Origin: Ignavibacteria bacterium
GTDB taxonomy: Bacteria > Bacteroidota > Ignavibacteria > Tepidaquicellales > Tepidaquicellaceae
DNA: 64,000 nt
Assembly: GCA_036262055.1 (NCBI GenBank)
Contig: DATAJP010000002.1
Location: 1-64,000 of the forward strand
Direction of reading: 5' to 3'
The notes beneath the pieces were generated by a model, which was not told the DNA's origin, ran no database searches, and was given only the letters and a program-made list of their open reading frames with translations. This document shows, in pieces, positions 1 to 64,000 of the stretch (position 1 is the first letter of the stretch; every line of letters starts with the position of its first letter). Made by a program: the position numbers and the translations under genes.

Positions 1-218
1 CTCCCTTCAACAACTTTTTGTCCTGTAGATGCATTTACAACTTCTCCGAAAAGATAAACATTAACGGATGCGCCTGTGTTTGTGAGTGTTACCTTCCACA
101 GGTTATCTGCCTTAAACTGAAACGGAGGCGGCTGCTGAAGCGTAACAGCCACCTGTGAATAGGAAATAGAAGCATATGTTATCGAAATCAATATTAAAAA
201 AAATATTTTTGTTTTCAT
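1..218 (-). CDS. Secreted protein, N-terminal part only (cut by left edge)
   Basis: The gene starts at an ATG whose complement is at 216-218 and runs off the left edge, leaving 72 residues. The first ~22 residues are a signal peptide (basic MKTK, hydrophobic core, ending near YSQ), so the product is exported. The mature start (VAVTLQQPPPFQF, then VYLFGEVVNAS) is clearly related to the start of the 1685-residue protein upstream on the same strand (VTIKMKRPPLNQL, then FYLFGTLTES). The two therefore share an N-terminal domain and are probably duplicates. The hairpin at 236-261 separates them. Function unknown; the rest is outside the window. Confidence 0.75.
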   Translation of the reverse strand, partial: MKTKIFFLILISITYASISYSQVAVTLQQPPPFQFKADNLWKVTLTNTGASVNVYLFGEVVNASTGQKVVEG

Positions 219-235
219 ATTTTTGTTTATTTAGA

Positions 236-261
236 AAGCCCTGATGAAAAAATCAGGGCTT
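236..261 (-). terminator. Hairpin between two secreted-protein genes
   Basis: Perfect 10-bp inverted repeat: AAGCCCTGAT (236-245) and ATCAGGGCTT (252-261) with a 6-nt loop. It lies 14 bases past the stop of the 1685-residue gene and before the start of the next gene on the same strand. The T-tract after it is weak, so it may only attenuate transcription. Confidence 0.6.
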
Positions 262-274
262 AATTTTATAAGTT

Positions 275-3200
275 CTATTTTTTCTTTGTGATACAATAAC
301 ACTCGCCATTATACTCAAAGCATAAATCACATTTGCCGCAGTCTTCACATTTGCCAATTATAACATCATATCTATCATTCATACCTGCGACGAATAACCC
401 TGATTCAAGCACATCTACATCTGAAGTTTTTTCATCTATGCTGTACAATACCCATAAATATTTCGCTCCGCTTTTAAGAGACTTCACTTCCGGAGGAAAC
501 TCGACCTTGTTAGCATTGTTGACAGGAATCTCAAAAATACCTTCAGCATCATTTAAAGTTTTGAAATCAATCTTGTTCGATGTTCCCGGAGCAAGTTCAA
601 CTAATCTTAAAACTCCTGTATTTGCATTACTAAAAGTAAACGTTGGGGTCAACGTGTTTACAGGGTTAAAAATTGTCGGAGATACGCCGGTGTTTGGATT
701 AATTACGCGGTCTCGAATTCTACTTATGACCGTACCGGTGTGATTAATAATTGTTGTCCCGACTCTGAAGCTTACTTGACAGCTGTCACATAAAACACCG
801 TTACAGTAAACTTTGAATTTGACTGTGTACGGAACCGTTTGGTTAAATACAATTGGTCCCTGGAGGTTCGCGGCAAAAGTATTGCCGGGAAGTAACTGAT
901 TGTCAGCTATTATAACTCCATTTCGTATAAGTGTGGCTCCGTATACAGGATTGCATTGAGGAACACCCTGACATTGAAAGGACGGAGCTTGAAAAGTATA
1001 ATTACCGGATGCAAATGTAGCTCCGCTATTAGTTCCGCAAGCAAGCTGCGTATTAGTAGTTGGGTTTGAGATTGTTATATTTCCTGTAAAAGGATTATTA
1101 ACTCCGCAGTTACATCCCTGTTGTTGACTTGGTCTTATTGATATTCTCATTGAATCACAGAATCTATCCCCACATTTTGCAAAAATCATCATGTCTTTTA
1201 CTGAAGTTATGTTTGTTATTGTCCATGGACCTGAAACAACCGGGTCGTTATTTATTCTGTAAAAGTAACTAACCGGACCGCAATTTGGTGGACAGTTATA
1301 AGATGGAGTTATTGTAACGCTGCTGTTATGGTTAACAGTATACATTGCTCCATTACTCATAGAAACATTCATCGGTGTGCTGCCAGTTGTATAGCTTATT
1401 AAGTTGTTTGTTGAATTCCAGCTTCCAAGCGAGCAATTGCAAGGAGTGGGTCCGGTAGTAGTAGTAAAATAAAACCCGCAAGTATCACAATTGTTAGTTC
1501 CGCAATTCGGAATAAGAACAAAGTGATAGGTTGCTGCGACGTTAGCGGGAGGAGCAAAATTAATTGGCATTGAAACATCAGAACCCGATGCAATAGTCTG
1601 GGATGTTGTTGTATTTACTAAATACCAATCATAAACAGAAGCGCATGTATATGGATTACATTGATAGCTTGCTTGAAGCGTTACTGTACTTCCTGCAGGT
1701 AATGGACCTACAGGGGTTGATAGATTATAATTGCAGTCAACATAATATGTTGCGCTACCGGCAGCATTACCAACTGTTAATTTTATTTGTTCCGAAATGT
1801 CATCCCATGGTTCTAACCATTGTCCGCATTTACATGAATCGTGTCCGACACTTCCACAAACCGGCATAGTATAGCATGTATCGAAGTGACAACATAGTGT
1901 TGACCATGTCTGGTTGTTTATAGAATAAATACTATCATACATAGTTGTTCTGAAACACAATTGTTCTCCCGGATTTATATCTGAAATTGTTGTATTTAAA
2001 TTACTTGAACTGGTCAATGAAGGTAAATTTAATCCCGGGAATATGGCCGGGTTAAATGTTGCAGAACCGACCGGAAGAGGTGATAGTGCAAAACCATCGG
2101 CAGTGAATCCTGTAACTGCATTGAACACCTGGAATTGATACCCAAACGTCCCGTCAGCATTACACCATAATGAATCATTGAAGATTCCAAGGCATCCATT
2201 GTTTGAAGGCGGTGGAGTGCAGTTTAAAATAAGAGTATCACGGCAAACAATTGAATCTCCAGCCGCGCTTGCGGTCAACCAATTAACAACTATAGTTGTC
2301 GGAGATGATGTATATCCGGCTAATGAAAAACTTAACGGTGTTGTTGTTCCGCCAGGAATTTTTCCGCTATTTGTCCACGGCAATGGTTTATATGTTACAG
2401 TTGTAAATGGTGAAGGATTATTTAACATCCATCCTGTTGGCGCAGTGATTGTGCCTGAATAAGTTACACCTGATGTTAATATATCGAGACTTACACCTGT
2501 AAAGTAATTTGGTAAATAATTATTATTCAAAGTTACATTCCATAAGCATCCGGGACCTACATAGCTTGCACTTGCATCGACATCAGAACAGATGCAAGAT
2601 TGAACAGGAACACAAATAGTATCTATACAGAAACAGCAATTTTCAGGTCCGATGGCTTTGACTACAAAACATAATTCCGATAAATCGTCTGCATTTGATA
2701 CGGATATTGTCTGCATTCCGGAAGTATTTCCGGTGATTACATCAGGACTTAAAGTTATAAGGGCAGGAGTAATTAATATGCCCGGGGTTACCGGAGTTAA
2801 TTCAAGAGTATGTATATCAAATCCTGCCTGATTTAAGAATGAAAAATTAATGTTGTATCCGCTACCGAAGCAATATACACTGTCAACGTTTAATTGCATG
2901 CAGTCTCTCTGGCAATTAAGCTTCAATGTATCTGTACACACTGTTGAATCATTATGCTTCCAATTTACAATTACTGATTGCGGTGTTGTAACATAATTAT
3001 TCAGGCAGAAATTTATGAAATTATTAGTCTGCCCCTGAGAAAGATTATTTCCCGATACGTTAACTAATGATAAATTTGTTGGACTTGAACTCTGATACTG
3101 CCATTGTGAATTAGGAGGCGTGGCAGGATAACCTGAAAATGTTATTGGAGCTTCAGTTAAAAACTGTACCCCGTTTATTCCTATTGCTGTTTGGTTGTTA

Positions 3201-5332
3201 ATCAGGTTAATAGTCCAGCAGCAATCACCTCCTGCATTAGCTTGTGCAGTTACTAAAAGTGAATCACAAGGATTCGAACAATTTACAAAGAAGTCATTAT
3301 TTTGACCTGCAACGAAACCTGATAATGAACCTGAAGAAACAGGAACTGTTCCACCGTTTAAGCTAAAATTTACTGTTGTAACAACGTCAAATCCATCAGG
3401 ATTAGGAGGAGTTGGAAAATCAGACGGGCTTATATTGAAACAATATGTTTGATTTGATGCATTAATAACCGGAGTAAATGGACCATATCCCGAAACAGGA
3501 GTGCCGTTTTGATAGAATTGCAAATTAATTGATTGAAGAGTTCCTGAAACTCCGTTCAATACGGGCGGCTGATATGAACCACAGATTTGTAATGGTACAC
3601 AATTCCCGGTTATGTTGTTGATACCGTTTGAGCCGTTATTATTACCTGAGCCTGAGCATCCTAAACAGACATTATCAATATACGCATATCCCCAATGAGC
3701 TCCTCCAGAACAATCAGCGGTTATAAATTCGACTGTAACATTTTGTCCGACAACATCAGGAGGGAGCGTTATGTTGACGCATGACCAATCTCTATAAAAA
3801 ATTCTCTGACCAATACTATAATTTTGATTCTGAAAAATAAATGTGCTGCTGGGGAGTGTTCCGAATGATACAAAAGGATTAGACGGTGCTCCGACCTCTT
3901 CAAGACGATATATTTCATTCCCGCTCATATCCAATATTCGTACTAAAAGAAAAGATTCACTGCCGTTTATTGCTCCTCCGGCGCCTGAATGGCTTTCCTG
4001 TAATACTATTGCATAGCTAAATGAAAAATTTTGGCTTGAAGCTAAAAAAGTTTGGCTTATGCTTTCTGCTCCAAGACCTGTTTTTGGGTTTCCTAATCTT
4101 AATGAACGTGTGCTTCCTCCCGGGGCAACAACAGGAAGACTATATGGTGTAGTTAATTGAGCGAGAATTGGATCAAGACCTGTACTTGTTTCCCAATTTC
4201 CATCGGGTAGAATTATATGCCTTCCCCAAAAAGTTTCAGCATTAAAGCCTCCTGTGTATGTAGCGGCAACATTCCCTGTACTATTTAAATTTAACCCGGT
4301 TCCTATAGGCAATCCCCCTGAATTACTTCCTGATATACCCGTATTCCATGAGCTAAAATCATTCATTTCAAAACCGCCATTAGTGCACGGCTGTCCTGCT
4401 GTTCTGTCAGGACCAGTACTTAAAATAAAAGGCAGCTTAACTCCAGAATTTTCCCGTTTAAATTTTTCAATAATTTTTTCAATTTCAGCTTCAGGTGTTT
4501 TTATTGACCGTAAATCTTGCCTTATAAAATTATATTCATCGGATATTGGTGAACCAAGATTTAATAAAAATATATTACTTTTTATTTTTCCAGAAATAAT
4601 TTGCCATGCGTAACTTTTCCCTTCAACAAACTTCGGAGCTGATGACGGATACTGAAACATTTGTGTACGGATTTCTTCTTTTTCAAAAAATGCTTTGTTC
4701 TTAAGCATTGTATTATCCGGTGACTCATTTCCCTTTATCTCAACAATTTTAATTTTATAAGGACCATCCGTTTTTCCGCCTAAGATTGTCCAGCTGAAAA
4801 TTACAGGTTCATCAGGTCCTATCTGAGTTTTATTATCCGGAGTCAATAAAGATATTTCAATTTCGCTTTGAATTAATATTTCCTGTTCAATGCAGTCATT
4901 TCCTATTTCTTCATTTGTGCCGGTTTGTTTTGCAGTTACACAAATGGTATAATTACCATCGGGCAAAGAACCTTTTCGCATCAATGCTTCCTTATACCTG
5001 TTATCCGAATTAGGATAGGAAATGTCAGGCGTTTTAGGCAAGTCACTTGCCTTAAATTGTTTTCTTTCTTTCGGACCAAGTGTTATGGGCACTGTTGTTG
5101 CAGTGGCAATCATACCGGTTTTAGATTCCGTAAGAGTTCCAAAGAGATAAAACTCAACTCTTTCATTAGTATTATTTGCAAGCTCGATGTTATATAAATC
5201 CGCAATGCCAAGCTGGTTTAACGGAGGTCTTTTCATTTTAATTGTTACCGATTGAGCATTTGCATCAGTTAAATTAATCCCCAAAAACTGAAAGGCAACA
5301 AACAAAAGACAAAGAAGTTTTAATGTTTTCAT
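275..5332 (-). CDS. Giant Cys-rich secreted/cell-surface protein (1685 aa)
   Basis: Exported protein of unknown function. Residues 1-26 form a signal peptide ending near ANAQ. Residues ~27-150 are an N-terminal module shared with the partial neighbour at the left edge. Residues ~155-270 look like an Ig/fibronectin-type fold (LLTPDNKTQIGPDEPVIFSW). From ~314 comes a jelly-roll-like region that starts CTNGGFEMNDFSSWNTG, as in carbohydrate-binding-like modules. The middle is Thr/Asn/Pro-rich with many cysteines. Three related CxC-headed repeats begin near 1163, 1297 and 1406. A second Ig-like region follows at ~1560-1660. The protein ends in a Cys cluster (CEDCGKCDLC and CYC) instead of a T9SS sorting domain. 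An adhesin or surface-layer role is possible but is inference. The small gene at 5351-5683 lies just upstream on the same strand. Confidence 0.8.
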   Translation of the reverse strand: MKTLKLLCLLFVAFQFLGINLTDANAQSVTIKMKRPPLNQLGIADLYNIELANNTNERVEFYLFGTLTESKTGMIATATTVPITLGPKERKQFKASDLPKTPDISYPNSDNRYKEALMRKGSLPDGNYTICVTAKQTGTNEEIGNDCIEQEILIQSEIEISLLTPDNKTQIGPDEPVIFSWTILGGKTDGPYKIKIVEIKGNESPDNTMLKNKAFFEKEEIRTQMFQYPSSAPKFVEGKSYAWQIISGKIKSNIFLLNLGSPISDEYNFIRQDLRSIKTPEAEIEKIIEKFKRENSGVKLPFILSTGPDRTAGQPCTNGGFEMNDFSSWNTGISGSNSGGLPIGTGLNLNSTGNVAATYTGGFNAETFWGRHIILPDGNWETSTGLDPILAQLTTPYSLPVVAPGGSTRSLRLGNPKTGLGAESISQTFLASSQNFSFSYAIVLQESHSGAGGAINGSESFLLVRILDMSGNEIYRLEEVGAPSNPFVSFGTLPSSTFIFQNQNYSIGQRIFYRDWSCVNITLPPDVVGQNVTVEFITADCSGGAHWGYAYIDNVCLGCSGSGNNNGSNGINNITGNCVPLQICGSYQPPVLNGVSGTLQSINLQFYQNGTPVSGYGPFTPVINASNQTYCFNISPSDFPTPPNPDGFDVVTTVNFSLNGGTVPVSSGSLSGFVAGQNNDFFVNCSNPCDSLLVTAQANAGGDCCWTINLINNQTAIGINGVQFLTEAPITFSGYPATPPNSQWQYQSSSPTNLSLVNVSGNNLSQGQTNNFINFCLNNYVTTPQSVIVNWKHNDSTVCTDTLKLNCQRDCMQLNVDSVYCFGSGYNINFSFLNQAGFDIHTLELTPVTPGILITPALITLSPDVITGNTSGMQTISVSNADDLSELCFVVKAIGPENCCFCIDTICVPVQSCICSDVDASASYVGPGCLWNVTLNNNYLPNYFTGVSLDILTSGVTYSGTITAPTGWMLNNPSPFTTVTYKPLPWTNSGKIPGGTTTPLSFSLAGYTSSPTTIVVNWLTASAAGDSIVCRDTLILNCTPPPSNNGCLGIFNDSLWCNADGTFGYQFQVFNAVTGFTADGFALSPLPVGSATFNPAIFPGLNLPSLTSSSNLNTTISDINPGEQLCFRTTMYDSIYSINNQTWSTLCCHFDTCYTMPVCGSVGHDSCKCGQWLEPWDDISEQIKLTVGNAAGSATYYVDCNYNLSTPVGPLPAGSTVTLQASYQCNPYTCASVYDWYLVNTTTSQTIASGSDVSMPINFAPPANVAATYHFVLIPNCGTNNCDTCGFYFTTTTGPTPCNCSLGSWNSTNNLISYTTGSTPMNVSMSNGAMYTVNHNSSVTITPSYNCPPNCGPVSYFYRINNDPVVSGPWTITNITSVKDMMIFAKCGDRFCDSMRISIRPSQQQGCNCGVNNPFTGNITISNPTTNTQLACGTNSGATFASGNYTFQAPSFQCQGVPQCNPVYGATLIRNGVIIADNQLLPGNTFAANLQGPIVFNQTVPYTVKFKVYCNGVLCDSCQVSFRVGTTIINHTGTVISRIRDRVINPNTGVSPTIFNPVNTLTPTFTFSNANTGVLRLVELAPGTSNKIDFKTLNDAEGIFEIPVNNANKVEFPPEVKSLKSGAKYLWVLYSIDEKTSDVDVLESGLFVAGMNDRYDVIIGKCEDCGKCDLCFEYNGECYCITKKK

Positions 5333-5350
5333 TTTTATTTGTTTATTTTT

Positions 5351-5683
5351 TTAATTTTTATTATTTAAACTTTTTAGTCCGAAGTCTTTTAATTTTTCAG
5401 AACGCTTGCCGTGAATGCTGTATATTTGATCACGAACTTTTACATACATTGTCTTTGCATGCTCATTAATAAACTTATTCAGTTCGCGTCTCTTTTCGGT
5501 GAGTTCATTTTCTCTTACAGTAATTTCATCAGTCAGGTTTTTTATGTGACTTGTAACTTCTGCGATGCTATCAGGGGTAGGACCGTTGCTTAAAGGCCAA
5601 GTGTTTAAATGCTTTTTAACTCCGGTTGTTAAGTTAAGTAATTGTTTCATAAGAAATAATGCATTCTTTGAAGGTATATTCAT
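5351..5683 (-). CDS. Small helical protein, unknown function
   Basis: This 110-residue protein has no signal peptide or membrane segment. Residues ~40-80 are rich in Glu, Lys and Leu (EITVRENELTEKRRELNK) and probably form a coiled coil; the C-terminal third is basic. It lies 18 bases upstream of the giant secreted protein on the same strand, so the two could be co-transcribed. I do not recognise a family. The start at 5683 gives a plausible N terminus and no longer in-frame candidate was evident. Confidence 0.6.
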   Translation of the reverse strand: MNIPSKNALFLMKQLLNLTTGVKKHLNTWPLSNGPTPDSIAEVTSHIKNLTDEITVRENELTEKRRELNKFINEHAKTMYVKVRDQIYSIHGKRSEKLKDFGLKSLNNKN

Positions 5684-5891
5684 CTCAATTATTGGAATTT
5701 TATTTTCAAGTGTTGGTTTCCGTTAAGCAAGTTTAAGATTATTATTTTCCATTTCCAAAGAATGAAAATTGAGTTTGTGAATTCTAATTTTGTAAATTTC
5801 TCATTTTGGCAGTTGAAAAACTTAATATTTTAGCTATTTTTACGGGAGGGAGATGGCAGTTTGTGAATTTTAACGGGGGAATAAAATTCAT

Positions 5892-7334
5892 TTGAAGAAA
5901 AATTTAGACATAAATCTACAGCTTCTTCCATACGAGGAATTATCCAAATTTGAAGATTTTATAAACTCTCCATACTTCAATAAGCTCCCACGCCTTATAA
6001 AATTATTCCAATTCATTAAAGAAAATTACGATCTGATACATAAGAATAAACTGAATCGGGAAGACCTTTCTGCCTTTATGTATCCAGGCGAGCCGTTCAA
6101 GGATACAAGCATTCGCAAGCTGATTTCCGATTTTAATAAACACATAGATAAATTTGCCATACAAAAAGAGCTTGAAGATGATAAAATAGATTATAATCTC
6201 AAGCTCTTAAAACAGTTAAGAAAAAACAGAGTTGAGGATAAGTTTGACAGGTTATATAAAGAAATAGATTTGTTGAATGAGGAAGACCGTTCGGAAGTTG
6301 ACCAGTATTATGAAAACCGCACGCGGCTTTTGTGTGAAAGATTCGAACTGTTATTTCACAAAAGCATAAAAGAAAAGAAAGAAATTTTTCAAAAAAAATC
6401 CGACATGCTTGACCTTGAGTTCGTATTGAAGAAAATTTATTTGTATGAATCAATGACTTCGGTAGAAGGTGTGAATAAAAATGTTTCTTATCACTTCACT
6501 TTTTTTAATGAGATTGATAAGTACATAAATTCCAATAAAGACTTTATAATGGAAAATGAACCCGAGCTATATAGAAATTATCTCCAGCTAAGAATTCAAC
6601 TGACCTTAGATAAAAATTTATTGGATGAATTAGAACATATTGTGTATTCAAAATATGCACAGAAAAACATTTTAAGACCTTTAATAGATTTATCTAATAT
6701 TTACACTTATGTAGGTTTAAGAACCCCCGGACTTCGTTCAGTTTATTCAAGAAAAAATTTTGAGATCTATAAATATATAGAGAAAAATAAACTGCTGAGT
6801 AAGTTTTATATAAATCATATAAATTTTGTGAGAGCTATTCAATCAGGATTGTCTGCCAAGGAATTTGAGTGGACAAAAACATTCATAGATAATTATAAAA
6901 ATAAAATTAAACCTGAATTCAGGGACGATGTTAAAAACTATTCTTATGGTAAATTATATTATGAATTAAAGAATTATGAAAAATCTTTGTTTTATTTAAC
7001 TTTGGTAAATTTTAAAGATTATTATATTTACACAAACGCAAAGAAAATGCTGCTAAGAACCGAATACGAATTGGGTAATAATGAAAATGTTATTTCACAG
7101 ATTGAAAGCATACAAAAATTTTATAACTCACATACTGAAATAACTGATGCATACAAAATAGATACTTTGAATTACATATTGATTCTGAACGAGCTTGCAA
7201 AGCTACAATTAAATTCTCGCAATAAATCTGATAAATTATTTAAAAAGAATAAATTATTAAAGAACCTGGAAAAAAATAAAAATAATATTGTTTATTATAA
7301 TTGGCTTCTAGAAAAGATTACAAAATTGAAATAA
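5892..7334 (+). CDS. Helical TPR-like protein, unknown function (480 aa)
   Basis: Cytoplasmic, mostly alpha-helical protein. Residues ~10-90 form a compact N-terminal domain (YEELSKFEDFINSPYFNK), followed by long Lys/Glu/Tyr-rich helices resembling degenerate TPR repeats. The layout matches the 501-residue protein at 60740-62245 (a short N-terminal domain with a KLF motif, then helical repeats), so I treat the two as members of one family seen in Bacteroidota/Ignavibacteria. The start is TTG at 5892: an in-frame ATG at 5853 is followed by a stop at 5871, and a GGGGGA stretch lies just upstream of the TTG. Transcription likely ends at the hairpin directly after the stop. Confidence 0.7.
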   Translation: MKKNLDINLQLLPYEELSKFEDFINSPYFNKLPRLIKLFQFIKENYDLIHKNKLNREDLSAFMYPGEPFKDTSIRKLISDFNKHIDKFAIQKELEDDKIDYNLKLLKQLRKNRVEDKFDRLYKEIDLLNEEDRSEVDQYYENRTRLLCERFELLFHKSIKEKKEIFQKKSDMLDLEFVLKKIYLYESMTSVEGVNKNVSYHFTFFNEIDKYINSNKDFIMENEPELYRNYLQLRIQLTLDKNLLDELEHIVYSKYAQKNILRPLIDLSNIYTYVGLRTPGLRSVYSRKNFEIYKYIEKNKLLSKFYINHINFVRAIQSGLSAKEFEWTKTFIDNYKNKIKPEFRDDVKNYSYGKLYYELKNYEKSLFYLTLVNFKDYYIYTNAKKMLLRTEYELGNNENVISQIESIQKFYNSHTEITDAYKIDTLNYILILNELAKLQLNSRNKSDKLFKKNKLLKNLEKNKNNIVYYNWLLEKITKLK

Positions 7335-7359
7335 AAAAAGCGGGTGTTGCCCGCTTTTT
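7335..7359. terminator. Bidirectional rho-independent terminator
   Basis: Perfect 10-bp arms AAAAAGCGGG (7335-7344) and CCCGCTTTTT (7350-7359) with a 5-nt loop. A-tract and T-tract flank the GC stem, so it works in both directions. It sits between the convergent genes ending at 7334 (+) and 7381 (-). Confidence 0.9.
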
Positions 7360-7380
7360 AGTTGGTTCATCAAATCGTTA

Positions 7381-7632
7381 TTATTCATCATCATCAGGAG
7401 GATCGTATGGTCCGCCGCTTCCGTCACCTGTGCAGCTGCAGGTGTCGTCGTCACGGGTATTTGGGTCATCCCATGGGCAAGGGCAAATACATGTATCACA
7501 TTCTGTGTTAGATAAAGTTAACTGATTGTTTTTATTGCTATTTGTTGAGGTTTCTGCTGATGCAGATAATGAAATTATGAGGTAGAGAGCGGTTAAAAAA
7601 GCTGCTGAAAAAAGTCTTAAATTCTTTATCAT
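7381..7632 (-). CDS. Small secreted Cys/Asp-rich peptide (83 aa)
   Basis: Residues 1-26 are a good signal peptide (basic MIKNLR, hydrophobic core, ending ASAE). The mature part is ~57 residues: a Ser/Thr/Asn-rich linker and then a compact CDTCICPCPWDD region, CSC, and an acidic PPDDDE end. Six cysteines and many aspartates in ~35 residues suggest metal binding or a disulfide-locked fold, but I recognise no family. It is divergent from the T9SS Kelch/BNR protein at 7771, so the 138-base gap probably holds both promoters. Transcription ends at the shared hairpin. Confidence 0.65.
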   Translation of the reverse strand: MIKNLRLFSAAFLTALYLIISLSASAETSTNSNKNNQLTLSNTECDTCICPCPWDDPNTRDDDTCSCTGDGSGGPYDPPDDDE

Positions 7633-7770
7633 TTTTTGGTTTCCTTTACTTTTGTTTTTGAATCCGTTATCGAATTCTATATCAAAAGTATTCTCAGACC
7701 TTACCGGAAACCTTACCGATTTTTTGTTAAAACCTTACTGAAAAAAATTTAAATTTTCTCTTATATCTAT

Positions 7771-9990
7771 ATGAAAAAAACTTTACTGTATTTTTTAATT
7801 ATGTGTCTTGCTTATGGCTTTGTTGGCGATGCCGGTAATAACTGGTTTATATTAAATGCATCACTTCCATCACCTGCCGCAAGTTTTCCTGTTATAGCTT
7901 TTACCTCGGCAAGCGATACCAATAAATACATAATTATGCCGGGAGGTCTTGTGAATGATTCTATATCGAGAAGAGTATTACGTTTGAAAGCATCGATAGG
8001 AGTAATAGATGAAATGCCTCCGTTGCCGGAAAGATTAATGAACGGAGCAGGATTTAAAATCGGAGACAGTATTTATTATGCAGGAGGGTTTAAGCCGGGA
8101 TGGAATGAAATAAAATTTGCGCAGAGAGATACAATATTTGACATAGTTTTTCCCTCAAAGGATACCGGGTATGCGGCAGGAGATACAAACAGAATTTTCA
8201 GGACGACAAATATGGGATTGGATTGGACAAATGTTAATCTTCCGGGTAGTTATAAAAAAACATATAATCTGAAATTCATTAATACACTTACGGGATGGGC
8301 AAGCTGCACGGGTGATTCAAATAAATTATATAAAACAATTAACGGAGGAACTACCTGGACTCCAATGCTTTCGAGTTCAGAAACTTTTTACGGACTGGAT
8401 TTTGTGAATGATACTATTGGGTTTATCTGTGGAACAGCAAATCAAATTGGCAAAACTTCAAACCAGGGTACAAATTGGAGTCTAATTTCATTCAACACTG
8501 CAACATGGAATTCAATTGATTTCATAAATTCTTCAACAGGTTTGGTTTGCGGAACGGACGGCAAAGTCGGAAGAACAACAAACGGCGGAACTAACTGGAC
8601 TCTTTTCAGCACGCTCGGAACAAATGAAGCTTTGTATTCAATAAAGATGCTTACACCAACGAAAGTTATTGTTGTAGGAGATTCGGGAAGAATTTTATAT
8701 TCTTCAAACGGAGGAATGGACTGGAGCTTTCAGACATCCGGCATAACTTATAAGCTAAGAAACATCCAAAGTTCAGATTCGCTCAACCTTGTCGCATGCG
8801 GAGACAATGGCGTTTATCTATGGTCAACAAACGGCGGCGCAAAATGGAACAGGCGAAAGGGAATAACACCGAATAATTTATATTCCATTGCTGAGCCCCT
8901 GAGAGATACTTCTGTATTTACCGGCGGAAGAAACGGCATTATTTATAAGGACAACAACAGCAAGTTTAATTATGAAATCTCAAATAAAACTTATAAGCTC
9001 AGAGTTGCGCCGACAGTCGGAATCTGGGAATTGAGAGATACTCTTCCCAAGCCGCTTGCAGAAATATTTAATTCAAGCGCAACAACAAAAAACCAGTTTG
9101 GATTCATCGCCGGAGGATTATCATTATCGGATTCTGTTTCAAACAATGTTTATTTTTTTAATTCGAAAATAAATAAATGGTTTTTAAGTACTCCTATAAA
9201 TAAAAATTTATCTGAAGGCGCGCTCGTATCAATGAATGATTCACAACTTGTATATGTAGGGGGCAGAAAACATGATACCGAGTTCAGCAGTAAGACTTTT
9301 AAAGGGAAAATAACATACAACGCGGGAGGAGTTAATGACATAAGTTGGGATTCGGGAGCACCTTATCCAATCGGCGGAGTTTTTGCTCACGGAGGAATGG
9401 CTTTTAAGTCTGCAGGAATCGCAGTTTTTGTCGGAGGCAATGTAGTTGTGCATCATGATAACATTCCTCCGTTTGACAGAGCTTTTAAATACGTTTTCAA
9501 TGATGATACATACCAGCCTTTGGATGATGCATTACTTCCAATTTGTCATACCGGAATTGATGGTTTTGAAATAACGTTTCCAGGCGCTGACATAAACGCT
9601 GTAACACCGGTTAGAATTTTTGCACCCGGCGGGATGGCGGGAAACAATTATAATTTAACAGATTCCATTCAAGTCTATAAAAATTCCGACATATCTGTTA
9701 ACATAAAGGAACACGTTTCTGAAATTTCAAATTACTACCTGAGACAAAATTATCCGAACCCGTTTAATCCTTTTACTAATTTTGAGTTTCAGATTGCAAA
9801 GCAAGAGACAGTAAGATTATCAATTTATGATTTGAGAGGAAAGAGGATAGCAGTTCTTATTAATGAAAGCTTAAAACCCGGCACATATAAAATTATTTTT
9901 AATGGAAATAATTTATCTTCCGGGGTTTATTATTACAAACTTGAGGCAGGAAAATTCAATGAAACGAGAAAAATGGTATTACTCAAATGA
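7771..9990 (+). CDS. Secreted Kelch / YCF48-like BNR-repeat protein with T9SS sorting domain
   Basis: Exported surface or secreted protein of 739 residues. A signal peptide spans ~1-20. Kelch-like GG motifs occur at the start (IIMPGG, YYAGGF) and again later (FIAGGLS, VYVGGRK, VFVGGNV). Residues ~120-370 carry repeated NGGTTWT / NGGMDWSF units, the Asp-box-like motif of YCF48/sortilin-type beta-propellers. The last ~85 residues are a type A T9SS sorting domain (LRQNYPNPFNPFTNFEF, then SGVYYYKLEAGKF and MVLLK), which would be removed on export across the outer membrane. Its stop codon touches that of the next gene on the other strand. The ligand of the propellers is unknown. Confidence 0.85.
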   Translation: MKKTLLYFLIMCLAYGFVGDAGNNWFILNASLPSPAASFPVIAFTSASDTNKYIIMPGGLVNDSISRRVLRLKASIGVIDEMPPLPERLMNGAGFKIGDSIYYAGGFKPGWNEIKFAQRDTIFDIVFPSKDTGYAAGDTNRIFRTTNMGLDWTNVNLPGSYKKTYNLKFINTLTGWASCTGDSNKLYKTINGGTTWTPMLSSSETFYGLDFVNDTIGFICGTANQIGKTSNQGTNWSLISFNTATWNSIDFINSSTGLVCGTDGKVGRTTNGGTNWTLFSTLGTNEALYSIKMLTPTKVIVVGDSGRILYSSNGGMDWSFQTSGITYKLRNIQSSDSLNLVACGDNGVYLWSTNGGAKWNRRKGITPNNLYSIAEPLRDTSVFTGGRNGIIYKDNNSKFNYEISNKTYKLRVAPTVGIWELRDTLPKPLAEIFNSSATTKNQFGFIAGGLSLSDSVSNNVYFFNSKINKWFLSTPINKNLSEGALVSMNDSQLVYVGGRKHDTEFSSKTFKGKITYNAGGVNDISWDSGAPYPIGGVFAHGGMAFKSAGIAVFVGGNVVVHHDNIPPFDRAFKYVFNDDTYQPLDDALLPICHTGIDGFEITFPGADINAVTPVRIFAPGGMAGNNYNLTDSIQVYKNSDISVNIKEHVSEISNYYLRQNYPNPFNPFTNFEFQIAKQETVRLSIYDLRGKRIAVLINESLKPGTYKIIFNGNNLSSGVYYYKLEAGKFNETRKMVLLK

Positions 9991-12870
9991 TTATTTCAAC
10001 AGTTTTGAAATTACATTTGCATAATATTCTCTTTGATTTTCGGCAAATTCATCATAATAATTTTTCATAAAAGGTTCGTTATAATTCTTTTTTAAATAAG
10101 AAAGATTTTTATTCTCACCGGTATTTATTTCTTTGATTATTTTCTCCAGAATTTTAACATCGGAAGTAAAAATATAATTTGGATTTAATTCAAAAATTTT
10201 ATTTTTATAAAGAATAAATTCAAGTTTTGCATTATTATCCATTTCTGAAAAAACTGAGCGCATATTAGATAAAAACTGATGAAATATATTATCTGCATAG
10301 TTTTTATCGGCATCCGGATAAAACCTTTCAAGAAGTTCTTCTTTGCTTATCCTTTTACTTATATTGAAATATAAATATAAAAAAATATCCTTAAACTTGT
10401 TTCTCTTCCAGTGAGTATCGGCCAATTTAGCACCTCTGAAATAAATTTCCGGAACTCCGAAATATTTTACCTTAATGTCATAAAAATCAAATTGGTTATT
10501 GTGAATTTCAAGATATAAGTCATTAAAATATTTTGGGTATATTTTCAATTTCATAATCGTGTCATATAAACTTCTATCATTACTTAAAAATGAATTCATT
10601 ATGTTAGTATATTTCGTTTTTGAATTCAGATTTTGCAAAATGTTTAAATATTCTTCTGCGGCTTTATGCCTTCCGGTTCGTATAAGATAAAAAATTATTA
10701 TCGAATACAGTTCTATTTCCTTGAGAACAAGCCCAAATGATTTGAGTTTATCTAACAAAGACTTTAGATTTTGAAATTTATTTATGAACAAGTTTTTTAG
10801 TATCTGAAATTCAAGGTTCAAAATTTCATTATTCTTGAAAAATTTTTCCTCTTTATGCAGATTATTTTTAATTTTTGTTTTGTCGTTTAATATAAAATAA
10901 ATCTTAAGTTTTAAAAGAAGAGTATTTTCATCCGGACCATCAGATGATGCCGAGAGCTCATCTGCAATCTCCAAAGATTCATTTAATTTACCTTCCTCAT
11001 ATTTAAGAAGCATAAAGTTTTGTTTAAGTTTATTTCTTAGCTCCGGTAGTTGAGAAAGCGAGTCCTGTCTTTCAAGTTCACTTAAAATACCATAAGCATT
11101 TTCAAAATTCCCAAGCTTTGAGTTAACCTCACATAAATTAAGACGGGTTTCAAACTTGTTATATTCATTGCTTATAAATTCAAGCACCTGATTATAGAAA
11201 TGAATGGATTTATGAAAATTCCCTTTGAGAAAGAAAATATTTCCTAAGGCATTTAAGATACTGTTTCTCAAGGAAATATTATCACTGTCTTTATTTTTAA
11301 TACCCGATAATATGTCCAATGCTTCCTGCAAATAAGAACTGCATTTTTCAAAATTATATTGAGCATAGTTAACGGAGTGGAGCCGGAACAAAAATATCGG
11401 TTTAAATTTTTGCGGAGCTTTTTTTAAATATTTTTTCAGATTTTCCGACGCCTTATTGTAATTTTTTAAATAAATAAAATTTTCAGCAATATGAGCAATC
11501 GCTTTATAATATGTAAAATTATCCGGCTTTGATTTTTTTAAAAACATCAAAAATAATTCATTAGATTTTTCACGTTCTTCAAGATAGTTTTTTAACAACA
11601 ATGCATAAATATATAAAACCTCTTTATTATCAAATAATATTTTTTTGTCTAATGTATTTATCCATTTGCTTACAATATAAAATTCACTGTTCCTATACAT
11701 TTGCAAAGAATTTTCAGTAATTATCTCAATTAACTTTTTGTGATTCCCGGACTTTTCATAAAATTCAAAGGCAGCATCATAATTTTCTTTCCGTTCATAA
11801 TACTTTGCACAGTTATTAAAAAAGTCTTTTTTGTTTTTTGCCGGCTCCTCTTCGTTATAAAATTTATTAAGGAATTCCTTAAATAATCCGCTGAAATAAA
11901 AATAATTGTTTCCTTCCTCGTATGCTAAAAACGGAATTTTTTTACTAAGTAGATGCAATGTCTCTGACCCTTTAGCGTTTTTGATAAGGTGTTTCAGAAT
12001 ATCTTCATTAATCTCGTTCAGAAAAGATAACTTAAACAGCAAAGCTTTTTCATTTGAAGAAATATTGCTGAGAATTTCCGAATTAAAATACTCAAATAAA
12101 ATAATTTTCCGATTAGTAAAGTTTTTCTGAGGTTTGGAAAAACCGGAGTGGAAAAAAAGATGCAAACCCGAAATCCATCCTCCAATTAATTCTTTTATTT
12201 GTTCGCATTCTTCAATAGAGTTTTTATGATTATAGACCACATCAGAAAAATTATTTATTTCTTCGGTTGATAATTCAAAATCATTTTTATCAATTAAAGA
12301 AAACTGACCATTTAATATAGAGGGAATAAAAAGACTTTCAGGAATATGGATTCCGGTAAATATAAATTTTATTTTACTCTTAGCAAATTTGGAGGCTGCT
12401 TTTATAAAAGATTTAAACCATAATTCTTTTTTTATCAAATCGATGTTTTCAATTACTGAACAAAAATACATTTGGTTTGGAGGTATAGCAATTTTCTCAA
12501 ATATCCCTGATAATATGCTCTCAATTAAAGGATAGTTATTGACAGTATATTTTGACAATGCTAATTTATTACTTTCTATCAGATTAATTTCTTCTTTAAA
12601 TTTCTCCGGGTTATCGTTTATTGAGTATAAGAAATAATGCAAAAACACATAAAGATTCTTGTCACTCTCAGACAACTCATAATACGAAAATTTTATTTTC
12701 TCTTTTTTAAGAAATTGGGCAATAAGAAGCGTTTTACCAAATCCTGATGGGGCAGTGATTAAAGTGAATTGCTTTGAATGGATTAATTGAGTTAGTAAAA
12801 AATTTCTGTGAATTACATTTGATAAAAGAGAATTTATATCAAATGAAATCCTGGATTTTATTATCTGCAA
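9991..12870 (-). CDS. MalT-like STAND ATPase regulator with SARP/BTAD-type C terminus
   Basis: Large cytoplasmic signal-transduction ATPase of 959 residues. Residues ~25-330 are a MalT/LuxR-type NTPase domain with Walker A TAPSGFGKT (39-47). Residues ~340-750 are TPR-like helices (FEFYEKSGNHKKL; HFYNQVLEFI), the usual ligand-sensing part. The C-terminal ~170 residues (VKYFGVPEIYFRGAKL, then ISKEELLERFYPDADKNYADN) look like the OmpR-type winged helix plus bacterial activation domain of SARP regulators, not the LuxR HTH of MalT. It probably activates transcription when a ligand releases the NTPase; target and ligand are unknown. The stop codon abuts the stop of the T9SS gene with no spacer. Confidence 0.8.
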   Translation of the reverse strand: MQIIKSRISFDINSLLSNVIHRNFLLTQLIHSKQFTLITAPSGFGKTLLIAQFLKKEKIKFSYYELSESDKNLYVFLHYFLYSINDNPEKFKEEINLIESNKLALSKYTVNNYPLIESILSGIFEKIAIPPNQMYFCSVIENIDLIKKELWFKSFIKAASKFAKSKIKFIFTGIHIPESLFIPSILNGQFSLIDKNDFELSTEEINNFSDVVYNHKNSIEECEQIKELIGGWISGLHLFFHSGFSKPQKNFTNRKIILFEYFNSEILSNISSNEKALLFKLSFLNEINEDILKHLIKNAKGSETLHLLSKKIPFLAYEEGNNYFYFSGLFKEFLNKFYNEEEPAKNKKDFFNNCAKYYERKENYDAAFEFYEKSGNHKKLIEIITENSLQMYRNSEFYIVSKWINTLDKKILFDNKEVLYIYALLLKNYLEEREKSNELFLMFLKKSKPDNFTYYKAIAHIAENFIYLKNYNKASENLKKYLKKAPQKFKPIFLFRLHSVNYAQYNFEKCSSYLQEALDILSGIKNKDSDNISLRNSILNALGNIFFLKGNFHKSIHFYNQVLEFISNEYNKFETRLNLCEVNSKLGNFENAYGILSELERQDSLSQLPELRNKLKQNFMLLKYEEGKLNESLEIADELSASSDGPDENTLLLKLKIYFILNDKTKIKNNLHKEEKFFKNNEILNLEFQILKNLFINKFQNLKSLLDKLKSFGLVLKEIELYSIIIFYLIRTGRHKAAEEYLNILQNLNSKTKYTNIMNSFLSNDRSLYDTIMKLKIYPKYFNDLYLEIHNNQFDFYDIKVKYFGVPEIYFRGAKLADTHWKRNKFKDIFLYLYFNISKRISKEELLERFYPDADKNYADNIFHQFLSNMRSVFSEMDNNAKLEFILYKNKIFELNPNYIFTSDVKILEKIIKEINTGENKNLSYLKKNYNEPFMKNYYDEFAENQREYYANVISKLLK

Positions 12871-13153
12871 ATTTCTATTAAACCTATTGAAGTTTGAAGA
12901 TAAAAGTAAAAAATCAAATAATAAGTTTTGAGTTATTTATTTATAAATTGTAATTGCAGTTCACATCCCAAACTTTGCATTTAAATTGATAATTAATAGT
13001 TTCACAAGCAAATACTTGATACAACAAAGTCCAAAGTATTCAAAACCTCATAATTATTTCCCGATGCAGAATGTAACGTGAAAAGACAAGTAATGAAATT
13101 ACAAGGGTTTAAAATAGAGTTTGAAATTGTAGTGGTAAAAGAGTGGAAAATGA
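12871..13153. other. Gene-poor junction holding the distal mnmE-end repeat
   Basis: AT-rich stretch without a credible gene. It contains the 18-bp copy of the mnmE 3' end at 13054-13071. About 60 bases inside the kdp side is AGTGGTAAAA (about 13129), a decamer found again near 23596 close to the second att copy. I see no tRNA gene here. Confidence 0.6.
13054..13071 (-). repeat. att-like site 1 (copy of mnmE 3' end)
   Basis: On the minus strand it reads TTCTGCATCGGGAAATAA, encoding F-C-I-G-K-stop exactly as at the end of mnmE. It shares 15 of 18 bases with the mnmE end and about 22 of 24 with copy 2 when flanking bases are included. No other mnmE sequence lies upstream, which fits an attachment-site remnant left by site-specific integration. 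Confidence 0.75.
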
Positions 13154-13154
13154 A

Positions 13155-14977
13155 TTAACTACTTTTCTTAATTGGCAGATTAAAATAAAAAGTGCTGCCT
13201 TTTCCAAGTTCGCTCATTACCCATATATTGCCGCCGTGAGCATCAACAAACTCTTTTGAGATTGCAAGTCCAAGACCGTAACCACTGTTTGATTTATCTC
13301 AAGGTTTTTAAGATTGACCTGAAAATATTTATCAAAGATTTTATCTACATTTTCTTTATCAATACCGGGACCGTTGTCTTTTACGGAAAATTCTAAAAAA
13401 ATGTTGTCCTTCCTGACTTTGATATAAATTTTACTTCCATCAGGTGAATATCGTATTGCATTGTTCAAAAAATTAATAAGCACCCAAGCAATTTTATTTG
13501 CATCAATTAATAAATTCGGTAAATCCTTTGCAATGTTTATATCGAGGCTAATATTCTTTTGTTCTGATTGAAGCAATACAGGAGTTATTGCCGCTTCTAC
13601 TAAATCTTCTGCGCCGATTTCCTGATATTTGAAAATTTCATTACCTGATTCAATTCTTGCAAGATTTAATAGTTCTGTTACAAGTTTTAATAATCTTTTT
13701 ACTTCATTTTGCATCATGTGGATAAGTTTGCTTTGTTCGATATTCAGTTCACCAATGCGTTTATCATCAAGCAATCTCAAACTCATGCGCATAGCAGATA
13801 AAGGAGTTCTTAATTCATGCGAAATTGTTGCAATAAATCCGCTCTTCGCTTCGTCAATTTCCTTAAAACCTGTAACGTTTTTTAATGAAATAATTTTTCC
13901 TAAGCTTCTGTTAGTTGCTTCATCTTTTATATCTGTAATTTCTTTAATAAAATATTCTTCTTTATCACGATAAACTATCCGCAGATATTTACCGCCGGAA
14001 TTTTCAATCTTATCAACAATATTTTTTACAAGATTATTATATTTACCAAGTTCATTAAAATTTTTACCGAGAATATCTTTTTCTTTTATGTTGAGCAATT
14101 CTGAAGCAATGTAATTTATTAAAATTACATTATCTTTTTCGTCAAGAACAATTATTCCATCGTTTATGCTTTTTACAATATGGTCAGTTCGTTTCTTTTC
14201 AGAAATCAGAACTTCCATACTAAGCTTTTCAAATTCTTCAAGCTTAGAAGCCATTTCGTTAAATGATTTTGAAAGCTCTCCTATCTCATCATTGGACTTA
14301 ACTTCAATACGTTCAGAATACTTTTTATTAGTTATTGCTTTTACTTTTGTATTTAACTGTTTAAGAGGATTAATAATTATAGACGGCACCTGATACAAAA
14401 ATAAAATTAATAGAATTATTGAGACAATAATAATAACCTCTATAAAAATCTCTGCTGATGCTGAAAAATCTTTATATTTTTCATTTTTATTTGCAATAGC
14501 ATTCTCGTTTAGTTCAAGCAATTTATAACAATCTGCTTTTATGTTCCTGTAAACAGGATGAAGCTTCGATATGTATTTATCATAGGTTAAATTGCTTTTT
14601 AAATTACTATAATCAGATAAATATTTACTATAATTAATATTTACATTATTTACCAAATCACCTTCACCCGGTTCTGTTATGTTATTTTTTTGAATAAAGA
14701 AATTTTCATCAAATTTTTGTTTAGCATCTTCAAATTCTTTTATCGCAATGCTTTTTAAACTATCATTATTTGAGTTTTGAATTGCAATCGCATTATCCAT
14801 AACGTCAATTGCATCAATCATTTTCTGAATTGCGATTACGCTTTTAAAATTATCTTTTAATATATTATCCGAAGACGAAACGAGATGATTTATTATATAA
14901 ATTGCAGATATGCTGACAACAACAAAGAAAAACCCGATAATATAATTACCTGATAATATTTTATTTTTGAGTTTCAT
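13155..14977 (-). pseudogene. Kdp-associated sensor histidine kinase, frameshifted near its 3' end
   Basis: Membrane sensor kinase expected to pair with the sigma-54 response regulator of this operon. It has a TM helix at the N terminus, a ~150-residue helical periplasmic region, a second TM, HAMP, PAS, the HisKA motif SHELRTPL and the ATP-binding motif DNGPGI. The uninterrupted frame then ends in an unrelated tail at 13217. In the other frame, from about 13300, the sequence continues [12 protein letters not shown] and ends naturally at 13155, restoring the missing ATP-lid G2 box. One base is missing near 13297-13302. It may be a real mutation, phase variation or a sequence error. Start chosen at 14977 (MKLKNK): its ATG overlaps the kdpD stop as TAATG, implying translational coupling; a longer start at 15001 is less likely. 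Confidence 0.8.
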
Positions 14978-16119
14978 TAGGCAACTATCTCCAAATCCCA
15001 ATTAGAATTTTCAAGATTATTCACAAGTTCTTTTAATATATCTTCTTCGCCTATCTTCTTAAAAAAAGATTTATTTCGTGGTTTACCTATAATAATTTTT
15101 GTAATGTCGTTTTGCTTTGCAAAATCCATTATTGCTTCTGCTATTTGTTCCGATTTTATCCGTTCCGAAGAATCTGCACCAAGCTTTGTTGCAAGTTCAA
15201 AATTATTTATTAAGTATCTTTGTGTTTCAAGGTCAACTGTTTCGAAAGAATTTTTATTTGTTTCTACGAATAAAACATACCAAGCACAATCGAGACGTTC
15301 CGCAAATCTATAGCTTTGCCTTAAAAGTTTTTCATTCAGCTTATAATTAGTTCCTATACACACAAGAATTCTCTCGAATGAGCGTTTTTCATTTTTAGGA
15401 ACCTGACTTTCAATTTTTCTTTCAACTTTATTGGCAACCTCTCTCAACGAAAGCTCACGTAATTGTAAAAGATTGTCCTTTTTGAAAAAATTATTTAAAG
15501 CGGTAACAATCTTATCCCGCTTATAAATTTTTCCTGCTTCAAGACGGTCTATAAGTTCATCAACGGTTATGTCAATATTTACAACTTCATCTGCTAAGTT
15601 AATGAAATTATCAGGAACAGTTTCCGAAACTTTAACACCTGTAAATTCTTCAATAATAGAGTTTAAGCTTTCAATATGTTGAATGTTCACAGCAGTTATA
15701 ACACTAATTCCGCTATTAATTATATCCAGAACATCCTGATATCGTTTTGCATTTTTGCTTCCCGGCGCATTTGTATGCGCAAGCTCATCTACAACGACTA
15801 CTTCAGGTTGTCTCTGCAAAATTGCATCAAGATTCATTTCTTCAAATTCCTTACCTTTATAATAAACTTTCTTGCGCGCGAGCAAAGGAATTCCTTTTAA
15901 TAATCTTTCCGTTTCAGGTCTTCCATGCGTTTCTATATAACCGACTGCAACATCAACTCCATTATTAATCAAGGCATTTGTATCAAGAAGCATTTTATAT
16001 GTCTTTCCAACTCCGGCTGCCATACCGATATAAATCTTGAGCTTTCCCTCTTTGGATTTTTTGAGAAGCTCAAGAAAATTATCTACTGATTCCGTTTTAT
16101 TAAATTTGCTCTCTAACAC
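14977..16119 (-). CDS. kdpD: Short KdpD: KdpD-fold ATPase plus universal-stress domain
   Basis: Cytoplasmic part of the potassium sensor KdpD, 380 residues. Residues ~27-235 are the KdpD domain with Walker A GMAAGVGKT (32-40) and VVVVDELAHTN. Residues ~248-380 form a universal-stress-protein (UspA-like) domain (RILVCIGTNYKLNEKLLRQS). The E. coli KdpD transmembrane and kinase domains are absent; they are supplied by the separate kinase that follows with an overlapping TAATG. This split arrangement is common in Bacteroidota. It lies 2 bases after kdpC in the same operon and probably tunes kinase output to potassium or nucleotide signals. Confidence 0.92.
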   Translation of the reverse strand: MLESKFNKTESVDNFLELLKKSKEGKLKIYIGMAAGVGKTYKMLLDTNALINNGVDVAVGYIETHGRPETERLLKGIPLLARKKVYYKGKEFEEMNLDAILQRQPEVVVVDELAHTNAPGSKNAKRYQDVLDIINSGISVITAVNIQHIESLNSIIEEFTGVKVSETVPDNFINLADEVVNIDITVDELIDRLEAGKIYKRDKIVTALNNFFKKDNLLQLRELSLREVANKVERKIESQVPKNEKRSFERILVCIGTNYKLNEKLLRQSYRFAERLDCAWYVLFVETNKNSFETVDLETQRYLINNFELATKLGADSSERIKSEQIAEAIMDFAKQNDITKIIIGKPRNKSFFKKIGEEDILKELVNNLENSNWDLEIVA

Positions 16120-16121
16120 AA

Positions 16122-16685
16122 TTATCTTAACTCATCTAATGCAAGATTTAATTTTAAAACGTTAACTCTTTCCTGCCCGATAAATCCTAATGCAGGTTTT
16201 TCAATGTTTGACTGTACAATCTGTTTAACTTTATCTTCAGAAATATTTCTTGCTGCCGAAACTCTTTTAACTTGCACATATGCTCCTTGCGGAGTTATGT
16301 GCGGGTCAAGCCCCGAACCCGAAGCTGTCACAAGTTCGGACGGGATATCCGATTTATTTATTCCCGGATTATGAACTAAAAAAGTATCAATTCTTTCCTG
16401 CACAAGAGTTAAATACTCAGGATTCGAGGGTCCTTTGTTTGAAGCACCCGAACCTGCTGCATTGTAATCAACCGCCGAAGGTCTTCCCCAAAAATATTTA
16501 TCTTTGTTAAAACTTTGTCCGATGTTTTCATAGCCGATTATTTCGCCGTTTTTATACAAAGGTAATCCGCTTGATTGATTGGGGAATATTTTTCCAATAC
16601 CTACTATTAACATAGGGAATAATGCTCCGAATATTAAAATACAAAATATGGTTAGAATAAGCGATTGTTTTAAGTGTTTAAACAT
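16122..16685 (-). CDS. kdpC: Potassium-transporting ATPase subunit C
   Basis: KdpC assists assembly and potassium binding of the KdpFABC high-affinity potassium pump. The 187-residue length is typical. There is one N-terminal TM helix (LILTIFCILIFGALFPML), followed by family motifs: NIGQSFNKDKYFWGRPSAVDYN, seen as IGQSF...YFWGRPS, then ASGSGLDPHITPQGA and KPALGFIGQERVNVLKLN near the end. It lies between kdpB (5 bases upstream) and kdpD (2 bases downstream) in a tight operon. Confidence 0.96.
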   Translation of the reverse strand: MFKHLKQSLILTIFCILIFGALFPMLIVGIGKIFPNQSSGLPLYKNGEIIGYENIGQSFNKDKYFWGRPSAVDYNAAGSGASNKGPSNPEYLTLVQERIDTFLVHNPGINKSDIPSELVTASGSGLDPHITPQGAYVQVKRVSAARNISEDKVKQIVQSNIEKPALGFIGQERVNVLKLNLALDELR

Positions 16686-16690
16686 GTCAT

Positions 16691-18745
16691 TTAAAATAAA
16701 TTTATTAAAATATCTATGATTTTTATACCAATGAACGGGGCAATTATACCACCAAGTCCGTAAATAAATAAATTTCTGCCAAGCAGTTTCTCAGCTCCGA
16801 TTGGTCTGTACTTAATTCCTTTTAATGCCAAAGGAATCAACAAAGGAATTATTATCGCATTAAAAATCACAGCAGATAAAATTGCAGACTGCGGACTTTG
16901 CAAACCCATTATGTTAAGTGCCTGCATTCCGGGAATAGCAACGACAAATAACGCAGGAATGATTGCAAAATATTTTGCGACGTCGTTTGCAATTGAAAAC
17001 GTTGTCAAACTTCCTCGTGTCATAAGCAATTGTTTTCCGATTTCAACTACTTCAATTAATTTTGTCGGGTCATTATCCAAATCAACCATGTTGCCGGCTT
17101 CTTTTGCTGCTTGCGTTCCCGAGTTCATAGCAACACCGACATCTGCCTGCGCAAGCGCCGGAGCATCGTTTGTGCCGTCACCCATCATGGCAACAAGTTT
17201 CCCGCCATTTTGTTCTTTCTGAATGTATCTCAATTTATCTTCAGGAGTTGCTTCAGCAATGAAGTCATCCACACCTGCTTTGTTCGCAATAAACTTTGCA
17301 GTTAAAGGATTATCACCTGTAACCATAACGGTTTTCACTCCCATTTTTTTCAGACGTTCAAATCTTTCCTGAATACCTGTCTTAATTATGTCTTCAAGCT
17401 GAATTACTCCGTCAGCTTTACCGTCAATTGCAACTGCTAAAGGTGTTCCTCCGTTTTCAGCAATGTCTTTTACGATTCTCATAAGCTCGGGAGGAATTGA
17501 GTTTCCTGAATTACTTATCAAATCTCTCATAACATCGATTGCACCTTTTCTAATTTGCTTGCCGTTATTCAAATCAACTCCGCTCATTCTTGTCTGTGCA
17601 GAAAAATTAATTATATTTTTAATATCTTCTTTCAAAGGGATTTTATATCCCTTTTGTTGTGTCAGCTCAACGATGGATTTTCCTTCAGGGGTTTCATCTG
17701 AAGCTGAACTCAATGCACAAGCAGAAATAAATTCCTCGTTAGGAATATCAGAAACTTTATAAAAGTTTGTAGCTTTTCTGTTGCCTATTGTAATCGTGCC
17801 TGTTTTATCCAAAAGAATTGTGTCTAAATCTCCCGCAGTTTCAACCGACTTGCCTGATTTGGAAATAACATTAGCTTTCAAAGCTCTAATCATTCCTGCA
17901 ATACCTATTGCGGAAAGCAACCCTCCGATTGTTGTTGGAATTAAGCAAACAAACAAAGACACAAGCGCCGCAATTGAAATATTTGCATTGTTGTATAAAC
18001 CGAATGGAACAAGCGTAACGGTTACGATTAAAAATGCAATCGTAAATCCTGCAAGTAAAATTACCAGTGCAATTTCATTCGGTGTTTTCTGGCGTTTTGC
18101 GCCCTCGACAAGCGTAATCATTTTATCAAGAAATGATTCTCCCTGTTCGATGATAACTCTAACTTTTATTTCATCTGATAAAACTTTCGTTCCGCCTGTA
18201 ACTCCCGATCTGTCACCGCCTGCTTCACGTATAACCGGAGCAGATTCACCAGTAATTGCCGATTCATCAATGGTTGCAATACCTTCAATGATTTCACCAT
18301 CCATTGGAATTATTTCACCTGTACGTACTACAAATATATCACCTTTTCTCAATGCCGATGAAGGAACTTGTCTGAAGCTTCCGTCATCTAACAGATAATT
18401 TGCAATGGTTTCTTCACGTGTTTTTCTTAGAGACATTGCCTGTGCTTTGCCTCTTGCTTCGGCAAGTCCTTCCGCAAAATTTGCAAACAATACAGTAACA
18501 AATAGTATTAATGTTATTAATAAATTATAACCAATGCTTCCCTGCGCTTCCAGCATTTGCGGATTTAATGCAATCAATATTGTCAGAATAAGCATTACAA
18601 CTGTTCCGATTTCAACCGTGAACATAACCGGATTTTTTACCATCTGCTTCGGGTCAAGCTTGATGAAAGCTAACTTCAATGCTTCGCTGATATATTCCTT
18701 ATCGAAGACTGATTTATTTCTTAATGTTTTAATTTCTGATGTCAT
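16691..18745 (-). CDS. kdpB: Potassium-transporting P-type ATPase subunit B
   Basis: Catalytic subunit of the Kdp pump, 684 residues, inner membrane. It shows the P-type ATPase signature DKTGT with the phosphorylated Asp at 313, the actuator motif TGES at 165-168, and the hinge motif [16 protein letters not shown]. Membrane helices lie at ~40-95, ~225-290 and in the C-terminal third. It hydrolyses ATP to drive potassium through KdpA. All catalytic motifs are intact. It sits 12 bases after kdpA and 5 before kdpC. Confidence 0.98.
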
Positions 18746-18757
18746 ACAATTAACTTT

Positions 18758-20452
18758 TTAAAAGAATGTTAAAAATTCCGCTACCGGTCCTGATATTAAT
18801 GCCGGGGCAAATGTTAGTGCTGCTATTATTATAATTACTGCAAACAATGTTATTCCGAATACAGCAGTGTCAACCCTTAACGTTCCTGTGGATGCAGGTA
18901 TATATCTTTTCTGTGCCATAAAACCCGCGATTGCTAACGGAAATATTATAGGAATAAATCTTGCAAGAAGCATTACCACCCCAGTTGAAATATTCCAGAA
19001 TGGTGTATTATCTCCAAGTCCTTCGAATCCTGAACCGTTATTTGCGGATGCAGATGTAAACTCATAAAGCATTTCCGAAAAGCCATGGTACGATGGATTA
19101 TTCAGCCAGTCGATATCTGCATTATGCGCCGCGACGTATGACGCTATTGCCGTTCCGGTTAAAATCAAAAGCGGATGCAGGACTGCAATCATAATTGCAA
19201 GTTTTACTTCACGCGCTTCAATTTTTTTACCAAACAATTCAGGCGTTCGCCCTATCATAAGTCCTCCTATAAATACCGTTATCACAATAAAGATGAACAT
19301 ATTTATAAATCCCACACCAACACCGCCGAAGAAAGCGTTAACCATCATGCCAAGCATAAGGAACATTCCTGAAAGCGGCATAAAGCTATCATGCATTGCA
19401 TTCACCGAACCGTTCGATGTACAGGTTGTGGAAATGCCCCATAATGCGCCAAGCGTTCCGCCAAAACGCACTTCTTTTCCTTCCATATTTCCCTGCGGTT
19501 GAACAACGCCCATATTCGACACTAGTTGGTTTCCTGCGCTTTCATACGATACAGTTGGAATTAAAAATGCCAGGTAGCCAATGAGCATTACCGCAAATAT
19601 CACATAAGCAAACTTTTTCATATTGCAATAAAAACCAAAAGCAAAAACCATAGCCATCGGAATTATCAGAATAAAAAAGTTTTCCAGCCAGTTAGTCAAT
19701 GCATTCGGATTTTCAAACGGATGTGAGGAATTTATTCCGAAATATCCTCCCCCGTTTGTTCCGAGCTGCTTAATTGAAACAACCGAAGCAACGGGACCCT
19801 TAGCAACAGATACCGTATCACCCTGCAACGTTATAATTTGCTTAGCTCCTTCAAATGTTGCGGGAGTACCGTTGAGCATTACAAATATTGCTCCGATAAA
19901 TGCTATAGGCAGTAAAATTCTTGTGCATGAACGCACAAAATAAAAATAAACGTTTCCGGTCAAGTTTGTTGACTTACTTGCAAATGCTCTGAACATTACT
20001 GCAAGTACCGCCATACCTATGCCGGCAGATACAAACTGCAAAAATCCGATTAACATTGTTTGTGTGAAATATGATAATGAAACTTCACCCGAATAATGCT
20101 GAAGATTTGTGTTTGTTACAAAACTGATAACAGTATTAAAGGCAAGATACGGCTCAATGTTCTGCATTCCATCCGGATTCCAGAACGGCTGCCATGTTTG
20201 TGTTAACAAAACTATCATTCCCCAGATAAACCAGATAAGGTTAATGGTCAGGAAAGCTTTTAAATTATCTCTCCAATCCATTTCTTTTTTTGAATCTATG
20301 CCGGAAACTTTATAGAGAAGATTATCTAATGGATTTAGCAAAAAATCAAGAAATGTTTTTTCTCCCTTATAAACTTTTGATATATATCTTCCGAATGGAA
20401 TTGCTAACCCAATCAGTAATAAAAGAAAAATTATGATGAATAATATATCCAT
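18758..20452 (-). CDS. kdpA: Potassium-transporting ATPase subunit A
   Basis: Potassium-binding and translocating subunit of KdpFABC, 564 residues with about ten membrane helices. Selectivity-filter-like segments are visible (NTNLQHYSGE, QLGTNGGGYFGINSSHPFENPN as QLGTNGGGYFG, CTSNGSVNAMHD, TSASANNGSGFEGL), the four pore loops expected of the family. Length and motifs are complete. kdpF precedes it by 13 bases. Confidence 0.98.
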   Translation of the reverse strand: MDILFIIIFLLLLIGLAIPFGRYISKVYKGEKTFLDFLLNPLDNLLYKVSGIDSKKEMDWRDNLKAFLTINLIWFIWGMIVLLTQTWQPFWNPDGMQNIEPYLAFNTVISFVTNTNLQHYSGEVSLSYFTQTMLIGFLQFVSAGIGMAVLAVMFRAFASKSTNLTGNVYFYFVRSCTRILLPIAFIGAIFVMLNGTPATFEGAKQIITLQGDTVSVAKGPVASVVSIKQLGTNGGGYFGINSSHPFENPNALTNWLENFFILIIPMAMVFAFGFYCNMKKFAYVIFAVMLIGYLAFLIPTVSYESAGNQLVSNMGVVQPQGNMEGKEVRFGGTLGALWGISTTCTSNGSVNAMHDSFMPLSGMFLMLGMMVNAFFGGVGVGFINMFIFIVITVFIGGLMIGRTPELFGKKIEAREVKLAIMIAVLHPLLILTGTAIASYVAAHNADIDWLNNPSYHGFSEMLYEFTSASANNGSGFEGLGDNTPFWNISTGVVMLLARFIPIIFPLAIAGFMAQKRYIPASTGTLRVDTAVFGITLFAVIIIIAALTFAPALISGPVAEFLTFF

Positions 20453-20465
20453 GATTAAAAATTGA

Positions 20466-20543
20466 TTAAAATTTTTCAGCTCTTAAAAGAGCATACATTA
20501 AGTAAAAGAATACTAAAATTGATATTATAAATAGTATTAACAT
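20466..20543 (-). CDS. kdpF: KdpF micro-protein (25 aa)
   Basis: Single-helix membrane peptide that stabilises the KdpABC complex. The translation starts MLILFIISILVFF and ends MYALLRAEKF, matching the KdpF pattern of one hydrophobic helix followed by YALLRPERF-like residues. It is too short for usual gene-finding cut-offs, but position (just before kdpA), size and C terminus all fit. Confidence 0.88.
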   Translation of the reverse strand: MLILFIISILVFFYLMYALLRAEKF

Positions 20544-20553
20544 TGTTTTATGT

Positions 20554-20736
20554 TTAAATTATTTCCAATACATCGAGCATTTTGAAAAATGCTGACATTA
20601 AAATTGCTACGGTTAAAAACAAAACCATTAATGGTTTTGGGTTATTTTTATTAGCACCCCATATAAGGTACTTTCTTATAGGGATTGATAATGCGGCAAC
20701 CAAGCCAAGAAAAAGAATTATAAATAAGATGTTCAT
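20554..20736 (-). CDS. Small membrane protein in kdp operon (60 aa)
   Basis: Two hydrophobic segments (ILFIILFLGLVAALSI at ~3-18 and LMVLFLTVAILMSAF at ~36-50) joined by a basic loop (RKYLIWGANKNNPKP). It is 10 bases upstream of kdpF and 24 downstream of the porin, on the same strand, so it is probably an accessory subunit or membrane partner of the Kdp pump. I do not recognise a named family. Confidence 0.6.
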   Translation of the reverse strand: MNILFIILFLGLVAALSIPIRKYLIWGANKNNPKPLMVLFLTVAILMSAFFKMLDVLEII

Positions 20737-20760
20737 TTGTTTATTTAAAAATTTATTTAA

Positions 20761-21846
20761 TTAAAATTCAGCACCTAAAGTAAAGATACCTTCTATTTTG
20801 TAATCTTTGTTTCCGTTATCGAATATTTTTACATCATCTCCCATCATTAAATAGCGTGATTCCAATCTGACATAACCGTAACCAACGGGTCTGTATTCTA
20901 TTCCCGCGGTTACACCTGTGCCTTTGAATCCTACCAATGCTCCGTTTGTATTCAGGAATAAACCTGATAAAACTCCATCAGGATCGCTGAAATAATCACC
21001 TCTGATAGTTGCACTGAAATTTTTATTAATAGTATATTTCATTGAAAGCAGCGCACCGAATAAGCTTGCTGAAGCAGTCGAATCGGAAATCTTGCTTTTT
21101 CCCTGAATTGCAAAATCTATCCCTGTTAATATTTCAAATTTATTGTTAAATATATATTTGAATACAAGATTATTATAAAATCTTATTTTTGAGACTGATC
21201 CAGGTGGCTGTTCATTACCTAAAATATTATTGTAAGTAATAGCAGTTTGGCTGTTTGGAGTTATTCCAATCTGCAATCCGAATGATTTATTTTTATTATT
21301 ATCATCCAGTTGATTATATCCGTTCAAAACAAATAACGCTGCATTAACTTTATCTGAAAAAATATAGGATACTTTTAAGCCGCTTTGATAAAACGGTTCG
21401 AAATAAGTCGGAAGTGCTATTGAAGTCAAATAATTAGATTTAGGAATTGCGCTTTCTGCACCTATATGAGTTAAAAAAAATCCACCGTCTATCCATAAAT
21501 TTTCAGCAGGTGAAAACCCAACGTTTGCTTCCTGAATAAATCTTTTTTCATAAGGAGCCCAGTTATAATCGGGAATATCACCAAATTGCACAGTAAAAAT
21601 TCCTCTTAATTTTTTTGCATCATCATACTTGATTGTTAATGATGCAACGTCAAGACGAGATTCATCAGTAAATGGTGCCGTCCCGCTAAATTTGCTGACT
21701 GCCTGATTAATGTCATTATCTTTTTCATAATATGCTTCGACATTACCTGAAATTTTCAAGTTACCGGCATCTATAAATTGCGCATTTGTTTTAGTAGTTA
21801 AAAAAATGAACATAAAAAAACCTAAAATAAATTTTGTAGTTTTCAT
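20761..21846 (-). CDS. Outer-membrane beta-barrel porin of the kdp operon
   Basis: 361-residue outer-membrane protein with a signal peptide (~1-22, ending TNAQ). The body has alternating hydrophobic/polar strands (GNVEAYYEKDND; KLRGIFTVQFGDIP; YGYVRLESRYLMM) and ends GIFTLGAEF, with a C-terminal aromatic residue typical of barrels. It resembles the BBP2-like porins found in Bacteroidota kdp operons. A likely role is letting potassium or another small solute cross the outer membrane when external potassium is scarce; the substrate is inferred from context. Confidence 0.8.
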   Translation of the reverse strand: MKTTKFILGFFMFIFLTTKTNAQFIDAGNLKISGNVEAYYEKDNDINQAVSKFSGTAPFTDESRLDVASLTIKYDDAKKLRGIFTVQFGDIPDYNWAPYEKRFIQEANVGFSPAENLWIDGGFFLTHIGAESAIPKSNYLTSIALPTYFEPFYQSGLKVSYIFSDKVNAALFVLNGYNQLDDNNKNKSFGLQIGITPNSQTAITYNNILGNEQPPGSVSKIRFYNNLVFKYIFNNKFEILTGIDFAIQGKSKISDSTASASLFGALLSMKYTINKNFSATIRGDYFSDPDGVLSGLFLNTNGALVGFKGTGVTAGIEYRPVGYGYVRLESRYLMMGDDVKIFDNGNKDYKIEGIFTLGAEF

Positions 21847-21871
21847 TTTAAAATTATGTTTCTCCTCTTAT

Positions 21872-21955
21872 CTAAATTTTATCGGTTAAATCTATCAGCT
21901 TAAAAAGCACTGCAAACAAAATGAATCCGAGAATTAGTGAGATTATTATTTCCAT
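21872..21955 (-). CDS. Possible single-helix micro-protein (27 aa)
   Basis: First possible reading frame downstream of the sigma-54 promoter: MEIIISLILGFILFAVLF, then KLIDLTDKI-stop. It has one strong hydrophobic helix and a short charged tail, like KdpF in design. There is no clear ribosome-binding site, but such sites are weak in this group. It could be a second small Kdp-associated peptide or a leader peptide. Support is position and hydrophobicity only. Confidence 0.4.
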   Translation of the reverse strand: MEIIISLILGFILFAVLFKLIDLTDKI

Positions 21956-21979
21956 AAAAAGTTTTTATAATATATTATT

Positions 21980-21994
21980 CCAATAGACGTGCCA
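21980..21994 (-). promoter_or_regulatory. Sigma-54 (-24/-12) promoter of the kdp operon
   Basis: On the minus strand the sequence reads TGGCAC-GTCTA-TTGG, matching the sigma-54 consensus TGGCAC-N5-TTGC with one mismatch. It lies upstream of the porin/kdp genes and downstream of the gene for a sigma-54 activator on the same strand, which is the expected geometry. Confidence 0.8.
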
Positions 21995-22042
21995 ATAACC
22001 AACATCATGTTAATATGAAGTTTAGAAGAAATTAACTTATGT

Positions 22043-22073
22043 CAAAATGAGAAAATTCTCAAAATGAGAATTT
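22043..22073. promoter_or_regulatory. Likely enhancer (UAS) for the sigma-54 activator
   Basis: A perfect inverted repeat, AAATTCTCA (22053-22061) and TGAGAATTT (22065-22073), with a 3-base spacer. The segment CAAAATGAG occurs twice (22043-22051 and 22060-22068), giving an extra half-site. The palindrome centre is ~70 bases upstream of the -24 element, the normal spacing for an activator binding site. Confidence 0.7.
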
Positions 22074-22101
22074 AAAATGATGTGTAAAAATGGAAATGAG
22101 A

Positions 22102-23457
22102 TTATTCTAAACCGTATTCTTTGAGCTTTCGGTAGAGAGTTGCTGTACCAATGCCAAGACGTTTAACGGCAATAGTTTTATTGTGTGAGGAATCTTCAAG
22201 AACTTTTTTAATATGAATTTTTTCAAGTTCTTCGAGAGTGAGGTTTTTATCGGTTAATTCAGTAATATCGGATGGATTTAATTTGTATTCTAAAACTTCA
22301 TTTGGCAAGCTTTCTTTTTTTATTGTATTATCAGAAGTTAATATAACGGCACGTTCAATTACATTTTTAAGTTCTCGTATATTTCCTTTCCATTGATATT
22401 TCAGTAAAACATCTTTTGCAGAAGGTTCAATATGTGAAACTTCTTTTGAAAGCTTCATTGAATAATAAGTAAGAAAATATTTTATTAGTAATTCAAGGTC
22501 GTCAATTCTTTCCCGCAAAGGCGGCAGATAAATGACAAAAGGTGAAATTCTATAGTATAAATCATTTCTGAAATTATTTCTTTCGGATTCATGGAGCAAA
22601 TCTTTATTTGTCGCTGCAATTATCCTGACATCAATATGCCTCTGCTGCGAGTCTCCGACACGGTTATATGTTCCGTTTTCAATTACACGCAATAACTTTG
22701 CCTGCGTTTCATAACTCATGTCTCCAATCTCATCAAGAAAAATCGTTCCTCCGTTTGTTTCTTCAAAATATCCTTTCTTATCCTGTAGTGCTCCGGTGAA
22801 CGCACCTTTCTTATAACCAAACAATTCAGATTCCTGTAAATCTTTTGGAATTGCGCTACAATTAATCGTTACAAAAGATTTATCTTTACGTTTACTTGCA
22901 TAATGTATTGCCTCAGCAAATAATTCTTTTCCTGTTCCGGTTTCACCTAAAATTAAAACAGTCGTATCAGTGGGAGCAACTTTTTTTGCAAGCTCAATTG
23001 CCTCCGAAATTTCTTTTGACTTACCTATAATATTATTGAAAGAAGCTTTCGCTTCTATTTTACTACGAAGATTTTTTATTTCAGTTCTTAATTCATGTTT
23101 CTCAAGTGCTTTCTTGACTGTTGCAATTATTTTATCCTCGTTATCTCCCTTAGTTATATAATCAAATGCGCCATTCTTCATTGCTTCAACCCCATCTTCA
23201 ATTGAACCGAAAGCGGAAATCACAATCACTTCGGTATCGGGATATTCTTCTTTGATTTGTTTTGTTAGCTTGATGCCGTTTACATCGGGAAGTTTTACAT
23301 CGGCAATAACGAGTGGGTAATATTTATTCTTTAATTTTTTTAATCCGTCAGTCGCGTTTTCAACTGAAACAACTTCAAATCCCTCAAGCTTTAAAATCTT
23401 CTCAAGAAGAATTCTTATATTAACTTCGTCATCTACTAATAAAATCATATATAACAA
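22102..23457 (-). CDS. Sigma-54-dependent response regulator (NtrC family)
   Basis: Transcription activator of 451 residues. Receiver domain at ~4-120 with phospho-acceptor Asp53 (VIADVK). AAA+ domain at ~143-370 with Walker A GETGTGKE (171-178) and the sigma-54 contact motif GAFTGA (218-223). Fis-type HTH at the C terminus (NKTIAVKRLGIGTATLYRKL). When phosphorylated by the kinase of this operon it should remodel sigma-54 polymerase at the promoter at 21980-21994, so the kdp genes are probably switched by NtrC-type logic instead of the OmpR-type KdpE of E. coli. The ATG of MILLVDDE, three codons in, is an equally plausible start. Confidence 0.93.
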   Translation of the reverse strand: MLYMILLVDDEVNIRILLEKILKLEGFEVVSVENATDGLKKLKNKYYPLVIADVKLPDVNGIKLTKQIKEEYPDTEVIVISAFGSIEDGVEAMKNGAFDYITKGDNEDKIIATVKKALEKHELRTEIKNLRSKIEAKASFNNIIGKSKEISEAIELAKKVAPTDTTVLILGETGTGKELFAEAIHYASKRKDKSFVTINCSAIPKDLQESELFGYKKGAFTGALQDKKGYFEETNGGTIFLDEIGDMSYETQAKLLRVIENGTYNRVGDSQQRHIDVRIIAATNKDLLHESERNNFRNDLYYRISPFVIYLPPLRERIDDLELLIKYFLTYYSMKLSKEVSHIEPSAKDVLLKYQWKGNIRELKNVIERAVILTSDNTIKKESLPNEVLEYKLNPSDITELTDKNLTLEELEKIHIKKVLEDSSHNKTIAVKRLGIGTATLYRKLKEYGLE

Positions 23458-23701
23458 ATGGTTTTACAAAAATTAAGGATATAAAATTTATAAAGAAGAC
23501 TAATAATTTAGTATATTTTGAACTTAAATTGGGAAATTAACATTCATTTTTGTTACCATTATTTGTTACTGTAAAGAATTTATAGCTTTTGGTAGTAAAA
23601 CAGTGGTAAAAAATTAAAAAATCTTATTAGTTTTTGAAAAAATTAATTTATAAAAACTAATTTTTGCTGCGGATTTCAATAAATTTTTGAATAATTGTGA
23701 A

Positions 23702-23719
23702 CTACTTCCCGATGCAGAA
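23702..23719 (-). repeat. att-like site 2 (copy of mnmE 3' end)
   Basis: Minus strand reads TTCTGCATCGGGAAGTAG, encoding F-C-I-G-K-stop with a different stop codon from mnmE itself. It is 16 of 18 identical to the copy at 13054 and also 16 of 18 identical to the mnmE end. It is the predicted distal border of the integrase-bearing element. Confidence 0.8.
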
Positions 23720-23779
23720 TGTGAAGTGAATTTCTAAGTATATTATAAATAAGGTATTAAGGAATGTAAATTTTTTAAA

Positions 23780-23798
23780 AGGTGTAAATAAAGTGTAA
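23780..23798 (+). repeat. Left-end integrase arm-type repeats
   Basis: Two direct copies, AGGTGTAA (23780-23787) and AAGTGTAA (23791-23798), ~60 bases inside att copy 2. The same octamers occur five times at the other end of the element. Their position at both ends suggests arm sites for the integrase. Confidence 0.55.
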
Positions 23799-23801
23799 AT
23801 A

Positions 23802-24470
23802 TCATTGCTCTGAAGTTGGTATTTCGCAGGGTTGTGTTAATGTCATTTCATCCGGATATGGCAAACAAAACTCAATTTTATCCTCAATACTTCCGTTTAA
23901 AAAATCTATTCCGGTTTGATAATCCAATATCACAGGCATACGGTCTTTTGGATGAATGTTTCTTGTTACTGAATTGCCGGAAGTTGTTATTAACGTGCAG
24001 GAATATGTCCCATCTGATTCACGCCTATAATAACCTGCGCAAAAGAAAATATCTTTGTCTTTAAATTTAAACTCGTATGGTTGTTTTACTTTTTTTGTAG
24101 TCTTTCTTCCCGTAGGTGTAAACGCAGGTTGTTTTTCTTCTTTCCACTCAAAAAATCTATTCATAACAATTAAACAAGGGTTTTCATCTAATAGCTTTTG
24201 CCAATAGTCCGCCGCTCTGCCCTTTATAATTTCCTCAACTTTACTATTCATCATTGCAGGATTTACTTTTAATTTAAAGCCCCATCTCATTGTATCAATT
24301 ACATATTCATCTCCCGATTTTTTGATAATCATTATATCATTTGTAGGTCTTACATCATATTGTTTAGGAAATTTATCCTTTATTGCATTAATTAATTGCA
24401 ATTGTCTGTATAGTCTGAAACTTTTTACAAGTGCTTCAGTGCTGATTAAATTTTCAAATCTTCCACACAT
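23802..24470 (-). CDS. SRAP protein (YedK/HMCES family), abasic-site DNA-protein crosslinker
   Basis: SRAP proteins form a covalent link through Cys2 to abasic sites in single-stranded DNA and so protect them from cleavage. The 222-residue protein begins MCGRF, leaving Cys2 after Met removal. Other active-site residues are present: Asn75 (MMNSK), Glu108 (NRFFEWK) and His173 (NIHPKDRMPV). It is divergent from a Y-family polymerase gene; the 115-base gap carries a strong palindrome. The pairing suggests a damage-tolerance module, perhaps protecting single-stranded element DNA during rolling-circle replication (inference). Confidence 0.92.
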   Translation of the reverse strand: MCGRFENLISTEALVKSFRLYRQLQLINAIKDKFPKQYDVRPTNDIMIIKKSGDEYVIDTMRWGFKLKVNPAMMNSKVEEIIKGRAADYWQKLLDENPCLIVMNRFFEWKEEKQPAFTPTGRKTTKKVKQPYEFKFKDKDIFFCAGYYRRESDGTYSCTLITTSGNSVTRNIHPKDRMPVILDYQTGIDFLNGSIEDKIEFCLPYPDEMTLTQPCEIPTSEQ

Positions 24471-24504
24471 TTATTAACTTTTTTATTTTAGAGAAATTAG
24501 CAAA

Positions 24505-24585
24505 ATACCATAAATGATAAAGGGATAAAATTTATCATTTATGTATTTAATTATTCATTATATTATACCATAAATTATTAAGGAT
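24505..24585. promoter_or_regulatory. Divergent operator between SRAP and polymerase genes
   Basis: Perfect 13-bp inverted repeat: CATAAATGATAAA (24509-24521) and TTTATCATTTATG (24531-24543), 9-base spacer. The left arm belongs to a motif, ATACCATAAATGATAAAGG (24505-), repeated with few changes at 24565-24585 (ATACCATAAATTATTAAGG), directly before the polymerase ATG. It looks like a repressor operator, perhaps LexA-like or element-specific. Confidence 0.6.
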
Positions 24586-25920
24586 ATGCAAGATTTAAGC
24601 TCATCATATTTTGTCCCACGTGAAAATGATTTAGTTCATCAAACCTATAAGCGTGTCCGTATGATGCCCTTGTATTCATTCCCTTGTCTTAAATACTTTA
24701 ACTTGGCTTTAAAAGAACATAAAGACCGATTTTTCATTCATTTTGATTTAGACTGCTTTTATTGTCAGGTTGAAACAAGGGACAATCCTAAATACAAAGG
24801 AAAGCCCGTAGGTGTTATTAGCGTTTCTGATAGCACTTATAAGGGCATAGTAATGACTACAAATTATGAAGCGAGAGCATTGGGCATAGATATAGCTATG
24901 AGTGTATTAGAAGCCCGTATGAAATGCCCTGAACTTATTTTAATAAATTGCTACGGTCAAAAGTATGAAGCAATCCTGAATAAGATTAAGAAAATGATTT
25001 ATAATTTCGTTCCTCCGGAATGCCTTGAGCAATACAGCATAGATGAGTGTTTCGTGGATTTAAGCCCTGTTTGTAAGACTTGGAAACAAGCATTAGATTT
25101 AGCAATAACGATTAAGCAGGAAATATGGAATATGGAAAATCTCACTACTTCAATTGGATTAAGTTATAATAAAACATATTCAAAGATTGCTACCAAACTG
25201 CAAAAACCAAACGGATTAACTTTAATAACACACGAGAATAAAGAAAAAATTTTGTATGATTTACCTGCTGAAAAAATTTGGGGCATTGGAAATAGAATTA
25301 AGAAACGATTGAATGGTTATAAGATAAATACTATCGGAGATTTAGCGAATGCGAGTGAATATACATTAAGAAAAGAATTTGGCATTAATGGTATTTGTTA
25401 TTACCGGATGGCACGTGGAGAAGATACAACTGAAATTTTTCACGCTTTGGAAATGAGAGGACACGAAAAAAGTCTAATGACCCAGCACAGTCGAGACAAC
25501 GCAACTGCGTATGAACCTGAAATCATTGCAGAAATCCGCAGAAGCATTGAATATTTATGCAGAAAATTAAGGTCAAAGAAATTAACTGCGAAAGGTTTAT
25601 TAATTGTTTTACGATATGACAATCTTATGTATGATGTTGAAATGTCGAATTTATCATTATACACAAATGATGAAAGATTATTATTAAAATATGCTTTAGT
25701 TCTTTATCATAGAATTATCAAAAATCCTACCTGCGCAGTCCGGCAAGTCGGAGCTTGTGTGTATGATTTGCAAACCGATAATGAAACATATAATTACGAT
25801 ATGTTTGAGCATTATAAAAATCTTCCATTTTTAGCTATAGATAAAATTAAAGAGCGTTACGGTGAAAATGCAATCCGTATAGGATTGAATAAATACGAGG
25901 AGAAACCAAACAATGTATAA
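24586..25920 (+). CDS. Y-family translesion DNA polymerase (DinB/UmuC type)
   Basis: Error-prone polymerase that copies past damaged bases. Of 444 residues, the catalytic metal ligands are in HFDLDCF (Asp54, Asp56) and YSIDECFVD (Asp153, Glu154). Thumb HhH region at ~225-285 (EKIWGIGNRIKKRLN) and little-finger domain to the C terminus are present. About 48 residues precede the usual polymerase start, an extension often seen in element-borne Bacteroidota versions. The start ATG sits at the end of the putative operator. Its 3' end overlaps the next small gene by 8 bases, so the two are made together. Confidence 0.93.
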   Translation: MQDLSSSYFVPRENDLVHQTYKRVRMMPLYSFPCLKYFNLALKEHKDRFFIHFDLDCFYCQVETRDNPKYKGKPVGVISVSDSTYKGIVMTTNYEARALGIDIAMSVLEARMKCPELILINCYGQKYEAILNKIKKMIYNFVPPECLEQYSIDECFVDLSPVCKTWKQALDLAITIKQEIWNMENLTTSIGLSYNKTYSKIATKLQKPNGLTLITHENKEKILYDLPAEKIWGIGNRIKKRLNGYKINTIGDLANASEYTLRKEFGINGICYYRMARGEDTTEIFHALEMRGHEKSLMTQHSRDNATAYEPEIIAEIRRSIEYLCRKLRSKKLTAKGLLIVLRYDNLMYDVEMSNLSLYTNDERLLLKYALVLYHRIIKNPTCAVRQVGACVYDLQTDNETYNYDMFEHYKNLPFLAIDKIKERYGENAIRIGLNKYEEKPNNV

Positions 25921-26164
25921 ACCGGAAAATGAACCTGTTAAAGTTGTTGCTTACTTTGATACTAAAATAAAAATATTAAAGTTTAAATTTGGTAATACGG
26001 TTTATAAAGTCAGTGAACAAATTTCTTATTGGAAAGAAATGAAAGGCGAGAACAAATTTTCATATTATACTTTAAAATGTGCAGAACAAAACTTCCTTTG
26101 CGAACTTCAATTCAATCATACCGATTTAAAATGGGTTTTAATTCATTGGGATATACTTTATTAG
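25913..26164 (+). CDS. Small polymerase partner, DUF6504-like (83 aa)
   Basis: Overlaps the polymerase gene by 8 bases, implying translational coupling. The middle (KFKFGNTVYKVSEQISYWKE, then NFLCELQFN and WVLIHWD) is a small beta-rich fold resembling DUF6504, which accompanies or is fused to translesion polymerases (family assignment from memory). It probably modulates the polymerase or binds DNA. It ends 41 bases before the convergent subtilase gene. Confidence 0.6.
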   Translation: MYKPENEPVKVVAYFDTKIKILKFKFGNTVYKVSEQISYWKEMKGENKFSYYTLKCAEQNFLCELQFNHTDLKWVLIHWDILY

Positions 26165-26205
26165 ATTTATATATAACATTTCTTTTTGTAAATAATAAAT
26201 AATTA

Positions 26206-28590
26206 TTATCTTATTCTTGTTCTCACTTGAACTTCATTTCTTATTTCAGAATATAAATCAATTTCAGCTTCATGTTCTATCATTAAAGAAATACAAAATT
26301 TTTGTTTGTAATTTTCATCTGTAATCCATTTATTTTTATTAAACAGTATTAGCGTTAAAGGATTTAGTATTTTTTTTCTTGGAAATGTTTTTGTACCTTT
26401 TTGATGACAAGTACAACTTCTAACATTTGACGTAGGTTCTAATTTCAAAGCCGAAGTACTTGAAATTATCTCTTCGGTTTCATCATCAATATTTTCAATT
26501 ACTGAATTATTTTTTAAAACTATATCTGATTCTATACCATTAAATAATCTAAATTCCATTACATTACCAAAATAAGAATCTCCTCTCGTTGCCCGTGTTA
26601 TTGGATTAAAGGTTAAAACAATAGAAATTCTTTTATTCCCATTAGTATTATTAAATATTTCAGGTAAATTTAAACTATAACATAGAACCTTATCCAATCC
26701 GATTTCATTTTCATCATAAAGTACAACTTTATTATTTGTAGAAAAAACAGCATCCTCATAATTTGGAAGTCCATATCCAATAGTAAATAATTTTTTCTTT
26801 TTAATTTCTGTTTCCGAACCTTTAAAATTTAAGTCAAATTTATCATTTGCAGATTGTAATATAATATTTTTAATAAAATTAGATGAAGAATTTAAAAAAT
26901 GATTTCCTACTTTACCAATAGTATTTGATATTTTAGGCGCAGAAAAACTTGTACCAGAATCGAATCTAAATAATTCTGAACTAATTTCATTTGACAATAC
27001 TGTTAATTTAGAACCAATATTAACAGTGATGTTACCTGCTATTTCATTACAAATTATATTTCCTCCAAACTCTACCAATTCAGGCTTAATAGCTTTATTA
27101 ATTCCTTCGCCTGTTCTGGTAAAAGGTGATGGTTCTTTTTCATTCGCAATTGGATGCCAAATATCTCCATCATTTCTATTCAATATTTTTGGTGTTGGAG
27201 CTAAAGAACCTACAGTTAATGAAAGAGATGATGTCGCTGGATTAATGATTTTGAAATCAGAATTGTCGTATAAATAATCTGGATAATTATCAATAATATC
27301 ACTTAAAGAATCAAAATACGTTAATGGGTCTGAGTTTCCTGCTGAAACAACAAAAATAACATTAGGGAATCTTAATGAGATTTCATCAATTAATGATGCT
27401 AATGGAAATTGTTTCTTTAAATTTCCATTCCAAACTTCATAAGTATTCCCTATTGAAATATTAACAACTTTAATTTTATATTCATCTTTTATTAAAAAAG
27501 AATTAACAATATCTAAAAATTGATTTTCAAACAATTTATCTTGACTATAAGACACATTCATGATTACATTTCCCATTTTCTCTGCGTACATTATCTTTGC
27601 AGAAAATAAATAATTACTTGCTGAAAAAACTTTATCATCAATGCATTTATCGATATCACCATAGAGACAATTACCACTCACAGCCGTACCATGTCCTACT
27701 GTATCATGTGTCTCTATTTCACCATCTTGAAAATTTTCTTCATGCTTAATTGCATTTTGAAGTAATGGATGATTAGAAATTATTCCAGAATCAATAATAA
27801 GAATACCACATGCGTCCTCTTCAGGTACTTTTACTTCAATATCATTTATATCAATAGTTTTATTTTGTATTGGATTAAATTCTTTAATAAATGGTCTATC
27901 AATTTTTGCAACTTCTTTAAAATTTAATATCTCCTTAAAAACTTCCAAACTTAATTTTACTCTTATTAAGACAAAGGAGTTTGTAATTAATGAATCTAAT
28001 AGTTTAAATTCTTTCTCTTTAAATGTTTCTTGAATTTGAGTTAAAAATCTGTCAATTTTTTCATCTTCCATTCTCCATAATTCAATATTCAAATATGCAC
28101 TTTCATTTTTTTCAATTGGTTTATTTTTTAAAAATTCACCGATTTTATCTTCAGCGTTAATATCTTCTAATGAATCTATTACATTGAAGAATGAATAAGA
28201 ACCTTCTGAATATTTTTCCAATCTTGAATTAAACTGATAAAGACTTTCATCATCACTAAATACTATCCAATAACCTTTTTCGTTATCGGTAATATTTAAA
28301 ACATTAATTCCCATTTTATTTAATTCTTGTTTGAAAAGATTGTAATCAATTTTATGATTAATTATTAATTTAAATATTAGATTTGGGTTTATTTTATCTT
28401 TATATTTAGATTTTAAATCCTCATAGGAATGTATAATTGAATTTGAACTTTCAATATTTTCAATCAAAAATTCTTGTTTATCCCTATCTTGTGGAAAGGG
28501 ATAAGGCGAAAATCCTTTTTTTATAATTCTTTTTTTACGTTGGTTTTCCGGCAGAAGTGGTAGAAACTTTAAATGCTCATATTGTGCCAT
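26206..28590 (-). CDS. ietS: Subtilisin-like (S8) serine protease, IetS-type anti-phage effector
   Basis: 794-residue intracellular S8 protease with no signal peptide. The catalytic triad is complete: Asp267 (IIDSG), His300 (VGHGT), Ser548 (SGTSFSAP), with the oxyanion Asn419 (SAGN). The N-terminal ~255 residues are a non-catalytic region, probably regulatory; the last ~170 form a beta-rich domain. It starts within the stop of the AAA-ATPase gene (TAATG). An ATPase plus subtilase pair is the layout of the ietAS defence system reported in the 2020 screen of predicted anti-phage genes. Likely mode: the ATPase senses infection and licenses proteolysis. Function here is inferred from family and context. 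Confidence 0.78.
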   Translation of the reverse strand: MAQYEHLKFLPLLPENQRKKRIIKKGFSPYPFPQDRDKQEFLIENIESSNSIIHSYEDLKSKYKDKINPNLIFKLIINHKIDYNLFKQELNKMGINVLNITDNEKGYWIVFSDDESLYQFNSRLEKYSEGSYSFFNVIDSLEDINAEDKIGEFLKNKPIEKNESAYLNIELWRMEDEKIDRFLTQIQETFKEKEFKLLDSLITNSFVLIRVKLSLEVFKEILNFKEVAKIDRPFIKEFNPIQNKTIDINDIEVKVPEEDACGILIIDSGIISNHPLLQNAIKHEENFQDGEIETHDTVGHGTAVSGNCLYGDIDKCIDDKVFSASNYLFSAKIMYAEKMGNVIMNVSYSQDKLFENQFLDIVNSFLIKDEYKIKVVNISIGNTYEVWNGNLKKQFPLASLIDEISLRFPNVIFVVSAGNSDPLTYFDSLSDIIDNYPDYLYDNSDFKIINPATSSLSLTVGSLAPTPKILNRNDGDIWHPIANEKEPSPFTRTGEGINKAIKPELVEFGGNIICNEIAGNITVNIGSKLTVLSNEISSELFRFDSGTSFSAPKISNTIGKVGNHFLNSSSNFIKNIILQSANDKFDLNFKGSETEIKKKKLFTIGYGLPNYEDAVFSTNNKVVLYDENEIGLDKVLCYSLNLPEIFNNTNGNKRISIVLTFNPITRATRGDSYFGNVMEFRLFNGIESDIVLKNNSVIENIDDETEEIISSTSALKLEPTSNVRSCTCHQKGTKTFPRKKILNPLTLILFNKNKWITDENYKQKFCISLMIEHEAEIDLYSEIRNEVQVRTRIR

Positions 28591-29597
28591 TACTTTTTAA
28601 AATTTCCTAACTTAATTTTTTTTCTATTCATTATTTTTTTCAATGAATGTTTTAAGTCTTGATTTGTTAGTTCTTTACTATTGTTTAAAATTGAATACTT
28701 CATAGCTTCTATACACATAAGCTTTATATCAGAAGGAGAAAGTCCTTCTGTTTTATTAACATAGAAATCAAAATTAATTTTTTCTTTTTTTATAGGCTTT
28801 AAAAATAACTCAATTTGTTTTAATCTTAACTCTTTATCCGGTAAATCAAAATAAATTACATCATCAAATCTTCTCCATAATGCAGGGTCTAATATATGTT
28901 GATGGTTGGTTGAAGCTATGATTATGCTTTCTCCACTAAAATTATCAATCATTTGCAAAAAATTATTTACAACTCTTTTTATTTCACCATGTTCATAATG
29001 GTCATCTCTGTTTTTCCCTATAATGTCAAATTCATCAAATAATACAATAAATATATCGTTTGATATATAATCAAAAACCTTTCTCAAATTCGTAGCAGTT
29101 TCACCTAAATATGAGGAAACAATTGAATCAAATCTAACATATATCAATGGTAAGTGTAATTCTGTAGATAATATTTGAGCAGTAAATGTTTTACCTGTGC
29201 CGGGTTGTCCACAAAAAAGTATTTTATTTTTATATTTTAAGTTATAAGTATATAAAATTTCTCTTTGATTAAATTCATTTTCAATATTTTTTAAAGATTC
29301 CAATGTATCATCTTTAATTATCAATTGTTCCCAAAAATTATCATATTTCTTAATTTCTAATAATGGAAAACCTTTTTCAGAATCTCTTGGAATTGGTATT
29401 ATTGATTTATAATGAGTACCTTTACCATTATTATTAAAATTTCCTTTTGAAATAATTTCTTTAATTTCACTTGCTAATACTCTATGGTTCTTTTTTTCCT
29501 CAAGCTCTATATATTCTGAAGTTAATTTATAAAAATCATCTTCATTTTTGTTCTTAAAAGCAATTATTAATTTCTTTATTATATCTGAGGTTGTCAT
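28590..29597 (-). CDS. ietA: AAA-ATPase, IetA-type partner of the protease
   Basis: 335-residue AAA+ ATPase. Residues 1-110 are helical and unique; Walker A GQPGTGKT (130-137), Walker B IVLFDEFD (184-191), sensor-1 STN (229-231) and an Arg-finger-like WRRFDD (241-246) follow. The fold is FtsH/Cdc48-like without a protease domain. Its stop overlaps the protease start, so the pair is made in step. It is probably the sensing or remodelling half of an ietAS-type anti-phage module. No promoter motif was identified in the 677-base gap upstream. Confidence 0.78.
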   Translation of the reverse strand: MTTSDIIKKLIIAFKNKNEDDFYKLTSEYIELEEKKNHRVLASEIKEIISKGNFNNNGKGTHYKSIIPIPRDSEKGFPLLEIKKYDNFWEQLIIKDDTLESLKNIENEFNQREILYTYNLKYKNKILFCGQPGTGKTFTAQILSTELHLPLIYVRFDSIVSSYLGETATNLRKVFDYISNDIFIVLFDEFDIIGKNRDDHYEHGEIKRVVNNFLQMIDNFSGESIIIASTNHQHILDPALWRRFDDVIYFDLPDKELRLKQIELFLKPIKKEKINFDFYVNKTEGLSPSDIKLMCIEAMKYSILNNSKELTNQDLKHSLKKIMNRKKIKLGNFKK

Positions 29598-30274
29598 TTT
29601 ATTTTTTAGGGAAATACCGTTAAAAAAATTATTTTATAAAAAATATTAAATCTTATCCCTATGTATAAATTTATTATTTAAAATGTTGAAAGATTATTTA
29701 ATAATTTATATCGAAATCTTCCTATTTTCAATTTAAAACAACGCTAATAAATGGAGGCGTTAATGAATATGACAAATGTTGGTTATTGTAGGTTTTCATA
29801 TTGAACCTAATGTTACAAAAAGTTACATTTTTTACAGTTTCTAACAGATTTCACCATAATCTTATAAGGTTGGTTATTCAATGGGCTTGTAGGGGCTTTT
29901 AAACGCAAAATTCGTATATCTGAATGAAAGTTTAAAACAAATTTTCTGGATAATTAAAATAAAGTGTTTCCGTATTCATTCCGCTTTCAAGTTTTCGAAT
30001 TTATTTTGATGTTAAAAAATTTCTTTGGGTGAGTAAAAAATTATTATTATGAAGTATAAATTATCATTCCTGCGCTTTTTATAAGAAGACATAAGCTTTT
30101 AAGGAACTACTAAATATTTACCGTATTTAATCGTTAAATACGGTTGCAGTCGAATATTTATTAAAGTTCTTTATGAACGGAAAAAAATTAATTTTGCAAT
30201 CATACATTCTTTTTATAGACCTTGCAAAATTCCTTTAAGGGCTAAAAAAAACTTTTTAGGTGTCCGGATTCACT
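29598..30274. other. Long non-coding stretch with hairpin cluster (candidate origin)
   Basis: 677 bases with no convincing gene, very AT-rich. The left part should hold the ietA promoter. From 30111 to 30260 it has nested and serial inverted repeats, described separately. It lies beside the element's replication genes, so a replication or transfer origin is the best guess. Confidence 0.5.
30111..30260. other. Serial hairpins, candidate rolling-circle origin
   Basis: Perfect 10-bp stem CCGTATTTAA (30121-30130) / TTAAATACGG (30134-30143) with a 3-nt loop, itself inside TAAATATT (30111-30118) / AATATTTA (30153-30160). Then GTTCTTTATGAAC (30166-30178), AATTTTGCAA (30190-30199) / TTGCAAAATT (30222-30231), and CTAAAAA (30242-30248) / TTTTTAG (30253-30259). 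Such clusters are typical of double-strand or single-strand origins; the last one could also be a terminator. Confidence 0.5.
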
Positions 30275-30481
30275 TCAATTTTCATTATTAAAAATTCTTT
30301 CATACCCTGCGCTAAAAGAATTAGATGGAGTAAAACTATATTTTCCCAATTCTTTTAAAGCAATAATTTTATGTTCAATTTTATCAGATTCAGCAATTTT
30401 TAACCAATTATTTAATACATATTTCCTTAAATCGTTGAGAGTTTTAAGATTTAATGATTTTTTATAATCTTCTTTTTCCAT
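30275..30481 (-). CDS. Small helical protein of the element (68 aa)
   Basis: Unrecognised 68-residue protein, charged and helical (NDLRKYVLNNWLKIAES, then IEHKIIALKELGKY). It begins inside the stop of the 204-residue gene upstream (TAATG), so it is co-translated with it. The position between the replication genes and the hairpin cluster suggests a role in element replication or its control, which is inference only. Confidence 0.55.
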   Translation of the reverse strand: MEKEDYKKSLNLKTLNDLRKYVLNNWLKIAESDKIEHKIIALKELGKYSFTPSNSFSAGYERIFNNEN

Positions 30482-31095
30482 TAATCTTTATATTTATTTC
30501 TAAATTTATTAACTGTTTCTTCAAAAAGTAACATTCTCTTATAATCAAAATATTCTACTTTATTTTTCAAATTCTCTAATCGTTTTAATGACCTTGTTTT
30601 CTTTCCCTTATAGTTTTCTCGTATATTATTCTCGACTAACTTGTCAAATCTTGCTTTTAAGTCAAAATATCTTTGAAGCGCATAGTCCCTTTTACTTACT
30701 GTTTGGCAATTATAATAAATCCTGTTTCTGTATGCAAAACGAGATTTAAAAATTTCACTTCCGTATGCTTTATATAATATTCTACATAATCTATATGTAA
30801 CCGGACACACAAAATAATAAACTATTCCTTTACCTAAATTTGAATCTAATCCGCATAAATTAATTGAATAATCTTTCTTTATTTTATTACCGTAGTAATC
30901 AGTAATCGTATAATTAAGTCTTATATATTTCTCAGTTTCTTTAAAGCAAGTGTTATATCCTATACTACTTCCATTAGTCCAAGATACATTTCCATAATTA
31001 ATTCCCGACTGAAAACAACCGTCTTTAAACATTTTATTAATATTTAATTTAAGACTACCTTCAGCAGTTGCTATTCCTTTGCTTGTATTTGGCAT
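30481..31095 (-). CDS. Element protein with a degenerate zinc-finger-like core (204 aa)
   Basis: Residues ~110-175 (YFVCPVTYRLCRILYKAYG ... then YYNCQTVSKRDYALQRYFD) follow the pattern of a widespread uncharacterised family with CPxCgrRVxxLY and CRxCxxLxYxSQ zinc-binding pairs. Here most of the second cysteine pair is gone, though the backbone pattern remains. The N terminus (NYGNVSWTNGSSIGYN) also fits that family. It sits between the replication protein and the 68-residue gene. A DNA-binding role is possible; metal binding is doubtful. Confidence 0.55.
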   Translation of the reverse strand: MPNTSKGIATAEGSLKLNINKMFKDGCFQSGINYGNVSWTNGSSIGYNTCFKETEKYIRLNYTITDYYGNKIKKDYSINLCGLDSNLGKGIVYYFVCPVTYRLCRILYKAYGSEIFKSRFAYRNRIYYNCQTVSKRDYALQRYFDLKARFDKLVENNIRENYKGKKTRSLKRLENLKNKVEYFDYKRMLLFEETVNKFRNKYKD

Positions 31096-31236
31096 TTATT
31101 AAATTATATGTTTATCTAAATTTCATTCTGAAACCTAAATCCTTAGAGAATTAAAAAACCTAATAGTTAAAAATGAATAAATAAAAGAATAAACAGAAAA
31201 AGTTTATACTAATAAAAGAAAATAGTATATTATTAC

Positions 31237-32148
31237 TTATTTATATTTTAATACAGTTTCTAAAACTTTTTCATTAAGCTCATTAATTAACTCATTATCC
31301 TTGCAAAAATTTTTATTTTTTAACTTTTGCCGGACTGCGCTTTTACATCGAGAATATGCAACCTTATTGGTAAAATTTTCTTTATTTGTGTTTATCAATT
31401 TCAATATATTTTCTTCTCCTTTTTCTTCGCAGGTTAAATAAATGAGATAATTAAAAAACTGTTTTGTATTTGAGAAAGTCATGTCATCAATTTTAATTAT
31501 TGGTTTTTTAGAGATTTTGAAATACAAGTCTTTCCATAAATTTAATAAATTATTAAAAACCACTTCATTCGTTAAATCTTTTTGAAAAATTTCTTTTCCA
31601 AAAACTTTTTTTATTCTTCTCAATAATCTTATTTCGTATCTCAAAACATTATCAGAAGGAAGAAAAATTTTCGATGGAATATCTCCTTTTTTTCCTTTTA
31701 CTTCTTTAATTTTATCATACACTGCTATTTTTTTATCTGATGTATTATAATAAACATTATTTGAAAATCGCATCATTTGAAATCTTTGTAACTCACTGAA
31801 CAAATTGAGGTAATTAACTATTGGTTTTTCCATAATAAAATTCTCTGCAAAGTCTAAACGTGTAATTTTTGAATTACCTGTGTTAAAATGTAAATGGTCG
31901 TTTAATTTTTCAAAAGCAAATTTGGTGTCATTTTTTGTAAGTGTTTGAAGGTTATTCCCATAATAATATTTACAAATGCTCCCCTTTATTTGAACTCCCC
32001 ATTTATGCTTATTTATAAATAAATTATCCAATTTCCCTTTTCTGACCAGTTCTCCAGTTGAATAATTATATTCGTCTCTTAATTCAGTCAAATATCTTTC
32101 ATTAATTGATTCTAAGGATAATTTATACATCTTTATAGTATCATACAT
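31237..32148 (-). CDS. Phage/plasmid replication protein, gene II-X type
   Basis: 303-residue protein of the gene II/X replication family found on Bacteroidota elements and filamentous phages: it nicks one strand at the origin and starts rolling-circle replication. Recognisable family stretches are MYDTIKMYKLSLES at the start, then IKGSICKYYYGNNLQTL, ITRLDFAENFIMEKP, YNTSDKKIAVYDKIKE and NVLRYEIRLLRRIKKVFG. It implies that the excised element can replicate as a circle. Its origin is probably the hairpin cluster ~1 kb downstream. Confidence 0.8.
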   Translation of the reverse strand: MYDTIKMYKLSLESINERYLTELRDEYNYSTGELVRKGKLDNLFINKHKWGVQIKGSICKYYYGNNLQTLTKNDTKFAFEKLNDHLHFNTGNSKITRLDFAENFIMEKPIVNYLNLFSELQRFQMMRFSNNVYYNTSDKKIAVYDKIKEVKGKKGDIPSKIFLPSDNVLRYEIRLLRRIKKVFGKEIFQKDLTNEVVFNNLLNLWKDLYFKISKKPIIKIDDMTFSNTKQFFNYLIYLTCEEKGEENILKLINTNKENFTNKVAYSRCKSAVRQKLKNKNFCKDNELINELNEKVLETVLKYK

Positions 32149-32196
32149 ATTATCAGTTATTGATAACTAAATCATATAAACTAAAAGACCTGCGTT

Positions 32197-32475
32197 TTAT
32201 TTTTCGAGTATTTTGGTTACTTCTTTATTAAGTTCTTCAATTGATTTGTTCTTATTCCTAAATATCCATTTGTCAAGGTCTGTTTTGTCGAAATAAATTT
32301 TTTTACCATTTGGTTTATAAAATGGTATTTTATTTGCGCAGGTTAATTTATATAGATATGATTTACTAATTGATAAATATTGAGATGCCTCAATTAAATT
32401 AAAAGGCTTCGATGCTTGTTCCGAGAGCAATTTCTCAATATTGATAATTTTGTCCGAAATGTTTTGAGTTGTCAT
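32197..32475 (-). CDS. Excisionase-like helix-turn-helix protein (92 aa)
   Basis: 92 residues with a MerR/HTH_17-type winged helix at ~22-72 (NLIEASQYLSISKSYLYKLT, then IPFYKPNGKKIYF and DLDKWI), the fold used by element excisionases. Genes of this type commonly sit beside integrases on Bacteroidota elements, where they steer integrase toward excision or regulate the replication gene. It is 48 bases upstream of the replication gene on the same strand. Confidence 0.82.
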   Translation of the reverse strand: MTTQNISDKIINIEKLLSEQASKPFNLIEASQYLSISKSYLYKLTCANKIPFYKPNGKKIYFDKTDLDKWIFRNKNKSIEELNKEVTKILEK

Positions 32476-32567
32476 ATTTGTATTATTAAATTCTTGTTAC
32501 AAATATCACGATAAAGGAAATAAAAAAATATTTAGTGGGCTTTAGTTATAAAGGATTAAAAAGATAA

Positions 32568-33410
32568 TTATTTTTTGGGCTTCTTAGGAGGAATCACATC
32601 ATCAATTTTATAAGCGGATTTTGGTTTAGTTTCTCTTGTGGTTAAATAATTTTGTTTTGATTGATGAAAATTAAATCTCTTTCCATCTTCTTTGCAAAAA
32701 TGTTTATTAAAATCGGAATAAGGGTGTAATGAAGATATAAATTTTTTCTCAACAAGTTTCTCTATTAGATATGTCAATTCTGATTCAGTCCCTTTCCATT
32801 TAATTTTATTGATTGTTTCTTTTTTATATGGAAGATTAATTAATGGTTTTTGATGAGTATTATTTGATAAGTCATTGTCCTTGTTTAATAAAGTTAATTT
32901 TTCAATTTCTATATCTAAATAAGAAATGAATTTATTTACATCTTTTATGCGATTTTCAAAAAATTCCCAATGATATTCTTTTTTAATGTAGTCTTTATCT
33001 TTTTTTGTTTTTGCACTTTCTGCATATATTAAACCTAAATCATATCCGTGAATCAAAGTTTGTTGAACTGTGTTAAGATGAGGTAATTTATTTTTTTTCG
33101 CATATAATTTTTCCAAATATTCAGAATTATATTTTTGTTTATCGGTTTCATTAATTGAAATATCAGCTATATACGTTTTATAATCTGATTTAATACTAAG
33201 CAAAAACTCAATTGATAAATTTAAATCTAATCCTAAATCATTATTTAAGAAACTTAAATATTCCTTAACATCATCAATTTTATGAACATCAAATGCCGGG
33301 ATAAAATTAACATAATACCTATAAAAATAATGTAATATTTTAGGTTCTTTTAGTTGGAGATATTCTTCATAACTAATGAAGTTTAATATAGCTTCAAAAA
33401 ATGATTTCAT
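32568..33410 (-). CDS. Integrase-linked protein with RteC-like C-terminal part
   Basis: 280 residues. The segment at ~200-255 (KIKWKGTESELTYLIEKLVE, then FISSLHPYSDFNKHF) resembles the C-terminal domain of RteC and similar proteins found beside integrases in Bacteroidota elements. The N-terminal half is helical and unrecognised. Its ATG overlaps the integrase stop by 4 bases, so the two are co-translated. A role in regulating excision is likely by analogy with RteC; not shown here. Confidence 0.6.
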   Translation of the reverse strand: MKSFFEAILNFISYEEYLQLKEPKILHYFYRYYVNFIPAFDVHKIDDVKEYLSFLNNDLGLDLNLSIEFLLSIKSDYKTYIADISINETDKQKYNSEYLEKLYAKKNKLPHLNTVQQTLIHGYDLGLIYAESAKTKKDKDYIKKEYHWEFFENRIKDVNKFISYLDIEIEKLTLLNKDNDLSNNTHQKPLINLPYKKETINKIKWKGTESELTYLIEKLVEKKFISSLHPYSDFNKHFCKEDGKRFNFHQSKQNYLTTRETKPKSAYKIDDVIPPKKPKK

Positions 33411-34552
33411 GCAATTAATTGGATTTCGGGAATTTTATTTACTGCTTCTCTTTTTTTCACATCTATAACTTTGGCATATATCATTGTAGTTGAAAGATTT
33501 TTATGACCTAACAATTTTTGAACAATTGTAATATCAGTTCCTAAAGTTAATTGTAATGTCGCAAATGTATGTCTTGCTGAGTGAAAGGTAATGTCTTTTG
33601 TAATACCGGCTTTTAAACACCATTTTGTCAATTCGACATTAATATATGAGCTGTATTTTAATCCTTTAAATACTCTCTCATTTAACTCGCCAAATTCTCC
33701 TAATATTTTTATTGCTTGATTTGGAACATCTAAATACTCTAACCCTTTTGTTTTCTGTTGTTTAAATATTATTTTAAAATTACCATTCTCAGATTGAATT
33801 TCTGACCATCTTAATTTTTGAATATCAGACCACCGAAGTCCAGTTAAACAGCTAAAAAGAAATGCCTTTTTTAATTGGTCATATCTACATTCAGTAATAG
33901 CAAGATTCTTCACTTCTTCTAATGTTAAATATTCTCTTACAGGTTCTCCTGCTTTTATTCCTTTTACAGTTCTTAACGGATTTTCTTTTATTAATTTTTC
34001 TTCAAATCCTTGTCTCACACATGCTTTAAACTTATTAAAATAAGAATGTTTTGAGTTATCACTTAAATCTGTATTAGATTTTGTCTTTATGTTTAATAAA
34101 AATTCCTTAAATTGATTAACTAATTCCGGTGTTACATTTTTTAATAGAAATGTATCCGGATTATAGTATTGAGTTAAAAAATTCATTAAATGTTTTGAAG
34201 TGCTATTCCAATTTCCATAATTACCTTTGGAATTTTCCCTCTCGTTTGTTAGTTTTAGAAAGTATTCCATTAAAGTAATTTTAGATTTAATTTCACTATC
34301 GAAGCCAAATTTATTATTTATAACATCAGCTTGTTTTAAAGTTAAAATTTTACTTGCTTTAAACTCTACTTCTTTATTTTCATTTCTCTGCGCAGAATTT
34401 TTGGGATTTGAATGTAAATATAAATTAAGATTCTCTTTTTTCCTATGATGTTTGATTTTACCATCAGAAGATTTTGAATACCCTTTATAATACTCTAAGT
34501 ATAGACTTATTAGACCATTTTGCAAAGGTCTTTTTCTAAGATAAATTTTCAT
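33407..34552 (-). CDS. Tyrosine recombinase (integrase) of the mnmE element
   Basis: Site-specific recombinase of 381 residues. Core-binding SAM-like domain ~90-195 and catalytic domain ~205-370. The active-site set is present: Arg240 (TGLRWSD), His324-x-x-Arg327 (FHSARHTF), His350 (LLGH) and Tyr359 (TMIYAKV). The N-terminal ~60 residues form an arm-binding domain. Its start is 160 bases from the mnmE stop, and the gap holds five GTGTAA-type repeats, so the integrase may bind its own promoter. This placement next to the mnmE end is what an SGI1-like insertion would show. Confidence 0.95.
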   Translation of the reverse strand: MKIYLRKRPLQNGLISLYLEYYKGYSKSSDGKIKHHRKKENLNLYLHSNPKNSAQRNENKEVEFKASKILTLKQADVINNKFGFDSEIKSKITLMEYFLKLTNERENSKGNYGNWNSTSKHLMNFLTQYYNPDTFLLKNVTPELVNQFKEFLLNIKTKSNTDLSDNSKHSYFNKFKACVRQGFEEKLIKENPLRTVKGIKAGEPVREYLTLEEVKNLAITECRYDQLKKAFLFSCLTGLRWSDIQKLRWSEIQSENGNFKIIFKQQKTKGLEYLDVPNQAIKILGEFGELNERVFKGLKYSSYINVELTKWCLKAGITKDITFHSARHTFATLQLTLGTDITIVQKLLGHKNLSTTMIYAKVIDVKKREAVNKIPEIQLIA

Positions 34553-34553
34553 A

Positions 34554-34611
34554 TTTACACTTTTTACACTTTCTTTAATTAAAGTGTAATATAGGTGTAA
34601 AAAGGTGTAAT
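34554..34611. repeat. Right-end integrase arm-type repeats
   Basis: Five copies of an octamer: TTTACACTTT twice (34554-34563, 34563-34572, i.e. AAGTGTAA on the minus strand), AAGTGTAA (34582-34589), AGGTGTAA (34593-34600) and AGGTGTAA (34603-34610). They lie between the integrase start and the att core, and recur at the other end of the element. Confidence 0.6.
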
Positions 34612-34711
34612 AAAAAGGGAAATGTTGAGAAATGATAAGAAAGAAAAATATTTCATAAGTCTTTACATATATAATTGTTAATTGGCTATTGTTTTCCTTT
34701 GTTATCTTACT

Positions 34712-34729
34712 TCACTTTCCGATGCAGAA
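34712..34729 (-). repeat. att-like site 3 (real mnmE 3' end)
   Basis: Minus strand TTCTGCATCGGAAAGTGA, the last five codons (F-C-I-G-K) and stop of mnmE. It is the integrase-proximal border of the element. The last 18 bases of mnmE/trmE are also the known attachment site of Salmonella genomic island 1. Confidence 0.85.
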
Positions 34730-36100
34730 GTGCTGGAAAATATTTTGAAGTACCTCATCATTTGTGAACTCGCCGGTGATTTCTCCGAGATGATGGAGAG
34801 CGTTGCGAAGGTCAAGCGAAATATATTCTCCCGACATATTTGAATCAATTGAGTTAATTGCATTCCCGAGGGACATAATTGTGTTTTCAAGGCATAATTT
34901 GTGACGGAGGTTTGTGATGATTAAATTATTTGAACTTACCGATAAATTATTTAAATGGAGTTTATCAATCATTTCGTTCTTCAATATATCAATCGATATA
35001 TTATCAAAAACAGAAATATATTGGAATTCCCGCTTTCGCAGGAATGACTTCGGTATAATATCACTCTTTGTAAAGACTAAAATCGATTTATCTGATTTTA
35101 AGTTTGCATTATAGAACTTCAAAGTATCTTCGATTTCATTTTCACCTGATGAAGAGTCAATCAAGAACAAAACCAAATCTGCATCTTTGATTTTTTCAAA
35201 GCTTCGCTTTATTCCCTCTGTTTCTATTACATCACCTGAAATACGCAAACCTGCCGTATCGACAAGCTTAAACAAGATTCCGTTAATTATTAAATTTTCT
35301 TCGAGGTAATCACGCGTTGTTCCGGCAATTTCGCTGACTATTGCACGGTTTGTTTTAAGCAGATGATTGAACAAAGATGATTTACCGCTGTTCGGCTTGC
35401 CTGCAATTACAAGGTTAACGCCTTCTTTAATTACTTTGCCTGTTATATAAGAATCAGCAATGTTTTTGAGTTCGGAAATTACATTTCCGATTTTTTCTTT
35501 TACTTCTTTTTTAGAAACAAATTCAACGTCTTCCTCGGCAAAATCAAGCTCAAGTTCGACAAGAGAAGTAATATTCAAAATATCCTGCCTGACTTTTTGA
35601 ACATATTCCGACAAAGAACCTTCAAGCTGTTTAAGTGAAGAATGATGCGCTAAATCTGTTTTAGAACGGATTAAATCTGCAATGGCTTCTGTCTGAGATA
35701 AATCAATTCTGCCGTTTAAGAAAGCACGTTTTGAAAACTCTCCGGGTTCGGCAGGTCTGATTCCCAATTTATTCAGCAATGATATAATTTTGTTTGCAAT
35801 GAAATACCCTCCGTGGCAGGAAATCTCTATAATATCCTCGCCGGTAAAAGAATTTGGATTTTTGAAAATTGAAATTAAAACTTCATCCAACTGCTCTTCT
35901 TCATTAAAGATAAATCCGTAATGAATTGAATGCGAATTAAATTCAGAAATATTAACGGGAATTTCTCTTTGTGAATCTTTAAAAAATATTTTCTCAACAG
36001 TCTCGAATGCTTTATAGCCCGAAACACGGATAACCGCAATTCCTCCTTCACCTGCCGGAGTCGAAATTGCACAGATAGTATCATAGACAGAAGATTTCAA
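34712..36100 (-). CDS. mnmE: tRNA modification GTPase MnmE
   Basis: With MnmG, MnmE builds the cmnm5 group on the wobble uridine of several tRNAs. Of 462 residues, 1-118 are the folate-binding N domain; a GTPase domain is inserted in a helical domain: G1 GKPNSGKSS (234-242), G3 DTAG (281-284), G4 TKSD (344-347), then the C-terminal CIGK motif whose Cys is essential for modification. Just after G4, residues ~349-361 (KSFLRKREFQ) are encoded by a palindromic repeat found elsewhere in intergenic DNA. The gene's last codons serve as an integration site; function should be retained because the element restores the same amino acids. Confidence 0.97.
   Translation of the reverse strand: MKSSVYDTICAISTPAGEGGIAVIRVSGYKAFETVEKIFFKDSQREIPVNISEFNSHSIHYGFIFNEEEQLDEVLISIFKNPNSFTGEDIIEISCHGGYFIANKIISLLNKLGIRPAEPGEFSKRAFLNGRIDLSQTEAIADLIRSKTDLAHHSSLKQLEGSLSEYVQKVRQDILNITSLVELELDFAEEDVEFVSKKEVKEKIGNVISELKNIADSYITGKVIKEGVNLVIAGKPNSGKSSLFNHLLKTNRAIVSEIAGTTRDYLEENLIINGILFKLVDTAGLRISGDVIETEGIKRSFEKIKDADLVLFLIDSSSGENEIEDTLKFYNANLKSDKSILVFTKSDIIPKSFLRKREFQYISVFDNISIDILKNEMIDKLHLNNLSVSSNNLIITNLRHKLCLENTIMSLGNAINSIDSNMSGEYISLDLRNALHHLGEITGEFTNDEVLQNIFQHFCIGK
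35023..35050. repeat. REP-like palindrome inside mnmE coding sequence
   Basis: Begins GGAATTCCCGCTTTCGCAGG and ends AATGACTT. It matches the intergenic repeats at 45336 and 58796 with few changes. Stem ATTCCCGC / GCAGGAAT has one mismatch. It is translated in frame as part of MnmE. Confidence 0.75.
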
Positions 36101-36154
36101 TAGATTATTTTTAATGTAAATTTATTATTTTATCGCATTAAAGCAATTAAATAA

Positions 36155-36811
36155 GTGCCGAATAAAAAACCTAATTATCCCGTACAGACAATAGAAATAC
36201 TTGCTGATACATATGGCGGCAATTCTAAATGCGGACAATGTAAAAAAAGAAAAACCCTTTCCAGTGAAGAACTAAATCAAAAGTTTTTTATTTGTGAAAA
36301 ATGTGGGATTAAAAATTACATAAACCAGCAAACAGATTATACCGGACTTGACGGATGGTTACTTATTTTTTATCTCTTAAATATTTTCTTATTGATACGA
36401 AATATTTTCAATTTAGACAATTATATAATCAACTATGAAAGAGTTTTTAACAAATTTGATGACACCACCTCACATACCATTATATTCTGGTTACTAATCG
36501 TTAACATAATATTACGGCTTTTCCTTTCAATTATTTATTTTACTAAAGATAAACTTATTCCATCTTTATTTAAAATCTACTGTATAATTGATATAATTAT
36601 TTCATTCATAATCACAGTTAATTATTCATTGATAATTGATAGTATGGGATTAAAAGATAATATGGAATATGAAGATAAAAAGAGTTTAATGTTTTTATTT
36701 TTTTTCTGCCGTGCATCACTTGATTTAATATTCTTCCTGTATCTTACTTTTTCCAAAAGAGTAAAATCTACTTTCACAAAACACAAAAAATTTCTCCATC
36801 CTTTGTACTAA
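36155..36811 (+). CDS. Membrane protein with N-terminal zinc ribbon, DUF2569-like
   Basis: 218 residues. Cys26-x-x-Cys29 and Cys47-x-x-Cys50 form a zinc ribbon; then GLDGWLLIFYLLNIF and three further hydrophobic helices, similar to DUF2569-type membrane proteins (four TM). It starts at GTG 36155; no better start is seen. Its last four bases overlap the tail of the convergent ABC permease gene. Function unknown. Confidence 0.65.
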   Translation: MPNKKPNYPVQTIEILADTYGGNSKCGQCKKRKTLSSEELNQKFFICEKCGIKNYINQQTDYTGLDGWLLIFYLLNIFLLIRNIFNLDNYIINYERVFNKFDDTTSHTIIFWLLIVNIILRLFLSIIYFTKDKLIPSLFKIYCIIDIIISFIITVNYSLIIDSMGLKDNMEYEDKKSLMFLFFFCRASLDLIFFLYLTFSKRVKSTFTKHKKFLHPLY

Positions 36812-37806
36812 TTCTGTGTTTTTTCTCTTCTCAAAATCAGCCAGATAAAAACCGGAGCTCCGATGAATGACGTTATTATGCCGACAGGAATTTCGGTTGG
36901 TGAAATCAAAGTTCGTGCGAGTGTGTCCGAAACAACTAAAAAAATTGCGCCAAGCAAAATCGAACATGGCACTGAATACCTGTAATCTTCACCGATTAAT
37001 AACTTTGCAATGTTAGGAACTATAAGTCCCACAAAAGAAATAATTCCTGCAATTGAAACAGCAGATGCAGCAAGAACCGATGCAACAATTATGCAAATTT
37101 TTTGAACAAATTTTAGATTAAGTCCGAGAGATAAAGAAATTTCATTACCAAGCGAGAGAATGTTTAAATCCTTCGATAATAATATCGCTGAAATCAGTCC
37201 AATAACTATAAAACCAATTGTATAATAAAATTCATTCCAACCTCTTCCCGAAAGTCCGCCATTAAGCCAAAAAATTATTTGCGATAAACTTTCACCTGAT
37301 AAAATCATGAGGAATCCGTTGATGGATGAAAGCAAAGCATTTATTGCAATTCCTGCCAAGATGATTTTATTAGAATATATGAAATTAGTATATTTAAAAC
37401 TAAACCCTTTTGAAATTAAAAAGATAAGCATGGTTGCGAGAAGAGCAAAAATAAATGATACGGGTGTAAGCAAAAAATAGGTCCATGTGAACGGAAGCAT
37501 AAAAACAATTATTGCGCCGAGTCCGGCACCGGCAGAAATTCCAAGCAAGCCGGGTTCGGCAAGATTGTTTTTTAATAATGACTGCAAAATTATTCCCGAG
37601 CAAGAAAGCGCTGCTCCGATGCTGATTGCATTCAGAACTCTCGGCAAACGAATATCAAGAATAACTTTTTTATAGGTTTCATCACCGGATGAGAACACAG
37701 ATAAAATTTCCGAAAATGGAATGCTTACGCTACCGATTGAAATTGAAAAAACTATGGATACAATCAGTGCAATAAAGAGTAGAAATAAAAGAAAAATTTT
37801 GTTCAA
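36808..37806 (-). CDS. FecCD-type ABC transporter permease (iron/cobalamin)
   Basis: 332-residue inner-membrane permease of the BtuC/FecCD family, which passes iron-siderophore, heme or vitamin B12 from a binding protein using a partner ATPase. About nine to ten TM helices are seen. Family motifs include LDIRLPRVLNAISIGAALS, AEPGLLGISAGAGLGA and, later, GIISFVGLIVPNIAKLL. No ATPase or binding-protein gene is adjacent, so its partners lie elsewhere and the substrate cannot be told. Confidence 0.9.
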   Translation of the reverse strand: MNKIFLLFLLFIALIVSIVFSISIGSVSIPFSEILSVFSSGDETYKKVILDIRLPRVLNAISIGAALSCSGIILQSLLKNNLAEPGLLGISAGAGLGAIIVFMLPFTWTYFLLTPVSFIFALLATMLIFLISKGFSFKYTNFIYSNKIILAGIAINALLSSINGFLMILSGESLSQIIFWLNGGLSGRGWNEFYYTIGFIVIGLISAILLSKDLNILSLGNEISLSLGLNLKFVQKICIIVASVLAASAVSIAGIISFVGLIVPNIAKLLIGEDYRYSVPCSILLGAIFLVVSDTLARTLISPTEIPVGIITSFIGAPVFIWLILRREKTQN

Positions 37807-37910
37807 ATAGTTTTTAAATTAAAAATATGTTTATTCTCGTTCTATTTCCTGCAAATATATGCCGAAATGACCTCATTTTTTAATAATATAGATGTAAATT
37901 ATACTTACGA

Positions 37911-39122
37911 ATGAATAAATTCAGGTCATTTAATATTAAGATTGCGTTATTTTTGGTGGGGGTCGTAATCGCGATTTTCCTCCTTATATATACGCAAAGT
38001 ATTGTTAAAAAAATTCAGAACCGCGAAAAGCAGATTGCAGGGCTTTATGCAAAATCACTTGAGTATCTTGCAAACGATGAAAGTGAAAATGTCGAGTATG
38101 ATTTTATATTCAACGAAGTAATTCTGCAAATCGACTTCCCTGTTATTGCTACAGATAAAGACCACAGGACCGTAGTATTTATGAAAAATGTGGATTTGGA
38201 TTCAGCGAAAAAATTATCAAAAAATGATACCCTTTATCTGCTTGGAATGGCAAAAGAAATGGATGAAATTAACAGCCCGATAAAAGTTGCAATTCAGGAT
38301 ACAATAATTTTAAACGTTGTGCATTTTGGCGAATCGAATTTAGTTCGCGCATTGAAAGCTCTGCCCTATGTAGAGATTTTAATTGCAGTTTTATTTCTAT
38401 TACTCGGTTACATCGGATTTTCATACATTAAGAAAAACGAACAAAGCAATATATGGGTTGGACTATCGCGTGAAACTGCGCATCAGCTTGGAACACCACT
38501 GACGTCATTGATGGGATGGCTTGAGATGCTGAAAAACGCGAAACCAAAAACCGAAGAGCTTTCTGAAATCACAAAAGAAATCAGCAACGATTTAGACAAG
38601 CTTAACAAGATTGCGGGAAGGTTCTCAAAAATCGGTTCACAGCCGGTTCTTGAAAAAGAAAATCTTAAAAATCTGATTCAGAAAGTCAGTGATTATTTTG
38701 AAAAAAGGATTCCATCGCTCAAAGCTCCTGACGGACAGATTGTCAAAAAAGTAAAAATTGAAATTAACTCTCCTGATAATGTTGAAGTAAAAGTAAATAA
38801 AGATTTATTCGAATGGGTAATTGAAAATTTAATGAAGAACTCGCTTGATGCAATGAATAAACCTACAGGTATAATAAAATTTAATGTTTCAAAGAACGGA
38901 AAAGAAATTTGCATCGATGTTTCCGACAATGGTAAAGGTATTGATATGAAAAACAAGAAAGACGTGTTCAGACCGGGATATTCAACAAAGCTGAGAGGAT
39001 GGGGATTGGGGTTGAGCTTATCGAAGAGAATCATTGAAGATTATCATGGGGGCAAGCTTAATTTGATTGAATCAGCTCCCGGCGGCGGTGCAACATTCAG
39101 GATTAAATTAGATACCGACTAA
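37911..39122 (+). CDS. Membrane sensor histidine kinase
   Basis: 403 residues: TM helix ~10-30, extracytoplasmic ~30-150, TM ~155-173, then a HisKA domain with phospho-acceptor His191 (SRETAHQLGTPL) and an ATP-binding domain with N box (ENLMKNSLDA), DNGKGI and GLGLSLSKRIIEDYHGG. All motifs are intact. No response regulator is adjacent. The following glycosyltransferase reading frame begins right at its end. Confidence 0.92.
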   Translation: MNKFRSFNIKIALFLVGVVIAIFLLIYTQSIVKKIQNREKQIAGLYAKSLEYLANDESENVEYDFIFNEVILQIDFPVIATDKDHRTVVFMKNVDLDSAKKLSKNDTLYLLGMAKEMDEINSPIKVAIQDTIILNVVHFGESNLVRALKALPYVEILIAVLFLLLGYIGFSYIKKNEQSNIWVGLSRETAHQLGTPLTSLMGWLEMLKNAKPKTEELSEITKEISNDLDKLNKIAGRFSKIGSQPVLEKENLKNLIQKVSDYFEKRIPSLKAPDGQIVKKVKIEINSPDNVEVKVNKDLFEWVIENLMKNSLDAMNKPTGIIKFNVSKNGKEICIDVSDNGKGIDMKNKKDVFRPGYSTKLRGWGLGLSLSKRIIEDYHGGKLNLIESAPGGGATFRIKLDTD

Positions 39123-39298
39123 ATTTAATAAGTATAGAAAAGTTCAGACAAATATTATTAAAAGTATATAACAGCACTCCGTTAATTATTTTACTACTTC
39201 TGCTGTTAAAATTTCTTTTTCAATTCATACTTATTGAGTCAGGTTACCGTTGGCTTTCGGCAGACGATTTTTCAAGAACGGTAATTTCCTATGAATGG

Positions 39299-41455
39299 AT
39301 GAAGGAGCCAAAAATTTATTCAGGTGTATGGCTCTCTCCTCACTTTTGGTTAAATGGTTTATTCATGTTTTTCATTAAGGATATTATGATTGCCGCCGGA
39401 CTTGTAAGCGTCATTTTCTCTGCAATATCACTTTATTATTTTTACAAAGTTGTTGAGCTGTCGTTTAATAAACAAACCGCAATAATTTCTTCGGTTATTT
39501 TTTGTGTCTTTCCTTTTCAGGCATGGCTCAGCATGTCGGGACTTCCCGAATCAACATACTTTTGTTTTATTATTGCAGGGATTTATTATTTTATAAAATG
39601 GTATCACGATAATTTATCCCGCAATCTCGTATTAAGTGCTGTGATGTTTGCATTTAGCAACGGATTCCGCTATGAGGGCTGGCTTTTCAGCTTTACACTT
39701 ATAATTTTAACTTTGCTTGTATCGTTTTTTCCAAAACGCAAAAGTATCTATGAGGAATTTCCTTCCGAAGAAATAACAGCACACAAGTTTAATTATAAAA
39801 TTATTGCAAAGAATTTTATAATATCCTGCATTTCACTTACTACCATAATATGGTGGCTGTTGCAAAATTATTTTGATAACGGTGATGCACTTTTTTTTAT
39901 GCGTGAAACTGCAAAAATATATGAGCAGTTTAATAACGCAGGGTTTTTGCAAAAACTTGTTCAATATCCAACCTTTATATTTTATATAGCCCCGCTTACT
40001 ACGATTTTTTCATTTAAAGTCATATATGAAAACATAAAAAGCAGGGGGCTTTCCGCTGAAAAACTTTTTGTGATTTTCAACTTGATACAATTGCTTTTGT
40101 TAATGGCTCAGGGACTTATTGGCACCGGCGGGACTAACATGATTTCACGCTATATCGTAATAAACGCAATTCTGTTTATACCGCTTGCAGTAAAGCAGTC
40201 ACTTGAATTCCGGAAACTGTTCACATCACTTGTGCTCGCATCATTTGTTGTTGTGAACGTAATCTGGTGTTTCTATTTTCCGCAGCCATACCGCGAGGAT
40301 ACTTTTGAAGTCGGATATCTTTTGAAAGGTTTAATACAAAGCAAATCCATATCTGAAAACGAGAAAGTTTTTTTTGAAGAAGACCCCGGTTATCTTGATA
40401 TCTGGGCTATAAAATCTTTATCAAATGACCCCGATAAAATTGTGCAGGGCATTTTTCCGCTTGCCAAGCAGCAGGAAAAAGGAAAAAAGAAAAAAAATAA
40501 ACTCACTGACGAGGAACTGAATATTCTTGAAATAAAAAATTATCTTGAAAAAAATAATATCAACACCGCGATTGTCAGGAGTGACGGATACACCGATAAA
40601 CTAAAAAAGCTGAGTTTGCGCAATGAACAAATCGGCGATTACCAGATTTTTTATTTAAAAGAGCAGACTTCGAACCTTAATGATTCATCCGTATCATCTT
40701 TTGCAAGCAAAATAAATTCTCCAAAGGATAATCCAAACCTCATTAACTTCGGACAGATAATCGGTTTATTAAATTTTGCAATTGACAATACTAATTTCGG
40801 GCTTAACCCTCAAACAGTTACATTGGAATGGACTGCAGCAGATAAGGGAATGCTTGACAGTATAGATTTTGAAGAATTTGAATTTGACAGATATAAATCT
40901 TTAATAAAAATAGTTAATCCCGACAATGACTCATCCGTCTATACAATTTCAAGCAGAATATTTTCAGAAAGAAATATCGAAAACATTATTGAGAATAATT
41001 ACATAAAAAATATTATTGTTCTGAAACCTTTTGCCTTGTTGATGTATTCGCGTAAATACGGAAAGTCTCCTTTCGATGGAGGGATTTATAATCTTGAGCT
41101 GAGTGTTCTGGACTCAAAAACGAATAATGAATTACTTCTTTATCGCGGAAGTGAGACATACAAAAGAGAGAGAACTATTATGAAAGATACTATTATAACA
41201 ACTACTCAAAATTTAGAACTGAAGGCAGATACAAATAAATCAAAACAAAAATTTGCGGTTACAGAGATTGATTCGGTAAATTATTCAATGCCGCTTGCAA
41301 GCATTATTGCAATGTTTCCTGATTCCGATTACAATAAAATAGCAGCAAAAAAATCAGAGTTTGTTAGGATTACTTTAACACACAGTCTGCAATATATTTT
41401 CTCTCAACGCTATCAGGCAGACCATGTCCTGAATTGGGTATTTACTTATTTTTAA
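39299..41455 (+). CDS. GT-C membrane glycosyltransferase (start probably further upstream)
   Basis: Polytopic membrane protein of at least 718 residues, with ~10 TM helices in the first ~350 residues and a soluble C-terminal half. It resembles the GT39/ArnT-like GT-C class that transfers sugars from lipid carriers in the periplasm. The first ATG is 39299, but the same frame stays open to a stop at 39104 and encodes an N-terminal helix (PLIILLLLLLKFLF) followed by WLSADDFSRT, matching the catalytic Asp-Asp of GT-C enzymes. No ATG, GTG or TTG exists in that extension. It may start at ATT or ATA, or its start may be lost. It ends overlapping dapF by 14 bases. Confidence 0.75.
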   Translation: MKEPKIYSGVWLSPHFWLNGLFMFFIKDIMIAAGLVSVIFSAISLYYFYKVVELSFNKQTAIISSVIFCVFPFQAWLSMSGLPESTYFCFIIAGIYYFIKWYHDNLSRNLVLSAVMFAFSNGFRYEGWLFSFTLIILTLLVSFFPKRKSIYEEFPSEEITAHKFNYKIIAKNFIISCISLTTIIWWLLQNYFDNGDALFFMRETAKIYEQFNNAGFLQKLVQYPTFIFYIAPLTTIFSFKVIYENIKSRGLSAEKLFVIFNLIQLLLLMAQGLIGTGGTNMISRYIVINAILFIPLAVKQSLEFRKLFTSLVLASFVVVNVIWCFYFPQPYREDTFEVGYLLKGLIQSKSISENEKVFFEEDPGYLDIWAIKSLSNDPDKIVQGIFPLAKQQEKGKKKKNKLTDEELNILEIKNYLEKNNINTAIVRSDGYTDKLKKLSLRNEQIGDYQIFYLKEQTSNLNDSSVSSFASKINSPKDNPNLINFGQIIGLLNFAIDNTNFGLNPQTVTLEWTAADKGMLDSIDFEEFEFDRYKSLIKIVNPDNDSSVYTISSRIFSERNIENIIENNYIKNIIVLKPFALLMYSRKYGKSPFDGGIYNLELSVLDSKTNNELLLYRGSETYKRERTIMKDTIITTTQNLELKADTNKSKQKFAVTEIDSVNYSMPLASIIAMFPDSDYNKIAAKKSEFVRITLTHSLQYIFSQRYQADHVLNWVFTYF

Positions 41456-42293
41456 TCCTCTGAGCTTTTCCTGTTAAAATAATCTTCGATATTTTATCCT
41501 CAATAAATTCAAAATCGACGATTAATGTTTCACCTAAACGCGTCTTTATGTTAATTGGAGGATTAATCCCTTTCGTTATAAAACAGGTAATTCCCACAGA
41601 TATTGAGCCGGTACCGCTTGCCAGAGTTTCATCTTCAACTCCCCTTTCGTAAACGCGGGATTCAACTAAGCCATCCTCAACAGAAATAATTTTTACAAAA
41701 TTAACATTTGCTCCTTCAGGCATTAAATCTTTATGATAACGCAAATATCTTCCGAAATTTATAACATCAATTTCATCAAGTGAAGTGATTTTTTTGTTAT
41801 TAATATTCAGGTCTTCAACGAAAATTACAATATGCGGTGAACCGCAATCGACATATGAACATTTTAAATCCTGATGCCACTTATCAAGATTAATTTTTAA
41901 ATTTATTTCAGGATTTATAACTTTTGGCGAAGGAAAATAAGTAGATACCAACCCGTTATCAAGAAAAGCTAATTTATAAATATTACCAACAGATTCAACC
42001 GTGAGCTCATTTTTATTTGTGAAAGAATTGTCCTTAACATACTGACCGGTGCATCTAAGCCCGTTACCGCAAAGAGAGTTAGTAGTTCCATCACGATTAT
42101 AATAATTCATTTTAAAATCGGCAATGCTGCTCTTTTCGATAAAAATCACACCGTCAAATTTTGAATATTCAGTCTGTGACATTAACTCCAAAACTATTTT
42201 TAAATAATCGGAATATTTGTTATCCAGATTATTTAAAATCAAAAAATCATTTCCTGCGCCGGAGTAAAGCTGAATATCGTCTTTATTTACCAT
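41442..42293 (-). CDS. dapF: Diaminopimelate epimerase-like protein with a Cys-to-Ser active-site change
   Basis: DapF interconverts LL- and meso-diaminopimelate for lysine and peptidoglycan. The start at 42293 (MVNKDDIQLYSGAGNDFLI) gives 283 residues, the normal length, and avoids overlap with lptD; a longer frame to 42374 is spurious. The first catalytic cysteine is present, Cys75 in CGNGLRC. The second, normally in ACGTGA or SCGTG, is serine here: Ser226 in LASGTGS. The fold motifs are otherwise kept, so activity may be reduced or altered. It lies 25 bases after lptD on the same strand. Confidence 0.85.
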   Translation of the reverse strand: MVNKDDIQLYSGAGNDFLILNNLDNKYSDYLKIVLELMSQTEYSKFDGVIFIEKSSIADFKMNYYNRDGTTNSLCGNGLRCTGQYVKDNSFTNKNELTVESVGNIYKLAFLDNGLVSTYFPSPKVINPEINLKINLDKWHQDLKCSYVDCGSPHIVIFVEDLNINNKKITSLDEIDVINFGRYLRYHKDLMPEGANVNFVKIISVEDGLVESRVYERGVEDETLASGTGSISVGITCFITKGINPPINIKTRLGETLIVDFEFIEDKISKIILTGKAQRIKNK

Positions 42294-42318
42294 AATAAAT
42301 TTTGACCCAAAATTAAAA

Positions 42319-44835
42319 TTAAAAATCCCCGAACACTCCTCGTGTGCTCGTTTGCTTGGTAATTTTAATGTCATGAAGCTCAGGAGCTTTTATTCTTATC
42401 TCGAAACGAAAACCCTTATAAAATCCTGTCGGGTACCAATTAAAGTTTGCTTCCCAGGAATTCAAATCGCGGTATGCTGTAATATAAGGCGCGCCTATCT
42501 GTCTGTTTAAAAAATCATAGCTTGCAGCAACGGTAAAACGCCAGTTTTTTGTTAAGTTAAACTGCAAACCACCGCTGAGGTTTGAACTTCTGAAAGGGAA
42601 GAGCGGATTAAATTTATTTTCAGAATAATTATAATTTAATGTCCCTGAAAAAGGCATATAATAATCAACATCGGAATCAGATTGCACAAGAGAATCATTG
42701 CTTGTTTTTTTTCTGCTTGTAAAATCAAAGTTATATGAGGTTGCAAGGTTTATATTAAAGCTTGTCACATCAAACCAATTTCCGTCAGTATTAAAAAGAA
42801 ACGTGTTTACCCGTTGCTGAGAATTAGGGTCAAACTTGTATAAGTTAAATGAAGCTCCCCCCGCTATATTTAATATGCTTCCGATTTCCGTTCTGAAGTC
42901 CGTGCGGATTTCAGAAAACTTTAATGAATCAGCAGCAAAATTATATCCAACCGATGCGGTAATATCAATAAGCTTAAACCTATTTTCGGTTGTATCATTA
43001 ACTCTGGTTTTCATTTCAAATAAATTATACAGCGATAAACTAATTGCCTGCTCTTCTCCGAACGGTGCTCCTCCAAAAATTTCGCTTTCAAAAAATGAGT
43101 ACTTAACGGTTTGCCCCTGCGCATTTATATATGTTCCGTAATATCCATAAGAAGGATTTGAAAAATCAGGTCTGTAGCTGTATGTCAGTGACGGAGTAAT
43201 TGTATGACGGATTCCGGTTACATTAAAAATTTTGGGAGTGAATATTCCGATGAAATTTGTATTAACTGAAACCCCGGTTCTGAAAAATCCTGCGCGCTTA
43301 AAACCTTCAATTGTATTTGTTGTAAGCACGCTATCAGCAGGATTAAATGATTTTGTGATGGACTTGTTATACCAAAGCTCCGTATAATTAAAAAACGGAC
43401 GGAAATTAAAATAGCTTGAAGGTGGAGCATAGTTCAGGTTAACGATTTGCTGTGCACCAAGTCGATTGTCTCTCACGGTACTATCAATGTCAGGTGTAAG
43501 CGGAATATTCAGCTTTAACCTGCGATTTATAAATGAAGCATTATATGAATAGGAAAAGAACTCATAAAAATCTCCGCCTGATAGTGAGTTAAGGTTTTTT
43601 CTGAATGGAAATGTTTCTGTATTAGTAAAACTAACCGAAGGAAGAAGCTCCCGCACATTATTTGTGATAAGATTCTGATCGCGGTTATAATTAACCGTTA
43701 ATGAAAACGGAGTTCCTTCCCAAAATTTAGACAACGTGAAGTTTGAAACTATATTCTGCTGGAGCAGTTCGTTTAAATTATTAGTTGAGTTATCATAATA
43801 TTGTCTTCCGCTTACGAAAGTCATGTTTGCAGAAACTCTCGTTGAAGGATCAATTGTTTGATCGTGAATAAAACCCAGCAGCCACTGGTCAGATGAAAGA
43901 CGGTCAGGATCATTATCTTCGCCCTGACGAATTCTTGAATACCCCGCATCCACACTACCGTAAAAATTATATTTCAGAGCATACCGGAATCTTGATGATA
44001 CATCTATTCTTCCTTTCGTAAAATATGACAGCAGCCCGTTTATATCCATATAATCATTTATTGCCCAGAAATATCCAAACTTTGAAATATACTGTCCGTA
44101 AGTTGCATCATCCCCCCAAGTTGGCGGAATGATACCCGAGCTTCTGCCTCCCCTGTCGGGGAAGACTGCAAATGGAATCCAGAAAACAGGCACACCTTCT
44201 ATATAAAGAAAAACCGACTGCGCAATAATTTTATCATCGGGAATTACTTTCATCTTGGGTGAAGTAAAATAATATTCCGGGTCTTCACGATTTGTTGAGG
44301 TAGTATAAACACCGTTTTTTATAAAGAAAACTTCATCATTAACTTTTTTTATTTTCTCTCCGTAATAATATCCCATGTCTGCTTCGGTATATCCCATAGA
44401 CGCAGTTCCCTGCTGGGTTTTGAAATTATACTTAATTATCGAGCCTTCATATTTTGTTTCGCCCTCGAACATCAACGGTAATTGAGTAAATTCTCCCTGC
44501 GTAACCGTATCAGGCAAACCGATTGCTTCCATCACCTGCGTTTCCCTATCGATTATGATAATACCTGAATTAATTTTTAAATCTTTATAAGTAACTTCGG
44601 CATTATCGTATAAATAAAGCTTGTTGTTTTTTAAATCGAATACGGCGGAATCAGATGCGGAGTAATTTATTATTGCATCAATGTCAGAAGATGCTTTGAG
44701 AGAATCGAGTGAAGTATTAACAGAATCAGCAATAGTACTTAAAGTATCTGTTGTGAGAGTGTCAGTTTGGGAATAGGATATATTATTGAAGAAAATAAGA
44801 AAAAAGATATAATATATAAGTTTGAAATATCTCAA
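42319..44835 (-). CDS. lptD: LptD-type LPS assembly outer-membrane protein
   Basis: 838-residue outer-membrane barrel that inserts lipopolysaccharide into the outer leaflet with LptE. Signal peptide ~1-22. The N-terminal OstA/LptA-like domain (NNKLYLYDNAEVTYKDLKIN) spans ~60-230. The conserved VPVFWIPFAVFPDRGGRSSG region starts the barrel, followed by ~24 strands. The Bacteroidota form lacks the classical disulfide pattern of E. coli LptD. It is followed by dapF on the same strand. Confidence 0.9.
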   Translation of the reverse strand: MRYFKLIYYIFFLIFFNNISYSQTDTLTTDTLSTIADSVNTSLDSLKASSDIDAIINYSASDSAVFDLKNNKLYLYDNAEVTYKDLKINSGIIIIDRETQVMEAIGLPDTVTQGEFTQLPLMFEGETKYEGSIIKYNFKTQQGTASMGYTEADMGYYYGEKIKKVNDEVFFIKNGVYTTSTNREDPEYYFTSPKMKVIPDDKIIAQSVFLYIEGVPVFWIPFAVFPDRGGRSSGIIPPTWGDDATYGQYISKFGYFWAINDYMDINGLLSYFTKGRIDVSSRFRYALKYNFYGSVDAGYSRIRQGEDNDPDRLSSDQWLLGFIHDQTIDPSTRVSANMTFVSGRQYYDNSTNNLNELLQQNIVSNFTLSKFWEGTPFSLTVNYNRDQNLITNNVRELLPSVSFTNTETFPFRKNLNSLSGGDFYEFFSYSYNASFINRRLKLNIPLTPDIDSTVRDNRLGAQQIVNLNYAPPSSYFNFRPFFNYTELWYNKSITKSFNPADSVLTTNTIEGFKRAGFFRTGVSVNTNFIGIFTPKIFNVTGIRHTITPSLTYSYRPDFSNPSYGYYGTYINAQGQTVKYSFFESEIFGGAPFGEEQAISLSLYNLFEMKTRVNDTTENRFKLIDITASVGYNFAADSLKFSEIRTDFRTEIGSILNIAGGASFNLYKFDPNSQQRVNTFLFNTDGNWFDVTSFNINLATSYNFDFTSRKKTSNDSLVQSDSDVDYYMPFSGTLNYNYSENKFNPLFPFRSSNLSGGLQFNLTKNWRFTVAASYDFLNRQIGAPYITAYRDLNSWEANFNWYPTGFYKGFRFEIRIKAPELHDIKITKQTSTRGVFGDF

Positions 44836-44860
44836 CTTTTAGTTATAACAAGAACAATAA

Positions 44861-45319
44861 TTATTTTACAATAATTTCATTTGAAAGTTCGTCTTTATCA
44901 TCTGATTTTCGAGGAAATTCAAGAATTAAAGTGAGCCCTATAGATTCAACTGCATCGCAGATTCCTTCGGCAAATTTACCGTGAGCAAATTCTGTGCTCA
45001 TCGCAGTTGTAATTACATCCCATTTATCCCGGGATATTTTTGAGTTAATACCTTCATCAGCAATGATTTCAAATTTATGTTCATCAAGAAGTATGAAAAT
45101 CATCACACCGGTCTTATCAATGGTTTTATGCATTTCCTGCCCCGCAAATTCTTTTATCGCGAGTTCGCGTGTGTCTTTTCCGTTTTCAAAAAGTCCGCGT
45201 TTACGCTTTATGCAGACACGAATTTCACCTGAAGTTTTTTTCTCAACTTCGGCAATACAGGAAGAGATTTTTTCAAAATCTTCTTCAGCTAAAAAGTCTT
45301 TAAGATAATTTTTTTTCAA
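44861..45319 (-). CDS. TPM-domain protein, cytoplasmic (152 aa)
   Basis: 152-residue TPM (TLP18.3/Psb32/MOLO-1) domain protein with no signal peptide: residues ~15-130 (EVEKKTSGEIRVCIKRKR, then VMIFILLDEHKFEIIADEGI). It follows the secreted TPM protein gene on the same strand, a frequent pair, usually with lemA nearby; no lemA gene is seen here. Role unknown; the fold often acts in complex maintenance in membranes. Confidence 0.85.
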   Translation of the reverse strand: MKKNYLKDFLAEEDFEKISSCIAEVEKKTSGEIRVCIKRKRGLFENGKDTRELAIKEFAGQEMHKTIDKTGVMIFILLDEHKFEIIADEGINSKISRDKWDVITTAMSTEFAHGKFAEGICDAVESIGLTLILEFPRKSDDKDELSNEIIVK

Positions 45320-45335
45320 TTATTATTCACTAATC

Positions 45336-45360
45336 GGATTCCCGCTTACACGGGAATGAC
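45336..45360. repeat. REP-like palindrome
   Basis: GGATTCCCGCTTACACGGGA followed by ATGAC; stem ATTCCCG (45338-45344) / CGGGAAT (45351-45357). Same family as 58796-58821 and the copy inside mnmE. Confidence 0.75.
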
Positions 45361-45373
45361 TTTAATAATCAAG

Positions 45374-45395
45374 GAGACGCAGAGTATTGCGTCTC
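45374..45395. repeat. Intergenic hairpin GAGACGCA...TGCGTCTC
   Basis: Perfect 8-bp arms GAGACGCA (45374-45381) and TGCGTCTC (45388-45395) with a 6-base loop. It lies right after a REP-like repeat, between the two TPM genes. It lacks a T-tract, so a dispersed repeat is more likely than a terminator. Confidence 0.6.
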
Positions 45396-45451
45396 TATCA
45401 AACAAAAAAATTAATAATTACACATTACTAATTACATATTGCAAATTGAGA

Positions 45452-46234
45452 TTACCAGCTTCCTGAAGCGCCGCCCCCGCCGAACGAACCGCCTCCTCCA
45501 GAAAATCCACCACCACCAAAACCACCGCTGCTTCCTCCTCCAAATCCGCCGCCACCCCAATACCAGTTGCTTTTGTTTCTGTTTCCGAATACTGCGCTTC
45601 TGCCGAACCCAAATATTCTTCTTATAATTGAACCGATTATTAAAAAGAAAATTATTATAAAAACTATAATGATAAAAATCGGTATACCGCACAGTGCAAG
45701 CGGACTGCCATCATCGTCTTTACTGCTTTTTTTATCAGCAGTGTATTCTCCTTTTGTAACAGCTATGATTGCATCAACTCCGCTGTTAATGCCCTCATAA
45801 TATTGTCCGAGCTTAAAATACGGAGTAATATCTTTACGGATAATCTGAGATGATATTGCATCCGTCAACGCACCTTCAAGACCATAACCGACTTCTATTC
45901 TTATTTTTCTATCGTCTTTAACTACAAGCATCAACACGCCGTTGTTTTTGTCTTTCTTGCCGATTTTATTTTTTTCCGCAAGCTGCATTGAAGTATCTTC
46001 CAGGCTTTCTCCATCGAGAGATGAAATCACGTAAACAACAATCTGTGTTGACGTCTGCTTATCAAATGCTTCGAGCTTCTTACGAAGCTCACTGAGCTGC
46101 TGTTGAGTCAGAGTCCCCGTTTGGTCCTCAACATACTGTTTGAATTGTGTGATTGGAACGCTTTGGCTTCCTTGTGAAAAAGCAGAATTGGCAATAAAAA
46201 GAATAAATAGTGATATGAGAATGTTTTTTATCAA
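45452..46234 (-). CDS. Secreted/membrane TPM-domain protein, YgcG-like
   Basis: 260 residues. Signal peptide ~1-20 (ANSAFSQ), TPM domain ~28-160 (VEDQTGTLTQQQLSELRKKL, then EVGYGLEGALTDAISSQII), TM helix ~185-210, and a C-terminal Gly/Ser-rich tail (GGGGFGGG repeats). This is the usual YgcG layout. It is separated from the exbD operon upstream by a terminator and followed by the cytoplasmic TPM gene. Confidence 0.88.
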   Translation of the reverse strand: MIKNILISLFILFIANSAFSQGSQSVPITQFKQYVEDQTGTLTQQQLSELRKKLEAFDKQTSTQIVVYVISSLDGESLEDTSMQLAEKNKIGKKDKNNGVLMLVVKDDRKIRIEVGYGLEGALTDAISSQIIRKDITPYFKLGQYYEGINSGVDAIIAVTKGEYTADKKSSKDDDGSPLALCGIPIFIIIVFIIIFFLIIGSIIRRIFGFGRSAVFGNRNKSNWYWGGGGFGGGSSGGFGGGGFSGGGGSFGGGGASGSW

Positions 46235-46280
46235 AGAATATAATTTACTTTACTAAAATTGCTTAAAAATGATTAAAAAA

Positions 46281-46309
46281 AAAGCGATTCCGTTATCCGA
46301 AATCGCTTT
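46281..46309 (-). terminator. Rho-independent terminator after exbD
   Basis: Stem AAAGCGATT (46281-46289) / AATCGCTTT (46301-46309). Read on the minus strand it is followed by a run of nine T. It ends the exbB-exbD-exbD unit. Confidence 0.88.
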
Positions 46310-46333
46310 ATGCTTTTAGAAAAAATACCTTAT

Positions 46334-46858
46334 TTAACCGCCTGCAGCATTTACAATCACCAAGTCTGCTTCTTCCATAGGCAGGAAGCTGTATTTTCTC
46401 TGAATCTTTGCCCTGTTAATTTCATCAAGAATATCAACCATCAATGAGTATTTCATTTTTCTGTCGAATTTCAGGAGCATCACAAGATTAGGATTCCCTG
46501 CATAATAAGATTCAAGAGTTGTTCTTAAGTTGTTAAATTCTGTTCTTTGAGGTGCTGTTTCACTGCCCGCAGAAGTACCCTGAGATACATAAATGTTTCC
46601 CTGACTTGAAACTCTGATAAACAAAACATTACCTGCATCAATTTTTACTATGTCACTCTTTTCACCTTTTGGCAAATTAATCTGCATAACCTGAGGTGCT
46701 GCAAGCGTTGTGGTCAACATAAAGAAAGTAAGCAGAAGCATAATTACGTCAACCATCGGAGTCATGTCTATTCTAACGCCGAGCTTTTTGCCTTTGTGAT
46801 ATTTTTTCTTTCCCCGTCCCCCCGAAGGTTCCGGAGCATCAAAACCGCCACCAGCCAT
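46334..46858 (-). CDS. exbD: ExbD/TolR-family energy transducer (second copy)
   Basis: 174 residues with a single TM helix, preceded by the conserved IDMTPMVDVIMLLLTFFML stretch containing the proton-path Asp, and a periplasmic domain after ~residue 55. It works with ExbB to harvest the proton gradient for TonB-dependent transport or Tol-type functions. A basic Gly-rich N terminus precedes the helix. Last gene of a three-gene unit; a tonB gene does not follow. Confidence 0.92.
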   Translation of the reverse strand: MAGGGFDAPEPSGGRGKKKYHKGKKLGVRIDMTPMVDVIMLLLTFFMLTTTLAAPQVMQINLPKGEKSDIVKIDAGNVLFIRVSSQGNIYVSQGTSAGSETAPQRTEFNNLRTTLESYYAGNPNLVMLLKFDRKMKYSLMVDILDEINRAKIQRKYSFLPMEEADLVIVNAAGG

Positions 46859-46890
46859 AATACTTTAATTTATAAAGTTTATAAAATTAT

Positions 46891-47478
46891 TTATTGTATG
46901 GTTTCGGATTTCAAATCCGTAACCAGTGCAAATCTTGTATTCTTTGTTTCTTTCAGTGAAGCCATTAAATCCTGAACAACTCCAAAGTCAGTATCCTTAT
47001 CACCTTTTACAACGATTCTGAAATCCTGCTTGCCCTCTGTTAAGTTCAAAAGTGTGACCCTCATATCAGACATAGCTTTTTCAAACTGTGCCCTGTTCAT
47101 CACTTTTATAGTTCGCTTGAATTCCTTGTTACCGACTTTCCCGGTTTCCAATACTTCACTTGTCGTTGTTGAATCCGGATGATACATTCCGATTGCAAAC
47201 GGGTCGCCAAATACCGTCTGACGGACTTTATAGTTATCTACATCCAGAAAAACATCGCCTTCTTTTGTTAGTGTAATTATCATAATGTCCGTTTCCGGAA
47301 GACGTGTGGAATCTGTATTTATCGATTTCGGGAGGGAAACTTCCACAGCTTCGGATTCTGCCGCCTTAAATGTTGCCGTCAACATAAAGAACGTGAGCAA
47401 AAGCATGATAACGTCCACAAGCGGTGTCATGTCGATGTTAATGCCGGGTTTCTTTGTACTTCTTGCTTTCTTTAACAT
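46891..47478 (-). CDS. exbD: ExbD/TolR-family energy transducer (first copy)
   Basis: 195 residues, TM helix at ~14-38 with INIDMTPLVDVIMLLLTFF, then a periplasmic domain. Two different ExbD genes after one ExbB are usual in Bacteroidota. It has a longer periplasmic insert than the second copy (~75-130: PDSTTTSEVLETGKVGNKEF). Confidence 0.92.
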   Translation of the reverse strand: MLKKARSTKKPGINIDMTPLVDVIMLLLTFFMLTATFKAAESEAVEVSLPKSINTDSTRLPETDIMIITLTKEGDVFLDVDNYKVRQTVFGDPFAIGMYHPDSTTTSEVLETGKVGNKEFKRTIKVMNRAQFEKAMSDMRVTLLNLTEGKQDFRIVVKGDKDTDFGVVQDLMASLKETKNTRFALVTDLKSETIQ

Positions 47479-47532
47479 ATAAATTAAACTTTTAAAATAA
47501 CTTTAAGTTTCAAAATGCATTGAAAATGCCTA

Positions 47533-48306
47533 TTATTTAGACTTAATAGCCAAAATCTGAAGCATATTATATGTTGCTTCATCAATCATATAAGTCAGGT
47601 TACCAACTTTTGTGGTATAGAAATTATAAGAAAGAGTTCCGACGATAGCTCCAAATAGACCACCTGCAGTGTTGATAAGAGCTTCAGAAATACCTGCTGA
47701 AAGTTCTGCAGCGTTAGGAGTTCCTGCTGTTGCAAGCGCCTGGAATGAACGAATCATACCAACTACCGTTCCGAAAAGACCCACAAGCACTGAAACCGTT
47801 GCGATTGTTGAAAGAGCAACAAGGTTTCTTTCAAGAAGCGGAACTTCAAGCATCATTGCTTCTTCGATGGCACTCTGAACTTCCTGTAATTTTTCGTCTT
47901 TATCTTTGTTTGGGTCAAGCGATACTACCTGATATCTCTCCAGACCTGTTCTGATAATGTTTGCAATGGAACCTTTTTGTTTATTACATTCTTCGATAGC
48001 AGCTTCAATGTTACCTTCGGTTAAGTAACCTTGAACTTTTTTCAAAAAGGTTTCAATCGGACCTCTTCCTTTAGCTTTGCTTAAAGAAAGACCTCTTTCT
48101 ATTGTGAAGGTAATAACCATAATAGCAAGTGTCATCAAAATTATAACTACAGGTCCGCCGAGATAGATGGCTCCCATGATGTTAGCAGGAACGTTTGGAG
48201 CGTCCGGCTTAAAATTCATTGCGTTTCCAAAGACTAAAAAGTAAATAATACATGATACAACGATAGCGATTACTAAAAGCGTTGTAATAAAAACGGATTG
48301 TTTCAT
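47533..48306 (-). CDS. exbB: MotA/TolQ/ExbB proton channel protein
   Basis: 257 residues, three TM helices (~7-27, ~48-68, ~165-235 region with two helices). Conserved late stretch LSTIATVSVLVGLFGTVVGM and LINTAGGLFGAIVGTLSYN mark the ExbB/TolQ channel. First gene of the exbB-exbD-exbD unit; it forms the proton-conducting stator for energising outer-membrane transport. Confidence 0.93.
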   Translation of the reverse strand: MKQSVFITTLLVIAIVVSCIIYFLVFGNAMNFKPDAPNVPANIMGAIYLGGPVVIILMTLAIMVITFTIERGLSLSKAKGRGPIETFLKKVQGYLTEGNIEAAIEECNKQKGSIANIIRTGLERYQVVSLDPNKDKDEKLQEVQSAIEEAMMLEVPLLERNLVALSTIATVSVLVGLFGTVVGMIRSFQALATAGTPNAAELSAGISEALINTAGGLFGAIVGTLSYNFYTTKVGNLTYMIDEATYNMLQILAIKSK

Positions 48307-48406
48307 TGAGATTTATCCTCCCGGTTGTCTGTTTTATTAATTATTAATTTATGTAAGCTTGATTTAAAATGCTACTAAAGTCTAACTTATTTCACTGATA
48401 TAAAAT

Positions 48407-48754
48407 TCACTTAAACGCCGCAATTGCTTCTTCGAGGGTTGGGTAAGCATCAAAAATTCGAGATAGTTTGGTAATTACGAATAAATTTTCAATATTTTTG
48501 TTGAGTTGGCAAAGCTTAATTTCACCGTTTCTTTTTGCATAATTAGTGTGAGCGGAAATTAAAACACCGAGTCCGGTGCTATTTAAATACAATACATCGC
48601 CTAAATCAATTATAAGCTTCGTATTTCCTTCATCGGAAAGCTTTTTTATAGCATCACGAAGTTCATCGGTTTCATCACCGCCAACAAAATTGCCTTTTGG
48701 GCTTAAAATAATGATTCCTTTATCATTTAAATCCGTGACCTTAACTTTTGACAT
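48407..48754 (-). CDS. STAS-domain anti-sigma factor antagonist
   Basis: 115-residue single STAS domain of the SpoIIAA/RsbV type. The phosphorylatable Ser is in LYLNSTGLGVL; NFVGGDETDEL and ENLFVITKLSRIF complete the family pattern. Such proteins bind a kinase/anti-sigma partner and release a sigma factor when unphosphorylated. No partner gene is adjacent; the target is unknown. Confidence 0.9.
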   Translation of the reverse strand: MSKVKVTDLNDKGIIILSPKGNFVGGDETDELRDAIKKLSDEGNTKLIIDLGDVLYLNSTGLGVLISAHTNYAKRNGEIKLCQLNKNIENLFVITKLSRIFDAYPTLEEAIAAFK

Positions 48755-48877
48755 AATTTTATAATTTAATTTGCTAAAATATTAGTTTAAAAGTTAAATT
48801 GCAATTGAGAAAACCTATAGAATTAACGTATTTTTATTGATGTTTTCTTAAAACTTACTTAACAATTTAATGAAACA

Positions 48878-49444
48878 CTAAGCTACATATTTTAATATTT
48901 TTTCATTTATTGCTTCAATGTCTCCGACACCGTCCACCTCTATTATGTTATACTTCCCATCATAATGCGCAAGGATTGGAGCGGTAGATTCATTATAAAC
49001 ATTAATTCTGTGTTTAACAGTTTCTTCAGTATCATCGCTTCTGCCTCTTTTCAAGAGACGGTCAATTAATTCCTGTTCGTTTGCTGTTAAAGAAATTACG
49101 TTTATGTTATCATATCCGAGCTCATCAAAAATTTTATCGAGAGCCTCTGCCTGAGCGAGCGTTCTTGGAAACCCATCGAGTATAAAATTATTTGCCGAAT
49201 CAGGATTTGCAAGCGCTTCCTTTACAATGCCAATCATTATATCATCTGAAACAAGCGCGCCGGAATCCATCACAGCTTTTGCTTTTTTACCCAGCTCTGT
49301 CCCTTCGGCAACTGCCTGACGCAAAATTTCACCGGTTGAAAAATGTTTAAGGTTTAATTTTTTTGCAACCAATTCTGCCTGCGTTCCTTTTCCGACCCCG
49401 CAAGGACCAAAAATTATCAGACGATGTATTCTTAATGGTTCCAT
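48878..49444 (-). CDS. adk: Adenylate kinase
   Basis: Converts ATP + AMP to 2 ADP. 188 residues, the short form without the LID zinc domain. P-loop GPCGVGKGTQ (13-22), AMP-binding FSTGEILRQ, and DGFPRTLAQAEAL are all present, as is GRSDDTEETVKHRI near the C terminus. The second P-loop residue pair is CG where most enzymes have PG or PA. Confidence 0.95.
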   Translation of the reverse strand: MEPLRIHRLIIFGPCGVGKGTQAELVAKKLNLKHFSTGEILRQAVAEGTELGKKAKAVMDSGALVSDDIMIGIVKEALANPDSANNFILDGFPRTLAQAEALDKIFDELGYDNINVISLTANEQELIDRLLKRGRSDDTEETVKHRINVYNESTAPILAHYDGKYNIIEVDGVGDIEAINEKILKYVA

Positions 49445-49496
49445 TTATATTGTATATGTTGTATAATTATTAAACTTTATATTTTCTTAGAAAGAT

Positions 49497-50612
49497 TCAT
49501 TTTGAACTCGTAACCGCAAGCTGTCCGCAGGCGGCATTTATATCAACACCGCTCGAAGAACGAAGATTCACGACTACCTTGTTTTTTCTGAGCCTTTCAA
49601 TAAAATCAAATAATTTATTTTTTGAAAGGAAGTTATCAATATCTTTTGGGGATGAAATTGCCTCTTTTTTCTTATTAAATATGTCTAACGGCTTATTTAG
49701 CTTAAAGCCTATGGGGTGAAATGGTATAATGTTTATATTGCTCGGAATCATTCCCGATAGTTTCGTAAGCCGTTTTAAATCATTTTCGGTATCGTTCAAT
49801 CCTTCAAAGAAAATATATTCATAAGTTATTTTATTACCTGTAGTCCTATAAAAGTAAATCAGCTCCTCATATATTTCCGAAAGTGTATTCTTTTTTGACG
49901 TTGGGATAATTGCTTCACGAATGCCGTTATCAGTTGAGTGAAGAGATAACGCAAGCTTAACGTTTTTGATGCCTTTGTTTTCAGAATGCATTAAATCATC
50001 TGCGAATTTCTTGATACGAGCTTTAAATCCAACCGTCGAAACTGTAATCTTGCGTGATGATAAATTTATTCCAAATTCGGATGTTAAAATTTTTAAAGAG
50101 TTAAGCATATTTTCATAGTTCAAAAATGGCTCACCCATTCCCATATAAACAAGATTGGTTGGCTTCACTCCTGTAATCTTCCAGACATTATAAACCTGGT
50201 CAACAATTTCGGAAGGCTTTAGATTTTTTGAAAATCCCATTTTACCCGTAGCGCAGAACTCACATCCTACGTTACATCCGACCTGAGTCGAAACGCAGAC
50301 AGTATCTCTGCCATCCTCTGAGATTAATACCGTTTCTATTTTATTGCCGTCTTGAGTTTCAAACAAAAATTTCTTTGTGGCATATTTTATCGAATCATCG
50401 ACATGCAGGCAGTTAAGGTTTCCAATTTCATATTCCGGATTTAGTTTTTCTTTCAGAGAAATGGGAATGTTTTTTATGTCATTGATATTCTCAGCCAAAT
50501 GCAGATGAATGCCCTCAAAAACCTGTTTTGCTCGATAAGGTTCGATGCCTTCGTGCTTAAAAAGCTTGGTCAGCTCCGGCAACGTATAATCTTTTAGATT
50601 TTTCTTTTTCAA
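49497..50612 (-). CDS. rlmN: Dual-specificity 23S rRNA/tRNA adenine-C2 methyltransferase RlmN
   Basis: Radical-SAM enzyme that methylates A2503 of 23S rRNA and A37 of some tRNAs. 371 residues; the iron-sulfur motif CNVGCEFCATGKMGF is intact, followed by the methyl-acceptor-linked Cys in NAACGQLAV near the C terminus. Preceding genes adk and the STAS protein are on the same strand. No oddities. Confidence 0.96.
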   Translation of the reverse strand: MKKKNLKDYTLPELTKLFKHEGIEPYRAKQVFEGIHLHLAENINDIKNIPISLKEKLNPEYEIGNLNCLHVDDSIKYATKKFLFETQDGNKIETVLISEDGRDTVCVSTQVGCNVGCEFCATGKMGFSKNLKPSEIVDQVYNVWKITGVKPTNLVYMGMGEPFLNYENMLNSLKILTSEFGINLSSRKITVSTVGFKARIKKFADDLMHSENKGIKNVKLALSLHSTDNGIREAIIPTSKKNTLSEIYEELIYFYRTTGNKITYEYIFFEGLNDTENDLKRLTKLSGMIPSNINIIPFHPIGFKLNKPLDIFNKKKEAISSPKDIDNFLSKNKLFDFIERLRKNKVVVNLRSSSGVDINAACGQLAVTSSK

Positions 50613-50750
50613 TTATATTAAAAGGATACTTCATAAAAATAACTTCTATTAAGTTAATTTTAAGTAATATAATTTAAGTATGAAACCTTATGGAGAGTTT
50701 TTCCGTCACAACCATTATAACAATCATTAAATAAATTTAATTCTTTCCCT

Positions 50751-52124
50751 ATGAAATCCATAATGAAAAAGCATATATTTTTCTTACTTATTTCTTTCCT
50801 TTTTTTGCAAACAACTTCCGTATTTTCTCAAGATTATAAAACAAAGCTGGAAGATTATCTCCAAAAAAGATATGAACGCGGTGAGTTTATGGGAACGGTT
50901 CTTGTTGCTAAAAACGGAATTCCAACCTTCAAAAAATCTTACGGTTTTGCAAACATTGAAAAACATTTGCACAATAATCCCGACCTGAAATATCTTGTCG
51001 GCTCCATGACAAAACAGTTTACTGCAGCATTGATTTTAAAGCTTCAGGAAATGAATAAGCTTTCGGTAAATGACAAACTTTCAAAATATTATCCTTCATA
51101 TAAATATGGGGATGAAATAACAATAAGAAATTTATTAAATCATACTTCCGGCATTCCAAGTTATACAGGCGACCCTTCCGTAATGACAAATTTAATTTCG
51201 TATGAAACGGTCGGAGAGATTTTAGACACTATGTATGCAAGAGAGCTCGAATTCAAAACTGACTCTTTAATGAAATATACAAACACCGGATTTTTAATTC
51301 TTGGAGACATAATCGAAAAAGCTTCGGGAAAAACTTATAAAGAATTTGTTCAGGAAACGATTTTTACTCCGCTTGGAATGAACCACTCAGCCTTTGATGT
51401 ATTCGACACTACAGACGTAATGTTCGCGACCGGTTATACTATGGACGAAGATAAAAAAATAATCCGTGCTGAATACATGAAAGTTGAATATGCCGGTGCA
51501 GCCGGAAGTATTTCCTCAACGGTCGATGACATGCTAAAATGGGATATGGCTTTATACGGTAATAAAATCCTGAACGAGGAATCGAAACAACAAATGTTCA
51601 CACCGGGTAAGCAGAACTACGGATATGGAATAATAATTGACGAACCAAAATATGACAGTGTTATACACAAAAGAATCTGGCATGCGGGACGCATACCGGG
51701 ATTTACTTCTGTTATACAGAGGTTCATTCAAGATACAACATCGGTTATAATTCTTTGTAATAATGACATGACCGACTTAAATGAGATAAGACCTGAAATT
51801 ACAAGAATAATATTTGGTGAAGATGTTATAATAAAAGAGAAGCCTGTAAAAGTAGAAGTCACGGTTGACCCTGCAATTTATGAACAATATACAGGTGTAT
51901 ATGAGTTAGCTCCTGATTTTGCGATTGAAGTAAGAACAAGAGACGGAAAAATTTATGGACAGGCAACCGGACAGGGTGAATTTGAAATGTTTCCTGAAGC
52001 CGAAAACAAATTTTTTCTCAAAATTGTAGAAGCAGATATTACTTTTATTAAAGATGATTCCGGAAACGTTACAAAAATGATATTATTTCAGGGCGGACAA
52101 GAAATGCTGGGCATTAAAAAATAA
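50751..52124 (+). CDS. Secreted serine hydrolase (class C beta-lactamase/PBP fold)
   Basis: 457 residues with a signal peptide (~5-26, ending SVFSQ). The three active-site motifs of the family are present: Ser85-x-x-Lys88 (GSMTKQ), Tyr176-x-Asn178 (KYTNTG) and His311-Ala-Gly (WHAGR). The last ~100 residues are a beta-rich domain. It probably cleaves peptides or esters in the periplasm; beta-lactam resistance is not implied. An ATG at 50763 (MKKHIFF) is an equally good start. Confidence 0.9.
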   Translation: MKSIMKKHIFFLLISFLFLQTTSVFSQDYKTKLEDYLQKRYERGEFMGTVLVAKNGIPTFKKSYGFANIEKHLHNNPDLKYLVGSMTKQFTAALILKLQEMNKLSVNDKLSKYYPSYKYGDEITIRNLLNHTSGIPSYTGDPSVMTNLISYETVGEILDTMYARELEFKTDSLMKYTNTGFLILGDIIEKASGKTYKEFVQETIFTPLGMNHSAFDVFDTTDVMFATGYTMDEDKKIIRAEYMKVEYAGAAGSISSTVDDMLKWDMALYGNKILNEESKQQMFTPGKQNYGYGIIIDEPKYDSVIHKRIWHAGRIPGFTSVIQRFIQDTTSVIILCNNDMTDLNEIRPEITRIIFGEDVIIKEKPVKVEVTVDPAIYEQYTGVYELAPDFAIEVRTRDGKIYGQATGQGEFEMFPEAENKFFLKIVEADITFIKDDSGNVTKMILFQGGQEMLGIKK

Positions 52125-52171
52125 TTTATAAATAATTTTCATGTTTCCTCCAAATAACATGTAAGCAAACA

Positions 52172-52201
52172 AAAAAGGATGCCTGTTAAAGCATCCTTTT
52201 T
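52172..52201. terminator. Bidirectional rho-independent terminator
   Basis: Perfect 11-bp arms AAAAAGGATGC (52172-52182) and GCATCCTTTTT (52191-52201), 8-base loop. It lies between convergent genes ending at 52124 (+) and 52265 (-). Confidence 0.92.
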
Positions 52202-52233
52202 GTTTTTTAAAAATCTAATTAAATAGAGTGGGA

Positions 52234-52257
52234 TTCTTCGCTGCGCTCAGAATGACA
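52234..52257. repeat. Dispersed repeat TTCTTCGCTGCGCTCAG...
   Basis: 24-base element ending AATGACA. It matches the right arm of the inverted repeat at 55306-55375 at 20 of 24 positions, so it is a half copy of that family. Confidence 0.65.
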
Positions 52258-52264
52258 CAAAATT

Positions 52265-55186
52265 TTATTTTATTAGCAACATTTTCTTAGTCTCCGTAAA
52301 ATATTCTGTTTCGAGTTTGTAAAAATACGTTCCGCTTGTTAGGTTCGACGCATTGAAACTTGCTTCATGAGTTCCTGCATTTAATCTTTGGTTCACCAAC
52401 TGCGCGACTTCCCTGCCGAGCATATCATAAACAGAAATTTTCACAAAAGAATTTTGAGCTAATCCGAATTTTATTGTCGTTGATGGATTAAACGGATTAG
52501 GATAATTCTGATGAAGCTGGAATTTTTCAGGTATTAAATTTTCATTTGAAGAAATGCCAAGCACTGATGCATATTTTATTTTTGCATTTGCGGCATTTGT
52601 CTTTAAGTCATTCAGATTTTCAGCGGCAACAAGAGCAAACCCGACATAAATACTTGAATTCGCAGGAATCGAAAAAGGTCCTGCTCCGAGAACATGCGAT
52701 ACGTCGCGTCCCGTTCCGGTTCCGCCTGCGGTTTGTCTTCCGATATTTGAAGAAAGTGCCTGCCATTTTTCTATATCGGTGAAATTATCATAGACACCCC
52801 AAGGATTTCCTGCAACTGCGTTGTCATTATCAATCGCCCAGTAGTTAACATTTGTTCCTGTAAGCAGAGACATTCCAACATAAGAATTAGGATTGTTATC
52901 CGTTCTCCATATATAACCAAGCTGATTAACGGCATCATAATCTGCTTTATTCAAATCGCCGTTTGTGCCGACATCCCAATCGGAATAAATACCGATGTAA
53001 AAATTTGAAATTGCCGAAGCATTTGTATTAGTAATTTTATATTTAAAAATTATATAATCGTCATCCGCAGGAGTGTTGAACGCATAAGACCTGAAGTCAA
53101 CGGTAACACCAATCTTATTACCACCGGCGCCGTTGTCATTATACTGCGCACTGCCATCCTGAACCGATACCGTTCCCGGAGTTGTTATTGTAAAAGGAAT
53201 TACACTTGTTAAATCGGAATTCTGTGTATTTGGGTCTGCACCTCTCACAACATCAGAAACTTTGTTATTTGCAGTTGCCATAATCAAGCCGCCTTCAAAG
53301 TTCAGATTGCTGCCGTTGTTATATGTAAAACCGATTCCCTGTGTGTTTGTCGGATAATTATTGTAAGTAAAATTTCCTCTGCTGTTGATTGTCGTTGCTA
53401 TTTTATTTCCGTTCATTGTGAAATAACTTGGATTGACTATAACAGATATATATTCAAAATCGGAATATGCACCGTCAGCATAAACAAGCTTCAGAACCAC
53501 ATTAGAATTTGCAGGAGCATTAGAGTTGACTCTGATTCTTAACGGTGAAGAATTATTATTTGCGGTTCCCATTGTTGCCATCGCCCCGAGTGTTGCAGTG
53601 TTGCTAAGAATAGTAACTGCAGTTGAAGTGGTTGAAACTGTAACAGATACATTCGCAGCGGCATCAAGATAATTTCTGAATGTTCCGGTAATTCTTAATG
53701 TATCATTCGGCTGAGGAACGTTATTGTTGCCGTCACTTACAGTGTAGTCAGTGATTCTTATTGATGGTGAATTGACCGTTAACGCACGGAACATATTCAC
53801 ACGTCCCTTGCCCAGCATATCGGCATAAGATGGATTCGTTCCGTTAATATTATCACAGGTTACTCTGAGCTTTTCACCAACCTGCAAAGCAGTATATGAA
53901 GGAAATTGAGATTTAATTATTGCGGCAACGCCTGCAGCAATTGGTGAAGCCATTGATGTTCCGTCAAAAGTTGCATAACCATTGTTATATAATGTGGAAT
54001 AAATACTTGAACCCGGAGCTGATACGTCAATAGTCGTTCCGTAGTTAGAAAAAGATGAGCGTGTATCAGTTGAATTTGTAGAAGCAACACTGATAACGTA
54101 TTTCAATGCCGACGGATAATGCGGTGCGCTTGAGTTATCATTGCCTGCTGCGCAAACGACCAGAGCATTTTTATTTATAGTTGCATAAGTAACCGCATCC
54201 TGCTCAAAAGAGCTTGCAAAGCTTCCGCCCCATGAGTTGTTAATCACTGCGCAGCCCCTGTCGGCAGCATAAACAATTCCTTCATATCCTTTTAAAATAT
54301 AAGCTGTTCCGCCGGGTCCGCGAGTGTCGTTATCGGCAGAAGTTTTGACTATGAGAAGCTTGCATTTAAATCCCGGACCTGCAACGCCGACTCCGTTATT
54401 TGTTACTGCGCTTGCATCACCTGAAACGTGTGAGCCGTGATTTGTATTACTCCCTAAACAATTAGGATTGTTGTCGCCAACAATGTTATTATAATCGGCA
54501 CCACCAAAATCCCATCCATTCAGGTCATCAACATATCCATTGTTATCGTTATCGACACCGTCTATCGGGTCTGCATAATTTTTCTTAATGTTAGCCGATA
54601 AGTCCGGGTGGTCTAAGTCAGAGCCGCTGTCAACGATTCCTATATAAACATTTGTATCACCCTGCTGAATGTCCCATCCCTGCTGGCATGCAACTTTGGT
54701 TATGAAATACTGCGAGCCCAAGCTCGGGTCGTTCGGAGTAAAATCTAGATTCTGAATGTAATATGGTTGTGCATATTCAACTTCACCTGTTGCATATAAA
54801 TCGTTAATTGCATTTTCAAGAGCAACCGGAGAATTATATTTTACTATATATATAAGAGAAAGGTCGGCAAGCTTTTCGCCGTGAATGCTGAAATCAGATT
54901 CAGGTTTTTCTTTTCCGGGAAATACTTTTGCAACACGCTCTGAACTTAGCTGTGAAAGCGCATAGTTCACAACGGGACTTCCGATGAAATCATTTCCCGA
55001 GCCGTTCCTTATGCTTTCTTTTAATTTAAATATGATGGTATTTGGAACATAATCATTCTGTGAAATGCCCTCAGGCATTTTGAAATAAACTTCCTTAGTG
55101 GAAACCGTTGTATCTGGTTTATTTGAAAACGAAAATAATCCGACTACTATTATTAATAGCAAAGAGGAAAGAATATAATTTTTCAT
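52265..55186 (-). CDS. Secreted subtilisin-like serine protease with T9SS sorting domain
   Basis: 973 residues. Signal peptide ~1-22, propeptide ~35-150, catalytic domain ~160-470 with triad Asp186 (IVDSGSDLDHPDL), His250 (NHGSHVSGD) and Ser411 (DGTSMASP). A beta-rich region follows, and the last ~80 residues are a T9SS type A sorting domain (LHQNYPNPFNPSTTIKF, then SGTYFYKLETEYF). Aspartate-rich VDNDNNGYVDD near 211-221 may bind calcium. Likely degrades external protein. Confidence 0.94.
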   Translation of the reverse strand: MKNYILSSLLLIIVVGLFSFSNKPDTTVSTKEVYFKMPEGISQNDYVPNTIIFKLKESIRNGSGNDFIGSPVVNYALSQLSSERVAKVFPGKEKPESDFSIHGEKLADLSLIYIVKYNSPVALENAINDLYATGEVEYAQPYYIQNLDFTPNDPSLGSQYFITKVACQQGWDIQQGDTNVYIGIVDSGSDLDHPDLSANIKKNYADPIDGVDNDNNGYVDDLNGWDFGGADYNNIVGDNNPNCLGSNTNHGSHVSGDASAVTNNGVGVAGPGFKCKLLIVKTSADNDTRGPGGTAYILKGYEGIVYAADRGCAVINNSWGGSFASSFEQDAVTYATINKNALVVCAAGNDNSSAPHYPSALKYVISVASTNSTDTRSSFSNYGTTIDVSAPGSSIYSTLYNNGYATFDGTSMASPIAAGVAAIIKSQFPSYTALQVGEKLRVTCDNINGTNPSYADMLGKGRVNMFRALTVNSPSIRITDYTVSDGNNNVPQPNDTLRITGTFRNYLDAAANVSVTVSTTSTAVTILSNTATLGAMATMGTANNNSSPLRIRVNSNAPANSNVVLKLVYADGAYSDFEYISVIVNPSYFTMNGNKIATTINSRGNFTYNNYPTNTQGIGFTYNNGSNLNFEGGLIMATANNKVSDVVRGADPNTQNSDLTSVIPFTITTPGTVSVQDGSAQYNDNGAGGNKIGVTVDFRSYAFNTPADDDYIIFKYKITNTNASAISNFYIGIYSDWDVGTNGDLNKADYDAVNQLGYIWRTDNNPNSYVGMSLLTGTNVNYWAIDNDNAVAGNPWGVYDNFTDIEKWQALSSNIGRQTAGGTGTGRDVSHVLGAGPFSIPANSSIYVGFALVAAENLNDLKTNAANAKIKYASVLGISSNENLIPEKFQLHQNYPNPFNPSTTIKFGLAQNSFVKISVYDMLGREVAQLVNQRLNAGTHEASFNASNLTSGTYFYKLETEYFTETKKMLLIK

Positions 55187-55305
55187 GTTAATATAAGAGT
55201 GTTTTTGAGGTTGAGGTTTTGAGGTTAATTAATTTCATATCGGATTTAATTTATATAAAATTTCAGCAATTTAAAAAGCTAAATTTGGGAGAGAACCCCC
55301 TAAAG

Positions 55306-55375
55306 TGTCATTCTGAGTAAAGCGATGAATACCCTTACGTTTACTTATTGGTTCTTCACTTCGTTCAGGATGACA
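55306..55375. repeat. Long imperfect inverted repeat (MITE-like)
   Basis: Arms of 24 bases at 55306-55329 (TGTCATTCTGAGTAAAGCGA, then TGAA) and 55352-55375, 18 of 24 positions pairing, 22-base spacer. It lies in a 294-base gap between the protease and the helicase, with no gene. Confidence 0.65.
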
Positions 55376-55480
55376 ATAAAAATCTTTTCTCTATAAGTTT
55401 ATTTTTTAAATGAGTATTTTTAATAAATCACATTTCAGATAACAAGTTTAAGACGTAAGTCAGTTTAATTTATAATTTTA

Positions 55481-57700
55481 ATGAGTATTAATTTAGATGA
55501 GTTAAATCCGCAGCAGAGACAGGCAGTTGAGCACATAGAAGGACCTAACATGATTATCGCAGGTGCCGGCAGCGGAAAAACAAGAGTTCTCACATATAAA
55601 ATTGCATACCTCCTCGACAGCGGAGTCAGTCCGTTTGAAATTCTTGCTTTGACTTTCACCAACAAAGCTGCAAGCGAAATGCGCGAGCGTATTTCAAAAT
55701 TAAATCCCGGAAGCGCAGACAAGCTATGGATGGGAACGTTTCACTCAATCTTTGCGCGGCTGCTCAGAATCGAAGCGGAGCGAATAGGATTCAATAGAAA
55801 CTTTACAATATATGATTCTGATGACAGCTTGAATGTTATCAAAGGAATAATGAATGCAAATAATGTTTCGCAAGATTCAACCAATCCGAGAGCGGTTCAG
55901 CACACAATCAGCAATCTTAAAAATAAATTCATAAACCCAGCGGAATTTTCTTTATTTGCAAAATCAGACTTTGAGAGGAAGGTTTTGACAGTTTATAATG
56001 AATATCAGCCCTGCCTCAAACGAAGCAATGCAATGGATTTTGATGATTTGCTCACAAAACCGATTGAATTGTTCAATAACAATCCCGATGTGCTCGAAAA
56101 ATATCAGGAAAGATTTAAGTTCATTCTTGTCGATGAATATCAGGATACAAACAAGGCGCAGTATTTAATTATAAAAGCATTATCTCAAAAACATAAAAAT
56201 CTTTCCGTTGTTGGTGATGATGCGCAGTCGATTTATAAGTGGCGCGGAGCTGAGATACAAAATATTTTTGATTTTGAAACGGACTTCACGGAAAGAAATT
56301 TATTCCGTCTTGAGCAGAATTACCGCTCGACAAAAAAAATTCTCCAGCTTGCAGATGATGTAATCAAAAAAAATAAAAAACAAATTGATAAATCTTTATG
56401 GACTGAAAACCTGGAAGGTGAAGAAATTCATTTAACGGAATCTATGTCAGATAGAGATGAAGCATTAAAAGTCGCAAAGAATATTCTCGATGAAATTCAT
56501 AAATCGAAATATAATTATAAAGACTTTGTAGTTTTATACCGCACGAATGCGCAGTCAAGAACGCTCGAAGATGCTTTGCGGATGCAGAAAATTCCGTATA
56601 CAATCGTCGGCGGCATCCGCTTTTATCAGCGAAAAGAAATTAAAGACATTCTCGCTTATCTAAAAATCATTGCAAATCCATTTGATAACGAATCTGTTCT
56701 GCGTGTGCTGGGAATGGCTGAAGGAGTCGGGAAAACAAGCGTGGATAAGCTCGTTGCAATAGGTGATGAGAAAGGCATACAGCTTTATGAGGTTCTGCAT
56801 ACGCTCGAAAAGCATCAGGGGTTCAGTTCAAATATCCGCAACAGATTAACTGAAGTAAATAATTTCATATCGAAGTTTAAATATCTGAAAGATGAAATGA
56901 GCTTGCTTGAGCTTACACGCGGAATTGTTGACCACACAGGAATTATACGGAACTTAAAATCCGAAAATACTTTTGAAGCCGAGGAAAGAATTGCAAACAT
57001 AGAAGAATTAATTTCGGCAATTGCAGAGTATTCCGACACGGTTGACAATGCTTCGCTTGAAGGGTTTTTGCAGGAAGTTTCGCTTGTAGCCGATATAGAT
57101 ACACTTGATAATCAGAAAAATGCAGTTACATTGATGACTATTCACGCGGCAAAGGGATTAGAGTTTCCTGTTGTATTCATAACCGGACTTGAAGAGGGAT
57201 TATTCCCTGTAGGCAATTCAATTACATCTGAAGAAGAGCTTGAAGAAGAGCGCAGATTGTTTTATGTTGCAATAACACGCGCAATGAGAAAGCTTTACCT
57301 TATGTTTGCAAATACGAGATATAAATTCGGGACACCTTCATATCAGACCAAGTCAAGATTCATAAAAGAAATCTCTCCTGAAATTTTTGATAAGCATATC
57401 AAACATGAAAGCTTAAAAAACAGAATGGAGTATGCGCCTGTTTCAAAAGCAAAATCAGGACGCGCGATTCAATATGATTTATACATCGGCAAAAAGAAAA
57501 AAGCAGAGAAAGAGGAATTTGAGAACGACAAGTTTCCTGATATTCACAAAGGAACGATTGTTGAACACGAATCATTCGGCAAAGGAAAAGTTATCAGTAC
57601 ACAGGGCGCAGGACTCGATAAGAAGGCAGAGATATATTTCGAAGACATCGGCTTGAAAAAAATTGTTTTGAAATACGCGAAGCTGACAATACGTGAATAG
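55481..57700 (+). CDS. UvrD/PcrA-type DNA helicase
   Basis: 739-residue superfamily 1A 3'-5' helicase for repair and removal of stalled complexes. Motif I AGAGSGKTRVL, II LVDEYQDTNKAQY, III VVGDDAQSIYKWRGAE, IV LEQNYRST, V TIHAAKGLEFPVVFITG, VI RRLFYVAITRAMRKLYL are intact. A C-terminal tail (~640-739) with a short beta domain (HESFGKGKVISTQGAG) is similar to the PcrA/UvrD Tudor-like domain. Single gene, own promoter. Confidence 0.96.
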   Translation: MSINLDELNPQQRQAVEHIEGPNMIIAGAGSGKTRVLTYKIAYLLDSGVSPFEILALTFTNKAASEMRERISKLNPGSADKLWMGTFHSIFARLLRIEAERIGFNRNFTIYDSDDSLNVIKGIMNANNVSQDSTNPRAVQHTISNLKNKFINPAEFSLFAKSDFERKVLTVYNEYQPCLKRSNAMDFDDLLTKPIELFNNNPDVLEKYQERFKFILVDEYQDTNKAQYLIIKALSQKHKNLSVVGDDAQSIYKWRGAEIQNIFDFETDFTERNLFRLEQNYRSTKKILQLADDVIKKNKKQIDKSLWTENLEGEEIHLTESMSDRDEALKVAKNILDEIHKSKYNYKDFVVLYRTNAQSRTLEDALRMQKIPYTIVGGIRFYQRKEIKDILAYLKIIANPFDNESVLRVLGMAEGVGKTSVDKLVAIGDEKGIQLYEVLHTLEKHQGFSSNIRNRLTEVNNFISKFKYLKDEMSLLELTRGIVDHTGIIRNLKSENTFEAEERIANIEELISAIAEYSDTVDNASLEGFLQEVSLVADIDTLDNQKNAVTLMTIHAAKGLEFPVVFITGLEEGLFPVGNSITSEEELEEERRLFYVAITRAMRKLYLMFANTRYKFGTPSYQTKSRFIKEISPEIFDKHIKHESLKNRMEYAPVSKAKSGRAIQYDLYIGKKKKAEKEEFENDKFPDIHKGTIVEHESFGKGKVISTQGAGLDKKAEIYFEDIGLKKIVLKYAKLTIRE

Positions 57701-57744
57701 TGAATTGTCATTTGTCAATTGTCAATAGTGAAAAGAAGTAAAAC

Positions 57745-58233
57745 ATGAAAAAAATTTTTATGACATTCATTTTTGTTCTTTTATTTGCAACTCATATTAA
57801 AGCTCAATCAGACAGAGATGTATTTAACAAATTGGTTGGTGGTTGGCAATCAAGTATAACAAATACCATAGGAGGTGTGACTGTAGAGACAATAACTGTT
57901 GTGAATTTTGAATGGGGTAAGTGGAACAAAAATCATTTAATGATAAATTTTACTTATTATAGTGATTTAGGGATTAGAAATGGAGATATAGGGTATTTAA
58001 TGATTGACAGTACCGACAGTTTTGTTTATGCTACCTGGCTTGATGAATGGGGAATAGTAGAAGCTAAATGGGGCGAACCTGAAAATGAATTTGGTATAAC
58101 TGACAATAAAATTATTTTTTCAAATGATAAGCAAATTCGAGAGATAGAGCTTTCTGAAAATAATCTGACAATAACAGCATTTACGAAAAACGGAAAGTAT
58201 TTAGGTAAGTTTTCTTATAAAAAGTTTTGGTAA
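57745..58233 (+). CDS. Secreted lipocalin-like protein, DUF1579-type
   Basis: 162 residues with a signal peptide (~1-20, ending IKAQ) and a beta-rich mature part (LVGGWQSSITNTIGGVTVET; NFEWGKWNKNHLMINFTYY) resembling small lipocalin-type folds such as DUF1579. No lipid-box cysteine is seen. Function unknown. Short TTGTCAATTGTCAAT repeats lie just upstream. Confidence 0.6.
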   Translation: MKKIFMTFIFVLLFATHIKAQSDRDVFNKLVGGWQSSITNTIGGVTVETITVVNFEWGKWNKNHLMINFTYYSDLGIRNGDIGYLMIDSTDSFVYATWLDEWGIVEAKWGEPENEFGITDNKIIFSNDKQIREIELSENNLTITAFTKNGKYLGKFSYKKFW

Positions 58234-58312
58234 TTTTTAAAAATATAAAATTAAAATTTAATTGCTGAATTTCAAATAACATTCACATTTCACAATTAAC
58301 AATTCACAGCAT

Positions 58313-58720
58313 ATGGCATATTGGCTTTTAAAAACCGAACCTACAGTTTATTCGTGGGATAATTTAGTGAAAGATAAAAAAACTACGTGGGATGGCGTTG
58401 GCAGTCCTGCGGGATTAATGTTTATCCGTCAGATGAAAAAAGGTGATAAAGCTTTTATTTACCATACAGGTGATGAAAAACAAATCGTAGGCATCGGCGA
58501 GGTGACTACAAATTCTTATCCCGACCCGAAAGAAGACGACCAGAAATATGTCGTCTTCGATATTAAGCCCTTGAAAAAATTAAAACGCCCCGTTACTCTT
58601 GCTGAAGTAAAAGCCAATTCCAAGTATAAAGATTTTCGTCTCACTCGTGAACCAAGATTATCGGTCATGCCCGTTCCTGATGACTTCTGGGATGATTTTT
58701 TTAAAATGAGTGAGAAGTAA
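58313..58720 (+). CDS. EVE-domain protein (modified-base reader)
   Basis: 135 residues, a full single EVE domain: MAYWLLKTEPTVYSWDNL, WDGVGSPAGLMFIRQMKKGD, and FDIKPLKKLKRPVTLAEVK. EVE/THYN1 proteins bind modified bases in nucleic acids. It stands alone, with no restriction partner adjacent, so a housekeeping role is likely. Confidence 0.92.
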   Translation: MAYWLLKTEPTVYSWDNLVKDKKTTWDGVGSPAGLMFIRQMKKGDKAFIYHTGDEKQIVGIGEVTTNSYPDPKEDDQKYVVFDIKPLKKLKRPVTLAEVKANSKYKDFRLTREPRLSVMPVPDDFWDDFFKMSEK

Positions 58721-58795
58721 TTTTAGTAAAAAGTAAAAAAGCAAAAGTAAAAAATCCCTTTTTGACAAAGGCGTCATCGATGAATTTTTAATACT

Positions 58796-58821
58796 GGGAT
58801 TCCCGCTTACGCGGGAATGAC
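58796..58821. repeat. REP-like palindrome
   Basis: GGGATTCCCGCTTACGCGGG then AATGAC. Perfect 8-bp stem ATTCCCGC (58799-58806) / GCGGGAAT (58811-58818). Same family as 45336 and the copy in mnmE. Confidence 0.8.
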
Positions 58822-58863
58822 TTCACTGGATTTATTTTTTGCCTTTTTACTTTTGCCTTTTGC

Positions 58864-60657
58864 TTATTTAATCAACATCATCTTCTTCGTTTCGACATAC
58901 GATGCGGTTTCGAGTTTATAATAGTAAGCTCCGCTTGAAAGATTTCCTGCGTTAAATTTCACTTCATAGCTTCCTGCCGATAAATTTTCATTTAATAAAG
59001 CTGCAACTAATTTTCCTGTTAAGTCATATACATTTAATTTCACCTTTGACATCTGACCTTTGACATCTGAAGGGATTGTAAATTCAATAGTCGTTGCCGG
59101 ATTAAACGGGTTTGGATAATTTTGTTCCAATCTGAAATCCGAAGGATTATTATAATTAAATTCTTTTTCAATATTTACAATGCCGCCGTTTTCAGTAATA
59201 GTATATGATTTATTGATAGCTACATTCGTAAATACGCTTCTGTTTCCTGAGGACCATTCAACAACTATTGAATCAATAGTTGTTGCAACCCACAATCCGA
59301 AGCTTTGCCATAATGTCTGAGCACAATAACCATTTTGCCCCTCGATGACTCTCATTTGCCAGGTTGGTTTCCCCCACGTGTTTGCTTTAACTCTTATTTT
59401 TGTCCCGATGGCTGCTTTATTTGATGTAGTTCCGATACACCTTATCTGAACCCTTGCATTCGAGTTGCCGTTGTTCATATAACAATAATTATTCTGATTC
59501 TCACCAAAAGTATTTGCAACAAACAAATCAACGAAACCATCACCGTTTAAATCACCCCAACTGAAACCATATGAATAACCGCTGTCGCTTACCGATGCAT
59601 CTCCTGTAACTCTTTGAAATTCAAATTTACCCGTTTCATTTAATAAATTTTTATAAAGACGATTTGTAAGTTTTACTCCCACAGGACCATATGCCTGCGT
59701 AACAAAAATATCGATGTCGCCGTCATTATCAAAATCACTCCACGCACTGCACGCGTTATAACCGGGGTCATTTACTAATGTATCACCTGTCATTTTTGTA
59801 AAAGTAAAATTTCCGTCGTTTCGATATAAAGAATTTACGCCACCCCAGTTTGTTGTAAATAAATCCTCATCACCGTCATTGTCATAGTCACCCCAGCTGC
59901 CGCTCCAATAATTTCCTGCTTCGGCAGTTATGACCGTATTGGTAACTTTTGTAAAGTATCCTGCCCCATTATTCTTGTATAAATAATTAAACTGATTTTC
60001 TTCATTAGCAACAAATAAATCCTGGTCACCGTCATTGTCGATGTCAACCCAATTCACTCCACGTGATGCTCCGGTTTCACTCACAACAATTCCTGTATCA
60101 ATACGGACATAATTTCCTGCACCTGCGTTTTTATATAAAAAATTTTTGTGATTCGCGCCTGCGCTGTTTGAAACAAAAATATCAACCAAGCCATCGTTAT
60201 CATAATCACCCCATGAACAAGTTTCGGAATAACCTCCGGTTACTGAAACAGGATTTGTATTCAAAAATGTAAATGTCCCGTTGCCGTTGTTCGTGTATAA
60301 ATTATTACCTGCTCCGCTCCAGTTTACAAAACACATATCAAGGTCACCGTCATTATCGATGTCAGCCCAGCTGCTTCCGTCCGACCTTCTTCCATCCTGA
60401 ACAATTACAATATCAGTTACTTTTGTGAACGTTCCGTTACCGTTATTTTTATATAAAAAATTGTTTTGTCCGCCTATAAGACCATTGGTAACATAAATAT
60501 CCAGGTCACCGTCATTGTCATAATCAATCATATTCACCGAGCGCGATGCGCCCCCGTCATTTACAAACTGCCCCGTTGTAACTTTTGTGAAATATTGTGA
60601 GTATGATATGTTAACTGATACAAATACTGCTAAAATGCTAAGTATTATTTTTTTCAT
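58864..60657 (-). CDS. Secreted FG-GAP/VCBS + ASPIC/UnbV protein with T9SS sorting domain
   Basis: 597 residues. Signal peptide ~1-20. Seven or more FG-GAP-type repeats with the metal-binding DxDxDGDxD pattern (DYDNDGDLDIY, DIDNDGDLDMC and so on) fill ~40-400, giving a beta-propeller. An ASPIC/UnbV domain follows (~410-490: AAIGTKIRVKA; VEWSSGNRSVF). The C-terminal T9SS domain begins LEQNYPNPFNPATTIEF. In its first loop, SDVKGQMSKV comes from a 14-bp tandem repeat. Likely a calcium-dependent surface binding protein. Confidence 0.92.
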   Translation of the reverse strand: MKKIILSILAVFVSVNISYSQYFTKVTTGQFVNDGGASRSVNMIDYDNDGDLDIYVTNGLIGGQNNFLYKNNGNGTFTKVTDIVIVQDGRRSDGSSWADIDNDGDLDMCFVNWSGAGNNLYTNNGNGTFTFLNTNPVSVTGGYSETCSWGDYDNDGLVDIFVSNSAGANHKNFLYKNAGAGNYVRIDTGIVVSETGASRGVNWVDIDNDGDQDLFVANEENQFNYLYKNNGAGYFTKVTNTVITAEAGNYWSGSWGDYDNDGDEDLFTTNWGGVNSLYRNDGNFTFTKMTGDTLVNDPGYNACSAWSDFDNDGDIDIFVTQAYGPVGVKLTNRLYKNLLNETGKFEFQRVTGDASVSDSGYSYGFSWGDLNGDGFVDLFVANTFGENQNNYCYMNNGNSNARVQIRCIGTTSNKAAIGTKIRVKANTWGKPTWQMRVIEGQNGYCAQTLWQSFGLWVATTIDSIVVEWSSGNRSVFTNVAINKSYTITENGGIVNIEKEFNYNNPSDFRLEQNYPNPFNPATTIEFTIPSDVKGQMSKVKLNVYDLTGKLVAALLNENLSAGSYEVKFNAGNLSSGAYYYKLETASYVETKKMMLIK

Positions 60658-60739
60658 GATAAAAGTTTATTTTTTATATGAATTTAACGTATATTTAAAA
60701 GCTAAGTTTATTCAGAATCAATTTTAAACATATACTTCT

Positions 60740-62245
60740 ATGAAGCCATCAGAAGACCTTTTTGAGATAATAAAATCAATGACCAAAAGCGAAAAACGTT
60801 ATTTTAAGATTTACAGCAACCTGCAATCCGGAAACCGCAAAGAAAATATGAATTATCTGAAACTATTTAATGAAATTGAAAGACAGGCAGAAAACGGAAA
60901 TGAGTATGACGAAAGCAAAATTAAAGAAAAATTTAAAAAAGATAATTTTATCAAACAGCTGACCTTCACCAAAAATTATTTATATAACCAGATTTTTAAA
61001 AGCATGTTTAATTTTTATTCCGATGTTTCAAGCGATTATGAGCTTGGCTTAAATTTTTTTAAGACAAAGTATTTATACAGAAAAGGGCTCTTTGAGCAAT
61101 ATTTCAAAAGCTATAAAGTTTTAAAAGACACTGCGCTTAAATATGAAAAATACGGAAGTTATATCGATATTCTTAAACTCGAACGGATAATTGTAAAGAT
61201 GAAAGATTATCTAAAGCATAAACAAATTGACTATTATGAGGAAGAAAAACAGGCAATCAAAAAAATTGAGAACCTTACTGCATATTCAAAACTAACGCGG
61301 GAAATTTCAAATCTTTATAGAACCGAACGGTATTCAATGAATGCAGCTACTCACAAAAAAATTAACGAACTTAAGAACCATTATTTGCTTTCTAACGAAT
61401 CCGCCGCATTGACAATACAGGCAAAAGAGTATTATTGGTTTTTAAACGCTTTTCTTGCAAGGATAGAAAATAATATAGAGTTAAACTCCGAATTCAATAA
61501 AAAACGTCTTCAAATTGTCGAAAATCACCCTGATTCTTTCCGGGATTCCATAATAAACATAAAACAGGCGTGTCTTGAGAATCTCATAATTAATGCAATT
61601 TATCAAAAAGATTTTAAAACATATAAAGAAGTTTTTGATAAGCTTAACTCTTTAAAATTGAATGAGCGTGAAGCTGAAAAAAATTTTAAAGTGACACTTA
61701 AATATATTGAGTTTTTAAATAACCGAAACGTGCTTGATAATAATCAGTTGCTGAACACCATAGATGATATGTTTAACTTGATTGCATCTAATTCAAAAAT
61801 TTTTGACCGGGATTTTGAGTTGGAATTTTATTACAAGTCTTTAGTTACCCTGATTGAATTAAATGAATTCGAAAGGGCGCTTAAATTCTGCAATGTAATT
61901 TTAAATCATGATATAAATGAATTAAGAAAAGACATACTCATAAAAACACGCATTTTAAATTTGCTTGTTCATTTTGAGCTTCATAATTATGAACTTTTAA
62001 AATATCTTATTAAAAACACAAAATATCATTTAAGCAAATCAAGAGAGATTGACATTTCTGAAAAAGTTTTCATTCAGTTTTTAACGAGATTCATTTCAAA
62101 GAAGGATAACAAATCTAAAAAGAAGGTCTTGAGTAAGTTCAAAAATGATTTTGAATTGTTAAAAAATCCAGCCAAAGACGCTAATATTTCCGAAAGTTTT
62201 GATTACTCGGCGTGGATAAGCAAAAAGGCAGAAGAATACCGATAG
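60740..62245 (+). CDS. Helical TPR-like protein, unknown function (501 aa)
   Basis: Cytoplasmic, helical. N-terminal domain ~1-95 (LFEIIKSMTKSEKRYFKIYS, NYLKLFNEIERQ), then helical repeats to the end. It shares layout with the 480-residue protein at 5892-7334. Such proteins are common in Ignavibacteria/Bacteroidota, but I recall no function. It stands upstream of the DUF1028 gene on the same strand. Confidence 0.75.
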   Translation: MKPSEDLFEIIKSMTKSEKRYFKIYSNLQSGNRKENMNYLKLFNEIERQAENGNEYDESKIKEKFKKDNFIKQLTFTKNYLYNQIFKSMFNFYSDVSSDYELGLNFFKTKYLYRKGLFEQYFKSYKVLKDTALKYEKYGSYIDILKLERIIVKMKDYLKHKQIDYYEEEKQAIKKIENLTAYSKLTREISNLYRTERYSMNAATHKKINELKNHYLLSNESAALTIQAKEYYWFLNAFLARIENNIELNSEFNKKRLQIVENHPDSFRDSIINIKQACLENLIINAIYQKDFKTYKEVFDKLNSLKLNEREAEKNFKVTLKYIEFLNNRNVLDNNQLLNTIDDMFNLIASNSKIFDRDFELEFYYKSLVTLIELNEFERALKFCNVILNHDINELRKDILIKTRILNLLVHFELHNYELLKYLIKNTKYHLSKSREIDISEKVFIQFLTRFISKKDNKSKKKVLSKFKNDFELLKNPAKDANISESFDYSAWISKKAEEYR

Positions 62246-62294
62246 TGATTTAAACAGCGGAATTATTTATTTTGAGTCAACTAACATTCCGTTT

Positions 62295-63302
62295 ATGAAA
62301 ACTTTTTCCTTTCTCATAATTTTCTTTTTACTAAATTTTCATTTAGCATATTCCCAGGATACATTTTCAATCTGCGCCTGGGACCCCGTAACCGGTGAAG
62401 TCGGAAGCGCAGGCGCATCATGCGTTGCTAATTGTATTATACTAAGCGACGTTCATCCGGGTAAAGGCGTGATTCATTCTCAAGCATCGTATGTTGCCGC
62501 AAACCAGAATTATGCGCGGAGCTTGTTTCTTATGGGATTATCACCTCAGCAGATTATTGATTCATTAATTGCTCATGATGTCAGCAATAACCCGACTATA
62601 CGTCAGTATGGAATTGTTAAATCTACCACATCACAAAGAGCAGGATATACGGGAGTTAACTGCCTGAATTATAAAAATCATATTACGGGTCCGACATATA
62701 TGATTCAGGGAAACATTTTGCTTGGTCAGCAGATTCTTGATTCGATGGAAGCAAGATTTAACCGCGAACCGGGGAGTCTGGCAAAAAAATTAATGGCTGC
62801 TTTACAGGGAGCTAAAGTTATCGGTGCAGATACACGATGCGCTTCGCTAAATAAATCTTCCATTTCTGCATTTTTAAGAGTCGGCAGAACACAGGATACT
62901 CTCGGAAGCTTGTATCTTGATTTAAGAGTTAATAATACGCCGACCAACCGCGACCCGATTGATTCGCTTCAGGTGTTGTTCAACATGTGGAATCCTTCTC
63001 AAATCGTTAAACTCGAAAATGAAATTCCCGGAAGATTTGATTTATTTAATAATTATCCGAATCCTTTTAATCCCGTTACTACACTAAAACTCAGCATCCC
63101 TTCACAACTAAACGGGCAGAACATAAAATTAAACATTTATGATATTAACGGAAAGCTTATAGAAAAATTATTGGATGAAAAACTTGAAGCAGGTGTTTAC
63201 CAAATCAGCTGGAATGCCTCCGATCGTCCGAGCGGAATTTATATTTACAGCTTAATTACAAACGGAACGGTTATTTCTAAAAAAATGATTTTAGTGAAAT
63301 AA
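62295..63302 (+). CDS. DUF1028 (Ntn-hydrolase-like) protein with T9SS sorting domain
   Basis: 335 residues. Signal peptide ~1-20 (AYSQ). DUF1028 domain ~21-230: TFSICAWDPVTGEVGSAGAS, GKGVIHSQASYVAANQNYAR, GPTYMIQGNILLGQQILDSM; this family has an Ntn-hydrolase fold. The last ~80 residues are a T9SS sorting domain (NYPNPFNPVTTLKLSI, then SGIYIYSLITNG). Exported hydrolase; substrate unknown. Confidence 0.9.
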   Translation: MKTFSFLIIFFLLNFHLAYSQDTFSICAWDPVTGEVGSAGASCVANCIILSDVHPGKGVIHSQASYVAANQNYARSLFLMGLSPQQIIDSLIAHDVSNNPTIRQYGIVKSTTSQRAGYTGVNCLNYKNHITGPTYMIQGNILLGQQILDSMEARFNREPGSLAKKLMAALQGAKVIGADTRCASLNKSSISAFLRVGRTQDTLGSLYLDLRVNNTPTNRDPIDSLQVLFNMWNPSQIVKLENEIPGRFDLFNNYPNPFNPVTTLKLSIPSQLNGQNIKLNIYDINGKLIEKLLDEKLEAGVYQISWNASDRPSGIYIYSLITNGTVISKKMILVK

Positions 63303-63306
63303 TATT

Positions 63307-64000
63307 ATGAAGTTTTTTATTTTACTTTGTTTTCTCTTTATCTCAGCTAATGCATACACACAGTCTTACAACCGTGAGTATGCGCAAAAAGAGATGCGGA
63401 AGTATTCTCATCTGCTTTCAGACGGCAAAGGAACATATAAAGGCGATACAAACATAGATGCAACTTATTATAAGCTTTTTATTCAAATCAATCTCAATCC
63501 AAACAGCATAAACGCATACACGCAGATTAATGCAACTTCATTGAAAAATTCTCTCAGTCAGGTTTTTCTGGATTTAACAAACGGACTCACTGTTGATTCA
63601 GTTATTCAAAACAATAACAAAGTTAGCTGGACGCATAACTCGAATAAAATTTTCATCGATTTAAAAAATTCTGTAAGCATTGGCGAAAACATCAGCGTAA
63701 CTGTTTATTATCACGGGTTGCCGCCGCTTGATAATGAAAGCTTTGTATTTTCAACTCAAAGCGGTGCTCCTTTGATATGGACTTTATCGGAACCGTTCGG
63801 CGCATCGGATTGGTTTGTTTGCAAAAATACTCCTTCAGACAAAGCTGATTCAAGTGATGTGTGGGTAAAATGTTCAAGTGAACTGATTGCCGGTTCAAAC
63901 GGATTGCTTGTTGAAACATTAAACAACGGAGACGGCACAAATACATATAAATGGTCGAACAGATATCCCATTGCACAGTATCTGATTTCGCTTGCCGTGA
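63307..64000 (+). CDS. M1-family metallopeptidase, N-terminal part (cut by right edge)
   Basis: The first 231 residues of a secreted protein, running off the window. Signal peptide ~1-18 (ISANAYTQ). The part seen is the N-terminal beta domain of M1 aminopeptidases: THYYKL-like ATYYKLFIQINLN, then FVFSTQSGAPLIWTLSEPFG and DWFVCKNTPSDKAD. The zinc motif HExxH would lie beyond the edge. It begins 5 bases after the DUF1028 gene, in one unit. Confidence 0.85.
   Translation, partial: MKFFILLCFLFISANAYTQSYNREYAQKEMRKYSHLLSDGKGTYKGDTNIDATYYKLFIQINLNPNSINAYTQINATSLKNSLSQVFLDLTNGLTVDSVIQNNNKVSWTHNSNKIFIDLKNSVSIGENISVTVYYHGLPPLDNESFVFSTQSGAPLIWTLSEPFGASDWFVCKNTPSDKADSSDVWVKCSSELIAGSNGLLVETLNNGDGTNTYKWSNRYPIAQYLISLAV

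Follow-up and report, generated by a model that had tools for sequence, protein, structure and literature searches.

Introduction

The closest described systems are the CGTC REPs, and the features given here are those set out in the main text of Di Nocera 2013 (PMC3733652). The CGTC-1 class, which includes dRS3 of Neisseria and RPE-6 of Rickettsia, has an 8-bp stem with A-T as the first two pairs, a 4-base loop, a CCA-type tail and an unpaired head, CGTC, for which TGTC and CCTC variants are described. The copies are many and mostly intergenic, mainly between unidirectional or convergent genes, and they form dimers among which the head-to-head arrangement predominates. In that account no transposase lies beside the copies and some copies are intragenic; a REP is reported in dnaE of R. 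conorii, and RPE-4 and RPE-6 of Rickettsia (Ogata 2002, as cited there) are described as CGTC-family palindromes read in frame in proteins (PMC3733652). The hosts of CGTC REPs include Chlorobi and Bacteroidetes, and Ignavibacteria are unnamed in the main text of that report. Translated CGTC REPs are thus already published, and the case described here, a REP read in frame within mnmE of an Ignavibacteria bacterium, is a further example. It lies in a 64,000-nucleotide stretch of DNA, referred to below as the window.

Results

MnmE is conserved, yet essential in some strains only. The mnmE gene of the window (34712-36100, minus strand) has a TTG start and encodes an intact tRNA-modification GTPase of 462 aa, a product for which both NCBIfam MnmE equivalog models exceed their cut-offs. 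Four MnmE matches were obtained genome-wide, of which that of mnmE (1.2e-297) is the only strong one; two of the remaining three are listed, at 9e-14 and 1e-11, both in one 458-aa frame. Among the matches found, which possibly lack near-self records, the nearest named MnmE is that of Ignavibacteria bacterium UBA6667 with 65% identity. The protein carries KPNSGKS at 235, DTAG at 281 and TKSD at 344-347, which we take to be the G1, G3 and G4 motifs, and a C-terminal CIGK at 459. MnmG, the partner of MnmE, is encoded in the same genome, which is 2.87 Mb in size and represented by an assembly of 4 contigs from one strain. It was observed across window positions 35003-35071 that MnmE proteins of Tepidaquicellaceae mostly have S/TKxD, presumably G4, where more distant relatives have NKxD, and that SAK of the distant proteins, presumably G5, is absent from those of the family.

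The 23-bp core of the repeat is located at 35026-35048 on the minus strand, where the sequence reads GTC-ATTCCTGC-GAAA-GCGGGAAT and forms an 8-bp stem with one G-U pair around the loop GAAA. The core has no mismatch to the degenerate family pattern and the flanks GAA and CCAATA match as well, giving an extended element of 35 bp (35017-35051, minus strand) composed of GAA, GTC, stem, loop, stem and tail, which departs at 5 positions from a 35-bp consensus built on 152 copies. The tail is TCCA; the head, AGTC, is outside the described head variants. The predicted RNA fold has an energy of -11.4 kcal/mol and a z score of -2.6, with 5 of 200 shuffles equal or better. These results locate the palindrome where the initial annotation had placed it, and the peptide KSFLRKREFQ that it had assigned to the repeat was quoted correctly. 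The repeat encodes K351-Y361 (KSFLRKREFQY; 35018-35050, minus strand), beginning at the 4th residue after TKSD, as expected from the earlier description of a site just past G4. The frame continues unbroken through the repeat, with coding-like codon use on either side in a codon-preference test, in agreement with the proposed spread of repeat DNA into coding sequence. When the variable loop bases are left aside, the encoded peptide differs from that of the consensus by P354L and S359F, changes which could be a signature of selection or plain C-to-T decay.

The repeat belongs to a large family in this genome, with at least 166 places at two or fewer mismatches (91 + 75), whereas the reversed pattern has no match there; no match was obtained in 100 shuffles of the window. 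The two intergenic relatives previously noted at 45336 and 58796 were recovered outside genes on the minus strand at 45338-45360 (one mismatch) and 58799-58821 (no mismatch). A column profile built on 117 distinct copies from the first set of stretches revealed an invariant GTC head, 8 stem pairs of which the first two are A-T, a 4-base loop that is mostly GNAR, and a CCC or CCA tail (C 0.93, C 0.87, C or A 0.97). The base 5' of GTC in the profiled copies is A in 65%, T in 33%, G in 2% and C in 0%.

Further counts refer to a sample of 112 pieces of the genome, including the window, that holds 161 distinct copies, 152 of them at two or fewer mismatches, with at least 14 further copies outside the sample. 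The 152 copies lie between unidirectional (101), convergent (29) or divergent (13) genes, in a called gene (7) or with a gene on one side only (2); gaps of at least 40 bp in the same stretches, a background that is not independent of the copies, number 189, 37 and 44 for the first three classes, so the shift of the copies from the background is modest. Neighbouring copies within 300 bp form 12 pairs, 6 in the same orientation and 6 tail-to-tail, with none of the 12 head-to-head when the GTC end is taken as the head. Of the six reading frames through the element, five are each open in 126-143 of the 152 copies, whereas the sixth is open in 4. Four Y1_Tnp matches were found, at distances of 1.5, 4.3, 10.6 and 25.7 kb from the nearest examined copy with two or fewer mismatches; one of these matches has a three-mismatch copy at 448 bp. 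A dedicated REP transposase was not found in the genome, no Y1_Tnp match being closer than 1.5 kb to an examined copy at two or fewer mismatches, and a RAYT as the mover of the REP is unsupported given these distances.

Copies inside genes are rare. The codon-preference test, applied on both sides of each copy, placed 6 of the 161 copies inside coding frames, while 2963 of 3868 random positions in the same genome passed. The six comprise the copies in mnmE and dnaE, two in frames that are 53 and 64 codons long (L169 and L115) and were set aside as non-genes, and two three-mismatch matches in long open frames (window position 59912, and L173) that were set aside as chance. Inspection of called genes placed 7 of the 152 copies inside genes, namely those in mnmE and dnaE together with five close to the end of a gene: four are at most 37 codons from the called start and one is at most 14 codons from the stop. 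Of the 152 copies examined, those in mnmE and dnaE are the only ones in long genes left by the codon test, and intragenic REPs are exceptional. One of the five copies near gene ends, L006:1501-1523 (C2:357560), ends an N-terminus resembling a signal peptide and encodes IPAFAG, which resembles a signal peptidase site; translation of this copy may be genuine.

In MnmE the G4 and G5 motifs are separated by a loop of 14 residues (I348-Y361), 11 of which are encoded by the REP. Loop lengths were compared within a set of 29 family genomes in which the source genome is the only one from its genus. MnmE was scored in 23 of the 28 relatives, the matches in G005, G020, G024, G026 and G028 being fragmentary, and L039, a near-duplicate of L011, was excluded from the loop counts. 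The loop is 9-32 aa long in the 23 family relatives, with a median of 12; for the two nearest of these the values are 19 and 20. In 23 more distant MnmE proteins the loop has 11-26 residues; 3gee, a solved MnmE, is 8 residues longer across the aligned stretch. The repeat peptide is absent from all 46 relatives scored, both the 23 of the family and the 23 more distant. The refuting case named in the initial annotation, relatives with identical residues from unrelated codons, was thus looked for and did not occur. The REP forms most of the MnmE loop and the loop length stays ordinary. The earlier proposal that the repeat alters the loop by adding residues is therefore retained in part: most of the loop is encoded by the repeat, but there is no lengthening relative to other MnmE proteins, and a net gain of residues was rejected on the loop lengths of relatives. 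Removal of the REP would leave a loop of 3 residues, below every relative scored. In a structure model the mean pLDDT is 64 at residues 351-360, compared with 85 and 88 in the adjoining blocks. Other repeat-like sequences were observed in the same loop of relatives, a CAATCAT-type heptamer repeat in L027 (G015) and a GKTNE-type peptide repeat in L032, the mnmE of G012.

The second copy in a long gene, identified by the codon test, lies in frame in dnaE (L180:1582-1604, C3:1113081), encoding the alpha subunit of DNA polymerase III. The segment with the REP has 58 residues, compared with 36-44 in 23 of 24 relatives and 56 in one, the two closest having 44 and 42; one further relative without coverage was dropped from the comparison. 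As read from these aligned segments, the REP lengthens the predicted protein by about 14-16 residues relative to the two closest relatives. An in-frame insert of another kind, with octamer-like tandem DNA, was observed in mnmG (L303:1501-3522, minus strand), where the corresponding segment has 89 residues versus 48-66 in 24 family relatives. A search for similar octamer arrays found no three-unit run in 467,559 sampled bases, the mnmG insert itself lying outside the sample, and such arrays are therefore not called genome-wide.

With a second pattern and at most one mismatch, REP copies were detected in 34 of 59 genomes searched, including genomes of a second family of the order Tepidaquicellales. 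Ten or more copies are present in six of the 28 other genomes of the family, with the highest numbers in G013 (49) and G004 (32). Among 120 copies examined in six other genomes 5 are intragenic, all in G004 (5 of 30); none is intragenic in G013 (of 50), G029 (of 15), G032 (of 11), G033 (of 9) or G030 (of 5). The codon test was passed by 1818 of 2859 random positions in related genomes.

The 5 intragenic copies of G004 all fall in the same loop of the T9SS type A sorting domain. TIGR04183 scored above the cut-off in each of the four proteins that were scanned of the five bearing a REP. The copies visible in this domain, in both orientations, are those of L225, L227, L230, L231, L240 and L224, the last being a sixth visible case; L224 and L231 contain unread bases. 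Four of the five share a common orientation and flanking codons, which makes copying of the sorting domain likely, and L240, in the opposite orientation, reads as an independent insertion. A narrow DNA pattern for the repeat in this domain matched 3 places in 391 genomes, all in G004, and since the pattern is narrow and missed other known G004 cases, its silence outside G004 means little. A different repeat-like peptide, PPFEGGQGG, was observed in the same sorting-domain loop of L241, also in G004.

Discussion

The REP in mnmE most likely represents repeat DNA that is tolerated where the protein has a variable loop at its surface. It is probable that a CGTC-1-like REP entered the loop in frame and was tolerated there, either in replacement of the old loop or by insertion followed by loss, without acquiring a special role. 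The element would have reached mnmE by whatever process spreads CGTC REPs and would have landed in frame between G4 and G5, with the result that K351-Y361 are now coded by the repeat; the old loop would have been replaced directly, or the REP added and the old residues subsequently lost. A repeat-built loop no longer than those of relatives is best fitted by one of these two routes, as judged from MnmE proteins of the family and of more distant relatives, none of them congeneric. The protein would still function because the loop appears to accept very different sequences and lengths, a tolerance supported by the spread in length among relatives, by the other repeats in L027 and L032 and by the low pLDDT of the segment. 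Persistence of the REP would then follow from a tolerant loop and from an element that is mostly free of stops in five of six frames.

A simple additive insertion, in which about 11 residues were added to a very short ancestral MnmE loop, is unlikely. The dnaE copy of the same genome behaves in this way and is a counterpoint to the absence of lengthening in mnmE, but the ancestral MnmE loop would have had the 3 residues that remain without the REP, when the shortest of the 23 family loops has 9 and the closest relatives have 19 and 20. Still less probable is retention of the repeat for a function, whether that of a hairpin in the mnmE mRNA or that of a domesticated loop modulating the GTPase or its contact with MnmG. 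Maintenance of the stem through the G-U pair and the change of both P354 and S359 to hydrophobic residues are consistent with such a role; however, one copy that departs from the consensus at five positions is no test of selection, and the loop sequence is unconserved in the family. The probability that the mnmE repeat is a chance resemblance or an assembly error is negligible: although the assembly has 4 contigs and represents a single strain, the shuffled windows yielded no match, the flanks outside the palindrome fit the REP family, and the frame is intact with coding-like codon use on both sides of the repeat.

Entry into a tolerant loop, the preferred reading for mnmE, could be one instance of a broader pattern in which Ignavibacteria reuse REP DNA as coding material for surface loops, although we propose this only tentatively and regard it as rather doubtful. 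The pattern would embrace the MnmE loop without lengthening, a longer hairpin in DnaE, and the T9SS loop of G004, which the REP would have entered at least twice independently, in both orientations, before the domain with its repeat spread among secreted proteins.

The results add Ignavibacteria and MnmE to the known range of translated CGTC REPs, unless the supplement of Di Nocera 2013 already includes MnmE. A limited literature search found no title or abstract opening that reports a REP in either MnmE or the T9SS sorting domain; the gene list in Additional file 3 of PMC3733652 lies outside that search. The mnmE case suggests that a translated repeat can leave the length of a protein unchanged, and the different outcomes for length in mnmE and dnaE bear on whether REPs spread by insertion or by replacement of short stretches. 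The sorting-domain cases of G004 provide a naturally occurring set of events at a single site.

Judged on sequence and on the published description of the class (PMC3733652), the family of this genome is CGTC-1-like. Shared with CGTC-1 as described there are the 8-bp stem starting with A-T, the 4-base loop, the unpaired GTC and the CCA-type tail, as well as the mostly intergenic position of copies, mainly between unidirectional and convergent neighbours and with no transposase found beside them, and the occurrence of some intragenic copies. Unlike in that description, the base before GTC is A, T or G and never C, and the copies are mostly single with few dimers, none of them head-to-head. The family differs from GTAG REPs with a RAYT in its GTC head and in that no Y1_Tnp match has an examined copy at two or fewer mismatches nearer than 1.5 kb. 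In contrast to RPE-4 and RPE-6, few copies are clearly translated, 2 among the 152 examined, and the copy in mnmE brings no net gain in length relative to other MnmE proteins, but like the RPE elements the family has in-frame copies in intact genes, mnmE and dnaE, with a dnaE case described in Rickettsia as well (PMC3733652).
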